Of a DNA stretch of 40,230 nt, positions 1 through 40,230 are shown piece after piece. Location: the NCBI GenBank assembly GCA_037386965.1, contig JARRLN010000020.1, forward strand, positions 1 through 40,230. Direction: 5' to 3'. How positions within the stretch are numbered: the stretch's first letter is position 1; the number at the start of each line of letters is the position of its first letter. Source of the stretch: Nitrospirota bacterium. GTDB taxonomy: Bacteria; Nitrospirota; Thermodesulfovibrionia; Thermodesulfovibrionales; JdFR-86. A program made the translations under genes and the position numbers. Under the pieces are notes generated by a model that saw only the letters and a list, made by a program, of their open reading frames with translations, was not told the origin of the DNA and did no database searches.

Positions 1-306
1 CTGCTTCTCTCTATTCTAAAGTCTTCTAAGTATGCAGAAACGTGACGGTTTTCTGGCCACTCTACGCGATTTCTTATTCAAGGACTCTGAGGATTCAAAG
101 CCCGACGCTGATAACTTGACAAAACTCCCTGAAAAAGTGGAAAATTCTGGAGTCAACTCCTGGGGGGTTTCCATGCGTGGTATCAGGAAACACTTAGGAT
201 GGACAAGACAATCCGGACCAGATATACCCCCAGGAAGGTCACCACCCTTGACGATAAGACCCTGAGAAGCCTCGCGGATGCTTCAGAGTCCAGATCAAGG
301 ATAATC
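1..306. other. Lower-GC left edge bordering tRNA-Sec 3' end
   Basis: By eye this stretch is markedly richer in A+T than the rest of the window, and nothing in it looks like a recognisable domain. It lies directly beyond the 3' end (CCA side) of the minus-strand tRNA-Sec, the side on which tRNA-targeting integrative elements insert. Two short plus-strand frames overlap here (32-265 and 199-351). The second runs into the tRNA gene, so it cannot be an intact old gene. No integrase, direct repeat or attachment site is visible in the part shown. Foreign origin is inference from composition and position. Confidence 0.4.
32..265 (+). CDS. Hypothetical 77-aa protein (doubtful)
   Basis: An ATG-started frame of 77 codons in the lower-GC edge region. 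The first half is charged and hydrophilic (starts MQKRDGFLATLRDFLF, then Asp/Glu/Lys-rich). The second half is Pro/Arg-rich and may be non-coding read-through. No family is recognised and there is no strong ribosome binding site. A second frame (ATG at 199, ending at 351) overlaps it and starts MDKTIRTRYTPRKVTTLDD. One reading is that both are pieces of one decayed gene joined by a frameshift near 195-200. This is weakly supported and could equally be spurious. Confidence 0.22.
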   Translation: MQKRDGFLATLRDFLFKDSEDSKPDADNLTKLPEKVENSGVNSWGVSMRGIRKHLGWTRQSGPDIPPGRSPPLTIRP

Positions 307-404
307 TGGCGGGAGCGTGTGGGAATCGAACCCACCCTGCCGGTTCTTAGCCGGCAACACCGGATTTGAAGTCCGGGAGGGACACCAGAACCCTATACGC
401 TCCC
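307..404 (-). tRNA. selC: tRNA-Sec (anticodon UCA)
   Basis: On the minus strand a 98-nt gene reads from GGGAGCGT (404) to ACGCTCCC followed by an encoded GCCA end (310-307). The acceptor stem has 8 perfect base pairs and the T arm is GTGGG-TTCGATT-CCCAC. The anticodon arm is CCGGA-CTTCAAA-TCCGG with anticodon TCA. A long variable arm is closed by TGCCGG/CCGGCA. The 8+5 acceptor/T stack, UCA anticodon and long variable arm are diagnostic of selenocysteine tRNA. The organism therefore probably decodes UGA as Sec. No selA, selB, selD or obvious selenoprotein lies in this window. Confidence 0.97.
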
Positions 405-414
405 TCTCCCGTCC

Positions 415-444
415 ATCATAATCCATCTCCCTCTGCCGGAGCAA
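415..444 (-). promoter_or_regulatory. Putative promoter of tRNA-Sec
   Basis: On the minus strand TTGCTC (444-439), an 18-bp spacer and TATGAT (420-415) lie 10 bp before the first base of the mature tRNA. The -10 matches five of six consensus positions and the -35 only three. The expected start point falls a few bases before the tRNA. Confidence 0.4.
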
Positions 445-463
445 ATGAGCGCGCCGCCCGGAC

Positions 464-493
464 CTGCCATTTTTCCATTAAATCCACTATAAT
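464..493 (+). promoter_or_regulatory. Putative promoter of the J-domain gene
   Basis: CTGCCA (464-469), an 18-bp spacer and a perfect TATAAT (488-493). The start codon at 506 is only 12 bp beyond the -10 element, so the mRNA would have a leader of about 5 nt with no room for a ribosome binding site. Confidence 0.45.
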
Positions 494-505
494 AGGCCGA
501 CCCTC

Positions 506-1189
506 ATGGAGAGCACGGCGGAGGACAGGCTTCGGAAGGCAGCGGCAACCCTCTTCGGCCCCGGGGCCGGAGAAGACCACCGTTTTCTCCTCACCCTCCC
601 CCTCCCGGCCCTGAAAAGCGCCTACCGGAAGAAGGCCCTGTCCCTGCACCCCGACATGCGCCTGAGGCGCGGGCGGGGCGGGGACGAGCAGTGCTCGGCC
701 CGGTTCATAGAGGCGCGAGAGGCCTACGAGGAGATACTCTCGTTCCTTGGGAAAAGGGGCATCGGGGCCGCGGAGGCGGGCCGGAAAGCGCCCGTCCTTC
801 CGGGGCGGAGGCTTTACCTCGGCGAGTACCTGGCCCGCGTGGGGGCCGTCCCCGAGGGGGCGGTGGCCCGGGCCCTTACCTGGCAGCGGGGGCTTCGCCC
901 TCCCCTGGGGGAACTGGCCAGGAGAAGGGGATGGCTGAGCGAGCGGGCCCTCCATCGCGCCATGGAAGGCCGCCAGAGGGGAGAGCCCCTGGGGCGGGCC
1001 GTCCTGCGCATGGGATACCTCACCCACCAGCAGGTAAGAAGCCTGCTCTTCTGCCAGATGCGGGCGCAGCGCCCCCTGGGTGCGTACTTCGTCACCCGTG
1101 CATACCTCACCCCCGAGGAGCTGGAGACGCACCTAAGCGGCTGCCGCGCCCATAACGCCCGCTTCCCCGAGGGTGTCCTCGGCGCCTGA
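506..1189 (+). CDS. J-domain protein with four MshEN-like repeats
   Basis: 227 aa. Residues about 33-80 form a J-domain-like unit: a basic helix (SAYRKKALSLHPD) with the HPD tripeptide at 48-50, needed in J proteins to stimulate DnaK ATPase, then a helix ending AREAYEEIL. Residues 104-213 hold four tandem repeats of the form LGxxLxxxGxLxxxxLxxALxxQ. Their LG glycines are at 106, 135, 163 and 192, a 28-29 residue period. That is the 24+5 layout of MshEN c-di-GMP-binding motifs found at the N-terminus of some GspE/PilB ATPases. There is no signal peptide or membrane segment, so it is probably cytoplasmic. Function is inferred: a co-chaperone or adaptor, possibly nucleotide-responsive. The start lacks a Shine-Dalgarno sequence and fits a near-leaderless mRNA. 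Confidence 0.8.
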   Translation: MESTAEDRLRKAAATLFGPGAGEDHRFLLTLPLPALKSAYRKKALSLHPDMRLRRGRGGDEQCSARFIEAREAYEEILSFLGKRGIGAAEAGRKAPVLPGRRLYLGEYLARVGAVPEGAVARALTWQRGLRPPLGELARRRGWLSERALHRAMEGRQRGEPLGRAVLRMGYLTHQQVRSLLFCQMRAQRPLGAYFVTRAYLTPEELETHLSGCRAHNARFPEGVLGA

Positions 1190-1197
1190 GGCGGCCC

Positions 1198-2290
1198 TCA
1201 GAAGGTGAGCCCCAGCCTGAGGAAGAGCTCCCTGTTTTCGTCCTCCACAGCATCGCGCAGGCTCGGGTGCACCTTGATGCCGGTCATCCGGTACTCTGCC
1301 TCCACGTAGGCCGAGATGGAGCCGTCCTCGTAGAACGAATAGTGCCCTCCCGCGCTCATCCTGTCCCGCACGGCCCAGGCCCGGGCGGCCTCGACTAGGC
1401 CGTCGTCATCGAAGTGCTCGTACCGCACGGCGAGCACCACGGGCTGGGTGAGGATGAACTCCCTCCTCTCCCTGTAAAGCGAGCTGCCGATGCTCCTGAT
1501 TTCACGGAGGATAAAGCGGTAGGACAGGGTGGCTTGCCCCCACGTCGACGGTCTGGTTCCGCCTGTCGCTGCCGGGCTCGCTGAGGAAGCCGCCGAAGAG
1601 GATGACGTGCTCCTTCAGGGGCGAGAGCATGGCCGAGGCGATGAAGGACTCCACGGCGTCGCTTCCGTCCCCGGCGCGCCGGATGCGCCCGGTGTCCAGG
1701 AGGCCGGAGTCGAAGAGGTGGTCCATGAGCTCCTCGCCCTTGTAGGCCGTAAGGGAGAGGTCCAGGTGCCAGGGCCCGGTGTACCCGGCGGTCAGGCCCA
1801 CCTGGTTGACCTCGTAGGCGTCCTGGGTCATGGGGTCGGAGACCAGGGGGTTTTCGAAAACGCCGAAGGGCAGCGCCCGCTTGCCCATGGTCGCGTAGAA
1901 GGGGGTCCGCGGGAAGTCCAGGGTAAGGATTACCTCGTCGAAGGTGACGCCTGCGGCCTCCTCGGTGCCCAGGTCCTCGGCCAGAAGGAGGGCGAAGCCC
2001 TGTATCCAGTCCACGAAGTCGGCCTCCACGCCCAACTCCACCGTGCTGACCAGGAGGTCCGACGAGGTCTCCGAGCCCTTCTCGGCGACGTCCCCGTGCT
2101 CCCGCCAGACGAAGTCGCCCTCGAAGATACCCGTAAGCCGCACCCTCTTCATCCAGGGCGGCCCCTCCGGCCCCTCTTCCGCCTCGGGCAGCCGGGCCGC
2201 CTCGTGGGCCGCCTCGGCCGGGGGCCCGGCCAGCACGAACAGCATGAAAACGAGCGCCGCAAGGAGCGCCGCCCCGCGCGTTGCGTGCAT
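1198..2290 (-). pseudogene. LbtU-type outer-membrane porin, frameshifted
   Basis: The N-terminal frame (2290-1502) begins with a signal peptide ending near PAEAA. It continues with beta-barrel-like alternating sequence including GKRALPFGVFE, DPMTQDAYEVNQVGL and HVILFGGFLSEPGSDRR. It then stops at 1502 after an unrelated tail. The missing C-terminus continues in another frame (TLSYRFILREI... to a terminal aromatic LGLTF at 1198). Removing one G from the G5 run (C5 at 1537-1541 on the plus strand) rejoins the frames to about 363 aa. It resembles LbtU-family siderophore porins, such as the legiobactin receptor family. The start has a good ribosome binding site (GGGAGG). The frameshift may be a mutation or an assembly error. 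Confidence 0.75.
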
Positions 2291-2302
2291 GAAATACCTC
2301 CC

Positions 2303-2317
2303 TGAGAATTATTGAGA
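2303..2317. promoter_or_regulatory. Possible Fur-box-like site before the porin
   Basis: TGAGAATTATTGAGA matches 11 of the 14 informative positions of the 7-1-7 Fur consensus TGATAATnATTATCA. It lies just downstream of the expected porin transcription start. The two half-sites are poorly symmetric (it also reads as a TGAGA direct repeat), so a chance AT-rich match is possible. Confidence 0.2.
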
Positions 2318-2333
2318 CTGATTCGCGTTTGCA

Positions 2334-2363
2334 ATAATAATCCGCCCGCCCCTTGCCTGTCAA
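2334..2363 (-). promoter_or_regulatory. Putative sigma70-type promoter of the porin gene
   Basis: On the minus strand a perfect TTGACA (2363-2358), an 18-bp spacer and TATTAT (2339-2334, five of six consensus positions). The porin ATG is at 2290, behind a GGGAGG ribosome binding site. Confidence 0.6.
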
Positions 2364-2453
2364 GCCGCGGCCCGGAGGACCGCCCGTCAGGCGGCAGGAG
2401 GGCATCCACCGGAGGGGGGATTTCTCGTTTGCCCGCGGCAAGGGGCTCACGCC

Positions 2454-2483
2454 TTGTTGCCCGGGGAGGCGTTATGGTATAAA
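2454..2483 (+). promoter_or_regulatory. Putative promoter of tpiA-secG operon
   Basis: TTGTTG (2454-2459), an 18-bp spacer and TATAAA (2478-2483). The tpiA ATG at 2496 is 12 bp after the -10 element, implying a very short leader with no Shine-Dalgarno sequence. Confidence 0.45.
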
Positions 2484-2495
2484 ATATAGGTTCTT

Positions 2496-3242
2496 ATGCG
2501 AAAGCCCTTCATGGCAGCAAACTGGAAGATGCACAAGACCGTGCCCGAGGCGCGGGCCTTCGTGGAGGAGTTCGCCCCGCTGGTCACGGGGGCAGGAGAG
2601 GTGGACGTCGTTCTGGCGCCCTCCTTTACGGCCCTTTATCCGGTGGCCGAGCTGATAAAGGGAACCAACATCGCCCTGTCGGCCCAGAACGTCTTTTACG
2701 AGGAGAAGGGGGCCTACACCGGCGAGGTCTCCCCGAGCATGCTCCGCGACCTGGGATGCGAGTACTGCATCGTGGGACATTCGGAGCGGAGGCAGTACTT
2801 CGGCGAGACCGACGACGTCGTCAACAAGAAGCTCAGGGCCGCGGTGGCGGCCGGACTGAAGGGCATCTTCTGCATCGGCGAGCCCCTGGAGGTGCGACAG
2901 GCCGGGAAGACGAACGACCTCCTGAAGACACAGCTCACCGAAGGGCTCCGGGACGTGGACCTCTCCAGGGTGGTCATCGCCTACGAGCCCGTCTGGGCCA
3001 TAGGCACCGGGGTGACGGCCACGCCGGAGCAGGCCCAGGACGCCCACAGCTTCATCCGCGGCCACGTGGCAAGCCTCTATGATGGCGCCCTGGCCGAGAA
3101 CGTGCGGATACTGTACGGCGGCAGCGTGAAGCCCGACAACACCGCCAGCCTCATGGAGGCCCCGGACATCGACGGGGCCCTGGTGGGTGGGGCCAGCCTG
3201 AAGCCGGACAGTTTTGCCAATATCGTGAAATTCAAGGGATAA
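2496..3242 (+). CDS. tpiA: Triosephosphate isomerase
   Basis: 248 aa, the normal length for the family. It interconverts dihydroxyacetone phosphate and glyceraldehyde 3-phosphate in glycolysis and gluconeogenesis, in the cytosol. Visible signatures are the N-terminal AANWKMHKT with the substrate-binding Lys11, IVGHSERR with catalytic His95, and AYEPVWAIGTG with catalytic Glu164 followed by the flexible loop 6. The phosphate-binding YGGSVKPDN and GALVGGASL lie near the C-terminus. The start is fixed by the conserved N-terminus; no ribosome binding site precedes it. It is the first gene of an operon with secG (9-bp gap), an arrangement common in many bacteria. Confidence 0.98.
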   Translation: MRKPFMAANWKMHKTVPEARAFVEEFAPLVTGAGEVDVVLAPSFTALYPVAELIKGTNIALSAQNVFYEEKGAYTGEVSPSMLRDLGCEYCIVGHSERRQYFGETDDVVNKKLRAAVAAGLKGIFCIGEPLEVRQAGKTNDLLKTQLTEGLRDVDLSRVVIAYEPVWAIGTGVTATPEQAQDAHSFIRGHVASLYDGALAENVRILYGGSVKPDNTASLMEAPDIDGALVGGASLKPDSFANIVKFKG

Positions 3243-3251
3243 AGGGGAAAG

Positions 3252-3602
3252 ATGGTTACTTTTCTGGTCGTCCTGCATGTGGTGGTCTCCCTGCTTCTGG
3301 TCTTTATCGTTCTGGTGCAGGGCGGCAAGGGGGCCGAGATGGGCGCCGCCTTCGGGGGCGGCTCAAGCCAGACCCTCTTCGGCGCCCGGGGAGCCGCCAC
3401 GTTTCTTACCAAGATGACCACGGTCGTTGCCGTCATCTTCATGGTCACGTCCCTCCTGCTGGCCATCGCCTCGATTCGGCAGCCCTCGGTGGTCAAGGAG
3501 CTTCCGGCGACACAGGCCCCGGCAGCCCCGGCAAACCCCCAGGCGCCGCTACCGGCCGGACCGCCCTCCGGGGGCCAGCCGTCGGGCCCCGCCCAGCAGT
3601 AG
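3252..3602 (+). CDS. secG: Preprotein translocase subunit SecG
   Basis: 116 aa. SecG is the small auxiliary membrane subunit of the SecYEG channel. Two hydrophobic segments are visible (about residues 2-22 and 52-72). They flank the typical cytoplasmic loop with VLVQGGKGAEMGAAFGGG and SQTLFGARG. The C-terminal 40 residues are a Pro/Ala-rich tail, commonly variable in SecG. It sits between tpiA (9 bp upstream) and a substrate-binding lipoprotein (5 bp downstream), so the three are probably cotranscribed. Confidence 0.96.
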   Translation: MVTFLVVLHVVVSLLLVFIVLVQGGKGAEMGAAFGGGSSQTLFGARGAATFLTKMTTVVAVIFMVTSLLLAIASIRQPSVVKELPATQAPAAPANPQAPLPAGPPSGGQPSGPAQQ

Positions 3603-3607
3603 CCGGG

Positions 3608-5221
3608 GTGCGGAGGGCTTTCCTCGGGCGTGCCGCGGGCGTGCTTGCGGCCCTGCTCGTCCTGGGCGTCCTCCTTGCGGGCTGCACCAGGGAGCCCACG
3701 GTCGAAAACCCCCAGGCCATCACGGTGGGCACGCTGGCCGACGCCAAGAGGCTCCTGCCGCCCCTGGCCACCGACAGCGCTTCGGCGGACATCAGCCAGC
3801 TCATCTTCAACGGGCTCGTCAAGTACGACAAGGACCTCACCCTGGTGGGAGACCTGGCCCGTTCCTGGGAGGTGCGCAGGGGCGGGCTGGAGATAATCTT
3901 TCACCTCCGGAAGGGCGTCAGGTGGCAGGACGGGGAGGAGTTCACCTCCGAGGACGTCGTCTTCACCTATAAGACAGTAACGGACCCGAAGGTCCCCACT
4001 CCCTACGGCAGCATCTACGGCCCGGTAAAGAAGGTGCAGGCCGTGGACCCCTACACGGTGCGGGTCACCTACTCCGAGCCCTTCGCCCCCGCCATCGAGT
4101 CCTGGAGCATGGGCATCATGCCCAAGCACATCCTCCAGGGCAAGGACATCAGCGACGACGCGTACGCCCGGCATCCGGTGGGCACCGGACCGTACCGACT
4201 CACGGAGTGGGTGCCGGGCCAGAAAATCGTCCTGGACGCCTACGACGGGTACTTCGAGGGCAAGCCGGGCGTCAGGAGGTACATCTCCCGGGTCATCCCG
4301 GACCCGGCCACCATGTTTCTGGAGCTGAAGTTCGGGGGCATCGATTACATGGGCCTCACCCCCACGCAGTACAAGCTTCAGACGGACTCGGAGCTCTTCC
4401 GGACCTACTTTCAGAAGTTCCGCTATCCGTCCTTCGGCTTTACCTACATGGGCTACAACCTCCTGGACCCCCGGTTTCAGGACGTGCGGGTGCGCAGGGC
4501 CATCACCCACGCCATAAACAAGAAAGACATCATCAAGGGCGTGCTCCTGGGCTACGGCACCCCCTGCACCGGCCCCTTCCCCCCCGAGTCCTGGGCCTAT
4601 AACCCCGACGTGAAGGACCCCGCGTACGACCCCGGGAGGGCCCTGGAACTTCTGAGGGAGGCCGGATGGCAGATGCGGAAAGACGGCCTTCAGTGGAAGG
4701 ACGGCGAGCCCTTCCGCTTCACCGTCATCACCAACCAGGGCAACGACGTCCGCCTCAAGGCGGCGCAGATAATCAAGCAGGACCTGAAGGCCGTCGGCAT
4801 CGACATGACCATCAAGGTCCTGGAGTGGCAGGCCATGCTCCATGAGTTCATAGACAAGAAGAAGTTCGAGGCGGTCATCCTGGGCTGGTCCCTCTCGCGG
4901 GACCCCGACATCTACGACATCTGGCATTCATCGAAGACGAAGGAAAACGAGTTCAATTTCATCTCCTACAAGAACAAGGAGGTGGACAGGCTTCTTCTGG
5001 AAGGCCGGAGGACCTTCGACCGGCAGAAGAGGCAGAAAATCTACCGCCGCATACACGCCATCCTGGCCGAGGAGCAGCCCTACACATTCCTCTTCGTGCC
5101 GGACGCCCTGCCGGTCCTGCACAAGCGCTTCAAGGGCGTGGAGCAGTCCCCCATCGGCATCTGGTACGACTTCATCCACTGGCACGTGCCGAAGAGCCGG
5201 GCGCAGTGGTACACCGACTGA
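3608..5221 (+). CDS. Oligopeptide/dipeptide ABC transporter substrate-binding lipoprotein
   Basis: 537 aa, SBP_bac_5 (OppA/DppA) family. The GTG start gives a short basic head, a hydrophobic segment and the lipobox LLAGC with Cys26, so it is a lipoprotein at the periplasmic face. Family features include LNFS-like elements in the N-lobe (ISQLIFNGLVKYDKDL), HLRKGVRWQDGEEFTSEDV, GTGPYRLTEW and VRRAITHAINKKDII. The gene follows secG by 5 bp and has no permease or ATPase genes beside it, so its transporter partners must be elsewhere. The ligand cannot be told from sequence. A downstream ATG is unlikely to be the start because it would remove the lipobox. Confidence 0.93.
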   Translation: MRRAFLGRAAGVLAALLVLGVLLAGCTREPTVENPQAITVGTLADAKRLLPPLATDSASADISQLIFNGLVKYDKDLTLVGDLARSWEVRRGGLEIIFHLRKGVRWQDGEEFTSEDVVFTYKTVTDPKVPTPYGSIYGPVKKVQAVDPYTVRVTYSEPFAPAIESWSMGIMPKHILQGKDISDDAYARHPVGTGPYRLTEWVPGQKIVLDAYDGYFEGKPGVRRYISRVIPDPATMFLELKFGGIDYMGLTPTQYKLQTDSELFRTYFQKFRYPSFGFTYMGYNLLDPRFQDVRVRRAITHAINKKDIIKGVLLGYGTPCTGPFPPESWAYNPDVKDPAYDPGRALELLREAGWQMRKDGLQWKDGEPFRFTVITNQGNDVRLKAAQIIKQDLKAVGIDMTIKVLEWQAMLHEFIDKKKFEAVILGWSLSRDPDIYDIWHSSKTKENEFNFISYKNKEVDRLLLEGRRTFDRQKRQKIYRRIHAILAEEQPYTFLFVPDALPVLHKRFKGVEQSPIGIWYDFIHWHVPKSRAQWYTD

Positions 5222-5269
5222 GAGCCCCCGGCGCCGGGAAAGCTTGCTTCCACCACCCTTGAGAACCGC

Positions 5270-5292
5270 GGGGATGGGATTTCTTTATCCCC
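5270..5292 (+). terminator. Weak stem-loop after the tpiA operon
   Basis: GGGGAT (5270-5275) can pair with ATCCCC (5287-5292) across an 11-nt loop, followed by CCTCTTT. The short stem and broken T-run make this a weak terminator candidate. It lies just upstream of the glgC promoter. Confidence 0.25.
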
Positions 5293-5295
5293 CTC

Positions 5296-5324
5296 TTTAC
5301 AAATACCCCCTAAGCCCTTACAAT
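5296..5324 (+). promoter_or_regulatory. Sigma70-type promoter of glgC-malQ
   Basis: TTTACA (5296-5301), a 17-bp spacer and TACAAT (5319-5324). Each hexamer matches five of six consensus positions at the ideal spacing. The glgC ATG lies 55 bp downstream, behind an AAAGGAG ribosome binding site. Confidence 0.65.
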
Positions 5325-5378
5325 TGAAACCGTCAACCGCCCGAGCGGCGTCGCTGCGCCATACCGGAAAGGAGAAAG

Positions 5379-6608
5379 ATGGCCCATCCCAGAATCCTGG
5401 CCCTTGTTCTGGCAGGCGGCAAAGGGGAACGGCTCTTCCCCCTGACCGCCATGCGTTCCAAGCCCTCCGTGCCCTTCGGCGGAAGGTACAGGATCGTCGA
5501 TTTCGTCCTGAGCAACATGGTCAACTCCCACATCTTCTCCATCTACCTCCTGGTGCAGTACAAGAGCCAGTCGCTCATCGAGCACATCAGGAAGAACTGG
5601 GTGCTCTCTCCCATCGTGCGGGACCACTTCATCGCGCTGGTGCCGCCCCAGATGCGCACGGGGCCGGAGTGGTTTCAGGGCACGGCGGACGCGGTTTTCC
5701 AGAACGTCAACCTCATCAGCGACCACAACCCCGAGCTGGCCATCATCTTCGGGGCCGACCACATCTACCGCATGGACATCCGCCGGATGATAGACTTTCA
5801 CCTGGTCAAGGGGGCCGATGTGACCGTGGCGGCCCGGCCCGTGCCCGTATCGGAGGCCTCGGCCTTCGGCGTCATCCACACGGACGAAGAAAACAGGATA
5901 ACGGGCTTTCTGGAAAAACCGAAGAGCCCGCCCCCCATGCCGGGGGACCCCACGCGCTCCTACGTCTCCATGGGCAACTACATCTTCGGCAAGGGCGTCC
6001 TCTTGACGGCCCTGGCCAGCGCCCAGCGGCAGCACCAGCACGACTTCGGCGCGCACATCCTCCCCGCCCTGGTGGAAAAGAAGAAGCGGGTCTTCGCCTA
6101 TGACTTCGCCACCAACGTCATCCCCGGCCTGCACGGCTACGAGGAGGCCGGCTACTGGAGGGACGTGGGCACCATCCCGGCCTTCTTCGACGCCCACATG
6201 GACATGCTCGGCCACGAGCCGAAATTCGAGATAAACAACCTTCTCTGGCCCATCAACACCGGCGCGGCCAAGGCGGCCTCGGCCAAGGTGCTCAAGGGAG
6301 ACCTCAGAAACAGCATCATCACCGAGGGCGCGGTCATCGACGGCGCCACCATAAGCAACTCCATAATCAGAAGCGGCGTCGTCATCGAAAAGGGCGCCCA
6401 CATCTCGGACTGCATCATCATGGACAACGCGGTCCTCAGGCGGGACTGCAAGCTCCGGCGGGCCATCGTGGACAAGAACAACATCGTGGAGAGGGGGGAG
6501 GAAATCGGGTTCAGCCCGGAAGAGGACAGGTTCCGGTGCCACATCGACCCCTCCGGCATCGCCATCCTTCCCAAGGGAGGGCGGACGAAAAGGAGACGGA
6601 AAAAATGA
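5379..6608 (+). CDS. glgC: Glucose-1-phosphate adenylyltransferase
   Basis: 409 aa. It makes ADP-glucose from ATP and glucose 1-phosphate, the committed step of bacterial glycogen synthesis. The nucleotidyltransferase domain begins with LVLAGGKGERLFPLT and KPSVPFGGRYRIVDFVLSN. It continues with FQGTADAVFQN, FGADHIYRMD, FLEKPKSP and YEEAGYWRDVGT. Residues from about 290 form the left-handed beta-helix C-domain, with repeats such as SIITEGAVIDGATISNS and SGVVIEKGAHISD. The start follows an AAAGGAG ribosome binding site. Its stop overlaps the malQ start (ATGA), so the pair is translationally coupled and serves glycogen turnover. Confidence 0.97.
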   Translation: MAHPRILALVLAGGKGERLFPLTAMRSKPSVPFGGRYRIVDFVLSNMVNSHIFSIYLLVQYKSQSLIEHIRKNWVLSPIVRDHFIALVPPQMRTGPEWFQGTADAVFQNVNLISDHNPELAIIFGADHIYRMDIRRMIDFHLVKGADVTVAARPVPVSEASAFGVIHTDEENRITGFLEKPKSPPPMPGDPTRSYVSMGNYIFGKGVLLTALASAQRQHQHDFGAHILPALVEKKKRVFAYDFATNVIPGLHGYEEAGYWRDVGTIPAFFDAHMDMLGHEPKFEINNLLWPINTGAAKAASAKVLKGDLRNSIITEGAVIDGATISNSIIRSGVVIEKGAHISDCIIMDNAVLRRDCKLRRAIVDKNNIVERGEEIGFSPEEDRFRCHIDPSGIAILPKGGRTKRRRKK

Positions 6609-8773
6609 CCGTCTCCCCGGAGGAGCACGTCATCGACGAACTTGCCCGGCTCCTCCACATCGAGCCCCGCTACCACGACATCTGGGGAAACCTCCGCGTC
6701 ATCTCACGAAAGAGCAAGGAATCCATCCTGAAGGCCATGGGCGTGAAGGACGCGGCCGAAAAGCTCGCGGAATTGAAGCGCCGCCCCTGGAACAGGCTGC
6801 TCGAGCCCGTGGAGGTCATCTCCGCGGACGCCCAGCCCCATACCTTCCGGCTCCATTTCCCCCTGGAGGACGGCCAGGAGGAAGGCGTGACCGTGACCCT
6901 CAGCTTCCAGGGCGAGGAGGGCGCAACGAGCCGGAGGGTCATCCGGGGGGTGGTCCCCGCGGAGGCAGCCCGCATCGACGGAAAACGCCACGTGCGCGTG
7001 GATATCCCCGACGAGGCCGTCCGCCCGATGGGATACCACAGGCTCGCGGCCCGGGTCAGGCGCGGGCAGGAGGAGATGAGCGGCAGCATGCGCCTCATCG
7101 TGGCCCCCAACACAAGCCACCCGCCGCCGGAGCGCACCTGGGGGCTCTGGGCAAGCCTGTATTCCCTCCGTTCCGAGCGCAACTGGGGATTCGGCGATTT
7201 CGGCGACCTGGCGGCCCTGGCCGAGTGGGTCGGGGCCGAGGGGGGTGCCTTCGTGGGCATAAACCCCCTGCATGCCACCCCGGATCGGGTCAGCTTCGTG
7301 GGTCCCTACGGTCCCTCGAGCAGGCTTTACATGAACCAGCTCTACCTTGACCTCGAAGAGGTCCTCAGCGGGTCTGCCGAGGGGAGGGCCTTCCTGGAAG
7401 CGCCGGAGACCCGGAGGAAAATCGAGGAGCTCAGGGCGAAGGAGCTCATCGACTACGACGGGGTCTGGGAGCTCAAGGAGCGGGCGCTGAGGACCGCCTT
7501 CGGCGCCTTCTTGGAAAACCACATCAAGAAGGGCACGCCCGAGGGGGCGGAGTTCTCGGCCTATATCGAGAGGGAGGGGGAGCCGCTGCACCTGTTCGCC
7601 CTGTTCAGGGCGCTGGACGCGGAGTTCGGAAGCCAAGGCGAGGGGCGCCTTTCGTGGCGCGCGTGGCCGGAGGGGTTCCGCTCCCCGCGCACTGCCGAGG
7701 TGCAGCGGTTTGCGGCAACCCATCCGGAAGAGATACTCCTTCACAAGTTCGTCCAGTGGCTCCTGGCCGAGAGGCTCGCCCGGGTGCGCGCCCGCATCGC
7801 CGAAGGAGGCGGCATCCTCTATGGGGACCTCGCCGTGGGCTCCTCGGAGCACGGAAGCGACGCCTGGAGCTTCTCCGACGTCTTCGCCTTCGGCATCCAC
7901 ACCGGGGCCCCTCCGGACGATTTCAACCCCCGGGGGCAGAACTGGGTCTTCCCGCCCCTCTGCCCAGAGGCCCTCCGGGAAAGCGGCTACGAGGTCTTCA
8001 TCCAGACGGTGCGGAAGAACCTGGCCCGGGTGGATGCCATCCGGATAGACCACGCCCTGTCGCTTTTCAGGCTTTTCTGGATACCGGAGGGCGCCTCCCC
8101 CCCGGAGGGCGCCTACGTGCGCTATCCCCACGAGGACCTCCTGCGCATCGTCTGCCTGGAGAGCGTGCGCAGCCGCACCGTCGTCGTCGCCGAGGACCTA
8201 GGCACCGTGCCCGCCGGGGTGCGCGAGACGCTGCGCCGTTTCGGGATGCTGGGGTACCGTCTGTTTTACTTCGAGCGCGACTGGGAAAGCGGCGAGTTTC
8301 TCCCGCCCGGGGCTTACCCCGACATGGCCCTCACCGCGGTCACCACGCACGACCTGCCCACCCTGCGGGGGTTCTGGAGCGGCCATGACATCGAGGTCAA
8401 AAGGGCCCTGGGGGTCTACGCGGACGAGGAGGCGTACGGCCGGGCCCTCACGGAGAGGGAACGCCAGAAGACCCTGGTGCTGGAGGCCCTGAAAAAGCAC
8501 CTCTCCCCGGAACTCCGCCTCGACTCCCTCTCCCTGCCGGCCATGACGGAGGAGCTGTTCCTGGAAATCCACAGGTACCTGGCGCGCACCCCCTCGAAGA
8601 TGATGGCGGTAAGCCTGGACGACCTCATGTTCGCCGCCGACCAGCAGAACATGCCCGGCACCCACGACCCCTCGAACTGGAGGCACAAGAGCCCCGAGCT
8701 CATCTCCACGCTTCCCGCCAGCGAACGCGCGCGGGCCCTTGCGCGGATAATGAGGGAGGAAGGCCGGGCCTGA
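6605..8773 (+). CDS. malQ: 4-alpha-glucanotransferase (amylomaltase)
   Basis: 722 aa, the long MalQ form of glycoside hydrolase family 77, which transfers alpha-1,4-glucan segments between maltodextrins. An N-terminal extension of about 170 residues (beta-rich, from HTFRLHFPLEDG onward) precedes the barrel. Barrel motifs are GINPLHATPDR, the nucleophile region RIDHALSLFRLFW (Asp482), the acid/base VVAEDLGTVP (Glu530) and TTHDLPTLRGFW (Asp583). The C-terminus includes NMPGTHDPSNWRHK. The ATG at 6605 overlaps the glgC stop as ATGA; a longer upstream reading frame merely runs through glgC. The pairing with glgC points to glycogen metabolism. Confidence 0.96.
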   Translation: MTVSPEEHVIDELARLLHIEPRYHDIWGNLRVISRKSKESILKAMGVKDAAEKLAELKRRPWNRLLEPVEVISADAQPHTFRLHFPLEDGQEEGVTVTLSFQGEEGATSRRVIRGVVPAEAARIDGKRHVRVDIPDEAVRPMGYHRLAARVRRGQEEMSGSMRLIVAPNTSHPPPERTWGLWASLYSLRSERNWGFGDFGDLAALAEWVGAEGGAFVGINPLHATPDRVSFVGPYGPSSRLYMNQLYLDLEEVLSGSAEGRAFLEAPETRRKIEELRAKELIDYDGVWELKERALRTAFGAFLENHIKKGTPEGAEFSAYIEREGEPLHLFALFRALDAEFGSQGEGRLSWRAWPEGFRSPRTAEVQRFAATHPEEILLHKFVQWLLAERLARVRARIAEGGGILYGDLAVGSSEHGSDAWSFSDVFAFGIHTGAPPDDFNPRGQNWVFPPLCPEALRESGYEVFIQTVRKNLARVDAIRIDHALSLFRLFWIPEGASPPEGAYVRYPHEDLLRIVCLESVRSRTVVVAEDLGTVPAGVRETLRRFGMLGYRLFYFERDWESGEFLPPGAYPDMALTAVTTHDLPTLRGFWSGHDIEVKRALGVYADEEAYGRALTERERQKTLVLEALKKHLSPELRLDSLSLPAMTEELFLEIHRYLARTPSKMMAVSLDDLMFAADQQNMPGTHDPSNWRHKSPELISTLPASERARALARIMREEGRA

Positions 8774-8794
8774 GAGGGAGCCGGGCGGATGTCC

Positions 8795-9430
8795 TTACGG
8801 GCCGGCTTTCTCCACGGAGGCCAGCAGGTAGTCCTTGAACTTCTCCGGAAAGAGCCACCGCACGCCGAGCTTATCGGCCCACTTCAGGGCCCCCTGGTCC
8901 GCCGTCACCAGCAGGGCGTCCAGTTCCTTGGCCAGGAGGATGAGGTCGACGTCCTCCCGGCTGTCGATGATGCCCTCCCTCAGGGCCTCCCGGTACTTTC
9001 GCCTGAGGTCCTGGATGGCCTCGTCCGGGCCCGACACGCCCATGCTCCGGACGGCCTTTTCGGCTATCCTCAGCCCCTTGTTCACCCTGCCCCTGATGTC
9101 CTCGATGAGCTCGTAGAGGAAGACCGCGGGGGTGGTCATCTCGTAGCGGCTCGGCGGCTTCTGGCGTAGATGGACCAGGAGCTCCGGGGGGAGCCGGTCC
9201 CGCTGAACAAAGTTCATCAGCTCCTCGAAGACCGAGGGCGGCATGTAGAAACGAAGATGCGGAGCACGGGAGGCCAGGGAGAGAAAGTTCTCGAGGGCTT
9301 CGGTGGGCGTGGCCCCCAGGACGCCCCGCACGTCGGGGTTGACAAAGAGGCTTGTGTCAAGGACGATGCGCTCCGTCCCCTCGGACGCGCCCTTCTCCCT
9401 GCCCGTCCCCCGTCCCTCCCGACTGGACAT
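8795..9430 (-). CDS. PIN-domain RNA ligase partner protein
   Basis: 211 aa. The sequence resembles the RNA-ligase-partner family of PIN-like proteins, known mainly from archaea and some thermophilic or deep-branching bacteria. The core begins ERIVLDTSLFVNPDVRG, with the first PIN acidic residue. It continues with FYMPPSVFEELMNF, then SREDVDLILLAKELDALLVTADQGALKWADKLG, which carries the later Asp residues of a metal-binding PIN site. PIN folds are often ribonucleases; the activity here is not established. Start at ATG 9430, 11 bp after the lapA-lapB gene. It is the last gene of a six-gene minus-strand operon. The eponymous RNA ligase is not in the window. Confidence 0.82.
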   Translation of the reverse strand: MSSREGRGTGREKGASEGTERIVLDTSLFVNPDVRGVLGATPTEALENFLSLASRAPHLRFYMPPSVFEELMNFVQRDRLPPELLVHLRQKPPSRYEMTTPAVFLYELIEDIRGRVNKGLRIAEKAVRSMGVSGPDEAIQDLRRKYREALREGIIDSREDVDLILLAKELDALLVTADQGALKWADKLGVRWLFPEKFKDYLLASVEKAGP

Positions 9431-9441
9431 CCCGGAGCCCA

Positions 9442-10752
9442 CTACACCCGGCAGGCACCCTGGAGCTCGAAACGATAGGAGTTCCAGCTCCCGCACTCCG
9501 GGCACCGGCCCGACCACTGCCTGTCCTCGTGGCCGCAGACGCTGCAGCAGTACGGAAGACGCATGCTCCCGCCCAGCTCGATGGTTTTTCTGAACTGCTC
9601 CACGGCCTTGCCGCACTCGTCCCTCCTGAGGTGCAGCTCCCCCAGGAGCTTGTGCAGGTCGGGCCAGGTCTCCGCGGTGTCCAGGGAGGCCAGGACGTCG
9701 AAGGCGTCCTCTATCATCTCCAGGCGGAAGTACAGCTTGCCCAGGAAAAACTTCAGCGCCTCGTCGCGGGGGCGGGCAGAGAGGGCCTTCCGGTAAATGC
9801 GGATGAGGCGGGAGGGCTCCTCCAGGGAGATGAGAAGGTCCTCCAGGCGCGCCAGGATTATCTGGGACGAGGTGGACTCGTAGGCCCTCTCCAGGTAGCT
9901 CACCGCCTCTTCGGTGTCCCCCCCGGCCAGCATGGTCTCGGCCACTCCGAGGTGAGCGGGGGTGAACTTCTCGTCCTCCCGCACCAGGGTCTTGAAGGCC
10001 TTCAGAGCCTTCTCCAGGTCGCCCTTCTCCAGGCTGTCCCGGGCCAGTTCGTAGCGGAAGCCCTTGAGGTTGGCCTCCTCGCGCTCCTTGTCGCGCTCCT
10101 CCCGGAGCAGCCTGAGTATGGCCTTTTGCACCTCGATGAGCTCGTCCCATCGCCCTTCGCGCTCCAGGATGGAGCGCTTCATGTGCAGGGCGCTCAGGTT
10201 GTCGGGGTCCAGGTCCAGGATGTTCTCGACGTAGCCCAGGGCCTCGTCCCAGCCCTGCATCTTCTCCATGATGCGCGCCAGGGAGAACAGGGCCTCCAGG
10301 TGCTCGGGGGAGGAGGCGTGCGCCCGCTTGTAATGGCCGTAGGCCTCCTCGTCCCGCCCCTTGTTGGCCTCGATGTCCCCCAGCCGGAGATGGGCGTCGG
10401 TGTGCCCGGGTTCCTTCTTCAGTATGGCGCTCAGGGCGGCCCGGGCCTCGGCCTCGTCCTCGGCCAGGATGGCGTTGAGGGCCTGGGTGTAGAGGCTGTG
10501 GATCTTCTCTTCGTTCTTCTGCTTCTTCTGGTACTGGTAGGTGAACAGGAAGCGGCGGGTGTCGCGGATGGCAAACAGAAGGAGCATGCAGGCCGCGCCG
10601 AAGACGCTTGAGAAAAGAATGACGCCTATCTTGGGAATCTCGTAGCTCTGGTCGAAGGGCACGAATATGGCGGTGGGGTCGTTGTTGTAGACGGCGAACA
10701 GGGCGAGCACGCCCAGCATGAGAATCACGATGAGGACGGTCACCTTGCCCAT
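9442..10752 (-). CDS. LapA-LapB fusion, LPS assembly TPR protein
   Basis: 436 aa. Residues 4-23 and 44-63 are membrane helices linked by YNNDPTAIFVPF, the layout of the LapA domain (DUF1049). From about residue 85 the protein is a chain of TPR helices (such as GHTDAHLRLGDIEANKG and PEHLEALFSLARIMEK). The C-terminus is a rubredoxin-like zinc ribbon with Cys403/406 (CSVCG) and Cys417/420 (CPECG). TPR plus this ribbon is LapB (YciM), which with FtsH controls LpxC and LPS synthesis in E. coli, where LapA and LapB are separate genes. Here both are one polypeptide. ATG overlaps the rlmH stop (ATGA). Confidence 0.88.
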   Translation of the reverse strand: MGKVTVLIVILMLGVLALFAVYNNDPTAIFVPFDQSYEIPKIGVILFSSVFGAACMLLLFAIRDTRRFLFTYQYQKKQKNEEKIHSLYTQALNAILAEDEAEARAALSAILKKEPGHTDAHLRLGDIEANKGRDEEAYGHYKRAHASSPEHLEALFSLARIMEKMQGWDEALGYVENILDLDPDNLSALHMKRSILEREGRWDELIEVQKAILRLLREERDKEREEANLKGFRYELARDSLEKGDLEKALKAFKTLVREDEKFTPAHLGVAETMLAGGDTEEAVSYLERAYESTSSQIILARLEDLLISLEEPSRLIRIYRKALSARPRDEALKFFLGKLYFRLEMIEDAFDVLASLDTAETWPDLHKLLGELHLRRDECGKAVEQFRKTIELGGSMRLPYCCSVCGHEDRQWSGRCPECGSWNSYRFELQGACRV

Positions 10753-11192
10753 CAGTGATGGTACCCCGTGCCGGCCTTGATCGTCACGGCCCTGTAAAGC
10801 TGCTCCAGGAGCAGAAGACGGGCCATCTCGTGCGTCAGGGTCATGCGGGAGAGCGCCAGGGTCGCGGCGGCCCGCCGACGCACGTCCTCGGAGACGCCGT
10901 GCGGGCCGCCCACCACGAAATCCACCCGGGGGCGGTCCCCGAGAAACCCCGCCAACTCCTCCGAGGTCATCTCGCGTCCCCGCTCATCCAGAAGCACATA
11001 AGTCTCGGCCTGCTTCACTATCCTCTCGCCTTCCCGCCGGAGCACCCTCACCGGGTCCTTGCCCCCCTTCTCCTCCTTGATTTCCACGACCCGGACATCC
11101 GCGTGAGGTTGAAGCAGCGCAAGATACTTGCCGATGCCCTCAGCCAGAAAGGCTTCTTTTGTCTTCCCTACCCAGAGTATCCGGACCTTCAT
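10752..11192 (-). CDS. rlmH: 23S rRNA (pseudouridine1915-N3)-methyltransferase RlmH
   Basis: 146 aa, close to the family's usual size of about 155. RlmH is a SPOUT-fold, SAM-dependent methyltransferase that modifies pseudouridine 1915 of 23S rRNA in the assembled 70S ribosome. Motifs are MKVRILWVGKTKE at the N-terminus, YVLLDERGREMTSEELA, the SAM-binding knot FVVGGPHGVSEDV, and LSRMTLTHEMARLLLLEQLYRA. The C-terminal GYHH resembles the usual PYHH/K end. The start lies inside the end of rsfS (53-bp overlap) and the stop overlaps the lapA-lapB start. The rsfS-rlmH neighbourhood is widely conserved. Confidence 0.97.
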   Translation of the reverse strand: MKVRILWVGKTKEAFLAEGIGKYLALLQPHADVRVVEIKEEKGGKDPVRVLRREGERIVKQAETYVLLDERGREMTSEELAGFLGDRPRVDFVVGGPHGVSEDVRRRAAATLALSRMTLTHEMARLLLLEQLYRAVTIKAGTGYHH

Positions 11193-11535
11193 CCACAGGG
11201 ACTCTCGGGGCGTCCAGCCAGAGCTTCTCCAGCTCGTAGAACTCCCGCGTCTCCTTCTCGAAGACGTGCGCGATGACGTCCCCGTAGTCCATCAGCACCC
11301 AGTGCGCGTGCGAGCGCCCTTCCACGCCCAGGGGCCGCTTCCTCCGCCTGGCGAGGCCTCGCTCGATGTTCTCCACGATGGCCTCCACCTGCTGCGTGCT
11401 GGCCCCCGAGCAGACGACGAAATAGTCCGCGTACATGACCAGGGAGCCGACGTCCAGCACGATGACGTCAGCGGCTTTCTTGTCGAGGGCTAATCTGGCG
11501 ATCTCGAGAGCCTTGTCTCTGCTTGTCAGCGGCAA
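11140..11535 (-). CDS. rsfS: Ribosome silencing factor RsfS
   Basis: 131 aa from a TTG start. RsfS binds protein uL14 and blocks joining of ribosomal subunits when nutrients are short. Conserved blocks are KALEIARLALDKKAADVIVL, YADYFVVCSGASTQQVEAI, GRSHAHWVLMDYGDVIAHVF and FYELEKLWLDAP. The TTG at 11535 is preferred because AAAAGGA lies 5 bases before it and the protein then begins PLTSRDKALEIA, matching family N-termini. A GTG at 11574 would add 13 residues but has no ribosome binding site. It overlaps rlmH by 53 bp and follows nadD, a classical nadD-rsfS-rlmH order. Confidence 0.93.
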   Translation of the reverse strand: MPLTSRDKALEIARLALDKKAADVIVLDVGSLVMYADYFVVCSGASTQQVEAIVENIERGLARRRKRPLGVEGRSHAHWVLMDYGDVIAHVFEKETREFYELEKLWLDAPRVPVDEGPDTLGREDKRSLSG

Positions 11536-11581
11536 CCCCGTCCTTTTCGAGCCCGTCCCGTATGCGCCGTGCACGCCGCCA

Positions 11582-12238
11582 TCAGCCGGCGTAAAGTCCA
11601 GTTGACATTATAAAGAATTCGACATCCCGAGGCAATAAATATTTGATGCTCCGGCCCGCACGGACGGCCTCGCGGATATCCGTCGAAGAGATGTCCAGGA
11701 GGCTCACCCTGAGGAGGTGGGCGGTGCGCCCCCCGGTAAGCCTGCCCTTTCCCGAGACGGCCTCTCCCCGGTCCAGGGCCTCCAGGGCGCCCGCGGCGAT
11801 GTCCAGAAAAGGGCTTTCCGCAAGCTCTCCGAAGCGGCGGGGCGGCCTCCCGATGACCACGAAGTCCATGGCGCCCACAAGCTCCTCCGGCTCCTTCCAC
11901 TCAGGAAGGTCCAGGAAGGCGTCCAGGCCCAGGATGAAGAGGATGTCGGCCCCGGGATAAAGCCGCCCGAGCTCGCGCGCCGTCTCTACGGTGTAGGAGG
12001 TCCGTGGGGTGCGCACCTCGATGTCCGAGACGTCAAAGGCCCCGTTGGGGGCCGTGGCGATGAGGGTCATCCTGTAGCGCGCTTCGGCCTCGGCCAGGTC
12101 GGCGGACTTCAGGGGGGGATTGCCCGCCGGGATGAAGAGGACCTTCTCCATGTCGAGCCTCTCGCGGACCTCCTCGGCGGCCCTCAGGTGCCCGAAATGG
12201 ATGGGATTGAAGGTGCCCCCCAGGACCCCGAGCCTCAT
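11582..12238 (-). CDS. nadD: Nicotinate-nucleotide adenylyltransferase
   Basis: 218 aa. NadD adenylates nicotinate mononucleotide to deamido-NAD in NAD biosynthesis. The N-terminal nucleotidyl-transferase signature GVLGGTFNPIHFGHL (with the xHxGH motif) and the C-terminal SSTDIREAVRAG (the ISSTxxR ATP-binding motif) are both present. IPAGNPPLK and FILGLDAFLDLPEW lie between them. ATG at 12238 overlaps the stop of the upstream 93-aa gene (ATGA). It is the second gene of the minus-strand operon that continues with rsfS, rlmH and lapA-lapB. Confidence 0.97.
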   Translation of the reverse strand: MRLGVLGGTFNPIHFGHLRAAEEVRERLDMEKVLFIPAGNPPLKSADLAEAEARYRMTLIATAPNGAFDVSDIEVRTPRTSYTVETARELGRLYPGADILFILGLDAFLDLPEWKEPEELVGAMDFVVIGRPPRRFGELAESPFLDIAAGALEALDRGEAVSGKGRLTGGRTAHLLRVSLLDISSTDIREAVRAGRSIKYLLPRDVEFFIMSTGLYAG

Positions 12239-12516
12239 AGGCCCATTTTCTTGAGGGCGTCCTTGGCGGTCTGCCCGGTGGGGCTCACCTCCTCCGGCAG
12301 GTACAGCATCACCCCGCCCCGCACGGGCCGGATGACCACCTTTCCTTCCTTGGCCAAGGCGTTTGTGACCTTGACGGGGTCCTCGCCGTCGTAGTAGTCC
12401 TTGAACGCCTCGTTAAACCCGGAATAGACCGTATGGATGCCCTTGTATCCTTCCTTCCTCAGATTGACGATGGCCCTTCTGACGAACTCCTCGTACGAAA
12501 CCTTCTCTTCCGACAT
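12235..12516 (-). CDS. Conserved-looking 93-aa protein, unknown function
   Basis: 93 aa, soluble, starting behind a strong ribosome binding site (AAAGGAG, 8 bases before ATG). The N-terminal half is predicted helical (SYEEFVRRAIVNLRKEGYKG). The C-terminal half (VKVTNALAKEGKVVIRPVRG then GVMLYLPEE) looks like a recognition helix followed by a beta wing, reminiscent of small winged-helix proteins. No family can be assigned with certainty. It heads the nadD-rsfS-rlmH operon and its stop overlaps the nadD start, so it is coexpressed with it. A regulatory or nucleic-acid-binding role is only a guess. Confidence 0.75.
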   Translation of the reverse strand: MSEEKVSYEEFVRRAIVNLRKEGYKGIHTVYSGFNEAFKDYYDGEDPVKVTNALAKEGKVVIRPVRGGVMLYLPEEVSPTGQTAKDALKKMGL

Positions 12517-12581
12517 ACCCCTCTCTCCTTTCAGGATTTGACGGAGCGTCCTCCCCGGTTTTCTCCCCTTTAACTCCCCTT

Positions 12582-12610
12582 AATATATGGATATAGGCAT
12601 AAGAGTACAA
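12582..12610 (-). promoter_or_regulatory. Putative promoter of the nadD operon
   Basis: On the minus strand TTGTAC (12610-12605), a 17-bp spacer and TATATT (12587-12582) lie in an AT-rich patch that contrasts with its surroundings. The -35 is weak (TTG only) and other hexamer pairs in the patch are possible. Confidence 0.35.
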
Positions 12611-12657
12611 TATAGGGAGTATTTTTTCAACAGATTCCCGGGAATTCCAGAACAGCG

Positions 12658-13485
12658 TCAGAGCACGTACAGGAAGCTGTCCCCCGAGGGGCAGGCCAGC
12701 CGGAAGCGGACCGCCTTGGCCCCGCGCAGGACCGAGTAGCCCCCGTCGCGCCAGGCGACCTCCTTGGGCTGGGAGGCCCGCACCTTTGCGCCCTCCTCGG
12801 AAAGCCGCGAGGCCAGCTTCCTGCTGGCCTGGGCACAGAACTGCCGCACGGCCTCCAGGAGGGCCGGAAGTTCGCGGGAGCCGCGCACCAGAAGCAGGGC
12901 CACGTCCACCGGGACGGAAATGACGTAGAGGAGGTTCACGTCGCCGTTAAAGCGCACGGAAAAGACACCGAAATTCTTCTCCGGCTCCTCTTGGGTCACC
13001 TCGGCCTCGTCCGGTTTCACGCTGGTGACGGCCGAGCGTCTGAGGGACGCCGCGGTCACCTCCAGGGCATCCCGTACGGCGGCGGGGTTGCTGAGCCCCC
13101 GGGGCAGGACAAGGTCGCCCTGGCCGCTACACTGCGCCTCGAACAGGAGGAGCTCCTCCCTCAGACGGCCCCTGCTCAGAAAACCCTTCCGGACCAGGGC
13201 CTCCCCCAGGGAGAGGTGTTCGGATTTCTGGTGGCTGAGGACGCCGCCCACCTCCACGGGGCTGAGGATGCCCAGCTTCACGGCTATCTCCCCTATCATC
13301 ATGTCCGTCCGCCTCTGCTCCCGGAGAAGCGATTCGAGCTCCCGGGCGCCCAGCATGCCCTTGCTCCGGGCGACCTCGCCGAACCTCAGGTTTCCCGCTT
13401 CCTGGTGCCGCACGGCCTCCTGAAGCTGCTCGCTGCCGATAACGCCGCGGTCCAGAAGGAACTGACCGAAAAACTTTACCGCCAT
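12658..13485 (-). CDS. Four MshEN-like repeats plus CheX-like domain
   Basis: 275 aa, no signal peptide. Residues 5-114 are four tandem repeats of the form GxxLxxxGxLxxxxLxxxLxxQ. Their leading glycines are at exactly 7, 36, 65 and 94 (29-residue period), with Gln closing repeats 1-3. This matches the 24+5 architecture of MshEN c-di-GMP-binding motifs. Residues about 140-275 resemble the CheX/CheC phosphatase fold (FGVFSVRFNGDVNLLYVISV, then LLEAVRQFCAQASRKLASRL). The Glu...Asn catalytic pair of true CheX is not conserved, so phosphatase activity is doubtful. It shares its repeat module with the J-domain protein at 506-1189. The ribosome binding site (GGGAGG) is rather distant from the ATG. 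Confidence 0.72.
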   Translation of the reverse strand: MAVKFFGQFLLDRGVIGSEQLQEAVRHQEAGNLRFGEVARSKGMLGARELESLLREQRRTDMMIGEIAVKLGILSPVEVGGVLSHQKSEHLSLGEALVRKGFLSRGRLREELLLFEAQCSGQGDLVLPRGLSNPAAVRDALEVTAASLRRSAVTSVKPDEAEVTQEEPEKNFGVFSVRFNGDVNLLYVISVPVDVALLLVRGSRELPALLEAVRQFCAQASRKLASRLSEEGAKVRASQPKEVAWRDGGYSVLRGAKAVRFRLACPSGDSFLYVL

Positions 13486-13547
13486 GGGCCGTTCCGCCTC
13501 CCGTCGAAGGAATGAGTTTGCTCAGGGCCGCCCGTGTCCGCCTTGTT

Positions 13548-13571
13548 CCACCACCCGGCGCACGGTGGTGG
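13548..13571 (-). terminator. Perfect 8-bp hairpin after the methyltransferase gene
   Basis: CCACCACC (13548-13555) pairs perfectly with GGTGGTGG (13564-13571) around an 8-nt loop, 15 bp past the methyltransferase stop. No U-tract follows on the minus strand, so it may be a transcript-end or stability structure rather than a classical terminator. Confidence 0.35.
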
Positions 13572-13585
13572 ACCGGGCGTCCGCC

Positions 13586-14185
13586 CTAGGGCGCGCCGCG
13601 CTTCTGGGCCACGCCGAAGGCCAGCCATCCGTCCACGGTCCTCAAGCCGGTCACTTCGGCTCCGTCCGCGCCCAGCTCCTCCCGCAGCTCCTGCACCGTG
13701 AACCTTCCCCCTTCGGGGTGCCGGGTGAGCTTCCGCATGAGGAAGCTGGCCAGCAGCGGCCGGAGAATCTCCTCGAAAAACAACTCGCCTCCGGGCTTGA
13801 GGATGCGCATCACTTCCCGCACCGCCTTTCTCCAGTCCTCCATGTGGTGGAGCACGCCGAAGGAGAAGACGGCGTCGTAGGCCTCGTCGGGCTCATCGAG
13901 CTGCATGGCGTCGGCCACCTTGAACTCAACCCTCCCCTCGTGCCCGGGCTTGAGCTGTCTTCGGGCCCGCTCGACCTCGGACGGGTCGGCATCGGTGGCA
14001 ACGACCTTTTCCGCCCCGAAACTCTCCACGATGATGCGCGCCCCAATCCCTCTTCCGCAGCCTATCTCGAAGCACCGGGGGTAGGACTGCCGGCGGGCCA
14101 TTTTCCTCAGGAGCGGGGCCTGCATGTGCTCCTGGCTCCAGGCCCGCATGGGACTGCCGGTGATGAGCCTCTCTATGCGGTTCAC
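13586..14185 (-). CDS. Class I SAM-dependent methyltransferase
   Basis: 199 aa. Rossmann-type methyltransferase with motif I FEIGCGRGIGARI, the acidic motif II VVATDADPSEVE, VADAMQLDEP (motif III), FSFGVLHHMEDW (motif IV) and ILKPGGELFFEE. The N-terminal NRIERLITGSPM fits proteins of this subgroup and supports the GTG start at 14185, although no ribosome binding site is visible. An in-frame TGA lies two codons upstream. The substrate is unknown; the arrangement is that of ubiquinone/menaquinone- or lipid-type small-molecule methyltransferases. It probably shares a transcript with the MshEN-repeat gene 100 bp downstream. Confidence 0.88.
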   Translation of the reverse strand: MNRIERLITGSPMRAWSQEHMQAPLLRKMARRQSYPRCFEIGCGRGIGARIIVESFGAEKVVATDADPSEVERARRQLKPGHEGRVEFKVADAMQLDEPDEAYDAVFSFGVLHHMEDWRKAVREVMRILKPGGELFFEEILRPLLASFLMRKLTRHPEGGRFTVQELREELGADGAEVTGLRTVDGWLAFGVAQKRGAP

Positions 14186-14297
14186 GCGTCAGGCAGTGGA
14201 CGACGAGGACGACGAGTGCGACGGCGACCAGAACGGCGCAAGAGACTCCGGCGACTCTCAGGACCTTCAGGGTAATCTCGGCCCGCCTCTCGTCCAT
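14186..14297 (-). other. Possible N-terminal membrane-anchor ORF, unresolved
   Basis: An ATG at 14297, preceded by GAGGG, begins MDERRAEITLKVLRVAG and runs into a strongly hydrophobic stretch (about 18 residues of Val/Ala/Leu). It then enters the methyltransferase gene in the wrong frame without stopping until 13926. Either it is spurious, or a frameshift separates a membrane anchor from the methyltransferase or from its own stop. Confidence 0.25.
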
Positions 14298-14374
14298 AGA
14301 CCCTCACTGAGGATGCTAGCAGAAATGGGGGGCCGGCGGAAGCGAAAAAAATTCCTTTTTGGTGATTCTAAATG

Positions 14375-14403
14375 TTGGCGGAAGCAACTTTGTAGTGTAC
14401 ATT
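14375..14403 (+). promoter_or_regulatory. Putative promoter of the lipoprotein operon
   Basis: TTGGCG (14375-14380), a 17-bp spacer and TACATT (14398-14403) in an AT-rich intergenic patch (about 14341-14420) before the lipoprotein gene. Each hexamer matches four of six consensus positions. Confidence 0.35.
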
Positions 14404-14480
14404 AAGTCCGTTTTGGAACGAAAGTGCTTGTTTTTGTGAGGAAGACGGAGAAAACAGGGCACATGGCCCAGGAGGTGCAG

Positions 14481-15215
14481 ATGAGAACATCGAGGATAAC
14501 GCGGGTCATCCCGGCCCTGCTGGTCCTGCTTCTGGTGTGGGGATGCGTACCCGCGGCCAAGTCCTACAGGGCCCATCCGGACTTCGAGGCCCGGGCCCAG
14601 GACATCAAGGCCCCCGTCCTGGTCCCGCCGGAGGTCAACATCTATGAGCTCTCGACGGGCGGGGTGCGCGAGCTGAGGGACGACTGGTCCGAGCAGGGCC
14701 AGCATAACACGGCCTCGGCCGTCGTGGCCGTCTTCGGAGAGATTCCCCTTCCCGTGAAGGAGGCCAACCTGCCCAAAAAGCTCCGCAAGGAGCTCGATGA
14801 CGTGCAGGCGCTCTACAGGGCCGTCTCCACGAGCATCCACGCCCACACATACGGGCAGGCGGGGCTGTTCCCCGACAAGGTGAAGAATTTCGAGTATTCC
14901 CTGGGCCCCATAGACAGCATCCTGAACTACTATCACTCCGACGCCCTCATCATCGTTTACGGGGTGGACGAGATATCCACCTCGGGCAGAAAGGCCCTGA
15001 GGGCCGCGGGGCTCGTCCTGTCCACCGTCCTGGGCGACTCCGTCGTTCCCAACGCCGGCGTTTCGGCGATAAGCGTGGCCGTGGTGGACCGCTCCGGGAC
15101 CATCCTCTGGTACAACGTGGGGGGCAGCGAAGGCGGCAACGACTTGAGGGATTATGAAAGCACGGAGAGTCTCGTCAGGAGCATTCTCGCCGACTACCCG
15201 GGGATAAGCAAATGA
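14481..15215 (+). CDS. Lipoprotein of unknown function
   Basis: 244 aa from the ATG at 14481, chosen for its CAGGAGG ribosome binding site; an in-frame ATG at 14424 would add 19 residues ahead of the signal peptide. The head MRTSRITRVIPALLVLLLVW ends in GC, a lipobox with Cys22. The mature part has KAPVLVPPEVNIYELSTGGV, a helical centre, then a beta-rich section (DALIIVYGVDEISTSGRKA, VSAISVAVVDRSGTILWYNV). This looks like a two-lobed globular lipoprotein of the kind seen with CsgG/LpoB-like or DUF799-like folds, but no family is certain. Its stop overlaps the ATG of the protease gene (ATGA). Confidence 0.8.
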   Translation: MRTSRITRVIPALLVLLLVWGCVPAAKSYRAHPDFEARAQDIKAPVLVPPEVNIYELSTGGVRELRDDWSEQGQHNTASAVVAVFGEIPLPVKEANLPKKLRKELDDVQALYRAVSTSIHAHTYGQAGLFPDKVKNFEYSLGPIDSILNYYHSDALIIVYGVDEISTSGRKALRAAGLVLSTVLGDSVVPNAGVSAISVAVVDRSGTILWYNVGGSEGGNDLRDYESTESLVRSILADYPGISK

Positions 15216-16343
15216 GAACGTTCGCACGGAAATACATCACGGTCCTCCTGGGCGTGCTGCTTCTGGCAGGGCAATAACGCGACCCTTGAAGACGACGAGA
15301 AGCGCCTCTGGAACAGGGTCGAGGAGGAGGAAGACGCCCTCAACCACAGCGGCAGCCTCTACGAGGACAAGCAGCTTCTCTCCTACCTGAACGCCGTGGC
15401 GCGGAAGCTTCAGCCTCCGGGGGTCCTCAAGAGCATCCCCTTTGAGGTGCGCGTCCTCAAAAACCCCTACCTGGGGGCCTTCTGCTATGCCAACGGGGCC
15501 GTCTACATCCACACGGGCCTCCTGGCCCGGATGGAAAACGAGGCCCAGCTGGCCACCCTTCTGGGGCACGAGATGACCCACGCCACCCACCGGCACATGC
15601 TCAAGCAGTTCCGCGACACGAAGAACAAACGAGCCGTGCTGGCCACCGTGCACGTCACCCTGGGGGCGGTCCCCGGCGTCGACCTCCTGGGAACGCTGGG
15701 GACGGCCGCAGCGGTGACGGGGTACTCCCGGGACCTGGAAAGGGAGGCGGACAAGGTGGGCCTCCGGCTCATGGTGCAGGCCGGCTACGACCCCCGGGAA
15801 GCGCCCAAGCTGTTTGAGTTCCTCCTCAAGGAGCTCGAGGAAAACGATATCGAGGAGCCCTATTTCTTCGGGACGCACCCCCGGCTGAAAGAGCGGATAG
15901 ACACGTACGAGGAACTGCTTGCCGCCACGTACGCCGGGCACACGGGAGGCGTCACCAACAAGAAGGCGTTCATCGCCAGGACATGGCGCCTTGTGTACGA
16001 CAACGCCGTTTTGGACCTTCGGGCGGGGAGGTTCGACTCGGCCGAAAGGGGCGTAAGGAAATACCTGAGCATCAAGCCCCGGAGCGCCCGGGCCCACGTC
16101 CTGCTGGGAGAGATCATCCGGCAGCGGGGCGGGGACGGAGCCCAGAAGGAGGCGGAGAAGCAATACCGGAAAGCCCTGTCCCTGAATCCCTCCCATGCGG
16201 AGGCCCACAAGGCCCTGGGGCTTTTGTACCTGAAGGAAGGCCGGAAGGGGCCGGCCAAAAAGTCGTTGAAAAAGTACCTGTCCCTGGCCAAGAACCCCCC
16301 GGATAAGGCGTACATAAGGGAATACATCAGACAATGCAAATAG
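15212..16343 (+). pseudogene. M48-family metalloprotease with TPRs, frameshifted
   Basis: The gene starts at ATG 15212 (overlapping the upstream stop) with a signal peptide ending in LLLAG, then hits TAA at 15275. The remainder is open in another frame from about 15270 (GNNATLEDDEKRLWNRVEEE) to 16343. It contains the zinc site GHEMTHATHRH (HExxH at 15567-15581), the third-ligand helix LEREADKVGLRL, and C-terminal TPR helices (such as AEAHKALGLLYLKEGRKGPA). This is the M48 peptidase plus TPR layout of BepA/YfgC, a periplasmic outer-membrane quality-control protease. A 2-base loss at 15271-15272 (expected GGG-TGC, giving lipobox LAGC), or a 1-base G gain, would explain the break. No alternative start codon exists in the second frame before GTG 15396. 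It may be a real mutation or an assembly error. Confidence 0.78.
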
Positions 16344-16353
16344 GGAGGCAGAC

Positions 16354-16923
16354 GTGAGAAAACTTCTCCTCATTCTGGCAGTGGCGGCCCTGACGGCGGT
16401 GGCCTGCGGCCCGTGGCTCCGCACGGGAGGACCGTACAGCTCGACGTACCTGGACTTCTCGGTGCAGCTGCCCGACGGATGGATGCGCCGGAACATCAAC
16501 GACCACCTCTTTCTCACCCGCGACGGGGGGCTTCTTCAGAACATCCTCATCGAGCGCGTCAACGTCGCGGACGACCTCACCCACACGAAGAAGAAGTTCG
16601 CCCGGGGCATGCTTGCCCAGGAGGCCGCCCAGGTCCTTCTGGACAACTTCCGCTCCGACGAGCAGAAGCAGAACTTCAAGGTCCTCTCCAACGCCCCTGC
16701 CAGAGTGGACGGGCACCACGGGTTCAAGGCGGTCTTCACCTACCGGAACGAGGACGGCCTGCCCTTGAAGAGCGTCTACTACGGCTTTCTCGAAGGCGAG
16801 TGGTTCTACGGCATCCGCTACACGGCGGCGCAAAGGTACTACTACAAGAAGGACCTCAAGACCTTCGAGGCCGTGGTCAAGAGCTTCCACCTGGGAGCCG
16901 CCGGAGGAGGGAAGAAGGCCTGA
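16354..16923 (+). CDS. Lipoprotein with PsbP/DUF1795-like fold (tentative)
   Basis: 189 aa, GTG start behind GGGAGG. The signal peptide RKLLLILAVAALTAVACG has a lipobox-like TAVAC with Cys18. The mature part starts with a beta pattern (STYLDFSVQLPDGWMRR, DHLFLTRDGGLLQNILIER). It continues with a helix and ends with VYYGFLEGEWFYGIRYTA and FEAVVKSFHLG. The order 'LDFSVQLPDGW ... F.A.VKSF' resembles PsbP/DUF1795-type small domains, but that is recognition by eye. Third gene of the lipoprotein-protease-lipoprotein cluster, 10 bp after the M48 gene, so an envelope role alongside the protease is likely. Confidence 0.78.
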   Translation: MRKLLLILAVAALTAVACGPWLRTGGPYSSTYLDFSVQLPDGWMRRNINDHLFLTRDGGLLQNILIERVNVADDLTHTKKKFARGMLAQEAAQVLLDNFRSDEQKQNFKVLSNAPARVDGHHGFKAVFTYRNEDGLPLKSVYYGFLEGEWFYGIRYTAAQRYYYKKDLKTFEAVVKSFHLGAAGGGKKA

Positions 16924-16942
16924 GCCTGCCCGCCCGGTCTCG

Positions 16943-16972
16943 TTGACCCGCCCCGCGGGGAGCGGGTATACT
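16943..16972 (+). promoter_or_regulatory. Promoter of pyrimidine phosphorylase with dyad in spacer
   Basis: TTGACC (16943-16948), an 18-bp spacer and TATACT (16967-16972), each five of six matches. The spacer contains a perfect 10-bp palindrome CCCCGCGGGG (16951-16960) nested inside ACCCG/CGGGT (16946-16950 and 16963-16967). The dyad could be an operator between the hexamers or a terminator stem for the preceding gene. Confidence 0.55.
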
Positions 16973-17006
16973 TACTGCGTTTCAGGTCGAAACGCAGGGG
17001 GGCTTC

Positions 17007-18350
17007 GTGCGGGCAGCGGACATCATCGGGAAGAAGCGCGACGGCCAGGCGCTCAGCGATGAGGAGATAGCTTTCTTCATCCAGGGGGTGGCCTCGGGGA
17101 GCATACCGGATTACCAGGCCTCGGCCCTTCTGATGGCCGTCACGCTCCGGGGAATGGACGAAGCCGAGACGGTCTCCCTCACCCGGGCCATGCTCCGGTC
17201 GGGCAGGGTGCTGGACCTCGCCTCCGTGGGCGCCCCCCGCGTGGACAAGCATTCCACCGGAGGCGTCGGCGACAAGGTGAGCCTCATCCTGGCCCCCCTG
17301 GCCGCGGCCATGGCCGTGAAGGTCCCCATGGTCTCGGGGCGGGGCCTGGGACATACGGGGGGCACCCTGGACAAGCTCGAGTCCATCCCGGGCTTCAGGA
17401 CGGACCTCGGTCCCGAGGAATTCGCCGCAAACGTGAAGGAGCTGGGCCTCTGCATCACGGGGCAGACCGAGGAGCTGGCCCCCGCAGACAGAAAGCTCTA
17501 CGCCCTCCGCGACGTCACAGCCACGGTGCGGTCCGTCCCCCTCATCGCCGCGAGCATCATGTCCAAGAAGCTGGCCGAGGGCGTGCAGGGCCTGCTGCTG
17601 GACGTGAAGTGCGGCTCGGGAGCCTTCATGAAGACCCTGGAGGACGCCCGGGAGCTGGCCCGTGCCATGGTGCGCATCGGAGGGTCCATGGGTGTAGCCA
17701 CCGCCGCTCTCATAACCAACATGGAGCAGCCCCTGGGGAAGGCCGTGGGCAACAGCCTGGAGGTGAAGGAATGCATCTCGGCCCTCAAGGGCAAGGGGGC
17801 GCGGGACCTCATGGAGCTGACCCTTGTGCAGACGGCCTGGATGCTCAACCTGGCCGATTCCATCAGCGAGGAGACCGAAGTGCGGCCCCTGAACCAATGG
17901 ACCCTGAAGAAATACAGGGAAGAGGCCATGGATTACCTGGAGAAGGGGGACGCCCTCAGGAAGTTCGTGCAGATGGTCGACGCCCAGGGAGGCGACCCCG
18001 AGGCGGTCTTTGAGCCCTCGCGCCTGCCCCTGGCCGAGAACATCACCCCCGTGGCCGCCCCCGCGAACGGCGTGGTGAGGAAACTCGACGCCTACAAGGT
18101 CGGGCGGGCCTCGATGCTCCTGGGGGCGGGGCGCGAGCGGGCCGGGGAGCCCGTGGACCCGGCCGCGGGCATCATCCTGAGCAAGAAGGTGGGCAACGAA
18201 ATCCGAAGCGGGGAGCCGGTGGCCATGTTCCACTATAACGACGCCGCGCGCCTCGCCGAGGCCCGGGACGTCTTTCTCTCGGGCCTGGAGATAGGGGACC
18301 GGGAGCCCGCCCCGCAGCCCCTGGTGCTCGACGTGGTGCTTACCGCCTGA
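17007..18350 (+). CDS. deoA: Thymidine/pyrimidine-nucleoside phosphorylase
   Basis: 447 aa, the normal length for DeoA/Pdp. It splits thymidine or other pyrimidine nucleosides with phosphate into base and (deoxy)ribose 1-phosphate, in salvage. The family signature is present: KHSTGGVGDKVSLILAPL, VPMVSGRGLGHTGGTLDKL, YALRDVTATVRSVPLI and SKKLAEGVQGLLLDVKCG. The C-terminal alpha/beta domain follows (from about 340). The GTG start gives the canonical MRAADIIGKKRDG. Substrate preference cannot be told, so the symbol is a family choice (pdp is the alternative). It has its own promoter and no nucleoside-salvage neighbours. Confidence 0.94.
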   Translation: MRAADIIGKKRDGQALSDEEIAFFIQGVASGSIPDYQASALLMAVTLRGMDEAETVSLTRAMLRSGRVLDLASVGAPRVDKHSTGGVGDKVSLILAPLAAAMAVKVPMVSGRGLGHTGGTLDKLESIPGFRTDLGPEEFAANVKELGLCITGQTEELAPADRKLYALRDVTATVRSVPLIAASIMSKKLAEGVQGLLLDVKCGSGAFMKTLEDARELARAMVRIGGSMGVATAALITNMEQPLGKAVGNSLEVKECISALKGKGARDLMELTLVQTAWMLNLADSISEETEVRPLNQWTLKKYREEAMDYLEKGDALRKFVQMVDAQGGDPEAVFEPSRLPLAENITPVAAPANGVVRKLDAYKVGRASMLLGAGRERAGEPVDPAAGIILSKKVGNEIRSGEPVAMFHYNDAARLAEARDVFLSGLEIGDREPAPQPLVLDVVLTA

Positions 18351-18421
18351 ATCTCGTTACCAGCCCGCTTCCCTTCGCCAATGCCGCTGCCAGCAGAAGA
18401 CGTCACTGGACACAAAAAACT

Positions 18422-18943
18422 TTACGATACGATGACTACCCCAAGCCCCGCCACCAGGATGTTGGTCAGAGTACCGACCAAGAACCCCATCATTACCCGG
18501 GCTCCCAATAGACTCCTCAGCCGCAAATTCTGCCCGTCTCCCGGCACTTGAATGACATTCCCCCATATTTCCCATTTAGTCGCGACCTTGAAGGCAAGCC
18601 AAGCTCCGATGAAGAGTGGATAGCCTTCCTTCAACGTCAAGGCTATGAAGAACACTATCCGCTCCAAGGCTCCTAAAATCGCTCCTCCTTCACCTGTATC
18701 TGTAAGCTGCCTCCACAGGTTGATGTCCACATTAATATCATTCTCAGCCTTAGAATCAAATACATGTCTCACTATGCGGACGAGCCAGCGAGTCAAGAAG
18801 TTGCCTGGCCATGCCATGGCGAAAACGAGGAGACCGTCTGTTACGTGGCCTACGAGGATATAAACAATAGCGGCGGGCAATCCAATGAGTGCAGCCTTCT
18901 TTGAGGTCTCTTCCAGCACGTAATACATGATGCGTCCAAGCAT
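18422..18943 (-). CDS. Hypothetical membrane protein, atypical composition
   Basis: 173 aa with about four hydrophobic segments: near residues 18-42 (IGLPAAIVYILVGHVTDGLL), 90-105, 107-120 and 148-172 (MMGFLVGTLTNILVAGLGVV). Between them is a polar loop with DSKAENDINVDINLWRQL. No family is recognised. Base composition is clearly more AT-rich than the surrounding genes, suggesting acquisition by transfer. A good promoter (TTGTGC-17-TATAAT) ends five bases before the ATG, so the message would be leaderless; an internal ATG at 18928 is the other candidate start. It is convergent with the phosphorylase gene and isolated from the envelope cluster. Confidence 0.7.
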   Translation of the reverse strand: MLGRIMYYVLEETSKKAALIGLPAAIVYILVGHVTDGLLVFAMAWPGNFLTRWLVRIVRHVFDSKAENDINVDINLWRQLTDTGEGGAILGALERIVFFIALTLKEGYPLFIGAWLAFKVATKWEIWGNVIQVPGDGQNLRLRSLLGARVMMGFLVGTLTNILVAGLGVVIVS

Positions 18944-18948
18944 CGCGT

Positions 18949-18977
18949 ATTATACCGCAAGCCCCTCAGCCGCACAA
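18949..18977 (-). promoter_or_regulatory. Promoter of the lower-GC membrane gene
   Basis: On the minus strand TTGTGC (18977-18972), a 17-bp spacer and a perfect TATAAT (18954-18949). The start codon at 18943 coincides with the expected transcription start, which predicts a leaderless mRNA. Confidence 0.55.
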
Positions 18978-19190
18978 ATTCCAGTTGTCTCGCCTTGGCA
19001 AAACCCCGCCATTTTGATACCAGAAATGCACGTGGATAGTCCGCTTCCAGCGCTCTAGGCGCGAAGAAAGATGACCTTTCCCTAGTCGGGGAGCACATCG
19101 GAAGCCTTCCAATGCCGGACCATGAGGCTGCCGGGCTGCTCAGGACAGAGAGAGGAGAGGAAGCGCACGAGGCCCTGGATTTACGAAGCT
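18978..19190. other. Intergenic, lower-GC, no feature seen
   Basis: This gap between the lower-GC membrane gene and the DUF3187 gene contains short frames on both strands but none with a ribosome binding site or protein-like composition. With 18351-18977 it forms an island of lower GC. No repeats, tRNA or terminator were seen. Confidence 0.4.
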
Positions 19191-20180
19191 TTACTGCCTG
19201 AATGTATACCGATACCCCAGGGAGACCATGAAGTCCGGCGCGCCGGCGGTGTTGGGGTCCTCCGAGAAGCTCGCCTCCAGGGCCGACCCCTCTCCCATGC
19301 CGTAACGGAGGCCGAGGCTCCAGAGCAAAGAAACGGTGTCCAGCTCCCGGATGCCGGTATCGAAGGGCGAGCCCTGCGCCATGAGCTGGGTAAGGAGGGA
19401 GAGCCGCCCGGCGGCCTCCCACTCAATCCCCGCGCCTCCGTAAAGAAAATCATGCAGGGGCACGTCCACCTCCTGCCCCCGGTAGGAGCCCATGAAGACC
19501 GCCCCGCCGTTCAGATAGGCGGTGAGGCCCCGCCGGAGTGAAGCGTCAAGGAGCACCGCCGCGCCCCCATGAAGCTCCCCGCTTCCAAACCCCCGGTCCG
19601 GGTCCCCCGTGGGCAGGTCCAGAAAGCCGTAAAGGCTCACATAGGGGTTGCCCCGGTAAACGGCCTCCTTGAGCCAGAGGCGCACGTCCCCGGGGGCTAT
19701 CCGCCCGGCCCTGCCCTCCACCACCGTCTTGCCCCGGCGCTTGACCACGAAGAGGAAGTCGTTTTCCGGGCGCGTGTGCCTGCCGTAGTCGCCGAAGCCG
19801 AAGGCGTCGTGGTAGGCGTTCAGGGGGCCGTCGAGGACGCCGCTCTGATACCCGATGACCGGAAGCTCGGCGCCCACCTCGGTGCGGTCGCCCAGGAGCC
19901 GGGCGGCCTCGAGGGTGAGGACTGCGGCCTCCAGGTCGATGGAGGCGGTCCACTCGGGCGAGCTTTCGAGCTCGAAGGTGCTCGAATACGTAAGGGTTGC
20001 CCCAAGGAAGCTCCGGCAGCGGGCCTCACGGAGCCGGGGCGCACCGGTGGCCAGAAAGAGGGGGTGGCTGTTGACAACCCGAAGGGGCCCGCCCGGGGCG
20101 CCTTGGGCCCCGGGGACGAAAACAAGAAAGAGCGACGCGCCCGCCAGAAGAAGGATTTTCCGCAAATTCACCCCCGTCAT
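19191..20180 (-). CDS. DUF3187-type outer-membrane protein
   Basis: 329 aa. A signal peptide (MTGVNLRKILLLAGASLFLV, cleavage near AQGA) precedes a mature start GGPLRVVNSHPLFLATGAPR, typical of DUF3187 proteins. The rest is beta-barrel-like: alternating strands such as ATLTYSSTFELESS, SLYGFLDLPTGDPDRGFG and SLLWSLGLRYGMG. It ends with the aromatic SLGYRYTFRQ, the kind of C-terminal strand recognised by BamA. Function of the family is not established. ATG at 20180 overlaps the DUF488 stop (ATGA). Last gene of the lpx/bam cluster. Confidence 0.83.
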   Translation of the reverse strand: MTGVNLRKILLLAGASLFLVFVPGAQGAPGGPLRVVNSHPLFLATGAPRLREARCRSFLGATLTYSSTFELESSPEWTASIDLEAAVLTLEAARLLGDRTEVGAELPVIGYQSGVLDGPLNAYHDAFGFGDYGRHTRPENDFLFVVKRRGKTVVEGRAGRIAPGDVRLWLKEAVYRGNPYVSLYGFLDLPTGDPDRGFGSGELHGGAAVLLDASLRRGLTAYLNGGAVFMGSYRGQEVDVPLHDFLYGGAGIEWEAAGRLSLLTQLMAQGSPFDTGIRELDTVSLLWSLGLRYGMGEGSALEASFSEDPNTAGAPDFMVSLGYRYTFRQ

Positions 20181-20635
20181 GGCGACGCCCCGCCCCCCGG
20201 CACCCAGACCTTGTCCTTCTCGATGATGTGCTCCACGCGCCAGCCCCGGCGGGTGAGCTCCCGGGCAATCCACTTGCGGTGGCACTTCCAGGGAAAGCGC
20301 TCCGAGCAGAGAATCACCGCCCGGGCCTCCCGGGCCAGGGCCTCCAGGGCGTCCACCGCCCCGGCGAACTCCTCTGTCCCGGCGTAGGCCGCAAACCCGC
20401 CCTTTCTCAGGCCCCCCAGCCCGGCCCCGAGCCATCGGTAGCCCACCTGCATCCGCCCTAGGCTTTCCTCGAGGCTCTCGCGGGAGAAGTGGGGGAAGTT
20501 CCTGCTCCAGGGGCGGCTCCGCACATCGAGGACGAGCCCCAGGTCGTAGGCCAGGAGAATTTCCACGAAATATTCCTCCGAGCGCCGGTCGGTCCCCAGG
20601 GTGTAGATGAGGCGGGCGGCGGAGGCGCCGGGCAC
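20177..20635 (-). CDS. DUF488 family protein
   Basis: 152 aa. The beginning ARLIYTLGTDRRSEEYFVEI and DVRSRPWSRNFPHFSRESL match the DUF488 pattern (T-x-G-x4-[ST] ... DVRxxPxSR). The later ILCSERFPWKCHRKWIA contains the conserved Cys and CHR/K motif of that family. The biochemical role is unknown. GTG start at 20635 directly follows the lpxI stop (TGA-GTG), and the stop overlaps the DUF3187 start, so it is translationally embedded in the envelope operon although it appears cytosolic. Confidence 0.85.
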   Translation of the reverse strand: MPGASAARLIYTLGTDRRSEEYFVEILLAYDLGLVLDVRSRPWSRNFPHFSRESLEESLGRMQVGYRWLGAGLGGLRKGGFAAYAGTEEFAGAVDALEALAREARAVILCSERFPWKCHRKWIARELTRRGWRVEHIIEKDKVWVPGGGASP

Positions 20636-21448
20636 TCAGTCTTCCTTCACGCCCGCGACGATTATGCCCGCCCCGGCGGCCCGCTCCAGGAAGCGCTCCT
20701 TTTGCATGATGATGCTCCGCCCGGCCTCCAGGGCCAGGACCGCCGCCTCCACGGAGGCCATGGCCTCCAGGGTCTCCATCCCCACCACGGGAATGTCGAA
20801 GCGGAGGTCCTGCCGGGGGCGGCTCACCTTCACCACCACCGCCCCGCCTCCCGCAAGCCCGCCCCCGCGGATGATGGCCTCGTCCGTGCCCTCGATGGCC
20901 TCCACGGCCATCACCGCCCGGTCCTTCACCACCACCGTCTGTCCGATGTCCAGCTCCCCTATGCCTTTGGCCATCCTGAAGCCGAAGGCGATGTCCTTCT
21001 TCTGCTCGCGGCTCGGCCCGACGCGCGTGAGCTTGCCGCCGGGGGTGAGAAGCCCTCCCAGAAAATCCTGAAGGCCGAGGAAGGTAATGCCCTCCTTCTC
21101 GAACTCCCGGGCCACGGCGTTTATGATGGTGTCGTCCCTCCGGTCCTTGAGCCTGAGCAGAATGCCCACCCCCTTGAGGTCGGGCTTCACGCCGCCCCGG
21201 TAAAGGAGGGTCTTGGGTATCTTTCCCGCCATCACCACCCCGGTGACGCCCTCTCCCTTGAGGTACTTGACGATGGCGCCCACCTTGCCCACGTTGAACC
21301 ACTGGACGGTCTCCGCCTTCCCGGCCAGGGCGCCTCCGGTCAGGGACTCCAGGGCCACGAGCACGAGGCCGTGGCCCGCGGCCTTTATCTCGTCGGCCAC
21401 CAGCACGGGCAACTCCCCGGTGCCTGCTATCAACCCGATGGCTGCCAT
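20636..21448 (-). CDS. lpxI: UDP-2,3-diacylglucosamine pyrophosphatase LpxI
   Basis: 270 aa (family about 280). LpxI hydrolyses UDP-2,3-diacylglucosamine to lipid X in lipid A synthesis; it replaces LpxH in many non-enteric Gram-negatives. It starts AAIGLIAGTGELPVLVADEI, then VVMAGKIPKTLLYRGG, RRDDTIINAVAREFEKEGI, AVEAIEGTDEAIIRGG and FDIPVVGMETLEAM, all typical of the DUF1009 family. ATG 21448 was chosen because the family begins with the Rossmann-like GLIAGxGxLP motif. An upstream TTG would overlap lpxA by more than 40 bases. No clear ribosome binding site; coupling to lpxA (10-bp gap) is likely. Confidence 0.95.
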   Translation of the reverse strand: MAAIGLIAGTGELPVLVADEIKAAGHGLVLVALESLTGGALAGKAETVQWFNVGKVGAIVKYLKGEGVTGVVMAGKIPKTLLYRGGVKPDLKGVGILLRLKDRRDDTIINAVAREFEKEGITFLGLQDFLGGLLTPGGKLTRVGPSREQKKDIAFGFRMAKGIGELDIGQTVVVKDRAVMAVEAIEGTDEAIIRGGGLAGGGAVVVKVSRPRQDLRFDIPVVGMETLEAMASVEAAVLALEAGRSIIMQKERFLERAAGAGIIVAGVKED

Positions 21449-21458
21449 GGAGGAAGGC

Positions 21459-22238
21459 TCAGCGGCAGATGCCCCGCTTCTTTGCCTGGATGAACTCGAC
21501 AAGATGCAGGATGTGCCGGTTCGGGGGGAGCTCCTTGGTCACCTTCTCCAGGGCGGCGTCCATGGAAAGGTTCTGCTGAAAGAGGACGGAGTAGGCGCGC
21601 TTGAGCTCGCCGATGGCCTCGGCGGAGAAGCCCTTGCGCTTGAGGCCCACCACGTTCAGCCCGTAGAGGCGGGCCTCCACGCCGGAGGCTATCATGTAGG
21701 GGGGGACGTCCTGCCTGACGCCGCTGACCCCTCCCACCATGGCGTACTCTCCGATACGGACGAACTGGTGGATTCCCGTGTGCCCGCCGATGATGACGTT
21801 GTCCTCCACCAGGACGTGGCCCGAGAGCCCCGCATAGCTGGCCATGACGACGTTGCCTCCCACCCGGCAGTCGTGGGCCACGTGGACGTAGGCCATGAGG
21901 AAGGTGTCGTCCCCCACGCGGGTGACCCCGTCGCCCCCGACGGAGGCGCGGTGGACGGTGACGTACTCCCTGATGATGGTACGGTCGCCGACCGTGACGG
22001 CGGTGTCCTCGTCCCTGTACTTGAGGTCCTGCGGCGGCTGCCCGAGGTAGGAGAAGGGATACAGCTGGCAGGAGCGGCCTATCTCGGTGCGCCCCTCCAG
22101 GACCACGTTGCCGTGCAGGCGGGTGCCCTTGCCGATTCTCACGAGAGGGCCGACGATGCAGTAAGGGCCCACGGAGACGTCTTCGTCAAGAAATGCCCCC
22201 TCCTGCACGATGGCAGTGGGGTGGATGAAAGTCGCCAT
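21459..22238 (-). CDS. lpxA: UDP-N-acetylglucosamine acyltransferase LpxA
   Basis: 259 aa, the usual size. LpxA performs the first step of lipid A synthesis, adding a 3-hydroxyacyl chain from ACP to UDP-GlcNAc. The left-handed beta-helix begins IHPTAIVQEGAFLDEDVSVG. The catalytic-His segment AYVHVAHDCRVGGN, the substrate loop HQFVRIGEYAMVGGVSGV, and the helical C-terminus (LNVVGLKRKGFSAEAI, YSVLFQQNLS) are all present. Gap of 2 bp from fabZ. Chain-length preference cannot be read safely from the sequence. Confidence 0.98.
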   Translation of the reverse strand: MATFIHPTAIVQEGAFLDEDVSVGPYCIVGPLVRIGKGTRLHGNVVLEGRTEIGRSCQLYPFSYLGQPPQDLKYRDEDTAVTVGDRTIIREYVTVHRASVGGDGVTRVGDDTFLMAYVHVAHDCRVGGNVVMASYAGLSGHVLVEDNVIIGGHTGIHQFVRIGEYAMVGGVSGVRQDVPPYMIASGVEARLYGLNVVGLKRKGFSAEAIGELKRAYSVLFQQNLSMDAALEKVTKELPPNRHILHLVEFIQAKKRGICR

Positions 22239-22240
22239 GC

Positions 22241-22672
22241 CTACTCCTTTGCCGCCATCATCGCCGAGAACTCCGCCTCGGCGGCCACCGCGTCGCCCAC
22301 CAGGGCCCGGCCGGTGAACTTGTAGACGTTGCCCCTCTTCTTCAGGACCTGCACCTCGAACCGGAGCTGGTCGCCCGGGATGACGGGCCGCCTGAATTTC
22401 GCCTTCTCTATGCTCATGAAGTAGATGTTGGGTATGTCCATGTCTCCGGACTTTATCGCCAGGATGGCGGCCGTCTGCGCCATGGCCTCCACGATGAGCA
22501 CGCCGGGCATGATGGGGTTGCCGGGAAAATGGCCCAGGAAGAACTCCTCGTTCACCGTGACGTTCTTCAGCCCCACGATGGAGGAGTCGGGCTCCATCTC
22601 GACGACCCTGTCCACGAGCAGAAACGGATAGCGGTGCGGAAGATAATTGGTCAGCTCATTGATGTTCATCAT
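22241..22672 (-). CDS. fabZ: 3-hydroxyacyl-ACP dehydratase FabZ
   Basis: 143 aa. FabZ dehydrates 3-hydroxyacyl-ACP in fatty acid elongation and so competes with LpxA and LpxD for substrate, which is why these genes are commonly clustered. Hot-dog-fold signatures are [17 protein letters not shown] (catalytic His), [20 protein letters not shown] (catalytic Glu) and [18 protein letters not shown]. The start is ATG 22672 (or the adjacent ATG 22669), 6 bases after a GGAGG. It overlaps the end of lpxD by 17 bp. A longer upstream frame is only the lpxD tail in another phase. Confidence 0.97.
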
Positions 22673-23699
22673 CCTCGCCCTCCTCACTCCCTTCGAGCAG
22701 CTGGATTTTCCTCTCAAGCTCCAGAACCCTCCGGTGCATCTCCGGGAGCTTGTTGAAAAGGCTCACGGCGCGGAGCCAGTCCCTGTGCGGGATGGCCGGC
22801 GCGCCGCCGTAAACGCCCCTCGGGGTGTCCGACATGACGGCGGCCCGGGCGGCCAGCATGACGCCGTCCTGGACCCGCACGTGGTCGGCCACGGCGGCCT
22901 GCCCCCCCAGGACGACATGCCCGCCCAGGGAGCTGCTTCCCGCCACGCCGGACTGCGCCACCAGGATGGAGTGCTCCCCCACGCGCACGTTATGGGCCAC
23001 CTGCACCAGGTTGTCTATCTTCGTGCCGCGCCCTATGACCGTGTTGCCCGTCGTGGCCCGGTCGATGGTGACGTTGGCCCCCACTTCGACGTCCTCCTCG
23101 ATGAGGACGCCCCCCACCTGGGGGACCTTTACATGCCTGCCCCCGCGCTCCAGGTACCCGAAGCCGTCTGCCCCCACCACCGTGCCGGCATGAATGACCA
23201 CCCGGTCGCCCACCCGGGTTCCCTCCATGAGCGCGACGCCGGGGTAAAGGACGCAGTCCTCGCCCACCGTGACGCCCCGGCCCAAAAAGACGCCGGGAAA
23301 GACGGCGGTCCCCCTCCCCACGCTTACCCCTTCGGAAAGGACGGCGAAGGGCTGCACCGAGACCTCCTCGGCGAGCGTGACCCCGCCGGCCACAAAGGCC
23401 CGCGCGCTCACCCCCGGCGGCACGGGCGAGGGCGGGTGGAAACGCCCAAGGAGCAGCGCGAAGGCGTAGTGGGGGTCGTCCACCTTGACCTGCGCTCCCC
23501 GCAGCCCCGGCAGGACCTCCCTGACCAGGAAGCAGGAGGCCGCGCTCTCCCGGGCGCGCTTCTCCTGGCGGCTTCCGACGACGAACGTGATGTCTCCGGC
23601 AGCGGCTTCCCCGATGCCGGAGACGCCGGCAATGTCCTCCTCCGGGTCCCCCCCGTGCAGTTCGCCTCCGAGAAGGCGGGCTATCTCCCTGAGCTTCAT
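22656..23699 (-). CDS. lpxD: UDP-3-O-acylglucosamine N-acyltransferase LpxD
   Basis: 347 aa. LpxD adds the second 3-hydroxyacyl chain (N-2) in lipid A synthesis. The N-terminal uridine-binding domain starts MKLREIARLLGGELHG and includes DITFVVGSRQEKR. The beta-helix repeats follow (VAGGVTLAEEVSVQPFAV, VIHAGTVVGADGFGY). QVAHNVRVGEHSILVAQSGV carries the catalytic His. The C-terminus is an acidic coiled extension (RRVLELERKIQLLEG). It is 4 bp after skp and overlaps fabZ, in the conserved bamA-skp-lpxD-fabZ-lpxA order. Confidence 0.98.
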   Translation of the reverse strand: MKLREIARLLGGELHGGDPEEDIAGVSGIGEAAAGDITFVVGSRQEKRARESAASCFLVREVLPGLRGAQVKVDDPHYAFALLLGRFHPPSPVPPGVSARAFVAGGVTLAEEVSVQPFAVLSEGVSVGRGTAVFPGVFLGRGVTVGEDCVLYPGVALMEGTRVGDRVVIHAGTVVGADGFGYLERGGRHVKVPQVGGVLIEEDVEVGANVTIDRATTGNTVIGRGTKIDNLVQVAHNVRVGEHSILVAQSGVAGSSSLGGHVVLGGQAAVADHVRVQDGVMLAARAAVMSDTPRGVYGGAPAIPHRDWLRAVSLFNKLPEMHRRVLELERKIQLLEGSEEGEDDEHQ

Positions 23700-23703
23700 C
23701 GGC

Positions 23704-24240
23704 CTACGGTGCCGGCTTCGCCGCCTGTTTCTCTTTGTAAATCTTGTCGTACCTCTCGATGACGGTGTTGGTGATATCCACGCCTTCCCTGGAATACAGG
23801 ATGACGTCGGACGGGAGGATGATGGTGTAGCCCCCCTCTTTCCCGATGGAGGAGATTATAGCATCCAGGTCCTTGAGGATGCTGACCTCTTTCTGCCGCT
23901 GCAGTTTCTGAAGCTCGGTGTTGGCGTCGGAGACCATGCGCTCGATGTCGCGGTCCAGCCGCTGTATCTCGTCCTTGCGCTCCTGTACGGCCGCCTCCGA
24001 GAGTGCCGTGGACTGCCTTTCAAGCTCTTTTTGAAGCGCCTCCTTCTTCTTGACCTTCTCCTGTATCTTCGCCCTGTTCTCCTTTATCCTGTCCTCGAGC
24101 TCGGCCTTGGTCTTCACGCCGGACTCCGACTCGTTCAGGGCCTTCTGAAGGTTCACGAAACCGATCTTCAAGTCCTTGTCGGCTGCGTAGGCCGTTCCCG
24201 CCAGCGCCAGGGCCAGCAGGAAAACGAGAGCTTTCCTCAT
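23704..24240 (-). CDS. skp: OmpH/Skp family periplasmic chaperone
   Basis: 178 aa from ATG 24240, which has a GAAGGAGG ribosome binding site; a longer upstream frame only shadows the end of bamA. Signal peptide RKALVFLLALALAGTAYAA, then KIGFVNLQKALNESESG, the conserved first strand of Skp. A long helical hairpin follows, rich in Glu/Lys/Gln (about residues 45-125, the tentacle coiled coil). It ends with GYTIILPSDVILYSREGVDI, a typical C-terminal strand. Skp holds unfolded outer-membrane proteins in the periplasm before BamA inserts them; the gene follows bamA by 50 bp. Confidence 0.94.
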   Translation of the reverse strand: MRKALVFLLALALAGTAYAADKDLKIGFVNLQKALNESESGVKTKAELEDRIKENRAKIQEKVKKKEALQKELERQSTALSEAAVQERKDEIQRLDRDIERMVSDANTELQKLQRQKEVSILKDLDAIISSIGKEGGYTIILPSDVILYSREGVDITNTVIERYDKIYKEKQAAKPAP

Positions 24241-24290
24241 CTTCTCCTCCTTCTCGCATTTCTTTTCCGGGGAGCTCCCCCCGGGACCTC

Positions 24291-26540
24291 TCAGAAGAAC
24301 GTGCCGATGGCGAACTCCCACTTGGCGCTGTCTTCGCCCGCCCTGCGGTCGAGGTTCACGGCGTACTCCAGCCTCAGGGGCCCGATGGGCGAAATCCACC
24401 TGATGCCCGCACCCGTAGAATACCTGAAGTCTATTTTACTGTCATAGGCGGTCCCCGCGTCAAAGAACACGCCTCCCTTGAGGCCGAAGGAGGACAGGAG
24501 CGGGAAGACGTAGTCGACGTTGAAGATGAGGCGCTGGAGGCCGCCGATGTAATCCCCCCGGTCGTCGCGCGGGCCCACATCCCTCACGCCCCGGACGGTG
24601 TATATGCCCCCCACCCTGTAGCGCTCGAACAGCGGAAGCTTCTCGCCGAAGATGCCCGTGCCGTAGCCGTACCGGGCCTTGAGGGAAAGGGCCGACCGGC
24701 GCGTCACCGGCAAGACGACGTTGCCCTCGAGGTTGACCTTGAAGAACTTGTTCTCGCCCCCGAGGCCGGCGAAGTCCGTCGAAACGCCGAACCGGGTGCC
24801 CTCGTGAGGGTCTATGTAGTTGTCCCGGGTGTCCCGCAGGATGGAGGGCGAGATGCTGCTTGTCAGGCGCGTGCCCTCCTGCTCCCGGATGAGGGAGGAG
24901 GCGTCTTCGTCGATATGGGAGATGGTGGCCTCCTCGATGCGGTACAGGGCGCCGGCGTGCCAGTACTCCCAGAAGCTCCTGCCCAGCCCCAGGGAGAAAC
25001 CCGTGGCCTCCTTGTCGAAATCGGTGAATTCGCGGTTGGAGTTGTAGAGGCTGGCATCCAGGGAGACGGGCCGGTCGAAGAGCCAGGGCTCCCGGAAGGA
25101 AACCTCGTAGAAATCGCTCCTGCTGCCCAGCTCCGCCTTGATCTTGATGTACTGGCCGCGGCCGCCCAGGTTGGCCTGGGTGAAGTCCACGGTGCCGATG
25201 AGCCTGTCCACCGAACTGTAGCCCGCCCCCATGTTCAGGAAGCCCGTGGCGCGCTCCTTGACGTTGACCTCCAGGTCCAGGGTCTTAGTCTTCGCATGGG
25301 GGCGGGGGTTGAGCTTGACCTCCTCGAAAAAGTTCAGGTTCTTCAGCCTCTGCAAGCTCCGCTTGAGCTTCTCTCCGTTGAATATCTCCCCCTCCTTCAG
25401 CCGTATCTCCCGCCGGATGACCTTGTCCATGGTCTTGACGTTCCCCCGGATCTCTATCCGCCCCACCCTGTACTGGTCCCCCTCGCTTATGCGGAAGATG
25501 ACGTCCGCGGTCCTCTCTTTCTCATGGACCGCAAGGTCGGGGAACACGGCGGCCAGGGCGTAGCCCCGGGTGCCGTAAAGCTCGGTGAGGGCGGCGACGT
25601 CCTGGCTCAGGGTCTTCTTGCTCACCACCTTTCCGGGCTCCGAGACAACCTTCTCGCGGAGCTCCGCATCCGTAAAGACGGTATTCCCCTGGAAAGAGAT
25701 GGACGAAACGCGGAACTGCTGGCCCTCCGCCACGGGGATGGTGATGTCCATCTGCCGTTTGTCCTCGCTGAGCCGGAGCTTGGGCTCCGAGACCGCGGCC
25801 TCGACGAAGCCCTTGTTGTGGTAGACGTCCTCTATCCTGCCCAGGTCGTTGTGCAGCCGCGTTTTCTCGTAGCGTCCGCCCTTGGTAATCCACGAGTACA
25901 GCCAGCAGTACTCCGAGGTCTTCATGGCCCTCTTGAGGGTGAAGCCCGAGATTTCCTTGTTGCCCTCGATGCTGATGTCGTCTATCTTGACCCTGGGGCC
26001 CTCGATGATATAGAAGGTCAGGGTGTCGGCTCCCTCCTGCACCCGCTTGAGGACGGGGACCACGACGGTCAGGGGATAGCCCTGCTCTTCGTAAACGGCC
26101 CTCAGGGCATCGGCGTTCTGCTGGATGAGGACCACGTCGGCCAGGGAGCCCGGCGTGACCGTCAGGCGCTCGGAGAGCTTGGACTTCTCGATTTCCTTGT
26201 TGCCGAAGATGGTGACGCGGCGGATGGAGGGCTTCTCCTTAACGACATAGACGAGCCGGACCCCGCCCTCGAAGGCCTCCACCTCCACCCGCACGTCGTC
26301 GAAATAGCCCATGGCGTATATGTCCTTGATATCCCGGGAGACGGCTTCGGTGGAGAGGGGCGCGCCGACCTTCTGGGATATGTGGCTCCGGACCGCATCG
26401 GCCTCTATCCTCCTTAATCCACGCACCTCTATGTCCTTCACCACGGGGGCCACCTGCCCCAGGGCGGCGTCAGAGGACAACATGCTCAGGAGGACGGCAA
26501 AAAAGACGGCAAATCCTGCCAGGCCAGCGTATTTCCTCAT
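24291..26540 (-). CDS. bamA: Outer membrane protein assembly factor BamA
   Basis: 749 aa. BamA is the central beta-barrel insertase of the outer membrane. Signal peptide MRKYAGLAGFAVFFAVLLSM (cleaved near ALG), then five POTRA domains between about residues 30 and 410, beginning VVKDIEVRGLRRIEADAV. The C-terminal 16-stranded barrel has the lid-lock motif TVRGVRDVGPRDD (VRGF-type) and ends in an aromatic strand (WEFAIGTFF). In POTRA 2 and 3, clear repeats of 'V..I.I.GN' are visible (RVTIFGNKEIEKSK, DDISIEGNKEISG). It has its own promoter and leads the skp-lpxD-fabZ-lpxA-lpxI run. Confidence 0.98.
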   Translation of the reverse strand: MRKYAGLAGFAVFFAVLLSMLSSDAALGQVAPVVKDIEVRGLRRIEADAVRSHISQKVGAPLSTEAVSRDIKDIYAMGYFDDVRVEVEAFEGGVRLVYVVKEKPSIRRVTIFGNKEIEKSKLSERLTVTPGSLADVVLIQQNADALRAVYEEQGYPLTVVVPVLKRVQEGADTLTFYIIEGPRVKIDDISIEGNKEISGFTLKRAMKTSEYCWLYSWITKGGRYEKTRLHNDLGRIEDVYHNKGFVEAAVSEPKLRLSEDKRQMDITIPVAEGQQFRVSSISFQGNTVFTDAELREKVVSEPGKVVSKKTLSQDVAALTELYGTRGYALAAVFPDLAVHEKERTADVIFRISEGDQYRVGRIEIRGNVKTMDKVIRREIRLKEGEIFNGEKLKRSLQRLKNLNFFEEVKLNPRPHAKTKTLDLEVNVKERATGFLNMGAGYSSVDRLIGTVDFTQANLGGRGQYIKIKAELGSRSDFYEVSFREPWLFDRPVSLDASLYNSNREFTDFDKEATGFSLGLGRSFWEYWHAGALYRIEEATISHIDEDASSLIREQEGTRLTSSISPSILRDTRDNYIDPHEGTRFGVSTDFAGLGGENKFFKVNLEGNVVLPVTRRSALSLKARYGYGTGIFGEKLPLFERYRVGGIYTVRGVRDVGPRDDRGDYIGGLQRLIFNVDYVFPLLSSFGLKGGVFFDAGTAYDSKIDFRYSTGAGIRWISPIGPLRLEYAVNLDRRAGEDSAKWEFAIGTFF

Positions 26541-26564
26541 TTTCTCCCAGACCGCGGAAGCTAT

Positions 26565-26594
26565 AGTATATAATCAGGGCCGCCGTTCTGTAAA
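26565..26594 (-). promoter_or_regulatory. Putative promoter of the bamA-lpx operon
   Basis: On the minus strand TTTACA (26594-26589), an 18-bp spacer and TATACT (26570-26565), five of six matches each. The AT-rich patch ends 24 bp before the bamA ATG, which has GGGAG as ribosome binding site. A TATATA at 16-bp spacing is an alternative -10. Confidence 0.55.
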
Positions 26595-26746
26595 CAATCT
26601 CCAAGGGGACACGGACGGGGCATCGCACGCGGGGGGCGCGCACAGGAGGGGAGCCGGACGAAATCCGGCAGGGACGGGTGATTATGGCAAGCCCGGCCCC
26701 GAAGAAAGGGAGGGTCCGGAAAATCCCCGGAAGGCCGAGAGGCGGC

Positions 26747-27472
26747 TCAGCCCTTTCCTTCGGGCTGTGCTCCCTCCTCCTGCTCCGGAAGGCCGGCCTT
26801 CGCGCGCGCCTGCCCGGCGAAGGGGGACTCGGGGAAGGAGGTGGCCAGGGCCTCGTACTTCTCCCTGGCCTCTTCCTTCTTGCCCATGCCTTCCAGGATG
26901 CGGGCCGCGTCCATGAGGGCGAGGTCCTTCAGGGAGTCCGACTTGGACGACGACAGGGTCTCCAGGAAGGAAAGGGCGTCCTCGGCCCTGCCCTCCTGGA
27001 GGGAGACCATGGCCATCTTGTACAGGGCCACGGACGTGAACGGCTCCTGCTCGGGGAATTTCGCTCTCAGCTCCTTGAGCGCCTTCATGGCCTCGCCGTA
27101 CTGGCCCATGTCGTAGTGGCTGTAAGCGACGAACAGAAGGCTGTACGGCTCGGGCTTGGCCTCGTACGCATCGGCGAATTCCTCCAGGGCCAGGCGGGCC
27201 CGCTCGGAATGTACGACGGGTATGTCCTGGTAGAGGCCGAAATAGCGCTTGAACCCCGCGTACGTGTATTTCTGCGCACTGCTGGCGGCCGCGCGAAAGT
27301 AAAACAGAACGCCCGTGGCAAGCACGATGAGGACCGCAAAGGAGGCGGCGGCCCAGATGAGCTGCCTCTGTTTCCGCAGAAGGGCATCCCCCACCCGCGC
27401 GAAGGTGGTCTCGAAGTCTTCGCTCCCGGGGGCCGTCCTCTGTTTTTTCTTCTTCTTGATGACTCTAGCCAT
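26747..27472 (-). CDS. Membrane-anchored TPR protein (YfgM-like)
   Basis: 241 aa from ATG 27472, behind AGGAGG. A Lys-rich cytoplasmic head (MARVIKKKKKQRTAPG) is followed by one membrane helix at about residues 40-61 (LIWAAASFAVLIVLATGVLF). The rest is a periplasmic TPR array, with helices such as YSLLFVAYSHYDMGQYGEAM and DLALMDAARILEGMGKKEEA. The layout fits YfgM/TPR_21-type proteins, ancillary to the Sec translocon and BamB traffic in E. coli; the assignment is by architecture. The upstream PHP gene overlaps its start by 8 bp and bamA follows 206 bp downstream. Confidence 0.8.
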   Translation of the reverse strand: MARVIKKKKKQRTAPGSEDFETTFARVGDALLRKQRQLIWAAASFAVLIVLATGVLFYFRAAASSAQKYTYAGFKRYFGLYQDIPVVHSERARLALEEFADAYEAKPEPYSLLFVAYSHYDMGQYGEAMKALKELRAKFPEQEPFTSVALYKMAMVSLQEGRAEDALSFLETLSSSKSDSLKDLALMDAARILEGMGKKEEAREKYEALATSFPESPFAGQARAKAGLPEQEEGAQPEGKG

Positions 27473-28127
27473 GTTTCCTCCTGAGGGATTTCCGGACAAG
27501 TTCCCGGGACGTCTCGAAGACCTGCTCCACGAGGGCCGCCTTTATCCCGGCCCCGAGCAGCAGCATGCGGGCCCTCTCCGTCGTTATGAGGTCCTCGGGG
27601 CCGTGGGCGTCGGTGTTGATGACGAGGTGGGCTCCCTCCTCCAGGGCCACCCGGGCCACGTGCCCGTTGCTGATGCAATGGCCCTTTCGTGCGGTAATCT
27701 CCAGGGCGACTCCCTTCTCGGCGGCCAGGGCCGCCTCCTCGGGGCCGATGAGCCCGGGATGCGAGAGAATGTCCGCCCCGGCCAGGATGGCCGCCCTGTT
27801 GGTCCCCGCCAAGACGGGCTCGGCCAGCGTCTCTCCGTGCACCACCACCAGCTCGGCCCCCAACTCGCGGGCCTCTTCCGCCATCCCGGCGATGAGGGCC
27901 GGAGGAACGTGGGTCAGCTCCACCCCGGCGATGACTTCCAGGGAGACATGCCCCCTCAAGCGCCTCACGGCCTGAAGCGTCCGGGAGACGACGAAATCCA
28001 GGTTGGAGGCGTCCACATGGTCGGTGATGGCCAGCGCCTTGTAACCCCTGGCCTCCGCCCGCCGGGCAAGCTCGAAGGGCAGAAGCTCTCCGTCGCTCAG
28101 TATGCTGTGGGTGTGCAGGTCGAGCAT
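27465..28127 (-). CDS. PHP-domain phosphoesterase
   Basis: 220 aa. PHP-fold metal sites are all visible: MLDLHTHSILSDGE (first HxH), ITDHVDASN, GVELTHVPP, VVVHGET, ADILSHPGLIG and NTDAHGPEDL. This is the trinuclear metal set of histidinol-phosphatase or polymerase-PHP-like enzymes. The size fits a stand-alone histidinol phosphatase-like or nucleotide phosphoesterase. The substrate is unknown. ATG 28127 places the first motif at residue 4, as in family members; upstream in-frame codons would add a sequence with no signature. Overlaps the TPR gene by 8 bp. Confidence 0.88.
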   Translation of the reverse strand: MLDLHTHSILSDGELLPFELARRAEARGYKALAITDHVDASNLDFVVSRTLQAVRRLRGHVSLEVIAGVELTHVPPALIAGMAEEARELGAELVVVHGETLAEPVLAGTNRAAILAGADILSHPGLIGPEEAALAAEKGVALEITARKGHCISNGHVARVALEEGAHLVINTDAHGPEDLITTERARMLLLGAGIKAALVEQVFETSRELVRKSLRRKHG

Positions 28128-28176
28128 CTCATCAAAAGATACAAAAAAGGCGGGTGAATTGTAAAGAAACGCGGCC

Positions 28177-29115
28177 TTATGAGCCCGGGACGGCAAGGAC
28201 GATTTTTCCCCGGGCGTGGCGCGAAGCGCTGAGCTCATGGGCGCTCCGGACGTCCTTCAGCGGCAGTACCGTACCCACCACGGGGCGTATGCGCTCCTCA
28301 CGGAGGAGCTGGGCCACCTCGGCAAGCTGCCCGCCGTCGGGGCGCATGAGGAGGTACTCGGCGCGCACCCCCCGCTCGCCGGCCAGGGCGGCGTCGGGAC
28401 GCTCCAGCAGGGAGACGACCACCCCGCCCTTCCTCAAGACCTGGACGCTCCTCCTGTAGACGTCCCCTCCCACGGTGTCGAGCACGATATCGTACTCCCC
28501 GAGCCGCTCGGCGAAATCCTCCCGGGTGTAGTCGACGGCTTCGTCGGCCCCGAGGGCCTTGACGAAGTCCACATTGGTGGGCCCGCAGGTGCTGGCCACG
28601 TGGGCGGCATGGACCTTGGCAAGCTGCACGGCGAAGCTGCCCACCCCGCCCGAGCCGGCGTGGACGAGCACCCGCATCCCTTCGGTGAGTCCGGCCTTCA
28701 CAAGCAGGGCCTGCCAGGCCGTAAGAGCCACCAGCGGCACCGCGGCTGCCCCTTCGAAGGAGACGTTATCGGGCTTCCGCGCCAAGAGGTCCTGCCTGAC
28801 CACGACGTACTCGGCATAGGTGCCCATGCGGCCCATGTCGTTACAGAAGAAGACCGGCTCCTCCCGGGAGGCGAACGTATCGGCTCCGCGGCCCGCTTCC
28901 TTCACCACGCCGGCCCCGTCCATGCCGAGGACGAGGGGGAACCGATAGCCCATGGCTTCCTTGAGATAGCCCTCGCGGATTTTCCAGTCCACGGGGTTCA
29001 CGCCCGCCGCACGCACCTGGACCAGGACCTCACCGTCGCCTGGCTCGGGCACCGGAACGTCCCTGATTTGGAGCACCTCGGCCCCGCCGAACCTGTCAAT
29101 AACCGCCGCCTTCAC
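28177..29115 (-). CDS. NADPH:quinone reductase-like MDR oxidoreductase
   Basis: 312 aa, GTG start 7 bases after AGGAG, giving VKAAVIDRFGGAEVLQIRDV. The N-terminal GroES-like domain contains AAGVNPVDWKIREGY and LGMDGAGVV. The nucleotide-binding Rossmann domain has VLVHAGSGGVGSFAVQLAK, then GADEAVDYTREDF and IVLDTVGGDVYRRS. There are no zinc-ligand Cys/His of alcohol dehydrogenases, so it belongs to the zinc-independent quinone oxidoreductase (QOR) branch. It probably reduces quinones or enones with NADPH. It has its own promoter, divergent from the archaemetzincin gene, and lies 49 bp before the PHP gene. Confidence 0.88.
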   Translation of the reverse strand: MKAAVIDRFGGAEVLQIRDVPVPEPGDGEVLVQVRAAGVNPVDWKIREGYLKEAMGYRFPLVLGMDGAGVVKEAGRGADTFASREEPVFFCNDMGRMGTYAEYVVVRQDLLARKPDNVSFEGAAAVPLVALTAWQALLVKAGLTEGMRVLVHAGSGGVGSFAVQLAKVHAAHVASTCGPTNVDFVKALGADEAVDYTREDFAERLGEYDIVLDTVGGDVYRRSVQVLRKGGVVVSLLERPDAALAGERGVRAEYLLMRPDGGQLAEVAQLLREERIRPVVGTVLPLKDVRSAHELSASRHARGKIVLAVPGS

Positions 29116-29141
29116 CGGTCTGCTCCTTTCCGCTCCCTTTT

Positions 29142-29170
29142 TCTTTACCACGAAAGGGGCAGGGGGTCAA
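29142..29170 (-). promoter_or_regulatory. Putative promoter of the MDR oxidoreductase
   Basis: On the minus strand TTGACC (29170-29165), a 17-bp spacer and TAAAGA (29147-29142). The -35 is strong (five of six) and the -10 weak (three of six). Confidence 0.35.
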
Positions 29171-29203
29171 CGGACATCATGAGGTGGGATACAATGGGGG
29201 AGG

Positions 29204-29752
29204 ATGAGAAGAATCGATGTCCTTCCCATCGGCTTTGTAGAGGAGACGGTGCTGGCATACGTGGCCCGCGCCCTTGCGGGCGCCTTCCGCGTGCGGACGG
29301 AGATAAGGCCGGGGCTGCGCCTGGGGGAAGACTCCTACGACCCGCGCCGCCTTCAGCATAACGCTACGGCGCTTCTGGAGCGCCTCGCGAGGGAGCGGAG
29401 CGCCGGTGCGGACAGGGTTCTGGGCGTGACGGAGGCTGACCTTTACGCGGCCGGGCTCAACTTCGTCTTCGGGCAGGCCGATGTGCGCTCCGGGGCGGCG
29501 GTCATCTCTCTGGCCCGGCTCAGGCCGGAATTCTACGGCGAGCCCCATGAGGAAGGGCTTTTCAGGCTCAGGGCCCTGAAGGAGGCGGTGCACGAGGTCG
29601 GCCATACCCTGGGGCTCGGTCACTGCAAGAGCCCCCGGTGCGTGATGCATTTTTCAAACTCCCTGGCCGACACCGACAGAAAGGGCGAGGGCTTCTGCCC
29701 CAGGTGCCGGAAAGAGGCCGCCCTTCCGGTGGAGAGTCCCCGGGGGGAGTGA
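29204..29752 (+). CDS. amzA: Archaemetzincin family zinc metalloprotease
   Basis: 182 aa, the size of archaeal AmzA. The zinc site HEVGHTLGLGH (His130, Glu131, His134, His140) is followed by Cys141 and Cys146 (CKSPRC), Met148 and the C-terminal CPRC pair (165, 168). That is the full HExxHxxGxxHCx4CxMx16CxxC archaemetzincin signature, so a second structural zinc is expected. The N-terminus has RIDVLPIGFVEETV and LGVTEADLYAAGLNFVFG. No signal peptide, so it is cytosolic. Family members occur in archaea and scattered bacteria, with substrates largely unknown. GGGGGAGG precedes the ATG. It is convergent, with 2 bp between stop codons, with the next gene. Confidence 0.94.
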   Translation: MRRIDVLPIGFVEETVLAYVARALAGAFRVRTEIRPGLRLGEDSYDPRRLQHNATALLERLARERSAGADRVLGVTEADLYAAGLNFVFGQADVRSGAAVISLARLRPEFYGEPHEEGLFRLRALKEAVHEVGHTLGLGHCKSPRCVMHFSNSLADTDRKGEGFCPRCRKEAALPVESPRGE

Positions 29753-29754
29753 GG

Positions 29755-30366
29755 CTACTTCTTTTTCTTTTTCTTCCCCTTCCCTTTGCCGCCTTGAGAG
29801 CCGTGGGCATGGGCCTGCTTCTTCTCCTTCACCCGCCCGTGGATGTCCACGAAGCCCGCACCCTGCTCCCGCATGTCCATGATGGCCTCCACGGAATACC
29901 CGTATTGCTCGGAAAGGAACCTCAGGTTTACCAGGTTTACGACGTCGCTGTCGGAGAGCTTGAGCTTCTTCCACTCCTTCTTCGGCTTTCCCATGTAGCG
30001 GCCGTAAGCCTTTCCGTGGGGTCCCGAGGGCGCCGGAACGTAGAATATTTCCGCGGTCTGCCCGAACCTCAGGGCGATGTCCAGCCAACTGAGCCCTCTG
30101 AGCCTCAGCTCGACGATGGCATCGGGTGACACGCCGGCCGTCCGGGCGAGGAAGAAGACCACGGGCAGCTCCTCCTCCGGGATGCTGGACTTCTCCACCT
30201 CGACCACCGTGGGCTCGGGCGCGCCGAAGTAATCACCCACGGCCAGGTGGAAGCTCTCTATCCCTTCCTCCCCCACCGAGATGCCGAAACTCATGTCCGC
30301 CGCGCGGGCCGGTCCCGCGAGGGGGAAGAGAACGAGGACGGCCAGGACGAAAAATATCTTTCGCAT
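29755..30366 (-). CDS. Secreted Lys-rich protein with internal repeat, unknown
   Basis: 203 aa from the second of two adjacent ATGs, 5 bases after AAAGGAG. Signal peptide MRKIFFVLAVLVLFPLAGPA, cleaved near ARAA. The mature part contains two related helical units: VVFFLARTAGVSPDAIVELR then GLSWLDIALRFG, and VVNLVNLRFLSEQYGYSVEA then GAGFVDIHGRV. They are separated by a basic linker (GPHGKAYGRYMGKPKKEWKK). The tail is strongly basic (GKGKGKKKKKK). Function is not recognised; the basic tail suggests binding to nucleic acid, anionic polymer or the membrane surface. Its 3' end nearly touches the archaemetzincin gene from the other strand. Confidence 0.8.
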   Translation of the reverse strand: MRKIFFVLAVLVLFPLAGPARAADMSFGISVGEEGIESFHLAVGDYFGAPEPTVVEVEKSSIPEEELPVVFFLARTAGVSPDAIVELRLRGLSWLDIALRFGQTAEIFYVPAPSGPHGKAYGRYMGKPKKEWKKLKLSDSDVVNLVNLRFLSEQYGYSVEAIMDMREQGAGFVDIHGRVKEKKQAHAHGSQGGKGKGKKKKKK

Positions 30367-30543
30367 CATGTCTCCTTTCCAGGGCGAGAAGAAGCCCTCC
30401 GGGCTTTCCGGGAAGTTACGAACCGGCATTGAAGCCTTGAAAAATATTTTATACTCCATGCACTTTAAGGCATTGATTCGTGAACCATATCATGCTCCCG
30501 GCAGTATTGTATCAGGAGGTCTTCGGAGCAGGGGTGCGGCGAA

Positions 30544-33162
30544 TCACCGCGCCAGGGCCGCCACGGCGTCGCGCACCTTGGCGGTGAAGTACTCGTACTC
30601 GTCCATGTGCGGGGGCTTGTCCGAGAGGGAGACGTCCCCCGGCCTCACGGGAGCGCCGACCCTCAGGCAGAGCCGCGCTCTCCTCGGCCGGCGGGCGCCC
30701 CGGGGAAGGGCCTGAAAGGTCCCCCCAAGCCAGGCGGGCACGACCGGGACACCGAGCCGGAGGGCCAGGATGCCCACCCCCCGCTTGAAGTCCATGAGCC
30801 TGCCGTCGAAGCTCCGCCCCCCCTCGGGGAAGACGAAAAGGGCCTTCCCCTCGCGGAGGACATGCGCAGAGAGGCGAAGGGCGGCCTCCAGCCGGGCGTC
30901 GGGGTTGATGGTGATGACGTGGGCCAGCCTGCCGAAGAGCCTGGTAAGGGGGTTTGCAAAGAAGCGCCTCTCTCCCTGAAAGTAAAGCCTCCTGAACGTC
31001 TCCGGGGGCAGGGCCGAGGCGGCCACGAAGGCGTCCAGGTAGCTGGCGTGGTTGGCCACCATGATGAAGGGCGGCTCCGGCAGGTTCTCCCGGCCCTCGA
31101 GCCGAAGACCATAGAACGCCCCGAAGAAGGCCCTGAGGAGGGCCAGGGCCCCGCGGGCTACGGGCCAGTCCAGCGGGCCTTGGAGGAGCCCAGCCTCGCG
31201 CTTCTCCTGCTCCGTGGGCTCCCCGGAAAGGGCGGCTCCCATGCCCGGGGCTTCCGCGCGGGGGGCCTCCCCGGGGCCTGCCCGGCGCAGCTCCTTGATG
31301 AGTCTTAAAAGCTCCTCCACGGTGTATACGGCGGCCATGGCCTCGCCGGATATCCGCACGCGCAGCCTTTGCTCCAGGGATTCGGCCAGCTCCACCTTTC
31401 TTAACGAGTCGATGCCCAGGTCAAGCTCCAGGCTCTCAGAAAGTGTAACGGGGACCTCCTCGGGGATGACCTTCTTGAGTACCGAAAGAAGCTCCCTGCC
31501 CAGGTCGTCTTCCGTAAGGGCGGGGTCGTCCCTATCCGGGGGGGCCGCCGCCCCTTCCGCAGGGGTCGCCGGGCGGACCAGGTGCCGCTTGAGCTTCCCC
31601 AGGGGGGTGCGGGGCAGGGGCTCCGCGCTCAGGGTGAAGCCCTTGACCCGCATGTGCGGGGGAAGCCCGGAGGAAAGCCGCTTTATCTCCCACCCGAGCA
31701 CTTCCCTGAGGTTGCCTATCTTCTGGTGCCTTGCATATGCCATGTCGGGCACCACGACGGCATGGAGGCGCCCGTCCTTCTCCAGGACGCAGGCCTCCTC
31801 GACAAGGGGGGAGAGCAGCAAGTGGGCCTCCACCTCCTCGGGATAGACGTTCTTGCCCGACTGCAGGACGATAAGCTCCTTCAGGCGGCCCGAGATGTAG
31901 AGATACCCCTCGTCGTCCATGTGTCCGAGGTCCCCGGTGCGGAACCAGCCGTCCAGGAAGGCATTGCGCGTTTCCTCCGGCCTCCGGTAATACCCCCTGG
32001 TAACCATGGGCCCCCGGACGGCCACCTCGCCATCGCCGTCTCCGGAGGGCTCGAGTATTTTGATCTCCGCCCCCAGGACGGCCCTGCCCACCGAGCCCGA
32101 CTTCCTCTTACCCGGCGGGTTGAAGCAGACGATGGGAGAGGTCTCCGTAAGGCCGTAGCCTTCCACCACCGTAAAGCCCATGGCCTCCATCCCCTCCATT
32201 ACCCCGGGGTCGAGCCTGGCCCCCCCGCATGCGAGAAACCTGAACCGGGGTCCGAGCAGGCGCCCGGGAAACCAGCCCATGAGGTTGACACCCCACCGGC
32301 GCCTGAGCAATCCGGCCAGGTCCACGCCCCGGAGGGCGAGCCATGCCAGAGGGGCGGGAAGGCCCCCCAGCCTCTCTCTCAGGCGCCCGTAAAGCGCCTC
32401 CACTATCTGAGGCACGGCCACAAGCACGGTCGCCTCCGTTTCCCTGACGGCCCTCAGCATCTCCGCCCCCTTCAGGCTCCCCGGATAGGTGATGCGTCCC
32501 CCCAGCAGAAGGGGGACCAGGAAGGTGCACATGAAGGGATACGTATGATGAAGGGGCAGGACGGCGAGCACATTGTCCCGGCCCGAGATGATGCCCATGC
32601 CCATCACCGCCTGGGCGTCGGAAAGCAGGTTCCCATGGGTGAGCATGACTGCCTTGGGGTTGCCGGTGGTCCCCGACGTGTAAAGAAGGGAGGCCACGGC
32701 CTCGTCGTCTTCATCTTCCCCCGGAGGGGCTTCGGGCCGGGGGGAAGCCTCAAGAGGAGAGTCCACGTTGAGCTTCCGGATGTCGAGGTCCGTCAGGGCC
32801 GCGTCCGCCGCCCTAGCCGTGGCGTTCGTATGAATGAGCACCCGGGCCCCGGAGTCCGCAAGGATGTTGCGCATCTCCCGCGCGGTGAGACGGACATCCA
32901 GGGGAACGGCGACCTGGCCCGAAAGCAGGATGCCCAGGTAGGCCGCGCACCATTCGGGGCGCGCCTCCCCCAGCAGGGCCACCTTCTCCCTCGGGGCCAG
33001 GCCGAAGCCGCCGAGGGCGGCGCCCAGGGAGCGGGCCTTCTCCAGGAAATCCCGGTACGTGAGGGGCTCCCAGCCCCCGGGGCCGCGGAAAAGAAAGGCC
33101 GTTTTCTCGCCGTGCCGGAGGGCCGCCGAGCGGAGGGTCGCCTGTATGGTCCGCCCCTTCAC
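30544..33162 (-). CDS. Acyl-ACP synthetase / ACP / PlsC acyltransferase fusion
   Basis: 872 aa with three domains. Residues 1-530 are an AMP-forming acyl-CoA/acyl-ACP synthetase: YTSGTTG (161-167), GYGLTETSP (335-343), GWFRTGDLG (405-413) and the catalytic-Lys region PLGKLKRH (Lys523). Residues about 548-625 are an acyl-carrier domain with LGIDS (582-586), Ser586 being the phosphopantetheine site. Residues about 670-872 are a PlsC-type acyltransferase with NHASYLD (HX4D at 705-710) and FPEGGRS (778-784). It could activate a fatty acid, load its own ACP and transfer the chain to a lysophospholipid, as E. coli Aas does with the opposite domain order and no built-in ACP. Its GTG overlaps the upstream stop (GTGA). 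Confidence 0.9.
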   Translation of the reverse strand: MKGRTIQATLRSAALRHGEKTAFLFRGPGGWEPLTYRDFLEKARSLGAALGGFGLAPREKVALLGEARPEWCAAYLGILLSGQVAVPLDVRLTAREMRNILADSGARVLIHTNATARAADAALTDLDIRKLNVDSPLEASPRPEAPPGEDEDDEAVASLLYTSGTTGNPKAVMLTHGNLLSDAQAVMGMGIISGRDNVLAVLPLHHTYPFMCTFLVPLLLGGRITYPGSLKGAEMLRAVRETEATVLVAVPQIVEALYGRLRERLGGLPAPLAWLALRGVDLAGLLRRRWGVNLMGWFPGRLLGPRFRFLACGGARLDPGVMEGMEAMGFTVVEGYGLTETSPIVCFNPPGKRKSGSVGRAVLGAEIKILEPSGDGDGEVAVRGPMVTRGYYRRPEETRNAFLDGWFRTGDLGHMDDEGYLYISGRLKELIVLQSGKNVYPEEVEAHLLLSPLVEEACVLEKDGRLHAVVVPDMAYARHQKIGNLREVLGWEIKRLSSGLPPHMRVKGFTLSAEPLPRTPLGKLKRHLVRPATPAEGAAAPPDRDDPALTEDDLGRELLSVLKKVIPEEVPVTLSESLELDLGIDSLRKVELAESLEQRLRVRISGEAMAAVYTVEELLRLIKELRRAGPGEAPRAEAPGMGAALSGEPTEQEKREAGLLQGPLDWPVARGALALLRAFFGAFYGLRLEGRENLPEPPFIMVANHASYLDAFVAASALPPETFRRLYFQGERRFFANPLTRLFGRLAHVITINPDARLEAALRLSAHVLREGKALFVFPEGGRSFDGRLMDFKRGVGILALRLGVPVVPAWLGGTFQALPRGARRPRRARLCLRVGAPVRPGDVSLSDKPPHMDEYEYFTAKVRDAVAALAR

Positions 33163-33953
33163 CGGAGGAGTCCTAAAGCCTTCCGGTGAAGGGCCCGGTT
33201 TCCCGAGGCCAGAAGCGAAGCGCTCCTCTTGACAAGGAGGGGCACCTCGTCGAGCCCCTCTCCTTCGAGGTCGGTCATCATCCCCCCGGCCTCCTTCACC
33301 AGGAGCCATCCGGCGGCGAAATCGACGCTCCGCGAAGGAGCCGGGTTGACGAAGATACTCACGGCTCCCGCAGCCAGGTAGGCCAGGTCCAGGGCCACGG
33401 CCCCCAGGCACCGCGTGCGCCGGGCGTCCTTGAACAGGGGCAGTATCCGGGGGACGTCCCTCTCGGGGCTCTGGGCCTCGTAGGCCACCACGTAGAGGGT
33501 CTCGTCCCGCTGGGCATGCACGGGCTCGCCGTTCAGAAAGGCCCCCTTGCCCAGCTCCGCCCAGAACTCGTCGCCGTTTACCAGGTTGATGACGTAAGAG
33601 ACCTCCGCGCCCTTGAGCGTATCGCCTCGGGCCACCGCCATGGAGGTGCAGTAATAGGGCAGGCCGCTGATGGCGTTTCGACTCCCGTCGATGGGGTCCA
33701 CGAGGACCCGCCGGTCCCCGCCGCCGTTGAGGCTCACTTCGCCCGCCTCCTCGGAGACGACCAGGAGGGGCAGGCCCGAGGCCCCGAGGGCTGCGATGAC
33801 AATCTCCTCGGCCTTCTTGTCCACCGGGTGCGTCCGGTCCCCCCCGGCCCCGCGGGGATAGCGGCCCCGGGCGTAGCCCGCCGCACCCTCCGCCCTGAAG
33901 GAGGCAATCTCCCGCCGGATGTCCCGCCCTATGGAGCGCAAAAGGTCAAGCAT
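33159..33953 (-). CDS. Inositol monophosphatase / FBPase family phosphatase
   Basis: 264 aa. The lithium-sensitive phosphatase metal sites are present: HPVDKKAEEIVIAAL, VVSEEAGEV (Glu pair), LVDPIDGSRNAISGLPYY (the DPIDGSxN signature) and VDFAAGWLLVKEAGG near the C-terminus. The DPIDGSRN form and size recall the archaeal-type dual IMPase/FBPase enzymes; inositol phosphate, fructose 1,6-bisphosphate or a related sugar phosphate are the likely substrates. ATG 33953 is the first start with a family-like N-terminus (MLDLLRSIGRDIRREI). Upstream in-frame codons run into the repeat element. The stop overlaps the start of the synthetase/acyltransferase gene, so the two are coupled. Confidence 0.9.
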   Translation of the reverse strand: MLDLLRSIGRDIRREIASFRAEGAAGYARGRYPRGAGGDRTHPVDKKAEEIVIAALGASGLPLLVVSEEAGEVSLNGGGDRRVLVDPIDGSRNAISGLPYYCTSMAVARGDTLKGAEVSYVINLVNGDEFWAELGKGAFLNGEPVHAQRDETLYVVAYEAQSPERDVPRILPLFKDARRTRCLGAVALDLAYLAAGAVSIFVNPAPSRSVDFAAGWLLVKEAGGMMTDLEGEGLDEVPLLVKRSASLLASGNRALHRKALGLLR

Positions 33954-34013
33954 CAATGGAGTATTGTACCCCGAGCGGAGGGCAAACGTCCTCCGTCCGG
34001 AGGCTTTCTCTTT

Positions 34014-34191
34014 AGAACCTGTCTCACAATTGATTTCGAAGCGAAAGAGAGAATAAATGGCGGCAGACAAGGAGGAAAGGGGAAATCGCCGGAGGCGCAG
34101 CAGAGCTGCGTTGAGGACGATTTTTCCTCCAGGACGCCGTATGACGCCATTTAGGCCTCTTTGAGCCGGAAGCAATTTCGAGACAGGTTCT
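34014..34191. mobile_element. MITE-like 178-bp hairpin element
   Basis: AGAACCTGTCTC at the left end (34014) is repeated perfectly inverted at the right end (to 34191), and similarity continues to about 25 bp (21 matches). Further inward are AAATGGCG (about 34055) facing CGCCATTT (about 34145), then GGAGGAAA facing TTTCCTCC-like sequence. A central CGCAG-CAGAG-CTGCG hairpin completes the fold, so almost the whole element folds on itself. It encodes no protein. Terminal inverted repeats and small size fit a miniature inverted-repeat transposable element derived from an insertion sequence. No clear target duplication is seen at the ends. Confidence 0.7.
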
Positions 34192-34193
34192 CC

Positions 34194-34222
34194 TGTTATT
34201 TTTGCCGCGCCCCACTTATAAT
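34194..34222 (+). promoter_or_regulatory. Putative promoter of the gsp operon
   Basis: A perfect TATAAT (34217-34222) lies 30 bp before the gspE ATG. The -35 position (TGTTAT, 34194-34199, 17-bp spacing) is weak and begins 3 bp outside the MITE-like element. Confidence 0.45.
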
Positions 34223-34252
34223 AATAGTGAATACGTCCGTGGAGGTTGGACC

Positions 34253-35764
34253 ATGGATGGCCGCGCCCTGAAAGACGAAGACATCGAGATTGCCCTTCTG
34301 AAGGAAGTGCCCCTTTCCTTTGCCAAGGGAAACGCGGTCCTGCCGGTAAGGAGGGAGAACGGCACCCTTTTCGGCCTGGTGGCCGACGACCTGGGAAAAC
34401 TGGCCATGCGTGAGCTGGCCGTGCGCTACGGCCTCACCCCCCGGACGGAGAGCATGGAGCGGGAGAAGGTCCTTGAGCTCATCAACAGGTTCTACGGGCA
34501 GGTGGGCTCGGCCGAGGAGGTGATGCACCGCATCAGCGGGGACGACCTCTCCTCGGTGGCCACGGAGTTCGAGCGCCCCCGGGACATCCTGGAGCTTACC
34601 GAGGAAGGCCCCATCATCCGGCTGCTGAACGCCCTGCTGCAGCAGGCCGTAAAGGAAAGGGCCAGCGACATCCACGTGGAGCCCTACGAGAAGGAGCTTG
34701 AGGTGCGCATCCGCGTGGACGGCGTCCTGAGGAGCGTTCTCTCCCCGCCCAAGATAATCCAGGACGCCCTGGTCAGCCGGGTGAAGATAATGGCCAACCT
34801 CGACATCGCCGAGAAGCGGCTCCCCCAGGACGGGCGCATCCGCCTGCTGGTGGGGGGGCGGGACATAGACATCAGGGTCTCGGTGGTGCCCACCGTCCAC
34901 GGGGAGCGGGCGGTCCTGAGGCTCCTGGACAGGATGCAGGGCATCCTGGGGCTCTGGGAGGTGGGCATGGAGAAGGTCCAGGAGGCCGCCTTCGAGGAGC
35001 TTCTCATGCGGCCCGACGGCATCGTCCTGGTGACGGGGCCCACCGGCTCGGGAAAGACCACCACGCTTTACGCCGCCCTCAACCGCATCCATTCGGAGGA
35101 GAAGAATATCGTCACCGTCGAGGACCCGGTGGAGTACCAGCTCAAGGGCATCGGCCAGATACCGGTGAATCCGCGGACGGGCCTTACCTTCGCCAGAGGG
35201 CTCCGCTCCATCCTGAGGCAGGACCCCGACGTCATCCTGGTGGGGGAGATACGGGACCGGGAGACGGCGGAGATAGCTATCCAGGCCTCCCTCACGGGGC
35301 ATCTCGTGCTCTCCACGCTGCACACGACGGACTCCTCAAGCGCCCTCACGCGGCTGGTGGACATGGGAGTGGAGCACTTTCTTGTTGCCTCCTCCCTGAG
35401 CGCGGTGCTGGCGCAGCGCCTGGCGCGCCTCATCTGCCCCCACTGCAAGGAATCCTACCGGCCCACGGCCGCCGAGTCGGTCTACTTCGCCTCGCCGCCG
35501 GAGGCCCTGTGGCGGGGAAGCGGGTGCGCAAAGTGTAACGGCACCGGCTACCTGGGCCGCCTGGGCATCTTCGAGCTCCTGGTCGTGGACGGCGAGGTGC
35601 GCCGCATGGTGAGCGACCTCAGGGACGCCCCAGCCATCAAGGCCTACGCCGTCTCCCGGGGTATGCGGACCCTGAGGGAGGACGGCCTGGCCAAGGTCCT
35701 GGCGGGCCAGACGACGCTTGAGGAAGTCCTGAGAACCACGCAGAAAGACGATGCCGCTTTATAA
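34253..35764 (+). CDS. gspE: Type II secretion ATPase GspE
   Basis: 503 aa from ATG 34253, 7 bases after GGAGG. This is the cytoplasmic hexameric ATPase that drives pseudopilus assembly. After an N2-like domain (LLKEVPLSFAKGNAVLPV), the core has SDIHVEPYEKELEVRIRVDG and AEKRLPQDGRIR. Walker A is GPTGSGKTTTLYA (262-274), the Asp box is TVEDPVEYQLKGIGQ, and Walker B is LRQDPDVILVGEIRDRETAE. The zinc-binding CPHC...CAKC loop is also present. It lacks the N-terminal MshEN/N1 domain seen in some relatives. First gene of gspEFGHIJKL; overlaps gspF by 14 bp. A PilB-type role is less likely given the GspG-K neighbours. Confidence 0.96.
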   Translation: MDGRALKDEDIEIALLKEVPLSFAKGNAVLPVRRENGTLFGLVADDLGKLAMRELAVRYGLTPRTESMEREKVLELINRFYGQVGSAEEVMHRISGDDLSSVATEFERPRDILELTEEGPIIRLLNALLQQAVKERASDIHVEPYEKELEVRIRVDGVLRSVLSPPKIIQDALVSRVKIMANLDIAEKRLPQDGRIRLLVGGRDIDIRVSVVPTVHGERAVLRLLDRMQGILGLWEVGMEKVQEAAFEELLMRPDGIVLVTGPTGSGKTTTLYAALNRIHSEEKNIVTVEDPVEYQLKGIGQIPVNPRTGLTFARGLRSILRQDPDVILVGEIRDRETAEIAIQASLTGHLVLSTLHTTDSSSALTRLVDMGVEHFLVASSLSAVLAQRLARLICPHCKESYRPTAAESVYFASPPEALWRGSGCAKCNGTGYLGRLGIFELLVVDGEVRRMVSDLRDAPAIKAYAVSRGMRTLREDGLAKVLAGQTTLEEVLRTTQKDDAAL

Positions 35765-36923
35765 GTACAAGGGGTATGACCCGCGGGGCGGGGAGGCCGT
35801 GGGCACCGTGCAGGCCGACGGCCCCCACGACGCCGCCCTGAAGGTCAAGGCCCTGGGGCTTTATCCCCGGAAGCTCGAGCGCCTGGCTTACGGCAAAAAG
35901 GGGCGGCTTTCGGCCCTCCTGCCCCAGAGGGAGGGGGGGCATCTGCCCTCGGCCACCCGGCAGCTGGCCGTCCTCCTTCACTCCGGCGTCCCCCTGGTGG
36001 AGGCACTGCGGGCGCTGTCCGAGGAGAAGGGGGGGCGCCTCAGGGGAATCCTGGTGGGGATAAGGGAGCAGGTGGCCTCCGGCTCGAGCCTGGCCCGGTC
36101 CCTGGAGGGCCACCCCGGGCTGTTTCCGGAATTCTACCGGAACATGGTGGCCGCCGGAGAGCAGAGCGGAAACCTCGACACCGTCCTGATGCGCCTGGCC
36201 GATTACCTGGAGTTTCAGGACTCCGTGCGGGAGAAGGTCCGTACGGCCCTGATGTATCCGGTCTTCATGGCCGCCGTGAGCGTGCTCGTGCTGGGTTTTC
36301 TCTTCACGTTCGTCGTGCCGAAGATCGTTACGATATTCGAGGACACACAAAGCGCGCTGCCCTTTCTCACCGTGGCCCTCATCGCCATAAGCAACCTCTT
36401 CGTCCATTACTGGTGGGCCCTTCTCCTAGGGGCAGCGCTCGCCGCCCTGGGGATACGGAGATTCTTCCGCTCCCACAAGTCCAGGGCGGACAGGCTTCTC
36501 TTCCGCCCCCTCGAGAGCCTCTATCTCACCCGGTTCGCCCGGACCCTGGGGTTCCTCCTGGAGGGAGGGCTCCCCGTCCTCAGGGCCATGGAGCTTGCGG
36601 GAAAGGCGTCGGGAAACGCCTGGCTCTCGGAGCGCTCCCGGGTGGCGGCCCTCAAGGTGAAGGAGGGGGGAAGGCTCTCGGCCTCCCTGGCCGGGCTGCC
36701 CCCGGTGCTTCTGGAGCTGATTGCCACGGGAGAGCGGAGCGGGCAGCTCGCCGCGGTGCTGGAGCAGGCGGGGAAGTCCTACGAGACCGAGTTCGACAGG
36801 AGGATACAACGCGGGCTGGCCCTGCTGGAGCCGGCCATGATCCTGACCATGGGCGTGGTGGTGGGGCTCATCGTCTTCGCCGTCCTGTTGCCCATGTTCC
36901 AGTTGAACCAGATCATCAAATAG
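35751..36923 (+). CDS. gspF: Type II secretion inner-membrane protein GspF
   Basis: 390 aa. Polytopic platform protein that connects GspE to the pseudopilus. It starts MPLYKYKGYDPRGGEAVGTV, typical of GspF. Two T2SSF domains (about 60-180 and 265-385) each contain FxxxLxxLLxxGVPLxxAL-type motifs (LAVLLHSGVPLVEALRAL; RTLGFLLEGGLPVLRAMELA). Three membrane helices are visible, near 165-190, 215-235 and 360-385 (ILTMGVVVGLIVFAVLLPMF). ELIATGERSGQLAAVLEQAG is the repeated signature. It begins inside gspE and is followed 43 bp later by gspG. Confidence 0.96.
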   Translation: MPLYKYKGYDPRGGEAVGTVQADGPHDAALKVKALGLYPRKLERLAYGKKGRLSALLPQREGGHLPSATRQLAVLLHSGVPLVEALRALSEEKGGRLRGILVGIREQVASGSSLARSLEGHPGLFPEFYRNMVAAGEQSGNLDTVLMRLADYLEFQDSVREKVRTALMYPVFMAAVSVLVLGFLFTFVVPKIVTIFEDTQSALPFLTVALIAISNLFVHYWWALLLGAALAALGIRRFFRSHKSRADRLLFRPLESLYLTRFARTLGFLLEGGLPVLRAMELAGKASGNAWLSERSRVAALKVKEGGRLSASLAGLPPVLLELIATGERSGQLAAVLEQAGKSYETEFDRRIQRGLALLEPAMILTMGVVVGLIVFAVLLPMFQLNQIIK

Positions 36924-36966
36924 ACACGGCGCGATACAATTCGCATCGAAAAGGGAGGGTTTCACG

Positions 36967-37428
36967 GTGAAGGAATCGTACGAAAAGACAAAGCGGCGGC
37001 GCGCGGAGGGGGGCTTCACCCTGATAGAGCTCATCGTGGTGCTGGTCATCCTGAGCCTCCTGGCCGCCGTGGTGGCCCCCAAGATGCTGAGCAGGGCCGA
37101 GGACGCAAAGGTGACGGACGCCAAGGTGCAGATGCGCAACCTGGAGACCGCGCTCAAGCTCTTCAAGCTGGACAACGGGTTCTACCCCACCACGGAGCAG
37201 GGGCTTGAGGCCCTGGTGGAGAAGCCCAGCACGGGACGCATACCCAAGAACTACCGCGAGGAAGGATACCTGGAGAAAAGCCGCGTTCCTCTGGACCCCT
37301 GGGGCAACCCGTTCATCTACGTCTCGCCGGGCCAGAACGACGACTACGAAATCGTCAGCATGGGGGCCGACGGCCAGGAAGGCGGCGAGGGCCACGATGC
37401 CGACCTGCAAAGCTGGAACGTCCAGTAG
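36967..37428 (+). CDS. gspG: Major pseudopilin GspG
   Basis: 153 aa. GTG start with GGAGGG upstream. The prepilin signal ends EGG|FTLIELIVVLVILSLL, with Glu5 of the mature protein present, so a prepilin peptidase substrate. The C-terminal calcium-binding loop signature VPLDPWGNPFIYVSPG and MGADGQEGGEGHDADLQSW is the hallmark of GspG rather than a type IV pilin. It forms the main subunit of the pseudopilus. Overlaps the start of gspH by 32 bp. Confidence 0.97.
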   Translation: MKESYEKTKRRRAEGGFTLIELIVVLVILSLLAAVVAPKMLSRAEDAKVTDAKVQMRNLETALKLFKLDNGFYPTTEQGLEALVEKPSTGRIPKNYREEGYLEKSRVPLDPWGNPFIYVSPGQNDDYEIVSMGADGQEGGEGHDADLQSWNVQ

Positions 37429-37888
37429 TAGGCGCTGCGGAGCCCGGGACGGCCGGGGCTTCACTCTGTTTGAGCTCCTCGTGGTCCTCATGCTCCTCTC
37501 CCTGGTGATGGCCGTCGTCCTGCCGTCCCTGGGGCGCTCCGGGGAGAAGCTCCGCTCCGAGGCGCGCTCCCTGGCCTCGATACTGAGGAACCTGGAGGAC
37601 TCGGCGGCCACCCGCAAGCAGACCTTCTCGGTGACCTTCGAGCTCCCCGGAGGACGCGTCTCCTGGGAAGAGCCCGAAGGGACCCGGTCCGAGGAGTTCC
37701 CGGGCCTGAGCGCGGTGGAGCTTCAAAGCAGGGGGATGGTAAAGGACGGGACCCTGGTGGTCTATTTCCCCCCGTCGGGGCCGGCCGAGTACATGAACGT
37801 CTATGTCACCGAAGGGGACAAGGAGCTAGTAGTCTCCGTAAACCCCATAAGCAGGAGGGTAAAGGTCCATGAGGCCGCGGAGCAGTAG
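37397..37888 (+). CDS. gspH: Minor pseudopilin GspH
   Basis: 163 aa from ATG 37397 (GAGGG 5 bases before it), overlapping the gspG end. Prepilin cleavage site GRG|FTLFELLVVLMLLSL with Glu5. The rest fits the GspH/FimT pattern: LRSEARSLASILRNLEDSAA helix, then strands VTFELPGGRVSWEEPEG and GTLVVYFPPSGPAEYMNVYV. An upstream in-frame ATG at 37205 is rejected because it would add about 64 residues lying inside gspG. Overlaps gspI by 20 bp. Confidence 0.9.
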   Translation: MPTCKAGTSSSRRCGARDGRGFTLFELLVVLMLLSLVMAVVLPSLGRSGEKLRSEARSLASILRNLEDSAATRKQTFSVTFELPGGRVSWEEPEGTRSEEFPGLSAVELQSRGMVKDGTLVVYFPPSGPAEYMNVYVTEGDKELVVSVNPISRRVKVHEAAEQ

Positions 37889-38228
37889 GGGCTTCACCCT
37901 TCTGGAGGTCATGATTGCCCTGGCCATCGTCGGGGGGCTTCTCGTCACCCTCCTTTACACCCTCGGCTATCACCTGGACGTGGCCGCCCGCCAGGAGGCC
38001 GCCACGGTGGCCACCATGCTCGCCAAGAACAAGCTCACGGACTTCAAAGAGGACCCCACCGAGGAGTCGGGCTCCTTCCCCGAGCCCTTCGAGGACTTCC
38101 GCTTCCGGGTGCAGAGGCTCGCCTCCCCCTACCCCGGCGTGCTCCGGGTGAAGGTGACCGTCACGGGCAGGGGCGAGGAGGTGTCCCTGAGCGAGTTCAT
38201 GCTGGCCGAGACGACGGGAGCCGGTTGA
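37869..38228 (+). CDS. gspI: Minor pseudopilin GspI
   Basis: 119 aa, the usual size. Prepilin site SRG|FTLLEVMIALAIVGGL with Glu5, then ATVATMLAKNKLTDFKEDP (the GspI helix that normally reads A...A..ka) and a short beta domain (LRVKVTVTGRGEEVSLSEFM). In the T2SS, GspI with GspJ and GspK forms the pseudopilus tip. Overlaps gspH, and its stop overlaps the gspJ start region. Confidence 0.92.
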   Translation: MRPRSSRGFTLLEVMIALAIVGGLLVTLLYTLGYHLDVAARQEAATVATMLAKNKLTDFKEDPTEESGSFPEPFEDFRFRVQRLASPYPGVLRVKVTVTGRGEEVSLSEFMLAETTGAG

Positions 38229-38839
38229 TGAGAAGGACGGACCGTCCGGAGGGCTTCACCCTCCTGGAAATGCTTCTGGCCCTGGCCATCGCCTCGGCCA
38301 TGCTCGCCGTCCTGTACAGCACCTTTTTCGTCTCCAACAAGGCCGTCCGGGGCAACGAGGAAACCCTTCTCAGGCTTCACGAAGTCCGCGCTTTCATGGA
38401 CGTCCTCAAGAGGGAGCTGGAAGCGGCCCTTCCCCCCGAGGGCCAGAGCCATGCCTTCATCATCCGGGACAGGGACATGTACGGGGCGCCGGCTTCGGAG
38501 CTTTCCTTTACCTCGCACCTCTCCCCCCTCTCCGGTCCCGCGCGCCTGGGTTACCGGGTTGAGGAGAAGGAAGACAGGCTCGTTCTCATGAAGACCCTGG
38601 TGCCGGCCTCCCAGCCGTCCTCCCCCGGGGGCGGCGGCGTGTCCGAGCCGATGGAAGCGGAGGCCCTGGAGCAGGTCGTCTCCTTCGCCGTGGAGGTCAA
38701 GAGCCGGGGCAGCTGGATAACCACGTGGGAGAACCAGGGGCTGCCCGAGGAGCTAAGGGTCACGGTAACGGTCCCCCTGGGGAAGCGGGAGCTGACCCTG
38801 ACCGAGACGGTGCGCCCCCGGATAGGCAGGAGGATATGA
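38228..38839 (+). CDS. gspJ: Minor pseudopilin GspJ
   Basis: 203 aa from ATG 38228 (GGGAG 7 bases upstream); the TTG one codon earlier is an alternative. Cleavage site PEG|FTLLEMLLALAIASAM with Glu5. The body matches GspJ: EVRAFMDVLKRELEAALPPE, SELSFTSHLSPLSGPARLGY, EEKEDRLVLMKTLVPAS, and a terminal LRVTVTVPLGKRELTLTETV. It is a component of the pseudopilus tip. Ends where gspK begins. Confidence 0.92.
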   Translation: MRRTDRPEGFTLLEMLLALAIASAMLAVLYSTFFVSNKAVRGNEETLLRLHEVRAFMDVLKRELEAALPPEGQSHAFIIRDRDMYGAPASELSFTSHLSPLSGPARLGYRVEEKEDRLVLMKTLVPASQPSSPGGGGVSEPMEAEALEQVVSFAVEVKSRGSWITTWENQGLPEELRVTVTVPLGKRELTLTETVRPRIGRRI

Positions 38840-39723
38840 TGCGCTCCGAGCGGGGGTTCGTCCTGGTCGCCGTCCTGGGCGTGCTGGCCCTCATCACCGC
38901 CCTGGTGACGGAGTTCGCCTACGGCGTCTTCGTCAACACCTCGCTCCTCAGCAACTGGCAGACCTCCCAGCGCCTCTCCGTGGCCGTCAACTCCGGAGCG
39001 AGCATCGCCGCCCGCCTCATAAACGAAGAGATAAGGAAAAAGTCCTACACCTACCCCGGCACGGTGAACCTTCCGCCCTATGACGTGGGCGACGGCCTGT
39101 TCGCCTCGGTCTCCATCGAGGACGAAAACTCGAAGTTCAACCTCAACGACCTGGTGGACCCCAACGGAACGGCCAACAAGAAATACGTGGAGTCCTTCGC
39201 CCGCCTCCTGGGTGCGCTGGAACTGGATGAAAACCTCGCCTGGGCCCTGGCCGACTGGATGGACGCCGACGAGGTGCCCCTCATATCGGGCGGCGAGGAG
39301 GGGGCGAAGAACGCCCCTTTTTCAAGCGTGCGTGAGCTCCGCCTCGTCCCGGGCATGGACGAAGAGACGTACAAGGTCCTCCTGCCCCACGTTACAATCT
39401 ACGGGAAAAAGGGGTTTACCAAGGCCCAGGTGAACATCAATGGTGCGAGCGTGCCCGTGCTCATGAGCATCTCCCCGGACATCACCGAAGACATGGCCAA
39501 GCGCATCGTGGGCTACCGGGAGGTCACCCCTTTCAAGGCGGTGGCGGACCTTCAGAAGGTGGCGGGCTTCGAGACCCTGAGCATAGCGCTCACCGGCCGC
39601 ATCACCGTCCGGGGGGAGGCCTTCAGGGTCACGGTCACCGCGGCCTCGGAGGACGGGCTCCTGAGGACCGTCGAATTTGTCATGGACCGGTCGGGACTTG
39701 TAAAGTATTGGGAGGAGAGCTGA
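38839..39723 (+). CDS. gspK: Minor pseudopilin GspK
   Basis: 294 aa, the large tip pseudopilin. ATG 38839 is 5 bases after AGGAGG; the adjacent ATG 38836 is an alternative that would overlap the gspJ stop. Prepilin site ERG|FVLVAVLGVLALITALV lacks Glu5, as is normal for GspK. The alpha domain with SIEDENSKFNLNDLVDPNG, LADWMDADEVPLISGGEEG and FSSVRELRLVPGMDEETYKV is characteristic. The C-terminal part contains an IVGYREVTPFKAVADLQKV helix-hairpin-helix-like region. Followed by gspL after 6 bp. Confidence 0.95.
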   Translation: MRSERGFVLVAVLGVLALITALVTEFAYGVFVNTSLLSNWQTSQRLSVAVNSGASIAARLINEEIRKKSYTYPGTVNLPPYDVGDGLFASVSIEDENSKFNLNDLVDPNGTANKKYVESFARLLGALELDENLAWALADWMDADEVPLISGGEEGAKNAPFSSVRELRLVPGMDEETYKVLLPHVTIYGKKGFTKAQVNINGASVPVLMSISPDITEDMAKRIVGYREVTPFKAVADLQKVAGFETLSIALTGRITVRGEAFRVTVTAASEDGLLRTVEFVMDRSGLVKYWEES

Positions 39724-39729
39724 GGCAGG

Positions 39730-40230
39730 GTGCCGCTTACCGCTTTTTTTGACATGACCTCCCCGCACGAGGGGATGCTCTACGTCCTGGACCGCCAGGG
39801 GCGGAAGGTGCAGGACCGGCAGCCCTTCGAGCTGAGGGAGGACGGGGGCCTTCTTCTGAAGGAGGAGGCCCCGGCGGGCGTGGCGGACTCCTTCCTGAGC
39901 CTCCCGCTTTCGCTCCTGAACTTCCGGATGCTCCGCCTGCCCTGGGCCGAGCCGGAAAAGATACGGGACACCCTGCCCTACGAGCTTGAGGGCCTGGTGC
40001 TGGGCTCTCCGGAGGATTACGTTTTGGACTTCGCGGTCCTGGGCGAGCAGGACGGAGGGCACGGCGTCCTGGTGGCCTGCCTCGAGAAGGAGACGCTGCG
40101 GGGCATCCTGGAGGCGCTGGCCAGGGCCGGCATGGACCCCCGGGCGGTCTGCTCGGTGCAGGCCGCGGCGGTCCTGGAGACGGCGCCCTCCCCGGAGGCG
40201 CTCCCGGGGCTCCTTCTGGAGGGGGTGGAG
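39730..40230 (+). CDS. gspL: Type II secretion protein GspL, N-terminal part (cut)
   Basis: 167 codons are visible from a GTG start, and the frame is open to the window edge. It begins MPLTAFFDMTSPHEGMLYVL and continues with FRMLRLPWAEPEKIRDTLPY, matching the actin-like cytoplasmic N-domain of GspL/PilM-like proteins. GspL binds GspE and anchors it to the inner membrane; its membrane helix and periplasmic domain should follow outside the window. No strong ribosome binding site is seen (CAGG), so coupling to gspK is likely. An ATG eight codons in is possible but less consistent with family N-termini. Confidence 0.85.
   Translation, partial: MPLTAFFDMTSPHEGMLYVLDRQGRKVQDRQPFELREDGGLLLKEEAPAGVADSFLSLPLSLLNFRMLRLPWAEPEKIRDTLPYELEGLVLGSPEDYVLDFAVLGEQDGGHGVLVACLEKETLRGILEALARAGMDPRAVCSVQAAAVLETAPSPEALPGLLLEGVE

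Follow-up and report, generated by a model that had tools for sequence, protein, structure and literature searches.

A J-domain protein fused to four MshEN-type repeats in Nitrospirota and Desulfobacterota: a putative c-di-GMP-linked co-chaperone

A gene within a stretch of DNA from a Nitrospirota bacterium (contig JARRLN010000020.1; the whole 40,230 nucleotides analysed are referred to here as the window) encodes a J-domain fused to four MshEN-type repeats, and the same fusion is present at 80 further loci in Nitrospirota and Desulfobacterota. This combination of domains had been claimed in a first-pass annotation of the window; both domains are recognised by profiles, by structure prediction and by fold search, and their fusion is conserved across the relatives. 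The most likely role of the protein is that of a class C J-domain co-chaperone, with the repeats providing specificity or control. Cyclic di-GMP (c-di-GMP) is a bacterial messenger best known for its control of motility and biofilms, and a fuller reading, to which we give a little under an even chance, is that the four-repeat module of this class C J-protein putatively binds c-di-GMP and controls the engagement of DnaK. The features of the gene are collected in Table 1.

Table 1. Features of the J-domain/MshEN-repeat fusion gene in the window
Feature	Position	Strand	Evidence or remark
J-domain/MshEN-repeat fusion gene	506..1189	+	ATG start, 227 aa; homologues at 80 further loci
J-domain with long helix I-II loop, residues 1-86	506..763	+	Pfam DnaJ, AF2 helices, Foldseek 2lgw
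HPD motif, H48 P49 D50	647..655	+	80/80 relatives; 52/52 non-redundant members
Short linker, residues 87-97	764..796	+	AF2 low confidence at 88-93; alignments
MshEN-type repeat 1, YLGEYLARVGAVPEGAVARALTWQ	815..886	+	Q127 invariant
MshEN-type repeat 2, PLGELARRRGWLSERALHRAMEGR	902..973	+	position 24 = Arg
MshEN-type repeat 3, PLGRAVLRMGYLTHQQVRSLLFCQ	986..1057	+	Q184 invariant
MshEN-type repeat 4, PLGAYFVTRAYLTPEELETHLSGC	1073..1144	+	degenerate
C-terminal His-Asn, H216 N217, invariant and family-specific	1151..1156	+	52/52 non-redundant members

The Pfam DnaJ model matches residues 36-75 of the window protein with 24.9 bits (E=2.2e-5), slightly under its curated cut-off of 27.8, and matches all 33 of the aligned family members at E<=0.01 (best 7e-8). 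In the AlphaFold2 (AF2) model this domain consists of helices at residues 5-17, 25-29, 33-47, 49-55 and 60-83, with the HPD tripeptide placed between helices II and III, and its Foldseek match is 2lgw, with a probability of 0.92 but an E of 0.88. Residue counts given here and below refer to 52 non-redundant members of the family (<70% identity), 100% of which possess H48, P49 and D50. Pfam finds DnaJ alone in the window protein and in its aligned relatives, and a G/F region, zinc finger or DnaJ C-terminal domain was detected in none of them. The protein resembles class C J-proteins in its HPD motif, in a helix II whose positive charge is conserved (KSAYRK) and in the lack of these additional domains; it departs from them in its helix I-II loop, which is long and conserved (FLEYIQPSG in relatives), and in the C-terminal MshEN-type module. 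The 227-residue chain ends after the repeats, and Pfam and NCBIfam searches find no ATPase match in it, unlike a GspE/PilB-type secretion ATPase. An open reading frame on the other strand (416-1132) was excluded by homology, because it is the protein of the 506-1189 strand that recurs in the 80 relatives.

The four repeats begin at residues 104, 133, 161 and 190, giving a period of 29/28/29. The 24+5 architecture that had been read from the sequence therefore stands for pairs 1-2 and 3-4, whereas pair 2-3 is 24+4; likewise, the proposed consensus LGxxLxxxGxLxxxxLxxALxxQ is followed to its terminal Gln in repeats 1 and 3, but the last residue is R156 in repeat 2 and C213 in repeat 4. The NCBIfam model NF053729 (c-di-GMP_motif, MshE-related) scores the module at 68 bits, well over its cut-off of 38 (E=4.6e-19), in three overlapping matches covering repeats 1-2, 2-3 and 3-4, and matches 33/33 aligned family members. 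No Pfam MshEN/GspE_N-type domain is found in the window protein even at E<=10. Additionally, a sequence profile (A3) matches MshE (5htl, E=9.6e-6) and PilF (6f8l, E=2.2e-8).

The predicted structure agrees with these matches. An AlphaFold2 model of the full protein, built with a 33-sequence alignment, has an overall pLDDT of 87.7, with values of about 90 over most J-domain helices and of 94-98 over the greater part of the repeats. Confidence is low in the linker, around residues 50-59 of the J-domain and in the C-terminal tail, and the pTM of 0.55 fits two domains joined by a flexible linker. Modelled alone, the repeat domain (pLDDT 92.3, pTM 0.72) consists of eight helices, alternately short and long as in MshEN and paired as had been anticipated; the contrary outcome, repeats that do not form paired MshEN helices, did not occur. 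In a Foldseek search of the PDB its best match is c-di-GMP-bound MshE, 5htl (1.2 Å over 58 columns, 31% identity, probability 0.99, E 0.97), with c-di-GMP-bound PilF GSPII-B structures ranking next. The shortness of the match keeps E at about 1, and the fold match therefore rests on probability, rmsd and consistent ranking.

Members of the family share only about 25-40% identity with the window protein, and a search of contigs with the single sequence returned nothing, while a search with the family alignment recovered the relatives; loci L073-L110, which match in the J-domain only, were left out of the family. The alignment search recovered the fusion in named records from Nitrospirota, among them Candidatus Magnetobacterium casense, Magnetominusculus and Magnetocorallium, and from Desulfobacterota, among them Desulfobulbaceae and Desulfurivibrio. 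Among the matches listed in genome samples of the two phyla, it is carried by at least about 32 of 396 Nitrospirota and at least about 41 of 395 Desulfobacterota genomes; both counts are lower bounds, six candidates having been scored per genome. In a tree of the repeat domain all J-fused repeats form one clade, and nine stand-alone four-repeat proteins lie apart with a support of 100, a topology consistent with a single old fusion of J-domain and repeats. The window member clusters with other Nitrospirota members, and its end branch, the longest in the tree (1.51), together with an unusual letter make-up, marks it as divergent. The long branch and the Pfam DnaJ score below cut-off might point to a chance or decaying open reading frame, a pseudogene without function. 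We reject this reading as hardly credible, since the frame is intact, conserved in two phyla and keeps every family invariant (HPD, W126, Q127, R131, Q184, H216 and N217). In five Nitrospirota members, magnetotactic and related (L045, L047, L048, L051 and L052), roughly 90-220 residues of S/T/Q/N/G/Y-rich, low-complexity sequence separate the J-domain from the repeats, compared with about 11 residues in the window protein.

Whether the repeats have kept a ligand can be judged against the MshEN consensus and its ligand contacts, in which Gly touches guanine, Gln the ribose-phosphate, and the residue at position 1 stacks on guanine in MshE (PMC5013675); the position-1 consensus has since been widened to R/K/L (PMC11731258). 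All four window repeats possess LG at positions 2-3, and across the family the contact glycine is present in 52/52 members in repeats 1, 2 and 4 and in 50/52 in repeat 3. The Gln at position 24 is likewise found in 52/52 members in repeats 1 and 3 (Q127 and Q184). Position 24 of repeat 2 is Arg or Lys in 42 of the 52, R156 being the version in the window protein, and that of repeat 4 varies (C213 in the window protein), so that no adjacent pair of repeats in the window protein has two position-24 Gln residues. Position 1 reads Y, P, P, P in the window repeats, with no stacking Arg and no Arg, Lys or Leu, and is inconsistent across the family, with R/K in 13/52 members in repeat 1 (often Leu) and in 34/52 in repeat 2; members with Arg at this position include L048 (Candidatus Magnetobacterium casense) and L033. 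Outside the MshEN consensus the family has further invariants of its own: R131 is present in 96% of members, W126 is invariant or nearly so, and H216-N217 is found in 100%.

Published mutants and natural variants indicate how such deviations may be tolerated. Single Gln-to-Glu changes in PilF GSPII-B leave a Kd of 0.46-0.95 uM and the double change abolishes binding (PMC11731258), and in PilF GSPII-A a natural, different set of deviations abolishes c-di-GMP binding (PMC12002112). In view of the contact residues and of these data on tolerance and loss (PMC5013675, PMC11731258, PMC12002112), c-di-GMP binding is plausible for the family; for the window member, as judged from its sequence, it is uncertain. 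We favour retained ligand binding, probably of c-di-GMP, because the guanine-touching Gly and the ribose-phosphate Gln are invariant. Weighing on the same side are the recognition of both domains by profile and predicted structure, the sequence matches to MshE and PilF, the conservation of HPD, Gly, Gln and the basic residue of repeat 2, and the widened position-1 consensus (PMC11731258). Against it stand the window protein's lack of Arg, Lys or Leu at position 1 and of Gln24 in repeats 2 and 4, the inconsistency of position 1 across the family, the Foldseek E of about 1, the loss of binding by PilF GSPII-A, whose deviations are comparable (PMC12002112), and the location of the strongest additional invariants (R131, W126, H216-N217) outside the MshEN site.

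The main rival account retains the class C J-protein and has the repeats repurposed as a module that docks a protein, either a client or a membrane partner, their response to nucleotide having been lost; we regard it as a substantial possibility, if a less than even one. Docking would use a face formed by Q127, R131, Q184, Q188, H216 and N217 at the helix ends. The family invariants outside the MshEN consensus (HN and R131), the degeneracy of position 1 and of repeat 4, and the ability of MshEN-related domains to bind proteins, as in the PilB-PilZ complexes 7lkm/7lkn that appear low in the Foldseek list for the repeat domain, are consistent with such a role, and XpsE (PMC5013675) and PilF GSPII-A (PMC12002112) demonstrate that the fold can be kept without c-di-GMP binding. 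However, invariance of the ligand-contact residues G3 and Q24 (repeats 1 and 3) at 25-40% identity is more than a conserved fold or a docking role would readily account for, and the Gln of repeat 2 has been replaced by Arg or Lys, not by random residues. The basic residue at this position in 42/52 members, with R131 and the invariant HN, could alternatively form an altered site (R/K156, R131, H216-N217) for another ligand, a 3',3'-cGAMP-like cyclic dinucleotide or an anionic metabolite. MshEN binds cGAMP weakly (PMC5013675), but the several GGDEF proteins encoded in the genome fit c-di-GMP, and we consider a different ligand unlikely.

Under the favoured reading, with c-di-GMP as the ligand, we infer DnaK stimulation, ligand binding and their coupling as follows. 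The HPD J-domain would recruit and activate DnaK, as expected from its family, and the four-repeat module would set when or where DnaK is recruited. Cyclic di-GMP or a close cyclic dinucleotide would most likely lie in the clefts between paired repeats, held by glycine amides, the Gln of repeats 1 and 3 and the Arg/Lys of repeat 2, the last taking the place of Gln at the phosphate. Binding would then alter how the module presents the client or the J-domain to DnaK. That c-di-GMP, acting on a four-repeat MshEN-type module, in this way gates DnaK recruitment by a new kind of J-protein is a tentative proposal, well short of an even chance.

The genomic setting of the gene differs between lineages. 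In the window it stands alone, with the next coding region apparently on the opposite strand, and the Nitrospirota neighbours (DAHP synthase, Nramp, glycosyltransferases) are lineage-specific. At 24 Desulfobulbales-type loci, of which nine are distinct at 70% identity, the gene directly 3' on the same strand encodes a TPR-containing M48 peptidase, with a gap of -10 to 98 nt; a dnaK-like identity considered for this downstream gene (615 aa) was rejected on its identification as the M48 peptidase. The protease is roughly 610 residues long and, by eye, contains long hydrophobic stretches, suggesting a membrane protein. It is probably co-transcribed with the J-MshEN gene, an arrangement that suggests a role for the fusion in membrane-protein quality control in that lineage, where the client pathway would probably involve the adjacent protease. 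Outside these loci no operon partner is conserved, and none of the family loci compared shares a conserved neighbour for c-di-GMP turnover, which counts against c-di-GMP sensing. On the other side are the M48-TPR gene 3' of the fusion in those 24 loci and the source genome's own complement, which comprises one full-length DnaK and a partial HSP70-family match, two canonical DnaJ proteins and 10 GGDEF matches.

Among known systems the module is closest to the MshEN/GSPII domains of Vibrio MshE and Thermus PilF GSPII-B, with which it shares the 24-residue short-helix/long-helix repeat, the period of 29 residues, LG and a closing Gln in repeats 1 and 3, and a predicted fold 1.2-1.7 Å from c-di-GMP-bound structures. 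It differs from them in that the window protein has four repeats, a 24+4 spacing in the middle, no ATPase and a replaced Gln in repeats 2 and 4, in that the J-fusion family adds the invariants R131 and H216-N217, and in that c-di-GMP binding is here putative. The nearest precedent for joining a c-di-GMP-receptor-type domain to an Hsp70-system domain comes from Myxococcus xanthus, in which PilZ is fused to DnaK domains, as in CsdK1 and CsdK2, or to DnaJ domains (PMC10313047, PMC8316039). By analogy, CsdK1/2 argue for a sensory role of the present fusion (PMC10313047), although the Myxococcus proteins contain PilZ, an unrelated receptor fold, belong to another phylum and, in CsdK1/2, carry Hsp70 itself. 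We found no paper describing a fusion of DnaJ with MshEN, GSPII or T2SSE_N. The text of the MshEN survey names REC, HD-GYP, CheA, CheX, cyclase and kinase as partners, DnaJ not being among those given there (PMC5013675), and an unnoticed DnaJ listing in its supplementary domain-combination tables is possible. The novelty suggested for the fusion in the first-pass annotation agrees with this literature search and is qualified by the PilZ fusions of Myxococcus (PMC8316039, PMC10313047).

If the repeats bind c-di-GMP, protein folding or quality control would come directly under the messenger at the step at which a co-chaperone chooses its client. The Hsp40 level would then be a point of second-messenger control in Desulfobacterota and in Nitrospirota, magnetotactic species among them, and the Desulfobulbales would link c-di-GMP control to a membrane M48 protease. 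If they do not, the family would be a clear case of a messenger-receptor fold turned docking module. The idea of a sensor is directly testable: the family is widespread, it offers a clear set of invariant positions to mutate, and one lineage adds a protease partner gene.

Related proteins are encoded in the same genome. A stand-alone four-repeat MshEN protein (G000:C7:33965-34294, L024), with close equivalents in many relatives, exemplifies proteins of the phylum that have the same four-repeat layout but differ from the fusion in lacking a J-domain and the C-terminal HN, in their even 29-residue spacing and in their separate branch (support 100). A 476-residue protein (L195:1598-3028, on G000:C35) likewise pairs MshEN-like motifs with a J-domain, in a separate architecture in which the motif pair lies inside an N-terminal DUF4388, followed by the J-domain and TPRs; no paper was found on DUF4388 with DnaJ. 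Within the window, a second MshEN-type repeat protein (12658-13485, minus strand; 274 aa, NF053729 E=2.3e-20) has about 150 residues after the repeats that match no Pfam or NCBIfam model. The window also encodes a BepA-like M48 peptidase with TPRs (15396-16343, plus strand), the genome having four M48 matches in all, and a TPR protein, probably LapB, that carries a C-terminal rubredoxin metal-binding domain of the LapB type (9442-10752, minus strand). A tRNA-SeC (anticodon TCA; 307-404, minus strand) lies just upstream of the J-MshEN gene and is encoded on the other strand; adjoining it, positions 1-300 of the window are AT-richer (44-51% GC, versus 65-76% after) and may be the margin of an inserted element that the end of the contig has truncated.
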